Origin: Raoultibacter massiliensis
Lineage (GTDB): Bacteria; Actinomycetota; Coriobacteriia; Coriobacteriales; Eggerthellaceae
Length of the DNA stretch: 33,353 nucleotides
Assembly (NCBI RefSeq): GCF_900199545.1
Contig: NZ_LT962671.1
Coordinates: 1,420,399 to 1,453,751, forward strand
Reading direction: 5' to 3'
A program made the translations under genes and the position numbers. Below are positions 1 through 33,353 of the stretch, piece after piece. How positions within the stretch are numbered: position 1 is the stretch's first letter; each line of letters starts with the position of its first letter. Below the pieces are notes generated by a model. The model was given only the letters and a program-made list of their open reading frames with translations. It was not told the DNA's origin and did not search any database.

Positions 1-1753
1 CCGCTATCTCGCGCTGCGCGTATTCGGGACCGGTCAGTTCCTCGCCGAAGCGGTGCAGGCCGAATCCGTTATGGATGCACTGCTTGAGAATGCCGCCGAG
101 CTTCGCTTCGCGGTCGATGAGCGCAACGCGGCGGGCGCCGTTGGCGAGCGCCGAGCGGGCTGCGGCGATTCCTGCAGCTCCGCCCCCCACGACGGCAACG
201 TCGAATGCCGCGTTGTCTGCGGATTCCGCAACCCCCCCGCCGGACCCGCAGGCAACCGCATGGTCGCGCTTGCACAGTTCGGTGTAATCGGGACGGGACG
301 ATTCGACTACGAACGACCCTGCGATCCGCTTATCGATGCGCTCGGGCGGCGTATTCGTCTCACGCGCCATGATCCTAACGATCTCGGGAGAGCAGAAGCC
401 CCCATGGCAGCGCCCCATCATCGCACGCGTGCGCCATTTCAGGGTATCGAGCGAGTTCACCGGCAACGGGCTTCGGAAGGCGTCGGCGATCTCCGCCTCG
501 GTCACCTCGCAGCAACGGCACACCACATGGCCGTAGCGCCCGTCCGCTTCGATCGCACGTGCCCGCTCGTCATCGCTCATGAGCGCAAAAGGCTTCTCGG
601 CGGCGCGCATGGGATCGAACGATTCGTTCATCGGCGCCCCGAGACGCTCCGCAACGGCCCGTGCGATATCGATCGCAACGGCGGGAGCGGAGGTGAGCCC
701 GGGCGAATCGAAGCAGGCGATGTTGAAGAATCCGGGCGCATCGGACGGCTCGCCCAAGACGAAATCGCCGCTCTCGCCGCTTGCCCGCAATCCTGCGAAA
801 TTCGTGATCATCCCGCGCGTCGAGAGTTCGGGCCACGTTTTCTTCGCCGCCTCGAGGACGAACGCCAAACCTTCGGCCGTCGTCGACACATCCCGTTTGC
901 TCGACTGCGCCACGGCATTGGGACCGACAAGCAGATTGCCGTGCACGGTCGGCGTCATGAGCACGCCTTTGCCCGCCGTCGAGGGCGCCTGGAACATCGT
1001 ACTGGCAAACGTATCGCCCATATCGGTATCGAACAGGCAATACTCGCCCCGCCGCGGCGTGATGCGCAGCTTCGAGGAGCTGATTTGGTTGTTTATCTCA
1101 TCGGCGAAAGCACCTGCTGCGTTTACAACCGCAGCAGCCCTGACCCGCGCGCCCGATTCCGCGACCAGTTCGAAACGCGCTTTGCCCCGCACATCATCAA
1201 TAGGACGAATCGTGCGCACGCCTTCGTTGAAAAAGAATTCCACTCCGTTTGAGGCAGCGTTTTCCGCCGCAGAGAATGCAACCTCGTAGGGATCGCAGAT
1301 CGCCCCGGTCGGCGCGAAGAGCGCTCCGACCGCAGCGCGTGACACATGCGGTTCGCGTTCTCTGAGTTCTGCCCGGGAAAGCTCGCGCACACCATCGATC
1401 CCGTTGCGTTCGGCCCGCCGCACCAGCTCGCGTACCGTGCCCAGCTCCTCATCGGAAAACGCGAGCACGATCGATCCGTTGTTAATGTAGGCGAACCCGA
1501 GTTCTTTCGCATACGCGGGATAGAGAGCGGAGCCCCGTGCGTTATAGAGCGCCTTGAGCGTGCCGGGTTCGGGATCGTAGCCCGCGTGGACGATGCCCGA
1601 ATTGGCCCTCGTTGCACCGCTTGCGATATCGCCGTCCGCCTCGAGCACCGCTACGGAAACATCATAGCGGGCAAGCTCGCGCGCCGTGCAGGATCCGGCG
1701 ACTCCCGCCCCGATCACCACGACGTCAAAGTATGAATCAGTCAGTTTCTTCAT
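1..1753 (-). CDS. Fused GlpA-like / second FAD-dependent oxidoreductase (3' end outside window)
   Basis: The frame opens at an ATG at 1753 and is still open at the window edge, so only about 584 N-terminal residues are present. Module 1 begins with a dinucleotide-binding glycine motif (VVIGAGVAG, near residues 13-21) and resembles the DAO fold of GlpA/L-2-hydroxyglutarate oxidase-like proteins. It is followed by a BFD-type [2Fe-2S] domain with Cys 412, 414/415, 449 and 454 (GRCHGGFC). After a Gly/Ala-rich linker a second FAD module starts near residue 518 ([12 protein letters not shown], then [15 protein letters not shown]). That second signature is known from the separate NAD/FAD oxidoreductase encoded next to GlpA-like and DUF1667 genes in clostridia. 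The in-frame junction spans a run of seven G, so a sequencing indel should be excluded, but both sides read coherently. The substrate is likely glycerol-3-phosphate or a 2-hydroxyacid; this is inference. Confidence 0.85.
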
Positions 1754-1818
1754 GCCGCAAGCTTACTATTTCTTCCCGTTTGGCGGAAGAAGGAACACCC
1801 AATACCTAGAATCACGTA

Positions 1819-1833
1819 TTGTAACCGTTACAA
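1819..1833. promoter_or_regulatory. Palindromic operator candidate
   Basis: TTGTAAC-C-GTTACAA is a perfect 7-bp inverted repeat with one central base. It lies in the 101-bp gap between the divergent flavoenzyme and NifX-like genes, 21 bp before the latter. It looks like a dimeric regulator site; the regulator is unknown. Confidence 0.4.
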
Positions 1834-1854
1834 GGTTGCCATGAAAGGAACGCC

Positions 1855-2214
1855 ATGAGGATTGCGGTTGCGAGCGAGGGCCTTGACGTTTCGCCTTATT
1901 TCGAACACTGCACCAGTTTTACCATCTACACGATCGACTGCGGCATAATCGCCGAATGTCAGAATATGCCCAGTCCGCGGCTGCCTTACGGCAGTCTCGC
2001 ATCGCTGTTGGTGGAACTCGAAGTTGACGTGGTCATTGCGGGATGCATGGAACGAGCGTCCATCCATGCGCTGACCGAAGCGAGCATCGAGGTGGTCTTC
2101 GGGGTGGTCGGCACCGCGCGCGCCGCAACCGAAGCCTACCTCGCCCAAACGCTCATCAGCTCCGATGAATGGTGCGACTACGACGAGGAAACGCCGAACT
2201 GCATGGAAGTGTAA
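1855..2214 (+). CDS. NifX/NifB-like dinitrogenase Fe-Mo cofactor family protein
   Basis: This 119-residue protein starts MRIAVASEG and continues VSPYFEHCTSFTIY, the typical opening of the single-domain NifX/NafY-like family (PF02579). Family members bind or carry metal-cluster precursors, and many in anaerobes are not linked to nitrogen fixation. The rest follows the expected alternating pattern: VDVVIAGCMERASIHAL, then VVFGVVGTARAATEAYL. It carries five Cys, including a C-terminal pair in an acidic tail (residues about 107-117), which may bind metal. An AAAGGA ribosome site lies about 6 bp before the ATG. It stands alone, divergent from the flavoenzyme and convergent with rplT. No nif gene is nearby, so a nitrogenase role is not supported. 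Confidence 0.75.
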   Translation: MRIAVASEGLDVSPYFEHCTSFTIYTIDCGIIAECQNMPSPRLPYGSLASLLVELEVDVVIAGCMERASIHALTEASIEVVFGVVGTARAATEAYLAQTLISSDEWCDYDEETPNCMEV

Positions 2215-2277
2215 AGAGTCTTTGCACCTGCGAGAACGCGGAACTCCCTGTCTTCGGCAATGAAGTTCCGCATACAA

Positions 2278-2319
2278 CAAGAGCGCTTCCGATTCTTCGG
2301 AAGCGCTCTTGTTCTTTTA
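2278..2319. terminator. Bidirectional intrinsic terminator
   Basis: A perfect 15-bp stem (arms 2278-2292 and 2297-2311) with a TTCT loop. It is followed by TTCTTTTAT on the plus strand and TTGTTG on the minus strand. It separates the convergent NifX-like gene and infC-rpmI-rplT operon and can serve both. Confidence 0.9.
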
Positions 2320-2331
2320 TCTGAGGAAAGC

Positions 2332-2685
2332 CTACAGGGCTTTTTTAGCAACCTCGGTCACCGCTGCGAACGCAGCAGGATCGTTGACGGCCATGTCGGC
2401 GAGAACCTTGCGGTCGAGCTGCACGCCGGCCTTCTTGAGACCGTTCATCAGCACGGAATAAGACAGGCCGTTGATACGGGCCGCAGCGTTGATACGGGTA
2501 ATCCACAGACGGCGAATCTCGCGCTTCTTATTGCGGCGATCGCGATACATGTACTGGAGCGAATGCTGCACCTGCTCCTTGGCGGCACGATAGGAGCGGG
2601 ACTTCGCACCGTAGTAGCCTTTTGCGCGGTTGAGGACGGTACGGCGTTTCTTATGAGCGTTGACTGCACGCTTTACACGAGGCAT
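2332..2685 (-). CDS. rplT: 50S ribosomal protein L20
   Basis: This 117-residue basic protein opens [15 protein letters not shown] and has the L20 core ([19 protein letters not shown], then [13 protein letters not shown]). Length and sequence match bacterial L20, which binds 23S rRNA early in 50S assembly. It is the last gene of the infC-rpmI-rplT operon, 22 bp after rpmI, and is closed by the bidirectional terminator just downstream. In Firmicutes and Proteobacteria L20 represses its own operon by binding the mRNA. Whether that happens here cannot be told from the sequence alone. Confidence 0.98.
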
Positions 2686-2707
2686 TGTTCAAACCCTTCC
2701 TAATCGA

Positions 2708-2905
2708 CTAGCGGAGTCCGAGGTTGCGGGACACGACCTTCTTGTCGGCCTCGGAAACCTCGGTTTCATGGCGGAAATTGCGCTTGCGTTTCTGGCTCTT
2801 CTTCTCCAGGATATGGTTCGAACCCTGCTTGGAGCGCATGATCTTGCCGGAACCGGTAACGCGGAATCGCTTAGCGGTGCCGCGGTGGGACTTCATCTTA
2901 GGCAT
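2708..2905 (-). CDS. rpmI: 50S ribosomal protein L35
   Basis: This 65-residue protein opens [22 protein letters not shown] and is full-length L35. Its ATG overlaps the infC stop codon by one base (TAATG), so its translation is probably coupled to that of IF3. It is the middle gene of the infC-rpmI-rplT operon. Confidence 0.98.
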
Positions 2906-3471
2906 TACTCGTCCTTTCCATCTTCTTGTTTCTCTGCTTCTTTCTTTTTCTTCGCCGCAGCGGGCAAAGGCGAGATGAGCATGTGCATGTTGCGGCCCTC
3001 CATCTTGGGCTGGCTTTCAATGACCGCTTGATCTTTCAAGTCATCCGCCAAACGCTCCAAGATCGTCAACCCCTGTTCGGGATGGGCCATTTCACGACCG
3101 CGGAACATGATGGTGATCTTCACCTTGTTGCCCGCATCGAGGAAACGCAGCACGTGTTTCTTCTTGGTCGTGTAATCTCCCACATCGATCTTGGGACGGA
3201 ATTTCATTTCCTTCGTCTCGATCTTGCTCTGGTTCTTACGGGCCTGCTTGGCCTTGATAGCCTGATCGTACTTGAACTTCCCGTAATCCATGATGCGGCA
3301 CACAGGCGGTTCCGCATTCGGAGCGATCTCGACGAGATCGTAGCCCTGCTCATCGGCGATCCGCTGAGCCTCGGAAACCGCATAGATTCCGAGTTGCTCA
3401 CCGTCGTAGCCGATCAGACGGCACTCTCTGGCAGTAATCTCTTCGTTGAGCCGTGGCTCCTGAGCAGCTAT
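2905..3471 (-). CDS. infC: Translation initiation factor IF-3, probable ATA start
   Basis: IF-3 binds the 30S subunit, discriminates initiator tRNA and prevents premature 50S joining. The sequence has the N-domain ([24 protein letters not shown], and [25 protein letters not shown]), the lysine-rich linker and the C-domain ([14 protein letters not shown], then [14 protein letters not shown]). I place the start at ATA (3471-3469). A perfect AGGAGGT lies 7 nt before it, and the family sequence begins right after it. The frame can be extended to a GTG at 3531, but those 20 codons lie on a terminator hairpin and the ribosome site and do not resemble IF-3. From ATA the protein has 188 residues, a normal length. 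Rare AUU/AUC/AUA starts are known for infC, where IF-3 represses its own initiation. The start call is an inference. Confidence 0.93.
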
Positions 3472-3504
3472 CGCGCTCACCTCCTCGTTCTTGCGCTTGC
3501 GCGC

Positions 3505-3534
3505 AAATAAAAACCCGCGGAACTCGGCCACGGG
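3505..3534 (-). terminator. Leader terminator/attenuator of infC operon
   Basis: On the minus strand a 7-bp stem (arms CCCGTGG and CCGCGGG, one G-U pair) is followed directly by TTTTTATTT. It lies between the promoter and the infC ribosome site, so it would stop transcription before the operon unless antiterminated. Leader attenuation of infC-rpmI-rplT is known in Firmicutes; this element is its likely counterpart here. Confidence 0.7.
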
Positions 3535-3645
3535 CTTGCTTGCATATCATATCCGCTTGCGCGGCATATATTCAGGCAACCCATCAGCAGCCGAAGCGCC
3601 GAATCAGGTGGGGAATTCCTTCCCGCTTGAGTAAACAGCCTGCAT

Positions 3646-3673
3646 AGTATAGCACGGTTTTCGCGCTATGCAA
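3646..3673 (-). promoter_or_regulatory. Promoter of infC-rpmI-rplT
   Basis: On the minus strand TTGCAT (3673-3668), a 16-bp spacer and TATACT (3651-3646) form a good sigma-70-like promoter. It implies a leader of about 165 nt before the IF-3 start. Confidence 0.65.
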
Positions 3674-3758
3674 GAAAATCTTATCGCCTCCCGTGCAAAA
3701 GGCAGCTTGGTTCGGCTTGGCTGCACTCCCCCAACTTTCGCGACGCATTAACCTGAAA

Positions 3759-3795
3759 GCCGTGCCGTATCGGGTTTATGCCGATACGGCACGGC
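3759..3795. terminator. Strong hairpin between divergent genes
   Basis: A perfect 15-bp inverted repeat (3759-3773 and 3781-3795) with a 7-nt loop, flanked by AAA and TGTTT. No plus-strand gene ends before it. It may terminate leftover minus-strand transcription or mark a lost gene. The stretch 3674-4023 otherwise holds only a weak promoter candidate for the protease (TTGCTT, 18 bp, TACATT, near 3968-3997). Confidence 0.45.
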
Positions 3796-4023
3796 TGTTT
3801 GCCTTATCGCAGGAACCGCCGCGAGGCGGCCGCCGCGCCAAGGGCCGCAATCGCAAGGCCCGCATCCCAAAATCGTTACATTCCGAAAGGCAGAAGGCAG
3901 GCCGCCTCGGCATGCGCCGAAATCGTCCTAGGACCGAACGAAACGATCCTTGTTGCTCCTCTGTTGTTGCTTGAACCTTATTGTGGTGCATACATTTCCA
4001 CTGGTTCTAGAAAGGGCTGTTCG

Positions 4024-7000
4024 ATGCAAAGAACACCGCAAAGTCCCAGCTCGCACGCGACACCGCGTTTCGAGGCTTCAAACACCGCGATGGGAAGAAG
4101 GCGGGCTGCGCTCAACGCATGCCTCGCCTTCGCTTTGGCACTCGGCCTGCTTCCCGTCCTTTCGGCAGGCGAAGCAACGGCTGCGCCCGAAAGCTGGACC
4201 GACGACATTCCGGACATGCTCGCCGCAGGATCGTACGCGGAAGGCGAAGCCGTTGTCGTAACGAGCGGCGATGCCGTCGAAGCGGTTGCCCTCGAAGCAG
4301 ACGGAGCAGCCGATGCGGTCGAGCCGATCATGGAGATCGACGCCCAAGCGATCGAGGCCGACCGAGGCGACGCTGCTGCGCGCAACGCGCTTGGCAGCGC
4401 TTCGATCGGCAGCATCTCCGTCGTGCGCAGCGACACGCTGAGCACCGAGGAGCTGCTCTATGCGCTCGCAGACGATCCGACGGTCATCTCCGCCGAGCCC
4501 AACTACACCGACATCGAGCTCGCCGACCTTAAAGCGGATGATGAGATCGGCTTCGACGAGGCGGCGCCTGCCGCCGTCGCAAACGCCGAAACAGCGTCTC
4601 GGGCGGCGCAGGGTTCTGCCACCCCATCGGCGGTTCCCGATCTTTCGCGGTTCCAGTGGGCTTTCGCGGGCGGCAACACCATGAAAACCCCCGGTTCAAG
4701 CGCGAACGCGAGCATCAACGCCCCGCTTTGGAACCAAGCGGGCGGCAACATGGACGGCGAAGACGTCATCGTGGCGATCCTCGACGGCGGCATCGACACG
4801 ACCCACCCCGATCTGGTGAACTCGATCTACCGGTTCGACGTCCAAAAGCAGAAAGCCCTCGGCTGCGGCGAGTTCGGGTTCAACTCCGAATCGGTAGCCA
4901 ACCCCGCCGTCGACCCGGCCGACGTCACCGACGACATCGGGCACGGCACGCATTGCGCGGGCATCATAGCCGCCGAGTGGAACGGCAGCGGGACAAGCGG
5001 GGTCGCATCCGACGCGAAGCTCATGGTCATCAAGAACGGTGCGTCCACCTCTTCGCTCGTCGACCAGCTCAACGCCTACGCGTTCATCAAGAAGGCCAAG
5101 CTCGAACAGGGAATCGACGTGCAGGTGACGAGCAACTCCTGGATGCTGTACCAGTCGAGCCGCGCGCTCGATGCCGCAGTGCGCGATCTCGGGGAATCAT
5201 GCGGGATCGTATCGGTGTTCGGCGCTGGCAACGACGGCCTCGACATTGACGGCAACGTCGTCTCGGGCGGCATCCTGAAAGACAACCCCTACGCCGTCTC
5301 CGTGGCGGGAACCAATACCTCCGACGAGTTGTGGTCGCACAGCAACTACGGCAAGGCGACGGTCAGCCTCGCCGCGCCCGCAGGCGGCATCCTCTCCACC
5401 GTACCGCAAACCCATTCCTCTTACTTCCCCGACATGGTCGATCCCAGCGAGAACCTTGTCTACGAAGGCTTCGACGGCGCGGCAAGCGCGTTTGAGGCAA
5501 GCGCCCTGCATGCTGACGGCACGACCGAGCCGCTTGGCACGGGCGCCATCGACACCTCGACCTATTTCACGGGATCGGGAAGCCTTTACGCCGAACTCGA
5601 ACCTATTGCCGCATTCGGCAAGTCGAGCAGCCTGTTCGGAATCGAACTCAAGGCGACCGGACCCATAGCCGAACCCGCAGCGGGAACCGACGCGTGGATC
5701 GGCTTTTCGCTCTACAGCACCAACGCGGCTCTGACCGTGCAGGAGATCGAAATCAAGACGACGAGCAAGGATGCCGACGGAAACGCCCAGTGGCTCTCCC
5801 TTTCCGAATCGGGCGGTTCCTACCTTTCGGCGCTCGGAGTCGGGCAAACATGGGACGCTTTCGCCGATTCGCTTCCGACCGATGCCTCCATCGACTTCGA
5901 CGATTTCGAGATGCGCGTCTACCTCGTATCGGCGGGCACGCTGCCCGTCTGGATCGACTCGCTCGGCATCGGCACGCAGCAGGTGCCCTACGGCTACAAG
6001 AACGGAACGTCCATGGCAACGCCCTCCGTTGCCGGGTCGACCGCCGTGCTTGCAGCCAAGCACCCCGACGACAGCGCTGCCGAGCGTGCGGCCCGCGTCA
6101 AGGCGAGCGTGCGCGCGAACCCCGCACTGTCCGATGCCGTTTCCTCGGGCGGCGTCATCGACCTTTCCATCGACGGCACACCTTCCGCCGACGCCTACGA
6201 ACCCGTAATCGCCGGCGTGGAAGCAAAGGGAACCGCCGCTACCGTGCGGGGTTCGTATTTCGGCAGTGCAGAAGGAGCCGTCGCGATAGAAGCCGCAGGG
6301 CTTGGCGACGGCCCGCTCGCTTACAAGGCCTCCGTTGGCAGCTGGACCGATACCGCCATCGAGATCACGGCAGAGCCCGTACTTTCGGGCATCGTCGAAG
6401 TGCAGGTAACCACTGCCGAAGGAGCTTCTTCAACCCACACCTGCTTCATAAGCCCCGGCGATACGGTTTACGAAGACGCGCTTCCCCTTCCCGCCGACGA
6501 CGATCCCTACAGCCAGACCGCGCTCGTCGACGGTGAAACCAACGGCATCCTCGTCGCCCTGGAAGGCGGCGTCTATTCCCTGCCCCGCTTCGAGCTCATC
6601 GAAAACGCCCCGTTCGTACAGAGCATGTGGCGCTACGATACGGAAGGCGGAACCTGGACGAAAGCAGCGTCGCTGCCCGAACCCCTCGCAAACGCCTCCG
6701 CAACCCAATGGAGCGGAAAACTCTTGGTGAAGGGCACGACCATGGAGATCCTCTCCGACGGCGTGCCGCGCACGTGGGGATACGAGAACCCCGCCGAGGC
6801 CGTCAAAGCGGAGGTTCGCGTATACGCCTACGATCCTGCGGACGGCTCGTGGACCGCGCTTCCCGCAGCCGGCATAGCAGACGGATCCACCATCGCAAGT
6901 GTGGGCGACGCCGTCGTGCTCGTCGGAGGCGATGCTCCTGCAAGCGAAGATGAAGACGCCCTTCTCGAAGAGATCGCGAAGGCGAGCAGCGTTTTATCCT

Positions 7001-7599
7001 ACGACCCAGAAAGCGGCGCACTCGACAGCTTCGCAACGCTCGCCATCCCCCACGTCAACCCGCAAGCAATAGCGAGCGACGGCGTGCTCTACGTCTACGA
7101 TACGCAAGACGGCACGTTCGAAGCCGTTGAAAACGGTCAGGGCACCGAGCTTGCCGACGCCTTCCCCGCATTCGCCGACGGCGACACGAAGTGCGCGTTC
7201 GCCGCCGTCAAGGGAGGCATCGCCATGGTCGGCCCGCTCTCCGAAGACGGCAAAGCAGACACCTACCTGCTGCATACCGGGGATACGAAGTTCACGCCGC
7301 ACGCCAAACGCTCGTCGGATGCACGCGCTCTGCAGCCCGCCGCGACATCCTGCAACGGCAAGCCGTACGCGATGGCGACCTCCTACATCGAACCCGGCGG
7401 CATGTACTTCCGTGCAACCGCCATCGAAACCGACGAGGCGACCACCATCCCGATCGAGAAGGACCCCGCCGACGCGACAGACGCAAACGACCTCGCGAAA
7501 ACGAACGACCCGATTGCCTTGCTCGCCTTCGCCCTCGCAGCCCTCACAGCCCTCGCCGGGGTTACCGGGGCGGCAACGCTGGCCCGCAGGAAACGATAG
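4024..7599 (+). CDS. Secreted, surface-anchored subtilisin-family (S8) serine protease
   Basis: The ATG at 4024 follows an AGAAAGG ribosome site and gives 1191 residues. Order: long N-region with signal peptide (hydrophobic stretch about 29-49, cleavage near ATA-AP around 53); I9-like propeptide ending VISAEPNY (about residue 160); S8 domain with Asp254 (AILDGGID), His307 (GHGTHCAG), oxyanion Asn403 (GAGNDG) and Ser663 (NGTSMATPSVAG). Between Asn403 and Ser663 lie 260 residues instead of the usual 65 or so, so a beta-rich module of about 190 residues is inserted. After it come a TIG/IPT-like domain (about 722-800) and three or more kelch-like repeats (WRYDTEGGTW, YAYDPADGSW, LSYDPESGAL). The C-terminus has LAKTNDP (1157-1163), a hydrophobic helix and RRKR, an LPXTG-like anchor with a variant motif. 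The triad is intact, so activity is expected on extracellular protein. The substrate is unknown. Confidence 0.93.
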   Translation: MQRTPQSPSSHATPRFEASNTAMGRRRAALNACLAFALALGLLPVLSAGEATAAPESWTDDIPDMLAAGSYAEGEAVVVTSGDAVEAVALEADGAADAVEPIMEIDAQAIEADRGDAAARNALGSASIGSISVVRSDTLSTEELLYALADDPTVISAEPNYTDIELADLKADDEIGFDEAAPAAVANAETASRAAQGSATPSAVPDLSRFQWAFAGGNTMKTPGSSANASINAPLWNQAGGNMDGEDVIVAILDGGIDTTHPDLVNSIYRFDVQKQKALGCGEFGFNSESVANPAVDPADVTDDIGHGTHCAGIIAAEWNGSGTSGVASDAKLMVIKNGASTSSLVDQLNAYAFIKKAKLEQGIDVQVTSNSWMLYQSSRALDAAVRDLGESCGIVSVFGAGNDGLDIDGNVVSGGILKDNPYAVSVAGTNTSDELWSHSNYGKATVSLAAPAGGILSTVPQTHSSYFPDMVDPSENLVYEGFDGAASAFEASALHADGTTEPLGTGAIDTSTYFTGSGSLYAELEPIAAFGKSSSLFGIELKATGPIAEPAAGTDAWIGFSLYSTNAALTVQEIEIKTTSKDADGNAQWLSLSESGGSYLSALGVGQTWDAFADSLPTDASIDFDDFEMRVYLVSAGTLPVWIDSLGIGTQQVPYGYKNGTSMATPSVAGSTAVLAAKHPDDSAAERAARVKASVRANPALSDAVSSGGVIDLSIDGTPSADAYEPVIAGVEAKGTAATVRGSYFGSAEGAVAIEAAGLGDGPLAYKASVGSWTDTAIEITAEPVLSGIVEVQVTTAEGASSTHTCFISPGDTVYEDALPLPADDDPYSQTALVDGETNGILVALEGGVYSLPRFELIENAPFVQSMWRYDTEGGTWTKAASLPEPLANASATQWSGKLLVKGTTMEILSDGVPRTWGYENPAEAVKAEVRVYAYDPADGSWTALPAAGIADGSTIASVGDAVVLVGGDAPASEDEDALLEEIAKASSVLSYDPESGALDSFATLAIPHVNPQAIASDGVLYVYDTQDGTFEAVENGQGTELADAFPAFADGDTKCAFAAVKGGIAMVGPLSEDGKADTYLLHTGDTKFTPHAKRSSDARALQPAATSCNGKPYAMATSYIEPGGMYFRATAIETDEATTIPIEKDPADATDANDLAKTNDPIALLAFALAALTALAGVTGAATLARRKR

Positions 7600-7622
7600 C
7601 CGCATCGAGCGCAGAACGCAGG

Positions 7623-7650
7623 CGGTGGCGGACGAAACGGTCCGTCACCG
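7623..7650. terminator. Hairpin between convergent protease and LuxR genes
   Basis: An 11-bp stem with one G-U pair (arms 7623-7633 and 7640-7650) around the loop GAAACG. It has no T-run and overlaps the last codons of the LuxR gene. It is the only terminator candidate in this convergent gap. Confidence 0.4.
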
Positions 7651-9108
7651 CTCTGAGAACAGCGCGTCGAAATCCTTGCGCGAATGCACGCCGAACTTAT
7701 CGTAGATCCTGCTTGAATGGGCTCTCACGGCACCGTTCGATATGAACAGCTCCTCGCTGATCTCAGTTGCGCTTTTCCCCATCACCAGAAGCCTGAACAC
7801 CGTGGTCTCGCGCACGGAAAGACCTGCAGCCTCGGCAATGCCGTCAAGCCGCTCGCGCTCCGATGATTCGCCCTCGGACAGAAAACGCGAGAATTCGCGC
7901 TGGCTTCCCAGCAGGGGCGCGAATACCGCAATACCTACGGCAAGCGTCGCCAAGATGGTCGCCGTCACGAGTATTCCACGATTCCATGACACGTTCAAAC
8001 GCATGAGGATGATCGCGAGATCGGCTGCGATCAATGCCAAAATGCGGATGCAGGATCCGGGAAGCATCGCCGATGTCCTGCTCCGATACGCATTCGAGCA
8101 CACCATGGTATACACCAAAAGGTCGAATGCCGAATATGCGGCGCTGACCATCACCTGCGAGAGCGAAAGGGATACCCCCAAGAACTCGACGCCGATGAGG
8201 CCGACCGTCATCAGAGGGAGTGCAATCGCGTAGAGGATCGTGCGATCGAAGCGATCCCCCATCTTGAACGCGAGAATCAAAATAACAAGCGAGGGCAGCA
8301 GATTGCCCAACCCCGTCTCATGCGTGGAATGGGAGAGCTGGGTGGCGCTTCCGCCCACCCCGTAGGCGAACGCGAACACGCATACGAACAAAAACAGCAT
8401 CCCGTACCCGGAAAGGCCCTTCGCTCCGAGTCCTTCGCGCGGCCGATCCTCGGCAACGGCGATCTTGCTGAAGCAAAACGATACCTGCACAAACGACAGA
8501 CCCGCCAAGCAGATGATCACGAGCGTGCTCAAAAGCTCATCGACTCCCGTGATGACGGGCAGCAGCGCGAACCGCACGGCGAAAGATACCGCGAAAACCT
8601 GGATCACCTTCACGGGAGGAAGATACCCGCAGAATTCGATCCACTGCCCGAAAAGCATACCGGCACCCGCGCCGATGAGGACAAGGCTCCCAAGCACCAC
8701 GCCATCGCCCGACGCAAACCCCAAAACCACCGAAAGCGGCACCAAGCACCCTGCCGCGATAAGCACGCTCGGCAGCACGAGCAAGGCCCCGCTCGAACGA
8801 TGCCTGTCGAACCGATAGCAGAGGACAAGATACACAGCCAAGCCCACCGCTTTCCCGATGTCGACAAGCAGAAAGAAAAAGTCGCCGACAAACAGCGGGG
8901 AAACACCTACCTGCGTCACCGTCGCGTTGAACCAAAGCGGCCATTCGTGGGCGCATCGGTAGATGCCCATGCCGATGCCGGCATAGAAGATCAGCGCGTT
9001 TTTCCCAAGAAACGCAAACAGCTTTCCAAGACAGCGATCCACAGGCCCAAACTCCCCAAGCGCTCGATCCGACGCATGCACTGCACGGATGATACCCGTT
9101 TTAAACAT
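7645..9108 (-). CDS. Membrane-embedded LuxR-family transcriptional regulator (MFS-like sensor)
   Basis: The first about 410 residues are almost entirely hydrophobic segments, roughly 12 predicted membrane helices (for example NALIFYAGIGMGIY and FFFLLVDIGKAVGLAVYLVLCY). The C-terminal about 65 residues form a GerE/LuxR helix-turn-helix (LSVRETTVFRLLVMGKSATE, then ISNGAVRAHSSRIYDKFGVH). This architecture, an MFS-like membrane domain joined to a LuxR DNA-binding domain, is expanded in Eggerthellaceae. There such genes usually sit beside Tat flavoprotein reductases and are thought to sense their substrates. Here it is divergent from exactly such a flavoprotein. I chose the ATG at 9108; a TTG at 9117 is possible, and neither has a strong ribosome site. 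The ligand is unknown; control of the neighbour and of itself is inferred. Confidence 0.9.
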   Translation of the reverse strand: MFKTGIIRAVHASDRALGEFGPVDRCLGKLFAFLGKNALIFYAGIGMGIYRCAHEWPLWFNATVTQVGVSPLFVGDFFFLLVDIGKAVGLAVYLVLCYRFDRHRSSGALLVLPSVLIAAGCLVPLSVVLGFASGDGVVLGSLVLIGAGAGMLFGQWIEFCGYLPPVKVIQVFAVSFAVRFALLPVITGVDELLSTLVIICLAGLSFVQVSFCFSKIAVAEDRPREGLGAKGLSGYGMLFLFVCVFAFAYGVGGSATQLSHSTHETGLGNLLPSLVILILAFKMGDRFDRTILYAIALPLMTVGLIGVEFLGVSLSLSQVMVSAAYSAFDLLVYTMVCSNAYRSRTSAMLPGSCIRILALIAADLAIILMRLNVSWNRGILVTATILATLAVGIAVFAPLLGSQREFSRFLSEGESSERERLDGIAEAAGLSVRETTVFRLLVMGKSATEISEELFISNGAVRAHSSRIYDKFGVHSRKDFDALFSER

Positions 9109-9136
9109 CCCGTACAACGTTTAAACACGTTTAAAC
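9098..9136. promoter_or_regulatory. GTTTAAAC boxes, probable LuxR operator
   Basis: The 10-mer ACGTTTAAAC occurs twice in exact tandem (9117-9136), so the palindrome GTTTAAAC repeats once per helical turn. A third, slightly longer copy (GTTTTAAAC, 9098-9106) overlaps the LuxR start codon. Position and spacing suit cooperative binding of a regulator controlling both divergent genes. Confidence 0.5.
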
Positions 9137-9179
9137 AACCGTGCGCAGCAACGCGGCTGTACGGTGTCCTCGGTTCGAA

Positions 9180-9232
9180 GCCGTCCGACGCAAACGAAAG
9201 CACCTGCCCCTCGCACAACCGCGTCGGACGGC
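9180..9232. repeat. 12-bp inverted repeat in flavoprotein leader
   Basis: GCCGTCCGACGC (9180-9191) is matched by GCGTCGGACGGC (9221-9232) with 29 nt between. It lies 40 bp before the flavoprotein start. It could be an mRNA stem-loop in the 5' leader or a second operator. Confidence 0.5.
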
Positions 9233-9271
9233 CGGACGATCGGATCAGAACAACATAGGAAGGGAATCATC

Positions 9272-10807
9272 ATGGAAATCTCGAAACCAACCTCTCTGGC
9301 ACGGCGCGACTTTCTCAAGGGAGCAGCCGCAAGCGCAGCAGGACTCGCCGCTTTCGGCCTTGCCGGATGCGCGCCGAAAGCGGAAGGCGAAGCGAGCGGC
9401 CAAGCTTCGGCCGCTCCCGAATCATGGGATCGCGAGGTTGACGTCATCGTCATCGGCAGCGGCGGATCGGGTCTTTCGGCGGCCATCGAAGCGGCGGGTG
9501 CCGGGGCCGACACCCTCGTGCTCGAAAAAGGAGGCGTCATCGGCGGCACGACGGCGCTTTCCGCCGGCATCACGCAGGCTGCGGGAACCGAGTATCAGAA
9601 GAAGTTCACCGAATACCAAGACGACACTCCCGAAAACCACTTCAAATGGTACATGGCGCTCGGCGAAGAGTGGGTCGACGAAGAACTCGTCAAGGACCTC
9701 GCCTTCGGATGCCCCGAAGTCATCCGCTGGTACGTTGAGGATCTCGGCATCACGATCGGCGATTTCTCGGGCCAGTCGCACGTACCGTATGCCGACGAAT
9801 ACTACGCGGTGCGCATCCATCGTCCCGACGGCGAGGGAGCGGGCCTCATCGCCGCCATGAAGGCGAAGGCGGAAGGGAACGGCGCCGTCATCGAAACCAA
9901 CATCGAAGCGACCCGCCTTATCACCGATTCGGACGGCACGGTTATCGGAGTCGAAGCCGAAACGAAAAAGGGAGCCGAGACCATCAAAGCGAACAGGGGC
10001 GTCGTCATCGCCACGAGCAACATCGATCACAACACCGAGATGGCCCGCCAGTTCTGCCCGCAGCAGGTTTGGGCGATGGAACTTGCCGATTGCCTGAGCG
10101 CTCCCACCAACACCGGTGACGGCATTCGCATGGGCATGGAGATCGGCGCCGACATCCGCAACCTCGGCAGCGGCATGGATGCCATCCTCGACCTGAAGCT
10201 CACCTCGGGCAAAGACGTTTGGGGGCTCATCTTCGTCAACAAGGCGGGCATGCGCTACGTGTGCGAAGACGCCCACTACGCCTACAAGACGCGCATGCAG
10301 TTCCAAATGGAACGTTCGACGGGGCATCCCTGCTACGCCGTATGGGCGGAAAGCAATCTCGAGAACTGCCGCGCATGGGATGCGACCACCATCAATGAGG
10401 CCGTTGCGGCGGGAACCGTTATCGCCGCTCCTTCGATCGAGGAGCTGGCGGCCGAGATCGGCGTCGACGCAGCGGGCCTCGCCAACACCATCCAGTACTG
10501 GAACGATACAGTGGTGCCTGCCGGCGAGGACACCCAGTACGGCCGCATCAGCGGATTCGAGCGCATCGAGGGAGCGACCTATTACGCAAACCGCATGCGT
10601 CCCGAGATCATGGGACCGTGCGGCGGTCTGCGCATCGACACCGAAGCGCACGTACTGCGTCCCGACGGGTCGCAGATCCCCCACCTGTTTGCCGCAGGCC
10701 TCTGCACCGGAGGCTGGGTTGGCCCGTTCTATCCCGGATCGGGCACGGCCATGGCCTCAAATGCCCATTTCGGAAGAAAGGCCGGCAAGAACGCCGCCGC
10801 ACTGTAG
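9272..10807 (+). CDS. Tat-exported FAD-dependent oxidoreductase lipoprotein
   Basis: The ATG at 9272 follows AGGAAGGG and gives 511 residues. The N-terminus has a twin-arginine motif (RRDFLK, 11-16), a hydrophobic stretch and a lipobox (LAGC, Cys33), so the folded flavoprotein is probably exported and lipid-anchored outside the membrane. The FAD_binding_2 domain follows: VIVIGSGGSGLSAA near residue 60, LEKGGVIGGTT, and the C-terminal HLFAAGLCTGG. The usual fumarate-reductase ending (GGxHGxNRLGGN) is replaced by GGWVGPFYPGSGTAM, closer to 3-ketosteroid dehydrogenase-type members. No heme (CXXCH) or FMN-binding domain is present, so electrons must come from a separate partner, perhaps a membrane cytochrome or menaquinol. 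In Eggerthellaceae such enzymes reduce or dehydroxylate diet-, drug- or host-derived molecules. The substrate here is unknown. It is probably controlled by the divergent LuxR protein. Confidence 0.92.
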   Translation: MEISKPTSLARRDFLKGAAASAAGLAAFGLAGCAPKAEGEASGQASAAPESWDREVDVIVIGSGGSGLSAAIEAAGAGADTLVLEKGGVIGGTTALSAGITQAAGTEYQKKFTEYQDDTPENHFKWYMALGEEWVDEELVKDLAFGCPEVIRWYVEDLGITIGDFSGQSHVPYADEYYAVRIHRPDGEGAGLIAAMKAKAEGNGAVIETNIEATRLITDSDGTVIGVEAETKKGAETIKANRGVVIATSNIDHNTEMARQFCPQQVWAMELADCLSAPTNTGDGIRMGMEIGADIRNLGSGMDAILDLKLTSGKDVWGLIFVNKAGMRYVCEDAHYAYKTRMQFQMERSTGHPCYAVWAESNLENCRAWDATTINEAVAAGTVIAAPSIEELAAEIGVDAAGLANTIQYWNDTVVPAGEDTQYGRISGFERIEGATYYANRMRPEIMGPCGGLRIDTEAHVLRPDGSQIPHLFAAGLCTGGWVGPFYPGSGTAMASNAHFGRKAGKNAAAL

Positions 10808-10820
10808 ATTCGCAAACCGC

Positions 10821-10884
10821 TTCGAGCCTCGCAAGGCGCGGCTCGAACGAACCGAGGCGCCCGCGATCGCCGCGGGCGCCTCGG
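10821..10884. terminator. Two tandem hairpins between convergent genes
   Basis: The first stem is TTCGAGCC/GGCTCGAA (10821-10828 and 10840-10847). The second is a perfect 14-bp GC-rich stem (10852-10865 and 10871-10884). They fill the 105-bp gap between the flavoprotein and VOC genes. No strong T-run follows, so termination is inferred from position and stability. Confidence 0.6.
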
Positions 10885-10912
10885 CAGCGCTTCGGCTTTG
10901 ACGCCAAAGCAG

Positions 10913-11239
10913 CTAGTTCTTGTCCTCGTACAACTCGATCACCGCACCGTCCTTCTCGACGAAGGCAAGGCGCACGCCCGGACCCGCATCCATGGGTCCG
11001 CAGATGACGCGGTCGGCGTCATCGACGTAATGATCGAGGTCGTCGACCGCGTAGGCCACATGCCAGCGGCGATGAAGCTCCTCGGGAAACGGGGTGCCCT
11101 CCTCGAATTTGAGGTACTCTATCTTGTAGTCGTAATCATCGACGTTCGATACCCAGAACTTCATGTCCTCGTTGTACGTCATGTTCGGCTTCTTCTCGGT
11201 GATCGGGATACCGACATGCATGTAAGTTGCGGTTGGCAT
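10913..11239 (-). CDS. VOC (glyoxalase/dioxygenase) superfamily protein
   Basis: This 108-residue single-domain protein has the VOC pattern of paired beta-alpha-beta-beta-beta units. Likely metal ligands are His8 (YMHVGIPI), His60 (RRWHVAYAVDDLD) and Glu102 (GAVIELYEDK). The family includes glyoxalase I, epimerases, extradiol dioxygenases and small-molecule binding proteins. It is the last gene of the dhaL-dhaK-aldolase operon and has a good AAAGGAGAG ribosome site. The context suggests a role with C3 ketones, ketose phosphates or reactive dicarbonyls such as methylglyoxal, which arises from dihydroxyacetone phosphate. An epimerase or isomerase acting on the aldolase substrate is equally possible. 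Confidence 0.8.
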   Translation of the reverse strand: MPTATYMHVGIPITEKKPNMTYNEDMKFWVSNVDDYDYKIEYLKFEEGTPFPEELHRRWHVAYAVDDLDHYVDDADRVICGPMDAGPGVRLAFVEKDGAVIELYEDKN

Positions 11240-11319
11240 GATCGCTCTCCTTTCGCAGCGGCGCGCTACGGCGCCGATCCGGGAGCCCGTCGAACCCCGA
11301 AGGGCGAAGGCTCCAGCTT

Positions 11320-11343
11320 CCCGGCGACTCGCAAGCCGCCGGG
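11320..11343 (-). other. Intercistronic hairpin, aldolase to VOC gene
   Basis: CCCGGCG (11320-11326) pairs with CGCCGGG (11337-11343), just after the aldolase stop in the 108-nt gap. It has no T-run, so it more likely protects or tunes mRNA than ends the operon. Confidence 0.45.
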
Positions 11344-11347
11344 CTCG

Positions 11348-12190
11348 TCACTTCATCGAAAACAGTTCCATGGCGGCTTCGGCATCTGCCTGCATCGCCT
11401 CGGCAGCCGCGTTCGCAAGCGAATGGAAGTACTTCGGATGCGATTCGGCGATAAGCGCTTCGACCGCGCGAACCCCCGCGTTGCTCATGTAGCTGAAATA
11501 GTTGATCTTGCGAATGCCGCATTCGATCGCCCGCCTCGTATCTTCGGCGGAAAGGCCCGATCCCCCATGCATGACAAGCGGCACGCCGCAACGGCGCCTG
11601 AGCTCGGCGATGCGGTCGAAATCGAGCTTCGGCGCTGCTTTGTAGAAACCATGGACGGTGCCTACGGAAGCGGCGAGCGCATCGATGCCGGTCAGCTCTA
11701 CGAACCGCACGGCATCGTCCGGGTCGGTGTAGACGTTCTCGCGATCGTCGTCCGAGTTTTCGAGGCCCTCATGCCCCGTCGTGAACCCGATTTCGGCCTC
11801 CACATCGATCCCGCGCCCGTGGCAGAGGTCTGTCACCTCGCGCGTTACCCGCACGTTCTCGTCGAACGGGTCTTGGCTGCCGTCGTACATGATCGCCGTA
11901 AAGCCCAAACCGACGGCGCGCTTCACGTACTCCATATCTTCGCCGTGATCGAGCATCACGCACACCGGAACGCTCGCCTTTTCGGCGCACATCACCATGA
12001 TGGGGCCTATCAGGTCGATCGGGGTCTCATGCTCGTGCAGTTGGGCATGCTGGATGATCACCGGCTCCCTGCGGGCCTCCGCGGCGCCGATGGCGGCAAG
12101 CAGCAGCTCGAGGTTGGGCGTATCGAACGCCGCAGCCGCGCACCCTTTTCGCTCGGCCCAAGCAAGAACCTCTTTCATGGAAGCGAGCAT
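11348..12190 (-). CDS. Class II ketose-bisphosphate aldolase (Fba/GatY/KbaY-like)
   Basis: Class II aldolases use Zn to cleave ketose bisphosphates into dihydroxyacetone phosphate (DHAP) and an aldehyde, or to make the reverse condensation. The 280-residue sequence has Asp81-His82 (VMLDHGED), Glu133 (VEAEIGFTTG), His180 (ASVGTVHGFYK) and His208 (LVMHGGSGL), which match the catalytic Asp, the Zn ligands and the phosphate loop. A short GatY/KbaY-like length and the GSGLSAEDTRRAIECGIRKIN segment support the family. It starts 6 bp after the dhaK stop, so it is in the same operon. DHAP made by DhaK-DhaL is thus either the product or the substrate of this enzyme. The aldehyde partner is unknown. 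The ATG at 12190 is chosen; an ATG four codons downstream is possible. Confidence 0.9.
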   Translation of the reverse strand: MLASMKEVLAWAERKGCAAAAFDTPNLELLLAAIGAAEARREPVIIQHAQLHEHETPIDLIGPIMVMCAEKASVPVCVMLDHGEDMEYVKRAVGLGFTAIMYDGSQDPFDENVRVTREVTDLCHGRGIDVEAEIGFTTGHEGLENSDDDRENVYTDPDDAVRFVELTGIDALAASVGTVHGFYKAAPKLDFDRIAELRRRCGVPLVMHGGSGLSAEDTRRAIECGIRKINYFSYMSNAGVRAVEALIAESHPKYFHSLANAAAEAMQADAEAAMELFSMK

Positions 12191-12196
12191 GGCGGC

Positions 12197-13195
12197 CTAC
12201 TTCTTGAGGTAAGGCGTGTTGCAGGGTGCGTTCCACAGGCGCAGAAGCTCGTCGTCCATGCGGGCCATGAACATTTGGAAACCCGCCTGCTCCTGCACGG
12301 TAAGCATCTCGCCGACGAAATTGGCCACCACTTCGATGTTCTTCTTCTCGAGCTCCTTCACGGCGGCGCGATATACGATGAGCTGCTCCATGAGCGTCGT
12401 CGCACCCGATCCGTTGATTATGAGCATGACCTTCTCGCCGTCCTCGATGCCGATATCGGCGACAAGCGCGTTCACCATAATGGCAGCCGTTTCATCCGCC
12501 GACTTCATAGGCTGGCGGCCGCCGCCCTCTTCGCCATGCTGGCCCATGCCGATTTCCATCTCGTCATCGCCAAGATCGGCCAGCAGGGTTCCCGTCTGCG
12601 GATGCGTCGCGCCGCGCACGGCTACCGCAAGCGTCGCCATATTGTCGGCGAAGCGCTGGGCGATGGCGGCAACCTCTTCGAGGCTCTTGCCCTCCGCCGC
12701 CGCCGCGCCGGCGATCTTGTAGGTGGGAATGCAGCCGACAAGGCCGCGGCGGTCGTCGGCGTTCTCGCGCGGCGCGTTGGACACGTCTTCTTGGGTGACG
12801 ACCTTCACGGCATTGAGGCCGAGTTTCTTCACCTGCTTCATGGTCATGTTGCCGGTGAGCATGTCGCCTGCATGGTTGAGCACGATGTAGAGCACGCCCT
12901 TGCCCTTGTCGGCCAGTTTGATGGCATCGACGCAAGCCTGCGGCCCGGGAGCGGCGAACACGTCGCCCACCACATCGATGTCGACCATGCCCTCGCCCAC
13001 GAAGCCCTCGATCGCAGGCTCATGGCCGCTTCCGCCCTGCGTGACGATGGTCACGCGGTCGGCATCGGCGAGCTTCTTGTTGATTACCATGTTCTGCTCG
13101 CCGAGCTCGAGAATGTCGGAATTGGCCATCGCCAGACCCTCGAGCAATTCGGCGGTGAGATCGTCGGGATCGTTGATGAATTTCTTCATCTTCAT
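12197..13195 (-). CDS. dhaK: Dihydroxyacetone kinase subunit DhaK
   Basis: DhaK binds dihydroxyacetone (DHA) covalently through a histidine; DhaL then transfers phosphate to give DHAP. This copy has GGSGHEP (His58), LNHAGD (Asp111) and the substrate-linking His220 in GMGQHGEEG, where many homologues have GIHGEPG. The ATG at 13195 is preceded by AAGGAGGA at a 6-nt spacing and gives 332 residues, the normal size. An in-frame extension upstream to 13234 lacks support. It lies 91 bp after dhaL, with a strong hairpin in between, and 6 bp before the aldolase gene. Related kinases can act on other ketoses such as erythrulose, so the true sugar is open. Confidence 0.95.
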   Translation of the reverse strand: MKMKKFINDPDDLTAELLEGLAMANSDILELGEQNMVINKKLADADRVTIVTQGGSGHEPAIEGFVGEGMVDIDVVGDVFAAPGPQACVDAIKLADKGKGVLYIVLNHAGDMLTGNMTMKQVKKLGLNAVKVVTQEDVSNAPRENADDRRGLVGCIPTYKIAGAAAAEGKSLEEVAAIAQRFADNMATLAVAVRGATHPQTGTLLADLGDDEMEIGMGQHGEEGGGRQPMKSADETAAIMVNALVADIGIEDGEKVMLIINGSGATTLMEQLIVYRAAVKELEKKNIEVVANFVGEMLTVQEQAGFQMFMARMDDELLRLWNAPCNTPYLKK

Positions 13196-13248
13196 GATGC
13201 TCCTCCTTCGTACGGATGCCTTAGCCGGGCACATGCGCCCGAAACGAA

Positions 13249-13271
13249 CCTGCCGCCCGTCGGGCGGCAGG
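13249..13271 (-). other. Intercistronic hairpin, dhaL to dhaK
   Basis: CCTGCCGCCCG and CGGGCGGCAGG form a near-continuous GC-rich palindrome (13249-13259 and 13261-13271). On the minus strand it is followed by TTCGTTTCG. It could partly terminate, or protect the upstream dhaL message and so set subunit ratios. Confidence 0.5.
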
Positions 13272-13286
13272 ATAATGCCAAATGCT

Positions 13287-13925
13287 CTAGTGCGATTGCA
13301 GGGCCTTCAGATAACCCTCGTGCAGCCCGCGGATGAACAGAGAAGTCGATATCGCCCCCGCATCGGGAGTGCCGATGGTCTCCTCCTTGTAGCTTTTCGC
13401 GCGGCCGAACTTCGATTGGTAGCGCTCGGAATCCCTCGCGCCGCCCGCAGCCGCATCGTCAGCCGCCTCGAGGATCGCCTCGATATCATCGGCCGCCGCC
13501 TTTGCAGCCTCGCACGCGGGAATGAGCGCATCCATCATGGTCTTATCGCCCACTTGGGCCGTCGTGATGTCCTGCATCTCCGAAAGGCATCCGGAAAACA
13601 TGCGCTTCACCGCATCGGGTCCCAGCTCGTCCTCATCGTCGGACAATTCGAAGCCCAGACCGCTGATGAGCGTGCCGTATAGAGGTCCGGCCGAACCGCC
13701 GCGCACCTCCATGGCCTTGCAGCCGAGTCCGTCGAGGAAGCTTCCGATGGACTCGTCATCCCATGCGGCAACTTCCTGCTCGATCAGCTTGGCGATCTTC
13801 AACATGGTGATGCCATGATCCCCATCGCCGAACTTCGAGTCGATCTCGCTCAAAAGATCGCTCTCGGAAGCGAGCAGATCGGCGCTTTCCAACAACATGG
13901 CGGATACCGTGCGCTTGTCTATCAC
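13287..13925 (-). CDS. dhaL: Dihydroxyacetone kinase subunit DhaL
   Basis: DhaL carries the nucleotide and passes phosphate to DHA held in DhaK. The sequence has the Mg-nucleotide site DSKFGDGDHGITM (Asp29, Asp34, Asp36) and RGGSAGPLYGT. I chose the GTG at 13925 because AGGAGG lies 6 nt before it; this gives 212 residues, the usual length. An in-frame extension to 13982 would run over that ribosome site. It is the first gene of the operon. No DhaM phosphotransferase gene lies in this window, so the phosphate source (PTS through a distant DhaM, or free ATP) is unresolved. Confidence 0.94.
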   Translation of the reverse strand: MIDKRTVSAMLLESADLLASESDLLSEIDSKFGDGDHGITMLKIAKLIEQEVAAWDDESIGSFLDGLGCKAMEVRGGSAGPLYGTLISGLGFELSDDEDELGPDAVKRMFSGCLSEMQDITTAQVGDKTMMDALIPACEAAKAAADDIEAILEAADDAAAGGARDSERYQSKFGRAKSYKEETIGTPDAGAISTSLFIRGLHEGYLKALQSH

Positions 13926-13962
13926 CGCGAACCTCCTGTAGACGAAAGTACTGGTACCGAGA

Positions 13963-13992
13963 ACTCTAACACGCTCTATCATGCGAGGTCAA
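13963..13992 (-). promoter_or_regulatory. Promoter candidate of dhaL operon
   Basis: On the minus strand TTGACC (13992-13987), an 18-bp spacer and TAGAGT (13968-13963). The -35 is good and the -10 fair. It lies about 40 bp before the DhaL start. Confidence 0.4.
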
Positions 13993-14084
13993 TCAGCATT
14001 AAGGCACTTATGCAAGATGGGCGCATGCGTTGCACATGCCCTTCGTCGGCCCGCGCCCGCAGACGCGCCGCGCCCGCGCCGTCG

Positions 14085-15122
14085 CTACGCCTGCGTCTCC
14101 GCATCTGCTTCGCCTTCCGCGGGCTCCTCGATCTCCGCCCCCGGGGTTTCAAGGTAAATGTAGATCTGGCGAATCGTATCGGCGAGATTGCCCGAAGCGT
14201 TCGCGAGCTTGTAATCGTACATGAGCACGGCAGACCAGTTGTATTCGACTTCGTCGATCACGACGGTGCCCGAGAACGAGCATTTCTCCTGCACGAGCGT
14301 CGTTCCATCCGATGCGTACGTAGAGTACTCCGATTTGTCTTCGGGAAGCTTCGCCGAACCGGCTTCAACCTGGATTCCCGCTTCGCCGAGCGTCTTTTCC
14401 ACGATGTTCTCGTTTTTGACCGCATCGGCGAAACTCAGCGTTCCGAACCCGAGGGCCGACATCGCGGCGGAGTAGCCCGTCATGACAATGGCGCCGTCTT
14501 CGTCGAGACCCAGATACACCGTCGGCGTACCGAGGCGCGAATCTGCGGGTTCGTCGGTCAAGGCCACGGTGAGCGAGCTTTTGACGGGGTTGCCCTCTTC
14601 GTTGACCTGGCGCTCGCTGGTAACGGTGGCACCGCGCTTCAGGGCGGCAACCGCCTCGTCTTGCGTCATCCCCATCAGCTGAGACAAATCGGGGACTTCG
14701 GTGGTCTTCGTCGCAATCGTCGAAGCGTCCTGGGCCTCGCTTCCCTGCAGCGCCTCGACCTCCTGGTCGCTTTGCTGCTGCGCCTGCTGAGTCGCCAGAT
14801 TCTGGCTTTCCTGGAACAGCATCCACGTGAAGTAGCCGAGCGCGCCGATCAATGCCACGAGCAATACGACAACCACGATGAGCAGCCTTCGCATACGGCG
14901 CGATTTGCGCTGCTGAGCGGAGAGCTCGGGTTTGAGCTTCTTATCGCCGTGTCTTCCGCGACCGCCTTTCTGCTCGGCAACCACCATGCCCGCCTGAGCG
15001 GGTTCCCGATCGCCGATCAGCATCGGAGCGCTCACATCGGGCTCGAGGCTTTCGACCGCATCGGGGTATTCGTCTTCAAGAAATTCTTCGGTATTCGAAT
15101 CGGTTCGTGCATGTTTTGGCAT
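14085..15122 (-). CDS. Single-pass membrane protein with PASTA-like extracellular segment
   Basis: This 345-residue protein is not assigned to a characterised family. It has a polar, acidic then basic cytoplasmic N-terminus (1-78), one membrane helix (LLIVVVVLLVALIGALGYF, about 79-98), a Gln-rich stalk (about 105-125) and an extracellular part. That part includes VPDLSQLMGMTQDEAVAAL, which resembles the start of a PASTA repeat (VPDLxGxxxxEAxxxL). The C-terminus is acidic. PASTA modules bind peptidoglycan fragments in PknB kinases and penicillin-binding proteins, so an envelope role is possible. The ATG at 15122 has an AGGAAGG ribosome site. It lies 53 bp after the small tail-anchored protein gene and probably shares its transcript. 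Confidence 0.75.
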   Translation of the reverse strand: MPKHARTDSNTEEFLEDEYPDAVESLEPDVSAPMLIGDREPAQAGMVVAEQKGGRGRHGDKKLKPELSAQQRKSRRMRRLLIVVVVLLVALIGALGYFTWMLFQESQNLATQQAQQQSDQEVEALQGSEAQDASTIATKTTEVPDLSQLMGMTQDEAVAALKRGATVTSERQVNEEGNPVKSSLTVALTDEPADSRLGTPTVYLGLDEDGAIVMTGYSAAMSALGFGTLSFADAVKNENIVEKTLGEAGIQVEAGSAKLPEDKSEYSTYASDGTTLVQEKCSFSGTVVIDEVEYNWSAVLMYDYKLANASGNLADTIRQIYIYLETPGAEIEEPAEGEADAETQA

Positions 15123-15175
15123 CGTGTAAACCTTCCTAGCATTCTGCGCCCGAAGCGCACGAGGGCAGCGCTATT

Positions 15176-15553
15176 TTACCGCAAGAACAGGTAGTAGACG
15201 ACGAAACCGACAATAAGCAGAACTATGCAGCCCAAAACGATCTTCTGCATTTTCGACATCGGTTCGACGCTGTCGAGATCCTCCTGCGTCGTTTCCCGAT
15301 AACGCTGTTCGCCCGCGCGGGGCGCACGCCGCTTTCGGGGCGGCGATGCGACGGCGGCCTCGCCCTCGGGCTCCGTCTCGAAGACGGCCCCCGGCTCATC
15401 GCCTTCGACGCGGCCTTCTTCGCATTCGCTTTTCTCCGGGAGGCCATCGCCCGGCTTCTCGGCCGATTCGCGGGCAACGCCCGTCTGGATGACGATCTCC
15501 TCGTCATCATCGGCGTTCACCGATATGAGAGAGTATGTTCCTTCACGATCCAT
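15176..15553 (-). CDS. Small tail-anchored hypothetical protein
   Basis: This 125-residue protein is not recognised. It has a long acidic, charged and probably disordered N-terminal region (1-95) with a basic patch (PPRKRRAPRAGEQRY). One C-terminal membrane helix follows (MQKIVLGCIVLLIVGFVVYYLFL) and ends the protein, as in tail-anchored proteins. The ATG at 15553 follows AAAGGG by 5 nt; a GTG two codons upstream fits the ribosome site less well. It precedes the PASTA-like membrane protein gene, and the two may act together at the membrane. A -10 element lies 25 bp upstream. Confidence 0.7.
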   Translation of the reverse strand: MDREGTYSLISVNADDDEEIVIQTGVARESAEKPGDGLPEKSECEEGRVEGDEPGAVFETEPEGEAAVASPPRKRRAPRAGEQRYRETTQEDLDSVEPMSKMQKIVLGCIVLLIVGFVVYYLFLR

Positions 15554-15577
15554 GGGCACCCTTTCGCGTTTAGAGCG

Positions 15578-15583
15578 ATTATA
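15578..15583 (-). promoter_or_regulatory. -10 element before the membrane-protein pair
   Basis: A perfect TATAAT on the minus strand between the fetB stop and the small tail-anchored protein gene. No good -35 is seen at 16-18 bp. It suggests the pair has its own promoter after fetB. Confidence 0.4.
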
Positions 15584-15591
15584 GATTGATT

Positions 15592-16386
15592 CTATTCCCG
15601 AATGCCCTTGTCCAAATAATATCCATCGGCGCTAAACCGCCTGCGATACGTGAGGAAGCAAGCCATGACGATGGCGATCGTGTTGGCAGCCGACAGCATG
15701 AGCATGACGACGATCTGGTATTTCGCTGCCGCAAGAGGATCGGCTCCGGCAAGCAGCTGACCGCTCATCATGCCGGGGATCGTCACGATGCCCGCAGCCG
15801 ACATCGTCGCAAGCACCGGCGTCATGCCCGCCCCGATAGCCGCCTTGATCGAAGGGAACGCGGCCTCGCGCGCCGTTGCTCCCAGAGCCACGAGCGTGAA
15901 CATCTCGTCGGAGCGGGAATCCATATCGGAGAACAGCCGGTCGATGGCAACGGCGATCGCAGACATGGCGTTGCCGATGATCATTCCCGCAATGGGTACG
16001 AGCTGGCGGGCATTGTACCATGGCTCTGCATGGACGACCCCTTCCACCACGATGAGCCCGACCGTCACCGAAGAGACGAACAGGGAGATGAACACCGCAG
16101 GAACAAGCCCCTTGATCTCGCTTTTGACGCGCGAGGTGGCGATCTGGGTCGCAGCCGAAATCATGAATACGAGCGCAAGCAGCACGAGCCACCATGTCTG
16201 CCACTCGAACAGGTATTTCAGTACGAAGCCCGCGGCAAGAAGCTGGATGAAGCAGCGCGCCGTGGATACGGCGATGCGCTTGGTCTGCCCGAGTTCGAGC
16301 TTGTAAGAAACGAGGCCCGCCACGAGCATGAGCGCGCTCGCTGCGAAGAGCTCGAAATACCCGATCTCCACGACGCCCGAGCTCAT
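15592..16386 (-). CDS. fetB: FetB-like ABC transporter permease (UPF0014)
   Basis: This 264-residue protein has about seven hydrophobic segments and the family signature region LVPIAGMIIGNAMSAIAVAIDRL (about 127-149), then LGATAREAAFPSIKAAIGAGMTP and IPGMMSGQLLAGADPLAAAKYQIVV. The family is UPF0014, whose E. coli member FetB (YbbM) works with the ATPase FetA in iron export and resistance to oxidative stress. Its ATG overlaps the stop of the ATPase gene by 4 bp (ATGA), which indicates translational coupling and a complex of the two. The exported substrate here is inferred only from family. Confidence 0.9.
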   Translation of the reverse strand: MSSGVVEIGYFELFAASALMLVAGLVSYKLELGQTKRIAVSTARCFIQLLAAGFVLKYLFEWQTWWLVLLALVFMISAATQIATSRVKSEIKGLVPAVFISLFVSSVTVGLIVVEGVVHAEPWYNARQLVPIAGMIIGNAMSAIAVAIDRLFSDMDSRSDEMFTLVALGATAREAAFPSIKAAIGAGMTPVLATMSAAGIVTIPGMMSGQLLAGADPLAAAKYQIVVMLMLSAANTIAIVMACFLTYRRRFSADGYYLDKGIRE

Positions 16387-17201
16387 CGCGCACCTCCTGC
16401 GGATACGGCTCCCTCGCCGCCTCCGAAAGAACCGGCCGCCGTTTCGGCGCCCTCGGAAACGGACGCTTCCGCTACTTCGGTGCCCTCGGGCCTTTCAGCC
16501 GATCGGGCGCACGGCAAAGCGCCCCCGGCGTTCTCGCTGTACGAAAGCGAGCCCGCTTTGAGCTCGAAGGTTCCTGCAGCGAACCCGTCAGCGGCGCGAT
16601 GGCGAATGCGCAGACACGTCATACCCGTACCGACGAGCGTCGCGGCAAGCCGTCCGATCGCGCAAGCGGAATCGGCGTCGAGCGCCGCATCGACCTCATC
16701 GAGCAGCAATACCGCAGGTTTGGCAGCGAAAGCGCGCAACAGTGCGATACGGGCAAGCTGTCCGCCCGAAAGCTGCGAGACGTCGCGCTCGAGCTCAACG
16801 TCGCCGAGCTCGGCCTTCGCGAGCAGATCGGCGAGCTCGCCGTCGCGCGGTGCGCTCTCGTCTGCGCGAACCTTCAGCGTCCATGGAAGCACGAGGTTAT
16901 CGCGCACCGTACCGGATACGAGCGAGGGCTTCTGGGGAACCAGGCAGACGCGTTTGCGCCACTGGGTCACCGGCATATCGCTGCTCGATTCGCCTCCAAG
17001 ATACAAGCGTCCGCTTTCACGCTCGATCATGAGGGCACACGCGCGAAGAAGCGTCGACTTGCCCGAGCCGGAAGGACCGACAAGATCGTAGATGGTCGCC
17101 TCGTCAAGGGCGAAGCCCAACCCTGCGAAGAGCCTCGCGCGCCCGGAAGCACGCGGGTACGACACGGTCATGTCTTCGACGCGAAACAGAGCGGCGGTCA
17201 C
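16383..17201 (-). CDS. fetA: FetA-like ABC transporter ATP-binding protein
   Basis: An ABC ATPase with Walker A GPSGSGKST (42-50), Q-loop near VPQKPS, signature LSGGQ (144-148), Walker B AVLLLDEVDAAL (Asp168-Glu169) and a switch His (His201). The GTG at 17201 is chosen because it overlaps the stop of the small upstream gene (GTGA) and an AGGCGG lies 5 nt before it. A longer in-frame reading to 17456 would run through that gene. The protein has 272 residues, of which the last about 50 (from about 222) are a Gly/Ala/Glu-rich tail not seen in E. coli FetA. It pairs with fetB downstream (ATGA overlap). Confidence 0.88.
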   Translation of the reverse strand: MTAALFRVEDMTVSYPRASGRARLFAGLGFALDEATIYDLVGPSGSGKSTLLRACALMIERESGRLYLGGESSSDMPVTQWRKRVCLVPQKPSLVSGTVRDNLVLPWTLKVRADESAPRDGELADLLAKAELGDVELERDVSQLSGGQLARIALLRAFAAKPAVLLLDEVDAALDADSACAIGRLAATLVGTGMTCLRIRHRAADGFAAGTFELKAGSLSYSENAGGALPCARSAERPEGTEVAEASVSEGAETAAGSFGGGEGAVSAGGAR

Positions 17202-17476
17202 CTCTGCCGCCTGTTCCACCACCACGCCCCTATGAGAAGCGCGCAGAATACGATATCGGCAAAAGCAGCCGTTGACGCCGCCATCGGCCCACCCCTTCCG
17301 CAGCTCTCCGAAATCAATGAAGGTCTTGTCTGCAAAGACAGTATAGCGACGGGCAAAACGAGAAGCCAGATGCCGAGAGCAAACGGTACGGCCCCGTTGC
17401 CTGCGAGTCGGCCCGCTTTCGGCCGGCGCGACCGCCATCGCGTGCCATGTGCACATTTATTGCCAGATTCATACAT
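17198..17476 (-). CDS. Small two-helix membrane protein before fetA
   Basis: A 92-residue frame not assigned to any family. It shows a basic N-terminus (RWRSRRPKAGR), a first hydrophobic helix (AVPFALGIWLLVLPVAILSL) and a second (ADIVFCALLIGAWWW) ending NRRQR. Its stop overlaps the fetA GTG by 4 bp (GTGA), the same coupling as fetA-fetB, and this is the best evidence that it is real. The start is uncertain. The ATG at 17476 lies within an 18-bp repeat and has no clear ribosome site. It may be an accessory subunit of the FetAB exporter; this is inference from position only. Confidence 0.5.
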   Translation of the reverse strand: MYESGNKCAHGTRWRSRRPKAGRLAGNGAVPFALGIWLLVLPVAILSLQTRPSLISESCGRGGPMAASTAAFADIVFCALLIGAWWWNRRQR

Positions 17477-17624
17477 TTCGAACGACGTCGGAGATCCCCT
17501 TCGCGCCCGTTTCCGCCCCGCAAAACGCCTGCGTTATTCGCGAACTGGGAAAACGGTCCGCATCGTGCGCAATGCAAGGGCTCGGGAACGCTCCCGAACC
17601 CCCTGGATGTATGAATCTGGCAAT
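17459..17624. repeat. 18-bp inverted repeat pair
   Basis: ATGTATGAATCTGGCAAT occurs exactly on the minus strand at 17476-17459 and on the plus strand at 17607-17624. In both copies it is followed, after 4 nt, by GTGCA. The copies face away from each other across 130 bp. No function is recognised: it could be a pair of regulator sites, a dispersed repeat, or the ends of a small non-autonomous element. Confidence 0.6.
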
Positions 17625-17669
17625 TTTCGTGCAAATCGCAGGCTTTTCGCTTCCGCACCTGGTTGTTTC

Positions 17670-17705
17670 GTCGGCCTGCCGCAGAATGACCCGCGGCAGG
17701 CCGAC
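17670..17705 (-). terminator. Hairpin downstream of trpB
   Basis: A perfect 13-bp stem (17670-17682 and 17693-17705) with a 10-nt loop, 5 bp after the trpB stop. On the minus strand it is followed by GAAACAACC rather than a T-run. It is probably a terminator by position. Confidence 0.55.
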
Positions 17706-17709
17706 GGAT

Positions 17710-19095
17710 CTACTGCACCCCGGGGATGCTCGGGATGGAAGCGAACCCCACCTCGAGTTCCTCATCGGTGGGAATATGGTCGGTCATCTCGCCTCGGTTG
17801 TACGCATCGTAGGCCACCATGTCGAAGTAGCCGGTGCCCGTGAGTCCGAAGAGGATCGTCTTTTCCTCCCCCGTCTCGGCGCAGCGCTTGGCCTCCTCCA
17901 TAGCCTGGAAGATCGCATGTGCGCTCTCTGGTGCGGGAAGGATGGTTTCAAGGCGGGCGAATTCGACCGCTGCGGCGAAGATGTCGGTCTGCTTCACGGC
18001 AACCGCATCGAGGTAACCGTCTGCTTTGAGCTTCGAGACGATCGGGCTCATGCCATGGTAGCGCAGGCCTCCCGCATGGTCGGGGCTTGGAAGAAAACCG
18101 CTGCCGAGCGTGTACATTTTAGCGAGCGGACACGTCTTGCCCGTGTCGGCGAAATCGTAGGCGTAGCGGCCACGCGTAAGCGACGGGCAGCTCGCGGGCT
18201 CGACGGCGATGAACCGCGTATCGGGATGGATGCCTTTGATCTTGTCTCGCATGAACGGCGCGATCAGGCCGCCGAGGTTCGAACCGCCGCCCGCGCATCC
18301 GATCACGATGTCGGGGTACTCGCCGAGCTCCTTGAACGCCTCGTACGATTCGAGCCCGATGATGCTCTGGTGGAGCACCACCTGGTTCAGAACGGAGCCG
18401 AGCGTGTAGCGTCCTTTGTTTTCGGGCACGTTGAGCGCCCGCTCGACCGCTTCCGAGATGGCGGTGCCGAGCGACCCGGAAGAATCGGGGTTCTCGGCGA
18501 GCATCTTCTTGCCGATCTCGGTGGTATCGGAAGGCGACGGCGTCACGTTGGCGCTGAACGTTTCCATGATGTTGCGACGGAAGGGCTTCTGCTCGTAGGA
18601 GCACTTCACCATGAACACATCGAGGTTGAGCCCGAAGTGGTCGGCCGCCTCTGCGAGTGCAGTGCCCCACTGGCCCGCCCCGGTCTCGGTCGTGATATCG
18701 GTGAGCTCTTGCGCCTTTGCATAATAAGCCTGGGCGATAGCCGAGTTGAGCTTGTGCGAGCCGCTCGTGTTGTTGCCCTCGAACTTGTAGTAGATCTTGG
18801 CCGGCGTGCCAAGCGCGCGCTCGAGGTTGTAGGCGCGGCACAGCGGCGAGGGCCGATAGATCTTGTACATTTCCCGCACGGGTTCGGGGATGTCGTAGTA
18901 GGCCGTCTCATCGTCGAGCTCCTGGCGCACGAGTTCGTCGCAGAAGACCGGCGCGAGCTGCTCGGGCTCGGCGATCTCCCCGTTCGGGAGGCGGATGGGA
19001 TCGGGCGGCTCGGGCATGTCGGCGCGCAGGTTGTACCACTGCGTCGGAATCTGATCTTCTTTGAGGTACAGACGGTGCGGCACTGCGTTTTCCAT
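17710..19095 (-). CDS. trpB: TrpB2-type tryptophan synthase beta-like PLP enzyme
   Basis: TrpB condenses indole with serine to form tryptophan using PLP. This 461-residue protein belongs to the longer TrpB2 type. It has an extended N-terminus (QIPTQWYNLRADMPEPPDP), RPSPLCRAYNLE, the PLP lysine in NNTSGSHKLNSA (Lys115), ETGAGQWGTALA and the phosphate loop CAGGGSNLGG. The ATG at 19095 follows AAAGGAA; an ATG seven codons upstream has no ribosome site. No trpA or other trp gene is adjacent, in keeping with TrpB2 enzymes, which often act without TrpA on free indole and may salvage indole. The leader carries a complete Trp-codon attenuator, which directly ties expression to tryptophan supply. It is one of the best-supported regulatory assignments in the window. 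Confidence 0.93.
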   Translation of the reverse strand: MENAVPHRLYLKEDQIPTQWYNLRADMPEPPDPIRLPNGEIAEPEQLAPVFCDELVRQELDDETAYYDIPEPVREMYKIYRPSPLCRAYNLERALGTPAKIYYKFEGNNTSGSHKLNSAIAQAYYAKAQELTDITTETGAGQWGTALAEAADHFGLNLDVFMVKCSYEQKPFRRNIMETFSANVTPSPSDTTEIGKKMLAENPDSSGSLGTAISEAVERALNVPENKGRYTLGSVLNQVVLHQSIIGLESYEAFKELGEYPDIVIGCAGGGSNLGGLIAPFMRDKIKGIHPDTRFIAVEPASCPSLTRGRYAYDFADTGKTCPLAKMYTLGSGFLPSPDHAGGLRYHGMSPIVSKLKADGYLDAVAVKQTDIFAAAVEFARLETILPAPESAHAIFQAMEEAKRCAETGEEKTILFGLTGTGYFDMVAYDAYNRGEMTDHIPTDEELEVGFASIPSIPGVQ

Positions 19096-19196
19096 TGCGG
19101 TTCCTTTCTCTTTCAACTCTTGCGTACCTGCGCTTCGGTTTCGGCCTTGCGCGCCCGCTCGCCTGCTTCGTTTCGAGTTCAGCTTCGGCTTTCGGG

Positions 19197-19264
19197 CAAC
19201 AAAAAAGCTCCCGGATCACCGAGAGCTGTTCGTTTTTGTATGTAAGCGAGAACAGAAGCTGTCG
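19197..19264 (-). promoter_or_regulatory. trp attenuator: terminator and competing antiterminator
   Basis: Minus-strand terminator: AGCTCTCGG (19227-19219), loop TGAT, CCGGGAGCT (19214-19206), then TTTTTT. Antiterminator: CTGTTC (19255-19250) pairs with GAACAG (19231-19226), extended after a bulge by CGACAG (19264-19259) with CTCTCG inside the terminator arm. A third pairing, GAACGGAA (19290-19283, just after the Trp codons) with TTCTGTTC (19257-19250), would block the antiterminator when the leader is not stalled. This is the classical 1:2 / 2:3 / 3:4 layout. It lies 48 nt after the leader stop and about 110 nt before the trpB start. Confidence 0.88.
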
Positions 19265-19274
19265 ATAACCCGAA

Positions 19275-19361
19275 TTATTGCGTTCCGTTCCACCACCAAG
19301 CACAGTTCATAGACGCGCTCTGCGCGTTCATCATGAAGCTGTTGTTCTTGGCCTGGTACAT
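19275..19361 (-). CDS. trpL: trp leader peptide with three consecutive Trp codons
   Basis: A 28-codon frame from the ATG at 19361, with AAAGG 5 nt before it, ending NCAWWWNGTQ and TAA at 19275. The three TGG codons are at 19298-19290. Internal in-frame ATGs exist at 19334, 19331 and 19310, but the first has the ribosome site. Ribosome stalling at the Trp codons when charged tRNA-Trp is low would mask the segment 19290-19283, free 19257-19250 and let the antiterminator form. The peptide itself probably has no function. It opens the trpB transcript. Confidence 0.88.
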   Translation of the reverse strand: MYQAKNNSFMMNAQSASMNCAWWWNGTQ

Positions 19362-19387
19362 GCGAACCTTTCATTCGGGTTGGGGCT

Positions 19388-19415
19388 AGTATACACAACT
19401 TTCCGATAAGCGCAA
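19388..19415 (-). promoter_or_regulatory. Promoter of trpL-trpB
   Basis: On the minus strand TTGCGC (19415-19410), 16 bp and TATACT (19393-19388). The start site would fall near 19380, about 20 nt before the leader-peptide ATG. Confidence 0.6.
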
Positions 19416-19543
19416 GCAACATTCCATCCGATATGCATCGCTTCCAGTCGGTCGGCTTGCCGAACGAGCCGGGCGATCGCGGTTTTTTCGAACCATGCGC
19501 CCCATGGAGTCGAGAAGCTCCGGCAAAGCCATCAACCTTCCTC

Positions 19544-19589
19544 TTTACAAAGCTAGCATTTGCTAGTATTGTGGCTAGCGAACGCTAGC
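19544..19589 (+). promoter_or_regulatory. Promoter with two palindromic operators for the tetR operon
   Basis: TTTACA (19544-19549), 17 bp and TATTGT (19567-19572). The palindrome CTAGCA-TT-TGCTAG (19553-19566) fills the spacer. A second, GCTAGCG-AA-CGCTAGC (19574-19589), covers the start-site region. The centres are 22 bp apart, two helical turns, so two TetR dimers could sit on the same face and block the polymerase. Confidence 0.7.
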
Positions 19590-19671
19590 TTGAACTCGCC
19601 GCTGGCATCGGCGCCCACGGCGATTGCAGAGACGCGCGATGCCGCCCAAAATCCGCAAAAGGAGACGCTTC

Positions 19672-20301
19672 ATGCGAAAGGAACGCTCCCGTGATACAAA
19701 AACCGTCATTCTCGACGAGGCCATGCGGCTTTTCTCGGAACAGGGATTCCGAGCCACGACCGTACGCGACATCGCCGCAGCCGTCGGGATAAAAGATGCA
19801 TCGCTGTACAGCCACTACCCCAGCAAGCAGGCGATATTCGATTCCATTATCGAACGGGCGCTCGAGAGCATGGGCGAAGGGTTTCGGAGCCGAGGGGCCC
19901 TGTTCCTCACGACCGACGATGCGAGCGGCTACGGCAGCATCCCCTTCGACCAGTTGCGCGAGAAGGTGCTCGCAACGTTCGAGTTTCTTTTCTGCGATCC
20001 GTATATGGTGCGCCTGCGCAAGCTGCTCGTGATCAATCAGTTCGAAAACCAGCAGACGACGCGCGCCTACCGCCTCATTTTCGCCGAACAGCCCATCAGG
20101 CTGCAGGAAACCGTTTTCGCCTACTTGATGGGAACCGGGGAGTTCGATCGGGCCGACGCCCATCTTCTCGCCCTTGAATTCTACGGGCCCGTGTTCCTCA
20201 TGCTGCACGATGGGACGTCATGGGATCTAGCCCGACCCCTGATCGAAGCGCATCTCGAATCGTTCTACCTCTCGCACGCAACCGCAAAGGAGCTTCCATG
20301 A
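19672..20301 (+). CDS. TetR/AcrR-family transcriptional regulator
   Basis: A 209-residue TetR-type repressor with the N-terminal helix-turn-helix (RDTKTVILDEAMRLFSEQGF, then TVRDIAAAVGIKDASLYSHY and PSKQAIFDSI, within about 7-57) and a helical ligand-binding C-domain. The ATG at 19672 follows AAAAGGAGA; upstream in-frame starts have no ribosome site. Its stop overlaps the flavodoxin start (ATGA), so regulator and flavodoxin are co-translated. The double CTAGC palindromes in its promoter point to autorepression relieved by an unknown ligand. The ligand cannot be told from the sequence. Confidence 0.93.
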   Translation: MRKERSRDTKTVILDEAMRLFSEQGFRATTVRDIAAAVGIKDASLYSHYPSKQAIFDSIIERALESMGEGFRSRGALFLTTDDASGYGSIPFDQLREKVLATFEFLFCDPYMVRLRKLLVINQFENQQTTRAYRLIFAEQPIRLQETVFAYLMGTGEFDRADAHLLALEFYGPVFLMLHDGTSWDLARPLIEAHLESFYLSHATAKELP

Positions 20302-20843
20302 AACCCGTTGTCATTTACTGTTCGCAAACCGGCCACACCGAACGCTACGCCCGATGGATCGCCGAAGACATCGGATGCGATGCCATAGCCTACAAGAACC
20401 GAAACGCCGTCGATCTGGCGGATTTCGATACCGTAATATTCGGAAGCTGGTTTCATGCCGCATCGATTCCAGGTGCGAAATGGCTCAAGCGGCAGATCGC
20501 CGCGCACCCCGAGAAACGGTTCGTGCTGTTCGCCACCGGGGCGAGCCCCATGCCCGAGCAAGGCGGCTCGTCCGCCGAGATCGAAGAAGCGGTGCGGCGG
20601 ACGTTTCCCGAAGCCGAATACCCCGACCTTCCCTGGTTTTACATGCGCGGGGGCTTCTCGATGGACAAGCTCGGGGCGCTCGACCGCACCATGATGAAGG
20701 TGTTCTTTTCCCGCACCGAAAAGCTCGCCGAGAGCGACCCCGGAATAGCCGTGATGGACCGAGAGATGAAAGCCGGATTCGACGGTACCGAAAGAGCCTT
20801 CATCGCACCGCTGCGCGACTGCGTGAGAGGAGCAGGCGAATGA
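20298..20843 (+). CDS. Flavodoxin-domain protein (HemG/flavodoxin-like)
   Basis: This 181-residue protein begins MKPVVIYCSQTGHTERYARWIAEDI, where SQTGHTE (9-15) is the FMN phosphate loop of flavodoxin-fold proteins. Then come FDTVIFGSWFHAASIPGAKWL and KRFVLFATGASPM, typical of the protoporphyrinogen-oxidase/flavodoxin_5 group. It probably carries electrons or reduces a small molecule in the cytoplasm. It starts inside the TetR stop codon and ends inside the next start codon (both ATGA), in a tight three-gene operon. The induced, co-regulated setting suggests a stress or xenobiotic response; this is inference. Confidence 0.88.
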   Translation: MKPVVIYCSQTGHTERYARWIAEDIGCDAIAYKNRNAVDLADFDTVIFGSWFHAASIPGAKWLKRQIAAHPEKRFVLFATGASPMPEQGGSSAEIEEAVRRTFPEAEYPDLPWFYMRGGFSMDKLGALDRTMMKVFFSRTEKLAESDPGIAVMDREMKAGFDGTERAFIAPLRDCVRGAGE

Positions 20844-21262
20844 CCTGCGACCGAAAGCAGGAGATCGCGCTCCGCATTATCTGCGCCCTCAACGGCGCAT
20901 GCGCCGCCATATTCGGCATGATCATGATGATCTGGGCAGACGATGCGCCCATGGGGCTATCGGATCTCGTGCCTGCACTGCAGGCGCTGCCCCTGCCCGG
21001 CTTCATGATCGAAAACCTCTTCTGGCCGGGACTCGCCCTGCTGCTCGTGAACGGCATAGCGAACATCGTCGCCACCGCGCTGTTTTCCTCGCGTAAAGCC
21101 GCGGCCTGCGCCTGGGCGCTGGCCGCGGGAATCCTCCTCATCGGCTGGTGCGCGTTCGAAATGCTGTACCTCCCGAATGTCGCCTCGGTTTTCTACCTGG
21201 TCATCGGCATTGCGCAAACGGCACTCGCAGCGAAGGCGATGGCGGCCCGAACCGCACGGTAG
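20840..21262 (+). CDS. Four-helix membrane protein of unknown function
   Basis: A 140-residue protein with about four hydrophobic helices (IICALNGACAAIFGMIMMIW, FWPGLALLLVNGIANIVATALF, AAACAWALAAGILLIGWCAFEM, VFYLVIGIAQTALAA). I do not recognise a named family. Its ATG overlaps the flavodoxin stop (ATGA), so the two are translationally coupled. A membrane partner for the flavodoxin, or a small-molecule exporter under TetR control, are both possible. Confidence 0.8.
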   Translation: MTCDRKQEIALRIICALNGACAAIFGMIMMIWADDAPMGLSDLVPALQALPLPGFMIENLFWPGLALLLVNGIANIVATALFSSRKAAACAWALAAGILLIGWCAFEMLYLPNVASVFYLVIGIAQTALAAKAMAARTAR

Positions 21263-21570
21263 GTCGCGCTCAGCGCCGCCGGCCATGGGAAGCCCGGGTG
21301 CGCACGCACTCGTTTGAAGCCGCAAGCTGCAGCGGCTCGGCTTTCGGACGCAAGTTCCACCCAGCCCCAACCGACGCCCCCGGTAACCGATTCCCTACGG
21401 TTCTCGCGATCATCGGCTACTCGCGCTGCCGCGCGTCCGGTTTAGCGGTATCATAAGCGGCGATACACGAAACGGATACGCACGGTTGCCGGATGCTTGC
21501 ACCGACGAGGAAACATCGATGCCGCAAGCATCTTCCGCACGCCGCGCCACACACAGAAAGGCGGCTTGCC
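21263..21570 (+). other. Intergenic stretch before M16 protease
   Basis: This 308-bp gap shows no convincing gene. It holds a possible -10 (TATCAT, 21449-21454) without a good -35, and a 9-bp inverted repeat GATGCTTGC/GCAAGCATC (21492-21500 and 21524-21532) that could be a leader stem or an operator. No clear terminator for the upstream operon is seen. Confidence 0.35.
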
Positions 21571-24465
21571 TTGAATCTCGAAATCGGCATGACCCTGCAC
21601 GGATTCAGAGTCGAATCCGCTGAAAACCTGGAAGAAATCGACGGCCGCGCCTATACGCTGCGCCACACGGCAAGCGGGGCCAGGCTTCTCTTTCTGGAGA
21701 ACGACGACGAAAACAAAGCGTTCTCGATCGCGTTCAAAACTCCCCCCGCAGACAGCACGGGGGTCTTTCACATCCTCGAGCACTCGGTGCTGTGCGGCTC
21801 TGACAAATTCCCCGTCAAAGAGCCCTTCGTCAACCTCATCAAAAGCTCCATGCAAACGTTTCTGAACGCCATGACGTTCTCGGATAAAACGATGTACCCG
21901 GTGGCGAGCACCAACGAGCAGGACCTTCTGAACCTCATGGACGTCTATATGGATGCCGTTCTCCACCCCGCGATCTACGAGAAGCGCGCCATCTTCGAGC
22001 AGGAGGGATGGCACTACGAGATCGACGGGCCCGACGAGCCGCTGCGCTACAACGGCGTCGTGTACAACGAGATGAAGGGCGCCCTTTCCGATCCCGATTC
22101 GGTGCTCTACAACGCGCTTTCCGCGGCGCTGTTCCCCGACACCGCCTACGCGCACGAATCGGGCGGCGATCCCGCAGTCATACCCGAGCTCACCTACGAG
22201 CAGTTCCTCGACGAGCATGCCCGTCACTACCGCCTCGACAACAGCTACATCGTGCTGTACGGCGATATGAACATCGACCGCATGCTCGCATTCCTCGACG
22301 AACGCTATCTCTCCGAAGAGCAGAAGCCCGCAGGAGCGCCCAACCCGCTCGAGCTGCAGGCTCCCGTCGTGAATCTCGATATCGTCAAGCAGATGGAGAC
22401 CGCGCCCGAAAACGCTGCGATGGGCCTTGGCTACGTCATCGGACGGGCAAGCGATCGGCTGCGCGTTATCGCCACCGACATCCTCGCCGACGTGCTCATG
22501 GGATCGAACGAAGCGCCGCTCAAGAAAGCCCTCCTCAAAGCCGGCATAGCCGACGACGTAGACGGCTATCTCATCGACGCGCAGCTTCAACCGGCGCTGT
22601 TCGTCATGACAAAGGGCTCGAAGCCCGATACCGCCGATGCGTTTTGCGAAACGGTCGAGCAGACGGCCCGCATGCTGGTCGACGAGGGCTTCGATCCCGA
22701 ACGCATCGAAGCATCGCTTGCTCGCGCCGAGTTCCTGCTGCGCGAGCGCGATTTCGGAACCGCCGACGGCGTGGTGCTCGCCATGAGCGCGATGGCCGGG
22801 TGGCTCTACGACGACTCCATGGCAACCGATTACCTGCGCTTCGAAGACGCGTTCGCCGAATTGCGCCGCCGCGCCCCGGAAGGCTACTTCGAAAACCTGT
22901 TGCGCGAAATCGTCCTCGAAAACGATCATAGGGCGCTCGCCATCCTCGAGCCGGTGGAAAGCCTCGACGAGAACTGCGAGGAAGCGCGCCTTGCGGCCGT
23001 GAGGGAAACCATGGACGAAGCCGACATCGAATCGGTGATGGACGAGGTGGCCGCGCTTCGCCGCCTCCAAGAAGACCCCGATTCCCCCGAGGCGCTCGCG
23101 ACCCTGCCGCTGCTCACGCTCGACGATATTGCCGAAGCGCCCGTACAGCCCGCCTGGGAGCGCATCGACAGCACCCCCCTGCCGTGTTTGTATCACGAGG
23201 TTCCCACCCGGGGCATCGATTACGTGTTCGCCTATTTCGATATGGGCAGGCTTTCTTTCGAAGACTTGCCTTACGCGACGCTTTTGGCCATGCTGCTTGG
23301 CAAGCTCGATACGCGCGGGCACAGCGCAGAGGAACTTGACAAGCTCACCCAAACCTACCTGGGAAGCCTGCGTTTCTTCGTCGATGTGTACGCAAGCGAG
23401 CAGGACGCCGATGCGATCTCTCCCAAATTCGTGATAGCCACCAGCTCGCTTTCCGAAAACATCGCCCACGCCGTAGATCTTCCGCTCGAGATCAGGAGCT
23501 CGACTAATTTCGACAACCCCGAAAAAATCCGCGACATACTCACGCAGACGAGAATCCGCATGGAACAAGGATACGCGACCGCAGGCAACTCCTCGGCGCT
23601 GTTGCGCTGTTCGTCCTACGTATCGAAATCGGCCCTGATCCGCGAGCAGCTGAGCGGCGTCGATTTCTACCGGTTCCTGAAAAGCCTCCTCGCCGATTTC
23701 GACGCGCGGTTTCCTGCGTTGGTCGAAAGGCTTCGCAGCACAGCGCAGCGCATATTCGCCGTCGACGGAACGATCGTGAGCTTCACGGGCGCCCCGGAAG
23801 ACCGCTCTCGCTTCTGGGAGCTCGCAGGCACGCTCGAACTCGACCGCTCCGACGAACCGAACGCCCTCGTCGTCCCCGAACCGCGCGTTTTGAACGAGGC
23901 GTTCATCGTGCCCGCCGACGTATGCTTCGCCGCAAAGGGCTACAATGCGCGGCTCGAGGGAATATCCTACGAAGGAAGCTGGCAGGTAGCCTCGAAAGCC
24001 CTCTCCTACGACTATCTCTGGAACGAGGTGCGCGTAAAAGGCGGTGCCTACGGAGCCGGATTCCGGGCATTGCGCTCGGGCGCGATGCAGTTCCACTCCT
24101 ACCGCGATCCCAACCTCGACGAGACGATAGCCCGCTTCGACGGCGCGGCGGCATGGCTCGCCTCGTTCGACCCCGACGAGTCGGAGATGCGAGGCTACAT
24201 CATCAGCTCGGTCGCGGGCATGGACGCGCCTGTCAAACCGCGCGACATGGCACGGCGCCAGGACGGCGATTTCTTCTGCGAACGACCGGCGGGATACCGC
24301 GAAAAGACCCGCGAGCAGCTGCTGGAAACCACCCCGGGCAAACTGCGTCGGCACGGCGAAGAGCTCGCTCGCGTGATCGGTCACGACGTGCGCTGCGCAT
24401 TCGGCAACCGCGGCATCATTGAAGGCTCTTCGTCCGATTACGAAGTCATCGACCTGCTCGGGTAA
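21571..24465 (+). CDS. M16C (PreP/HypA-type) zinc metalloprotease
   Basis: PreP-type peptidases form a closed chamber from four homologous domains and degrade short peptides in the cytoplasm. The sequence has the inverted zinc motif HILEH (His67, Glu70, His71) and the third ligand Glu167 in YNEMKGALSDPDS. These are followed by the conserved SGGDPAVIPELTYEQFLDEH and, near the C-terminus, VRVKGGAYGAGF, with the Arg/Tyr substrate-binding elements. I chose TTG at 21571, preceded by AAAGGCGG; the family sequence starts right there (NLEIGMTLHGFRV). This gives 964 residues, a normal family length. The frame extends upstream to 21493, but with no ribosome site or similarity. It stands alone between the tetR operon and suf. 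Its physiological substrates are unknown. Confidence 0.94.
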   Translation: MNLEIGMTLHGFRVESAENLEEIDGRAYTLRHTASGARLLFLENDDENKAFSIAFKTPPADSTGVFHILEHSVLCGSDKFPVKEPFVNLIKSSMQTFLNAMTFSDKTMYPVASTNEQDLLNLMDVYMDAVLHPAIYEKRAIFEQEGWHYEIDGPDEPLRYNGVVYNEMKGALSDPDSVLYNALSAALFPDTAYAHESGGDPAVIPELTYEQFLDEHARHYRLDNSYIVLYGDMNIDRMLAFLDERYLSEEQKPAGAPNPLELQAPVVNLDIVKQMETAPENAAMGLGYVIGRASDRLRVIATDILADVLMGSNEAPLKKALLKAGIADDVDGYLIDAQLQPALFVMTKGSKPDTADAFCETVEQTARMLVDEGFDPERIEASLARAEFLLRERDFGTADGVVLAMSAMAGWLYDDSMATDYLRFEDAFAELRRRAPEGYFENLLREIVLENDHRALAILEPVESLDENCEEARLAAVRETMDEADIESVMDEVAALRRLQEDPDSPEALATLPLLTLDDIAEAPVQPAWERIDSTPLPCLYHEVPTRGIDYVFAYFDMGRLSFEDLPYATLLAMLLGKLDTRGHSAEELDKLTQTYLGSLRFFVDVYASEQDADAISPKFVIATSSLSENIAHAVDLPLEIRSSTNFDNPEKIRDILTQTRIRMEQGYATAGNSSALLRCSSYVSKSALIREQLSGVDFYRFLKSLLADFDARFPALVERLRSTAQRIFAVDGTIVSFTGAPEDRSRFWELAGTLELDRSDEPNALVVPEPRVLNEAFIVPADVCFAAKGYNARLEGISYEGSWQVASKALSYDYLWNEVRVKGGAYGAGFRALRSGAMQFHSYRDPNLDETIARFDGAAAWLASFDPDESEMRGYIISSVAGMDAPVKPRDMARRQDGDFFCERPAGYREKTREQLLETTPGKLRRHGEELARVIGHDVRCAFGNRGIIEGSSSDYEVIDLLG

Positions 24466-24596
24466 AAAGACGTGCCCACGCTGGCATTTAACGGTAGAAT
24501 GAGCCAGTGAAAAGTATTGATCGGTTTGATGCTTGACGGTACGCGCCTTGAATGTTACTTATTGAGTATCAAATCGCACGAGAGACGGAGTATAGC

Positions 24597-25373
24597 ATGT
24601 TAGAGATCAAGGACCTCGTGTTCGAAGTCCCCGTTTCGGAGGGCTCGAACGAAAAGAGGCGCATAATCGACAACCTGTCGCTCGCCATCGAAGATGACAA
24701 GTTCACGGTTATCACCGGCCCCAACGGCGGAGGCAAGTCAACGCTCGCCAAGCTCATCATGGGCGTCGAGATGCCGACATCGGGTTCTATCGTCTTCGAC
24801 GGGACCGATATCACCGAACTGCCCATCGACGAGCGCGCGAAGCTCGGCATCGGCTACGGGTTCCAGCAACCCGCCCGCTTTAAGGGCATGAAGGTGAAAA
24901 AGCTCCTCGATATCGCGGCGGGAAAGAAGCTTCCGATGCTGTCCTGCAACGAGTACTTGTCCAAAGTCGGCCTTTGCTCGGCCAACTACCTCACCCGCGA
25001 AGTCGATAAGAACCTCTCGGGCGGCGAAGTCAAGCGCATCGAGATCGCCACGATCCTCGCGCGCGATCCCAAGCTCGCAATTTACGACGAGCCGGAGGCG
25101 GGCATCGACCTGTGGAGCTTCGACAGGCTGACCGAGACGTTCCGCGACATACACGAGGCCCGCGACGGCCGTTCCATCGTGATCATCTCGCATCAGGAGC
25201 GCATCATTCAGCTTGCCGACGACATCGTATGGATCAAGGAAGGCCGCGTGGAGGCGCAAGGCCCCGCCACCGAGCTGATCCCCCAGCTCGGCCTCATGGC
25301 GAAAGACAACCCCATCTGCAACTTCACGCAGCCGCCCGAGCTGCATCTGACCGAAATCCCGACGACGTGCTAA
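24597..25373 (+). CDS. sufC: SufC-type Fe-S assembly ATPase
   Basis: SufC is the ABC-type ATPase that drives conformational change in the SufB scaffold during iron-sulfur cluster assembly. The 258-residue protein has Walker A GPNGGGKST (41-49), FQQPARFKGMKV, signature NLSGGEVKR (139-147), Walker B AIYDEPEAGID (Asp164-Glu165) and switch His199 (IISHQERI). The ATG at 24597 follows GGAG by 6 nt. A weak promoter (TTGACG at 24533) may precede it. The Walker-B surroundings and the lone SufB partner fit the minimal SmsC-SmsB system of anaerobes and archaea rather than the full SufBCDSU operon. No cysteine desulfurase gene is adjacent. Confidence 0.93.
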   Translation: MLEIKDLVFEVPVSEGSNEKRRIIDNLSLAIEDDKFTVITGPNGGGKSTLAKLIMGVEMPTSGSIVFDGTDITELPIDERAKLGIGYGFQQPARFKGMKVKKLLDIAAGKKLPMLSCNEYLSKVGLCSANYLTREVDKNLSGGEVKRIEIATILARDPKLAIYDEPEAGIDLWSFDRLTETFRDIHEARDGRSIVIISHQERIIQLADDIVWIKEGRVEAQGPATELIPQLGLMAKDNPICNFTQPPELHLTEIPTTC

Positions 25374-25411
25374 CCCGCCGTCTGCAAAACCTGCAACTGT
25401 AAGGAGTAACC

Positions 25412-26341
25412 ATGGCAGTCGATTTATCCCCCATCGACGAGGGGCTGCTGGCGGAAATAGCGAACATCCACGGCATGCCGAAAGGCGCCTTCAACATCCG
25501 CAAAGACGGCCAACTCGTCGAGCGCCACTCATCGGCCAACATCGAGATAGCCACAAAAACCGACAATCCCGGCATCGATATCCACATCAAGGCGGGCACC
25601 AAAGGCGAGACCGTCTACATCCCGGTCATCGTTACGCAGGCGGGCCTTAAAGACGTCGTGTACAACACGTTCTACATCGGCGATGACTGCGACGTGACCA
25701 TCATCGCGGGCTGCGGCATCCACAACGAAAGCCACGAGGCATCCGAACACGACGGAATACACAGCTTCTACTGTGGCAAGAACTCCCACGTCCGCTACGT
25801 TGAAAAGCATTACGGAGAAGGCAAGGGCACGGGAGATCGCATCTTGAACCCCGTCACGAACGTGTACATGGAAGACGGTTCGAGCTGCGAGATGGAGCTC
25901 ACCCAGCTGCGCGGTGTCACATCCACGGTACGCGACACGAACGCCGAGCTCGCACGCGACGCCAAGCTCGTGCTGACCGAAAAGCTTTTGACCCACGACG
26001 ATCAGATCGCCACCTCGAACATGAAGGTCGAGCTAAACGGCGAAGGTTCGAGCGTGCAGGTCATCTCGCGCAGCGTTGCGCAGGACAACTCGGTGCAGGT
26101 GTTCAACCCGCTCGTCATCGGCAACGCCGAATGCCGCGGGCACGTGCAGTGCGACGCCATCATCATGGGCAAGGCGAAAGTCACGGCCATCCCCGGCATC
26201 GAAGCCGCAAGCGAAGACGCAATGCTCGTGCACGAAGCCGCCATCGGCAAGATCGCAGGCGACCAGATCACGAAGCTCATGACCCTCGGCCTGACCGAAG
26301 AAGAGGCTGAACAGGAGATTTTAGAGGACTTCTTGAGCTGA
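25412..26341 (+). CDS. sufB: SufB/SmsB-type Fe-S cluster scaffold
   Basis: A 309-residue protein of the SufB/SufD family, much shorter than E. coli SufB (about 495 residues) and made mostly of the beta-helix core. It keeps Cys247 (HVQCDAIIMG), which corresponds to the essential E. coli SufB Cys405, and Glu275 in MLVHEAAIGKIAGDQ. It ends LGLTEEEAEQEILEDFL, the family C-terminal helix. Further Cys lie at 93, 101, 121, 159 and 241. It starts 38 bp after sufC with a GGAG ribosome site and is closed by a terminator. No SufD is present, so it probably forms a homodimer with SufC, as proposed for SmsCB. Confidence 0.92.
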   Translation: MAVDLSPIDEGLLAEIANIHGMPKGAFNIRKDGQLVERHSSANIEIATKTDNPGIDIHIKAGTKGETVYIPVIVTQAGLKDVVYNTFYIGDDCDVTIIAGCGIHNESHEASEHDGIHSFYCGKNSHVRYVEKHYGEGKGTGDRILNPVTNVYMEDGSSCEMELTQLRGVTSTVRDTNAELARDAKLVLTEKLLTHDDQIATSNMKVELNGEGSSVQVISRSVAQDNSVQVFNPLVIGNAECRGHVQCDAIIMGKAKVTAIPGIEAASEDAMLVHEAAIGKIAGDQITKLMTLGLTEEEAEQEILEDFLS

Positions 26342-26380
26342 TTCACACATAGGCGCGCACAAGCCGCATAGTGTACGATC

Positions 26381-26414
26381 ATAGGCGCTGAAGCAGTTCA
26401 GCGCCTATTTTTAT
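26381..26414 (+). terminator. Intrinsic terminator of sufCB
   Basis: ATAGGCGCTGAA and TTCAGCGCCTAT (26381-26392 and 26397-26408) form a perfect 12-bp stem followed by TTTTATC. Confidence 0.92.
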
Positions 26415-26480
26415 CGCACAGGCAGGTGTCGGCCGCGCGCTTGCGTGTCCGTTGATTCTCACAGCGGGCACGCCGCATGA

Positions 26481-26504
26481 AAAAGCCCGCGAGTGCGGGC
26501 TTTT
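26481..26504. terminator. Terminator of solute-binding protein gene
   Basis: AAAAGCCCGC and GCGGGCTTTT around GAGT. The U-run is TTTTTCAT on the minus strand and TTTTCTCGTT on the plus strand, so it can work both ways. It lies 52 bp past the minus-strand lipoprotein gene. Confidence 0.88.
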
Positions 26505-26555
26505 CTCGTTTCAATCGATCTAAACGGCTTACCGAAGCTGCAAAGGCCTTTCGCT

Positions 26556-27560
26556 TTACGCGGAATCGCCCGTTCCTTCCGGTTGCTGCACGGCATTGGA
26601 TCCCGGTTCGAGGTCGGAATCGGCGCTCTCTCCGCCGTCAGCCGAAGCGTCGGCCGCATCGCCCTGGTCGCCTGCGGGTTCATCGGCCCCGTCAGTCGAA
26701 CCGGTTGTCGTATCGGCGGCGTTCGCGTTAGCCGCGCCCGCCGTCAGGGGAATGTTCGAAAGGTCGACAGCCGTACCGAGCCACTTGCTTTCGACCAGCG
26801 AGATGATTCCGTTGCCCGTCAGGCTCGCAAGCGCATCGCTGATCGTGGTCTTGAGGTCGGTGTTGGTGTCGAGCACGCCGATGCAATAGCCGCTCGGATT
26901 CTGCATGAGCGCCACGATATGGACATCGACGTTCGAGGTATGAGCGGCGTATGTACCGATCACCGCATCCGCAGCTGCGTATTGCGCCGAATTCGAGCTG
27001 ACGGCTTCGAATGCGCCCTTCAGATCGGATGTCGCGCTCAAAGCGTCGTCGCCGAATTGATTAGTCACTTCCCATGCGCTCATCGAGGAGCTCTGCGCAG
27101 CGATCTTGGGAGCGGAATCCTTCGTGGGAACCGCGGTCGTCGACGGTGCGGCAAACAGCGCAACGGCGCTTTCCACATATACCTCCGAACGCCAGCATTT
27201 CACCTGCGCGCTCGTCTTGTCGACGCCCATGACGATATCGACCTGCTTGTTCTCAAGCGCGGCATCGACATCGGTGCCCACATCGACGATCTCGAGCTTG
27301 AGACCCAGATTGTCGGCAAGAGCTGCGGCAATATCAACGTCGAGTCCGACGATCTTGCCCGATGCCTGACCGGCGAACGGGGTGTTGTTCTCGGCGGTGA
27401 CGCCTACGCGGAGCACGCCTTCCTCGATAATGGTATCGGGGGAAACCGAAGGATTCTTCTCCGACGGCTTGTAATCCTGGGTCGCGCAACCTGCCAGCGC
27501 AAAAGCCGTGCCGAGGGCCAGCATGCACCCGAGCACGAGCGTTCCTAGACGCTTAAACAC
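26556..27560 (-). CDS. Amino-acid-type ABC transporter substrate-binding lipoprotein (SBP_bac_3)
   Basis: A 334-residue exported lipoprotein with a signal peptide ending LAGC (Cys24). The type-3 solute-binding domain follows: EEGVLRVGVTAENNTPFA, IVGLDVDIAAALADNLGLKLEIVDV and VDIVMGVDKT, then a second lobe to about residue 265. The last about 65 residues are an Ala/Asp/Gly-rich acidic tail with no fold evident. The GTG at 27560 is preceded by GGAGG at 7 nt. The family binds amino acids or opines for import, but no permease or ATPase gene is adjacent, so this is an orphan receptor. The ligand loop is atypical (CWRSEVYVESAVALFAAP where ERxxxxxFSxPY is usual), so the ligand may be unusual. Confidence 0.88.
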   Translation of the reverse strand: MFKRLGTLVLGCMLALGTAFALAGCATQDYKPSEKNPSVSPDTIIEEGVLRVGVTAENNTPFAGQASGKIVGLDVDIAAALADNLGLKLEIVDVGTDVDAALENKQVDIVMGVDKTSAQVKCWRSEVYVESAVALFAAPSTTAVPTKDSAPKIAAQSSSMSAWEVTNQFGDDALSATSDLKGAFEAVSSNSAQYAAADAVIGTYAAHTSNVDVHIVALMQNPSGYCIGVLDTNTDLKTTISDALASLTGNGIISLVESKWLGTAVDLSNIPLTAGAANANAADTTTGSTDGADEPAGDQGDAADASADGGESADSDLEPGSNAVQQPEGTGDSA

Positions 27561-27850
27561 TGCTATGCCTCCATCTAGTTATTGCCATGTGCGCTTCCTT
27601 CGACTGACCTAGTCTTTGCCCCCACACCCGCGTACCGGGGATGAGCTTGCACCCATGACCCTCTCGCCCGAGGCAACCGTATGTCGCGCATAAAACGGGC
27701 GGTACGGCTTACATCTAGGATGCGCCATGCTCGTTACCGCGCGGCATGCCGCCCGATAACTTACGTGGGTCCTTTCGACCGCATCTGCCGTGGACTAGGG
27801 AATAATCCCGCAACTACAGACTCGAAAGAAGCGTGCTTGCTAGTGTAGCA
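27561..27850 (-). promoter_or_regulatory. Long structured 5' leader of the lipoprotein gene
   Basis: A minus-strand extended -10 (TGC-TACACT, 27850-27842) implies a leader of about 270 nt. It contains many short stems: GGGATTATTCCC, GGTCGAAAGGACC with a GNRA loop, GCGGCATGCCGC, CCTC/GAGG and a CCCC/GGGG helix. No coding frame fits. It does not match the riboswitch, SRP, RNase P, tmRNA or T-box consensus features I could check by eye. A riboswitch or an independent small RNA is possible. Confidence 0.45.
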
Positions 27851-28107
27851 GAAATGCCCTGCGCCGAGGAGGACGCATCTAAAATGCGCAGTGCGACGCC
27901 TCGGCTCAGCCTCTCGGTGTACGCGCGCACCCAACTCGCATCGGGTGTGCCCCCGAAAGACAAACAATCAGGCATGCGCTCGTAAGATCGAGATCGTTTT
28001 GACGCAAGACCGAGACTCCATCCGGGCAAGATCGCACTGCAAACCCCGTCGGATCGGCGTCGCGGCACGGCGAAGCCGCAGCCTTCGCCGTGCAAGGCGG
28101 ACCCGCT
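27851..28107. other. Intergenic region with hairpin before comF
   Basis: No gene is supported here. An 11-bp stem GCACGGCGAAG/CTTCGCCGTGC (28065-28075 and 28083-28093) lies just before the comF ribosome site. It has no T-run and may affect comF translation. Confidence 0.4.
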
Positions 28108-28887
28108 ATGCTGGGGCATATGAACCGAGTGCAGACAACCGCAAGAGCGAGCCTTGCCGCAACAGCCGGGCTGCTTCTGGCGCGCGCCGCATGCGAAACG
28201 CTCTGGCCCACCCGCTGCGCCGTATGCGACGAACCGGGATCGGTGCTGTGCGAGCGCTGTCGCCGATCGCCTCCCTTCATCGATTACTGGCGTGCGTGCC
28301 CCCGATGCGGCGCGCCGTTCGGCTCGACCCTCTGCACCGAATGCAATCCCGTCATGCTCGGATCGCTCGGAAGGAGCTCCCTGCCGTACGGCGCATGCAG
28401 AAGCGCGATCGAGTACGGATCCGATGCGGCGCGCATCGTTGCCGCGTACAAGGACAGGGGCGAGCGCCGCCTGGCTGAATCCATGGCAAGCATCATGGCT
28501 CCGCTCGTCCCGCCCGAATGGCTGCGTCGAGCAGGCGGCGATCCTGCGGTCGCAACATTCGTGCCGGCAACGCGCTCGGCGCTCGGGCGGCGCGGGTTCG
28601 ACCACGCTGAGCTTTTGGCAACGGCGACGGCCGAGCGGCTCGGCATCGGCGTCGAGCCGCTTCTCGCCCGCCCGAAAAGCCTCGATCAGCGGGCGCTTGG
28701 CAGGAAGGGCCGTGCCCGAAACATGATCGGGCGCTTTTCCCCGCTCGCAAGCGCGCGCAGCCCCAGCCGCGTACTGCTCCTCGACGATGTTTGCACAACG
28801 GGAGCGACGCTCGCCGATGCAGCCGATGCGCTCGGCGCGCTTGGATGCAACGAAGTGAGCTGCCTCACGTTCGCCCGCGTCTGGTGA
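28108..28887 (+). CDS. comF: ComF-family phosphoribosyltransferase-like protein
   Basis: ComF proteins are needed for DNA uptake in naturally competent bacteria, and the domain is also widespread in non-competent ones. This 259-residue protein has an N-terminal double zinc-finger (CAVCDEPGSVLCERC, then CPRCGAPFGSTLCTEC, about 34-81) and a C-terminal phosphoribosyltransferase fold. The latter has VLLLDDVCTTGATLADAADAL, the PRPP-binding signature, and FVPATRSALGRRGFDHAELLA. The ATG at 28108 follows AAGGCGG; an ATG four codons on is possible. It is a single-gene unit, divergent from the lipoprotein and convergent with the glycosyltransferase. The substrate is unknown. Confidence 0.92.
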   Translation: MLGHMNRVQTTARASLAATAGLLLARAACETLWPTRCAVCDEPGSVLCERCRRSPPFIDYWRACPRCGAPFGSTLCTECNPVMLGSLGRSSLPYGACRSAIEYGSDAARIVAAYKDRGERRLAESMASIMAPLVPPEWLRRAGGDPAVATFVPATRSALGRRGFDHAELLATATAERLGIGVEPLLARPKSLDQRALGRKGRARNMIGRFSPLASARSPSRVLLLDDVCTTGATLADAADALGALGCNEVSCLTFARVW

Positions 28888-28919
28888 ACCGGGCCCTGGA
28901 AAACGAACCGAACGCAGAA

Positions 28920-28975
28920 ACGGCGGCCGAAGCCGCCGTCTAGGAGTTTGGCTAAGCGTGCGGGCGGATGCCCGC
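28920..28975. terminator. Two hairpins between comF and glycosyltransferase
   Basis: ACGGCGGC-CGAA-GCCGCCGT (28920-28939) and GCGGGC-GGAT-GCCCGC (28960-28975). On the minus strand the first is followed by TTTCTG. They separate convergent genes and probably terminate both. Confidence 0.65.
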
Positions 28976-28982
28976 CGCAAGG

Positions 28983-30305
28983 CTAGATGCGCTCGCCCTT
29001 CTTCTGGCTGTGAGCATCGGAAAGCTCCGCCACATCCACCGAAATGCTGTGGCGAATCGGCGTCCACTGGCACTTCTTCACAAGAGCCACGAGCGCGATA
29101 GGAATGTAGGTGAGCATGAAGATGGGGAACGTGAACATATAGCGCACCTTCTTCGCCGTGGTCGAATGGATGGAATCCCATTCCACGAACGTGGTAAGCA
29201 CGCCGAACATGAACATGAACACAAGGTAGTTGAACAGGCAGAAGAAGATCGAAGATACCGAAGATGCGATGGCGATGCCCGTCGACATGAGGCCCGCGGC
29301 CGACAGAGCGAGGATGATTGCGTTGAACGTGACCGCCACGATGGTGAGCAGCATGCCCGGAGCAATGGTCATGAGCATGTCGTAGCAGGCGAAACGCTTG
29401 CCCTTGGGGTTGGTGACGGTGCCTTTCGCCAAGCGCGCGCCGTAGTGGGCGAACACCTGGTAGAAACCCTTTGCCCAGCGGAAACGCTGGTTCCACGAGT
29501 CACGGAACGTGATGGGCTGCTCGTCGTAGAGAATCGCCGTCGGGCAGTAGCTGATGCGAATGCCATCGAGGATGCTTTGAGCCGAAAACTCTATGTCCTC
29601 GGTGAGCAGATGCCATTTCCAGCCGCCGTGCTTTTCGATTATGTCGGCGGCGATGAAGAAACCGGTGCCCGAAATGGCGCAGCTCGTGTTGAGCGTAAGG
29701 CGCGCTTGGGACAAGAACTTGGCCTCTCGCAAAAACCAGACGGCATACCCCGCCGAAATCCAGTTGGAATCGTAGTTCTTGGAATTGCGGTAACTCGTCG
29801 ACGCCTTCGCGCCCGAATCGAACGTTGCGTTCATCTCGCGGAAGTAGTTCACGTCGAGCACGTTATCGGCGTCGAACACGAAATAAGCTTCGTAGCCGCG
29901 ATCGGCATAGCGGTCGCGCACGCACGAGAAACCGTAGTCGAGGGCATAGCCCTTCCCCACTTCTTTGTTGTTGAACCGCTTGAAAACCGTCGCACCCGCT
30001 TCCTGTGCAACCTCGGCCGTATCGTCGTCGCAGTTGTCGGCGATGACGAATATATCGATGAGCTCTTGAGGGTAGTTCTGCACCTTGATGCTGTGGATGA
30101 GATCGCCGATGACCGCGCTTTCGTTGCGCGCCGAGATCATGACGGCAAACCGATGATTCTTTTCAGCCACATGCTTGGGAGGCTTGCGGGTCAGCACCAC
30201 GAACACGTAATAGAGCTGGTAGGTGTAGCAGATGCTGAACGTAATGAACACGCAGAAGTTGAACACGTCAACAAACGATATCTGCGAAAAGAATTGGTCG
30301 AACAC
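28983..30305 (-). CDS. Processive family-2 glycosyltransferase (membrane)
   Basis: A 440-residue GT2 enzyme of the cellulose/hyaluronan/poly-GlcNAc synthase type. It has an N-terminal membrane segment (about 10-38), then the cytoplasmic GT-A domain with the Asp cluster DNCDDDT (93-95), DAD (145-147), TED (235-237, the catalytic base) and QRFRW (273-277, which holds the acceptor glycan). At least three C-terminal helices follow (about 308-415). All key motifs are intact, so it should polymerise a UDP-sugar into a glycan and pass it across the membrane. The polymer cannot be told. No other polysaccharide gene is adjacent and no PilZ domain is seen. The GTG at 30305 is preceded by AGGA at a short spacing, with a further AAAGGAG upstream. 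A TATAAT lies about 125 bp upstream. Confidence 0.9.
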   Translation of the reverse strand: MFDQFFSQISFVDVFNFCVFITFSICYTYQLYYVFVVLTRKPPKHVAEKNHRFAVMISARNESAVIGDLIHSIKVQNYPQELIDIFVIADNCDDDTAEVAQEAGATVFKRFNNKEVGKGYALDYGFSCVRDRYADRGYEAYFVFDADNVLDVNYFREMNATFDSGAKASTSYRNSKNYDSNWISAGYAVWFLREAKFLSQARLTLNTSCAISGTGFFIAADIIEKHGGWKWHLLTEDIEFSAQSILDGIRISYCPTAILYDEQPITFRDSWNQRFRWAKGFYQVFAHYGARLAKGTVTNPKGKRFACYDMLMTIAPGMLLTIVAVTFNAIILALSAAGLMSTGIAIASSVSSIFFCLFNYLVFMFMFGVLTTFVEWDSIHSTTAKKVRYMFTFPIFMLTYIPIALVALVKKCQWTPIRHSISVDVAELSDAHSQKKGERI

Positions 30306-30426
30306 TTTTCCTAAGCTCCTTTATTAGGCGCCGTCCCATACGTCGCCTGCCTTCCTCTCCCGACACACGGTATTCCAAGGGCTTCTGCGCCAGAGGGAGC
30401 ATGTGAGGGGTGTTTAAGCTGGACAA

Positions 30427-30432
30427 ATTATA
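30427..30432 (-). promoter_or_regulatory. -10 element of glycosyltransferase gene
   Basis: A perfect TATAAT on the minus strand, with TGAC just before it. No clear -35 at 16-18 bp. It implies a leader of about 120 nt. Confidence 0.45.
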
Positions 30433-30600
30433 GTCACTTCGACTTGAAAAGTCCCCGAAGATGCCACCTTCGTTACCTTTTCTTCCGAATTTCCCGCGCG
30501 AATCGCCGTATTCAACAGAGGTTCTGCACACCGCCTCCATAATTGGCGACCATGAGATTCAATCCATATGCTACCCTGTTGTAGTTTTAGGAGGACAATC

Positions 30601-31860
30601 ATGGAATACGACATCAAAGACATCGAACTGGCCGACGCGGGACTCGAAAGAATACTCTGGGCAGACCGCGACATGCCCGTGTTGGCAAGCATCCGCGAAC
30701 GTTTCGAGCGCGAACGTCCGCTCGAAGGCGTGAGGATCGGCGCCTGCTTGCACGTCACGACAGAAACCGCCAACCTCGTGCGCACGCTCGTCGCAGGAGG
30801 AGCCGAAGTGTATCTGTGCGCATCGAACCCGCTCTCGACGCAGGACGATACCGCCGCCGCGCTCGTCAAGCACTACGGCGTACCGGTTTTCGCCATCAAG
30901 GGCGAGGACACTGAAACCTACTACAACCACGTCGATGCGATCATCGACGCCAAGCCCCAGATCACCATGGACGATGGCGCAGACGTCGTCGGACGCATCC
31001 ACGAAAGCCGTCCCGACGCGCTTGCATCCATCATCGGCGGCACCGAAGAAACCACGACGGGCGTAATCCGCCTCGAGGCCATGGCGAAGCAGGAAGCGCT
31101 CAAATACCCCATCGTCGCCGTCAACGAGGCGAAGACCAAGCATTTCTTCGATAACCGCTACGGCACGGGCCAATCAACCCTCGATGGCATCGTCCGCCTA
31201 ACGAACCGCCTGCTCGCCGGGCGCACGTTCGTCGTCTCCGGATACGGCTGGTGCGGCAAGGGCCTCGCCATGCGGGCGAAGGGAATGGGCTGCAACGTCG
31301 TCGTGTGCGAAATCGACCCGACCGCGGCGCTCGAAGCCCATATGGACGGGTTTTCCGTCATGCCGCGAGAAGAGGCCGCAAAAATAGCCGACATCTGGGT
31401 GACCGTCACCGGCAACCTCAACGTGATCGACGAGCCGTGCTACAAGAACATGAAGAGCGGCGCGATCATCTGCAACTCCGGCCACTTCAATTCGGAGATC
31501 AACATCCCGTGGCTCGAGGAGCATGCAACGAAGAAGCAGGAGCTCAAGCCGATGGTCGACGAGTACACGCTCGAAGACGGCCGCACGATCGTGCTTTTGG
31601 CCGAAGGCCGCCTCGTGAACCTCTCGGGCGCCGAAGGGCACCCCGCGTCGGTCATGGACATGAGTTTCGCGAACCAGGCCCTGTGCGCCGAATACATGCT
31701 CGCCCATGCGAAGGATATGAAGCCCGACTGCTACGTCGTACCCGAGGACATCGACAACGAGATCGCGAGAGTCAAGCTCGAAACCCTGGGCGTTACGATC
31801 GACACGCTCACCGACGAGCAGATCAAGTACATGAACTCATGGGAAATGGGCACGGTGTAG
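30601..31860 (+). CDS. ahcY: Adenosylhomocysteinase (archaeal/Thermotoga type)
   Basis: AhcY splits S-adenosylhomocysteine into adenosine and homocysteine with bound NAD, clearing the by-product of methylation. The ATG at 30601 follows TTAGGAGGA and gives 419 residues. Visible are His51 ([11 protein letters not shown]), DDGAD (125-129), EETTTG with Glu150, Lys180/Asp184/Asn185 ([13 protein letters not shown]) and the NAD loop [11 protein letters not shown] (211-221). The segment NRYGTGQS has Thr where mammalian enzymes have the catalytic-site Cys195. The C-terminus ([10 protein letters not shown]) lacks the Lys-Tyr tail of the eukaryotic form. Both are usual in archaeal and Thermotoga enzymes, some of which prefer S-inosylhomocysteine, so that substrate is a real alternative. 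It is divergent from the glycosyltransferase and next to tRNA-Thr. Confidence 0.95.
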
Positions 31861-31919
31861 AACGAATGAGGCAATGCGGGACGCGTTAAGTTCTGCTTTT
31901 CCTTTTCTGCGGTTTATCG

Positions 31920-31925
31920 TACAAT
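31920..31925 (+). promoter_or_regulatory. -10 element of tRNA-Thr gene
   Basis: TACAAT lies 23 bp before the tRNA. The T-rich segment at 31896-31907 occupies the -35 zone but has no good TTGACA match. Confidence 0.4.
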
Positions 31926-31948
31926 ACGCTTTCGCGTCCCTAAGACGT

Positions 31949-32023
31949 GCCAGTGTGGCGCAACGGTAGCGCAGCAGTTTTGTAAACTGCGGGTTGCAGG
32001 TTCGAATCCTGTCACTGGCTCCA
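31949..32023 (+). tRNA. tRNA-Thr (anticodon TGT)
   Basis: A full cloverleaf: acceptor GCCAGTG/CACTGGC, D-arm GCGC-AACGGTA-GCGC, anticodon arm GCAGT-TTTGTAA-ACTGC with TGT at positions 34-36, T-arm GCAGG-TTCGAAT-CCTGT, and encoded CCA. It reads the Thr codon ACA. The discriminator base is T. Confidence 0.96.
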
Positions 32024-32033
32024 GAAAAAACGG

Positions 32034-32070
32034 CGGGGCCGGGCATTGCGCCCGGCCCCGTTTCGTTGTC
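32034..32070 (+). terminator. Terminator after tRNA-Thr
   Basis: A stem CGGGGCCGGGC/GCCCGGCCCCG with loop ATTGC or close to it (arms about 32034-32044 and 32050-32060), followed by TTTCGTTGT. Confidence 0.85.
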
Positions 32071-32108
32071 GGGCGATGCCGGACGCAGGGAAAGAGCAGC
32101 GCTTCAGG

Positions 32109-32117
32109 TGATACAAT
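32109..32117 (+). promoter_or_regulatory. Extended -10 promoter of LysR gene
   Basis: TGA-TACAAT forms an extended -10 with no -35 match, about 40 bp before the LysR start. Confidence 0.45.
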
Positions 32118-32157
32118 GTGATAAACAAGGAGCAATCCGAAAAAGGGGGAATCTGCA

Positions 32158-33135
32158 TTGAAAATCGAATCCCTGTACGAGTTCATCGTCTTGTCCCACT
32201 ACTTGAACTTCACCACCGCGGCGAACAACCTGAACATGTCGCAGCCCACCCTGAGCAAGCACATCTCCGAACTCGAACAAGAACTCGACGTCGACCTGAT
32301 CACACGCAGCAAAGACCTTGAAATGACCGCTGCCGGCGCTGCGTTTCTCAAAGACGCCATCCAGATTCACCACCTGTACAAAGACGCTGTAAAGCGCGTG
32401 CACGAGATATCGAAGCAGAACATCGAGGCGCTCACCATCCAGGAACCCTACATCGTCGACCTGATGAGCGAAATCCTGTTCAAATCGGTATCGCGGCTCA
32501 AGCTCGAGAACCCCTATGTAATGACCAAGTACTATTCGGAAAAAGGCAGGAAGTCGATCGAGCTGCTCGAAGAGGGCAAGATCGACATCGCGATGGTCGT
32601 CGACTGCAATGGAACGGACAGGATCGGCAGGGTAAGCGAGAAGAAGGGCCTGATCTTCTTCCCTGTGATACAAGAGCAGCTCAGCGTCTGGATGCACGAA
32701 AGCAACCCCCTCGCCGCCAAGGAAACGCTCATGCTAGACGATCTTGTGCACACGCCCATCAACATGACCTCCACGCGCTGCTTCGACCCCATGAGATTCG
32801 CCATCCTCGACCTCTTCAACAGGGCCCTGGGAATGAGACCGAACCTGCAAACGTACTCAAGCGAAACGCTCAACGAGTTTTTCATGAACACCCATGACCA
32901 AAAAGCGATATTCCTCATTTCGCCCGCCGTAGCCGCATCGCCTCTATTGAGCATGCAGCGCGACATGATGAGTCGCCCCATCGACGACGATCGCGCCCGC
33001 ATCACGTCGTATCTGGTCCTCCGCGACGACTACCAGAAGAGCTCCATCGACCAATTCCTCGAAACCGTCGAACGCGTGGTCTCAACGGATATCGAGCATC
33101 ATGCAAAGGTTGCCTACTTGAAGGATATCGGGTAG
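32158..33135 (+). CDS. LysR-family transcriptional regulator
   Basis: A 325-residue protein with the N-terminal winged helix-turn-helix of LysR proteins (YEFIVLSHYLNFTTAANNLN, then MSQPTLSKHISELEQEL, and TAAGAAFLKDA, within about 6-65). A divergent periplasmic-binding-like effector domain follows (about 95-315). The TTG at 32158 is preceded by a GGGGGA ribosome site; the LysR fold begins immediately, so no upstream start is needed. The usual divergent target gene is absent on the left, where tRNA-Thr and a terminator lie, so its target may be to the right of the window or elsewhere. The effector is unknown. Confidence 0.92.
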   Translation: MKIESLYEFIVLSHYLNFTTAANNLNMSQPTLSKHISELEQELDVDLITRSKDLEMTAAGAAFLKDAIQIHHLYKDAVKRVHEISKQNIEALTIQEPYIVDLMSEILFKSVSRLKLENPYVMTKYYSEKGRKSIELLEEGKIDIAMVVDCNGTDRIGRVSEKKGLIFFPVIQEQLSVWMHESNPLAAKETLMLDDLVHTPINMTSTRCFDPMRFAILDLFNRALGMRPNLQTYSSETLNEFFMNTHDQKAIFLISPAVAASPLLSMQRDMMSRPIDDDRARITSYLVLRDDYQKSSIDQFLETVERVVSTDIEHHAKVAYLKDIG

Positions 33136-33166
33136 AGGCCGACCGCCGAAGCCGTCGGAGCGAAAA

Positions 33167-33301
33167 TCACATCCGGGCGGATCGCCCCTCGGCGCCGGTT
33201 GCACCCGGGGCGCTGCCCGGCGGCAACGGCAGGCGCCAACCGCACTTCTCGCACACGGGATGCTTGGCGGTAAGCCCCGTCTTGCACTTCGGCCAGCGCA
33301 T
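33167..33301 (-). CDS. Possible zinc-ribbon mini-protein (uncertain)
   Basis: A 44-codon frame reading MRWPKCKTGLTAKHPVCEKC near its start, a zinc-ribbon-like pattern in which the first expected Cys is Trp (TGG instead of TGC). The remainder is Gly/Pro/Ala-rich. No ribosome site is visible before the ATG, and a run of eight G lies upstream. It may be a real small protein, the end of a decayed one, or chance. Apart from this frame, 33136-33353 shows nothing recognisable. Confidence 0.25.
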   Translation of the reverse strand: MRWPKCKTGLTAKHPVCEKCGWRLPLPPGSAPGATGAEGRSARM

Positions 33302-33353
33302 CTGAGCAGGCGGGGGCCTCGCCCCCCCCTTTTCTCACTTTCCCGCTTGGTTG

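Follow-up and report, generated by a model that had tools for sequence, protein, structure and literature searches.

In E. coli trpL, strand 1 of the attenuator overlaps the Trp codons and is masked by a stalled ribosome. T-box RNAs bind tRNA directly, sense its charging, and end in a terminator decision, while TnaC-like control operates by nascent-peptide sensing. Among actinobacteria, tryptophan attenuators are known for the trp operons of Corynebacterium and Streptomyces, for C. diphtheriae trpB2A, and for S. avermitilis trpS2 (PMC1262725, in the part of the article available); neither Coriobacter nor Atopobium is mentioned in the main text of that article. A T-box before a trpB-like gene is known in Dehalococcoides (PMC2494555, available part), and exchange between T-boxes and leader peptides is known before orthologous genes, at hisS and other genes (PMC2965389, available part). 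Indole salvage by gut Bifidobacterium is also known, with TrpB implicated (PMC11085991, available part). For Coriobacteria, we found no earlier report in the open-licence literature, which was covered mostly by title and the start of the abstract.

Here we describe a leader upstream of trpB2 in Raoultibacter massiliensis. The window, meaning the whole stretch of DNA analyzed, is 33,353 nucleotides long (contig NZ_LT962671.1, positions 1,420,399 to 1,453,751). Its sequence and the comparison with related genomes indicate that this leader is very probably a ribosome-mediated transcription attenuator that controls trpB2 by tRNA-Trp charging. Other genomes and loci are referred to by our own G and L numbers, respectively.

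A leader with three consecutive Trp codons precedes trpB2

The features of the leader and of trpB2 are as follows.

19393-19388, minus strand: -10 promoter element TATACT (read from the sequence)
19381-19373, minus strand: strand 1, AACCCGAAT, at the RNA 5′ end, before the leader ORF and its Shine-Dalgarno sequence; complementary to 19275-19267
19371-19367, minus strand: Shine-Dalgarno sequence AAAGG of the leader ORF (read from the sequence)
19361-19275, minus strand: leader ORF of 28 codons, ATG at 19361, encoding MYQAKNNSFMMNAQSASMNCAWWWNGTQ, TAA ending at 19275 (from the sequence and the homologous leaders)
19298-19290, minus strand: three consecutive UGG (Trp) codons, TGGTGGTGG (from the sequence and a count in the window)
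19274-19256, minus strand: strand 2, TTCGGGTTATCGACAGCTT, abutting the leader stop codon; pairs with 19228-19210 or, by its 5′ part, with strand 1
19228-19210, minus strand: strand 3, CAGCTCTCGGTGATCCGGG, 5′ arm and loop of the terminator and antiterminator partner of strand 2
19227-19201, minus strand: intrinsic terminator (3:4), stem 19227-19206 and then six U to 19201
19095-17710, minus strand: trpB2, encoding a TrpB-like PLP enzyme (TIGR01415 and NF009057 above cut-off)

A first-pass annotation of this DNA had proposed a classical tryptophan attenuator, comprising a promoter, a 28-codon peptide with three consecutive Trp codons, mutually exclusive 1:2, 2:3, and 3:4 pairings, and a U6 terminator. 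The peptide, its UGG run, and the terminator can be read directly from the sequence, and all three helices were located there. The window has two copies of TGGTGGTGG, where 0.10 would be expected, and none of 100 shuffles reached two. The 1:2 helix consists of nine perfect pairs between 19381-19373 and 19275-19267 and encloses the entire leader ORF, the 2:3 helix joins 19274-19256 to 19228-19210, and the 3:4 helix is the terminator. The end of the U6 run (19201) lies 105 bases from the trpB2 start (19095). Folding of the leader RNA (19390-19190), which had been suggested as a check, was better than that of 200 out of 200 dinucleotide shuffles (z = -3.67). An Rfam scan of 18900-19700 returned neither Trp_leader nor T-box (RF00230), and its single match was a chance one to another family. 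While attenuation itself is supported by these features, the word "classical" is not fully apt: strand 1 does not lie at the Trp codons but 75 bases ahead of them, at the RNA 5′ end.

Of the features proposed, the promoter has the least support. The -10 element that had been claimed is present, but the -35 element (TTGCGC, 19415-19410, minus strand) is weak, and a consensus promoter scan did not list the site. Among the 56 homologous leaders analyzed, 24 have a match to a relaxed -10 pattern 5′ of the chosen start. The transcript would be expected to start near 19381, which would make strand 1 its 5′ end.

The trpB2 product passes the cut-off of the TrpB-like profile TIGR01415 (557 bits; cut-off, 518.85) and fails that of the canonical trpB profile TIGR00263 (129.7 bits; cut-off, 392.45). 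By sequence, its nearest solved chains are 6hul_B (beta chain 1 by name) and 4qys_B and 6hte_B (both beta chain 2 by name). Among the relatives listed, it is 93% identical to the TrpB2 of G167 and 84 to 85% identical to those of Paraeggerthella, Slackia, and an Eggerthellaceae isolate. Such an enzyme would make Trp from serine and indole. The gene had been annotated as a lone TrpB2 with no trpA beside it. The TIGR01415 type stands, as does the lack of trpA in the window, where the best tblastn match had an E value of 0.48 (five queries, one of which, L278, was in the wrong frame); "lone" is less accurate, in that a fetA-like gene comes after trpB2 in five relatives. At the trpB2 stop codon of the window there is a 21-base inverted repeat (86%; 17662-17713) that forms a strong hairpin without a T run. 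The trpB2 gene of L267 (G092) contains one in-frame TAA in the assembly.

Relatives carry either a Trp leader or a T-box before trpB2

A scan of genome contigs gave the best 80 trpB2 loci, 16 of them in Coriobacteriia, and a class-wide search of 396 genomes found trpB2 at E values up to 1e-60 in 191. The upstream regions that we read number 111, made up of 30 loci, 80 regions fetched from among the matches listed, and the window; outside them are 14 matches of more than 60% identity (several partial and at contig ends) and all matches from 56% identity down.

A WW(W) leader precedes trpB2 in 60 of these 111 coriobacterial regions. The 60 comprise 53 WWW leaders found by script, five WW leaders picked by hand (67 candidates in all), and the leaders of L098 and L092. 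The analyzed set, after removal of one identical row and of one row missed by the script pattern, was 56 leaders. The distance from the start codon to WWW is 54 to 66 bases in 53 of the 56, a descriptive figure given that the selection rule favored 60 bases and a Shine-Dalgarno sequence. All 56 have a predicted terminator hairpin downstream of the leader. Because its end was located by searching for T-rich tails, the presence of a tail is in part built into the procedure, and in L135 the tail is poor. The leader peptides differ among relatives except around AWWW. Between the window and G167, the trpB2 leaders differ by 2 synonymous and 10 nonsynonymous codons, and the residues before AWWW are not conserved, a free variation that is expected if only the Trp codons matter. 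In L092 and L215 (G102), the leader (WWW in L215) is displaced from trpB2 by about 1.4 kb, with a transposase-like ORF in between.

Comparison of homologous leaders had been named in the first-pass annotation as the means of checking the attenuator, and it came out in favor, since the Trp codons recur in more than half of the regions and the stems show compensatory changes (next section). The same annotation held that the model would fail if relatives kept trpB but lost the Trp codons. Taken literally, such a loss is seen in 51 of the 111 regions. In 38 of them, however, a T-box takes the place of the leader, which argues for replacement of the regulator and not for its loss. Seven scanned regions (L095, L100, L141, L163, L168, L175, and L183) yielded no Trp leader and no T-box, and six leaderless regions (L187 and L189 to L193) lay outside the scan. 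Rfam was run on 40 loci. Since L092 and L098 among them carry a leader, 38 leaderless loci remain, and 32 of these yielded a T-box. Five T-boxes came from six more distant loci, and one, L113, was recognized by motif only. The E values of the 32 Rfam T-boxes ran up to 3e-6, with 1 of the 32 above the gathering score. UGG stands at the specifier place in 33 of 33 coriobacterial T-boxes read, as judged by pattern, with the place matched to the Rfam alignment for L140 only. The T-box before trpB2 in many relatives thus seems to read the same tRNA, tRNA-Trp. A T-box also precedes trpB2 in 5 of 12 Firmicute loci.

A quick TrpB2 tree was made with 87 rows (44 leader, 29 T-box, 4 neither, and 10 outgroup). 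On it, five changes are needed to account for the leader label, and five are also forced by the branches with good support; for all labels together the number is seven. Of the leader rows, 41 fall in one clade, which also holds a single T-box row and two rows with neither device, and three (L009, L270, and L276) are placed among T-box rows. On this tree, the sensors have thus replaced each other several times, and the outgroups suggest that the T-box is the older state.

We also looked for trpA in these genomes. An unbroken trpA was detected in 6 of 60 leader-bearing genomes, and two of the other 54 have broken or partial pieces (drafts can miss genes). Of the T-box genomes, 15 of 29 gave an unbroken trpA, and 14 of 14 control genomes were positive. 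The association between leader type and trpA (Fisher P = 3e-5) ignores kinship and is not used here as proof. Since so few leader-bearing genomes have an unbroken trpA, salvage of indole from neighbors is a testable need, and trpB2 may serve indole salvage, which would link the leader to indole use.

The 2:3 and 3:4 helices covary

The 2:3 pairing was examined with an alignment-free swap test, which takes the best duplex between strand 2 and a terminator region. Among 39 sequences less than 95% identical to each other, pairing within the same genome averaged -26.0 kcal/mol, compared with -21.5 kcal/mol when the terminators of other genomes were used. None of 20,000 permutations was as good at n = 39, 25, or 15, and two were at n = 10. 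The genome's own terminator is the single best partner of strand 2 in only 5 of the 39, and a median of four others pair better.

Pair counts were made on 16 alignable leaders. They were limited to these because MAFFT aligned strand 2 sequences of the CCCGGGTC type with a shift of one column, and the 16 have strand 2 of the other type; Collinsella-like and Atopobiaceae-like leaders are represented in the alignment-free test only. In the 11-bp 2:3 helix, 96.0% of cells are paired, and changes on both sides affect five pairs and eight cells, each of these counts being reached in 0 of 500 shuffles. In the 9-bp 3:4 helix, 95.1% of cells are paired, and 14 cells are changed on both sides (0 of 500 shuffles); the number of 3:4 pairs changed on both sides, three, shows no excess (205 of 500 shuffles reach three). 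When the helices were slid as a control, pairing dropped to 22 to 46% for 2:3 and to 16 to 68% for 3:4. Both 2:3 and 3:4 therefore covary across these leaders.

In the corresponding test for 1:2, pairing within the same genome was -24.4 kcal/mol, versus -20.6 kcal/mol after swapping, and none of 20,000 permutations was as good (n = 32). None was at n = 22, and one was at n = 9. Since the best duplex could fall anywhere within about 120 bases, this test does not follow one homologous helix through all rows, and in L119, L085, L133, and L157 the best partner of strand 2 is instead near the Trp codons.

Full-length folding at equilibrium failed to separate the ribosome states. Even a ribosome stalled at the first Trp codon left the terminator as the favored structure in 45 of 56 leaders, and with the ribosome at the stop codon the terminator was favored in all 56. 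For the window leader, stalling lowers the probability of the terminator only to 0.31 to 0.70. We then ran a second model, in which the RNA ends 5 nt into strand 4. Here the two states were separated: strand 2 paired with strand 3 in all 56 leaders when the ribosome sat on WWW but in only 2 of the 56 when it had reached the stop codon. Pairing was called at six or more expected bases, a threshold of our own choosing. Since the terminator is favored at equilibrium even when the ribosome is stalled, antitermination would have to be kinetic.

A second WWW leader overlaps a FetA-like transporter gene

The second occurrence of a Trp-rich leader in the window lies downstream of trpB2, with these features.

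17345-17340, minus strand: -10 element TATACT of leader 2
17284-17198, minus strand: leader 2, the second WWW leader, MAASTAAFADIVFCALLIGAWWWNRRQR (from the sequence; amino acid sequence conserved)
17201-16383, minus strand: FetA-like ABC ATPase gene, GTG start at 17201 (profile matches)
16386-15592, minus strand: UPF0014/FetB-like permease gene (PF03649, 266 bits)

Leader 2 encodes a hydrophobic peptide of 28 residues, and its TGA overlaps the GTG start of the fetA-like gene. There is no terminator between leader 2 and this gene. Folding of leader 2 with the fetA start gave nothing beyond shuffles (z = -0.36; 71 of 200 shuffles as good), and we therefore claim no RNA switch for leader 2. The leader is kept in G167 and G320 and is absent directly before the gene at the other 11 fetA-like loci read. 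The window and G167 differ in it by 11 synonymous and 5 nonsynonymous codons, with 14 of 20 base changes at third positions; the counts are 9 and 2 for the window and G320 and 7 and 5 for G167 and G320. In contrast with the trpB2 leader, leader 2 thus has kept its amino acids.

Neither protein reaches the cut-offs for the FetAB exporter (FetB, 153.8 versus 410 bits for TIGR00245; FetA, 127.7 versus 292 bits for NF007601). Of 26 genomes searched, 13 yielded a fetA-like gene. The gene comes directly after trpB2, at a distance of about 35 to 90 bases, in G067, G148, G002, G186, and G267, is near trpB2 in G167, G320, G364, and G102, and is elsewhere in four genomes. This transporter thus often accompanies trpB2. 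Between trpB2 and leader 2, the window also has a 37-base inverted repeat (81%; 17440-17476 and 17607-17643) with 130 bases between its arms, which resembles a small inserted element.

A candidate ECF S component gene is preceded by T-boxes and Trp leaders

A covariance model of the trpB2 leader (R1) was built on 33 leaders; 22 of these are from genomes of the later 26-genome search, and those hits are by construction. In 24 of the 26 genomes, the trpB2 leader scored more than 60 bits with R1; those of G283 and G005 were missed. Outside the training set, it found the trpB2 leader of G320 and the displaced one of G102. G289 and G323 each gave a further new match of more than 60 bits, placed upstream of a gene for a membrane protein that we took for a candidate ECF S component. 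The loci of the candidate are the following.

L233:1500-3103: candidate ECF S component locus
L234:1500-2262: candidate ECF S component locus
L304, L286, L289, L292, L296, L298, L281, and L282: further candidate ECF S component loci

The protein encoded at L233 was tested and has no Pfam or NCBIfam match. In G289, an ATPase gene follows the candidate gene, and the best NCBIfam matches of its product are ECF ATPases, below their cut-offs. The candidate gene was found in 46 of 62 genomes. At the 30 loci read, the gene is preceded by a T-box motif in 23, by a WWW leader in 2, and by neither in 5. Rfam matched a T-box before the gene in 8 of 8 loci tested, all below the gathering score, and the specifier is UGG in all six alignments shown, including that of G167. 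We regard the protein as a candidate tryptophan transporter. G167 appears to use both sensors, a T-box at the candidate transporter gene and a leader at trpB2. In G209 (contig C13), the candidate ECF S gene is about 70 bases downstream of trpB2, so that a second transporter type is found beside trpB2. At L005:1-204, a raiA RNA scored above the Rfam gathering score.

These observations allow a joint reading, which we put forward tentatively and with less than even confidence. Two interchangeable sensors of tRNA-Trp might wire one regulon in one class of bacteria, with WWW reused translationally at leader 2, where the peptide would be under amino acid selection, and the UPF0014 transporter might be a tryptophan, indole, or aromatic transporter and not an iron exporter. 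A ribosome stalled on WWW of leader 2 would extend to about the fetA start codon, so that, if this reading is true, Trp-tRNA would gate the transporter directly. The operon and leader 2 together offer a testable guess at the substrate of an uncharacterized ABC transporter family.

Proposed mechanism and alternative explanations

Ribosome-mediated attenuation of a stand-alone TrpB2 gene, as originally proposed, remains the best-supported reading, given the many homologous leaders with compensatory changes. In the proposed mechanism, a ribosome would translate the 28-codon leader. When Trp-tRNA is plentiful, the ribosome would reach the stop codon and, because this codon abuts strand 2, would cover strand 2. 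Strand 3 would then be unpaired, the 3:4 hairpin would form, and transcription would end at U6. When Trp-tRNA is scarce, the ribosome would stall on the three UGG codons, leaving strand 2 free to pair with strand 3 before strand 4 is made, and with 2:3 formed, polymerase would continue into trpB2. If the leader is untranslated, 1:2 would sequester strand 2, and termination would be the default, as in an off lock. A ribosome on WWW would leave strand 1 exposed, so 1:2 could form in that state too, opposing 2:3.

Free tryptophan might instead cause the leader peptide itself to arrest its ribosome, and the same hairpins would then serve as the readout. Such nascent-peptide sensing would fit the recurrence of the residues AWWW(N/T) in many leaders, as well as the amino acid conservation in leader 2 and between L089 and L091 (7 synonymous and 2 nonsynonymous codons), but we consider it improbable for trpB2. 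The residues upstream of AWWW vary freely between close trpB2 leaders, as described above for the window and G167, and nonsynonymous changes outnumber synonymous ones in 11 of 14 other pairs and are fewer in 3 (raw codon counts, uncorrected for sites). Further, what relatives use in place of the leader is a T-box carrying a UGG specifier, and T-boxes respond to tRNA charging. Slightly less probable again is control of trpB2 mainly via translation of the leader, for example by Rho protection or coupling, with an incidental terminator. Leader 2, which has WWW but no space for a terminator before its fetA-like gene, is a point in favor of this explanation for the trpB2 leader as well; the hairpin predicted after all 56 trpB2 leaders and the covariation of strand 2 with it argue against it. 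A chance juxtaposition of a Trp-rich ORF with an ordinary terminator would suit consensus scans that barely exceed shuffles (four terminator-like sites in 17500-19800, within chance at 2.7 expected and a standard deviation of 1.6, and the promoter absent from the list), but it is refuted already by the WWW leaders before trpB2 in dozens of genomes and by their covarying stems, and its probability is negligible.

Comparison with known systems

With ribosome-mediated attenuation as the preferred reading, the locus can be set beside the systems described to date. It shares with E. coli trpL and the Rfam Trp_leader family the Trp codons, strands 1 to 4, and the terminator; it differs in having no Rfam match and in placing strand 1 at the 5′ end of the RNA, before the leader ORF. 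The T-box (RF00230) is found before the same gene family and has a UGG specifier in those read, but it works without a leader peptide.

The trp attenuators of other actinobacteria are alike in having a leader peptide with two to three UGG codons, a competing antiterminator, and a GC-rich terminator with a U run, whereas they precede trp operons or trpS and the attenuator described here precedes a stand-alone TrpB2-type gene (PMC1262725, available part). C. diphtheriae trpB2 is the first gene of a trpB2A operon, and its membership in TIGR01415 is not established in that article (PMC1262725, available part). The attenuator of the window would place a stand-alone, TrpA-independent Trp-forming enzyme of gut-type anaerobes under the control of tRNA-Trp charging.

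Compared with the exchange of devices of the hisS type (PMC2965389, available part), several exchanges have occurred here before trpB2 within one class, and G167 has both devices. The class thus offers a natural experiment in which orthologous trpB2 genes are under either a T-box or a leader attenuator, with at least one genome having both, and in which the two devices probably respond to one signal.
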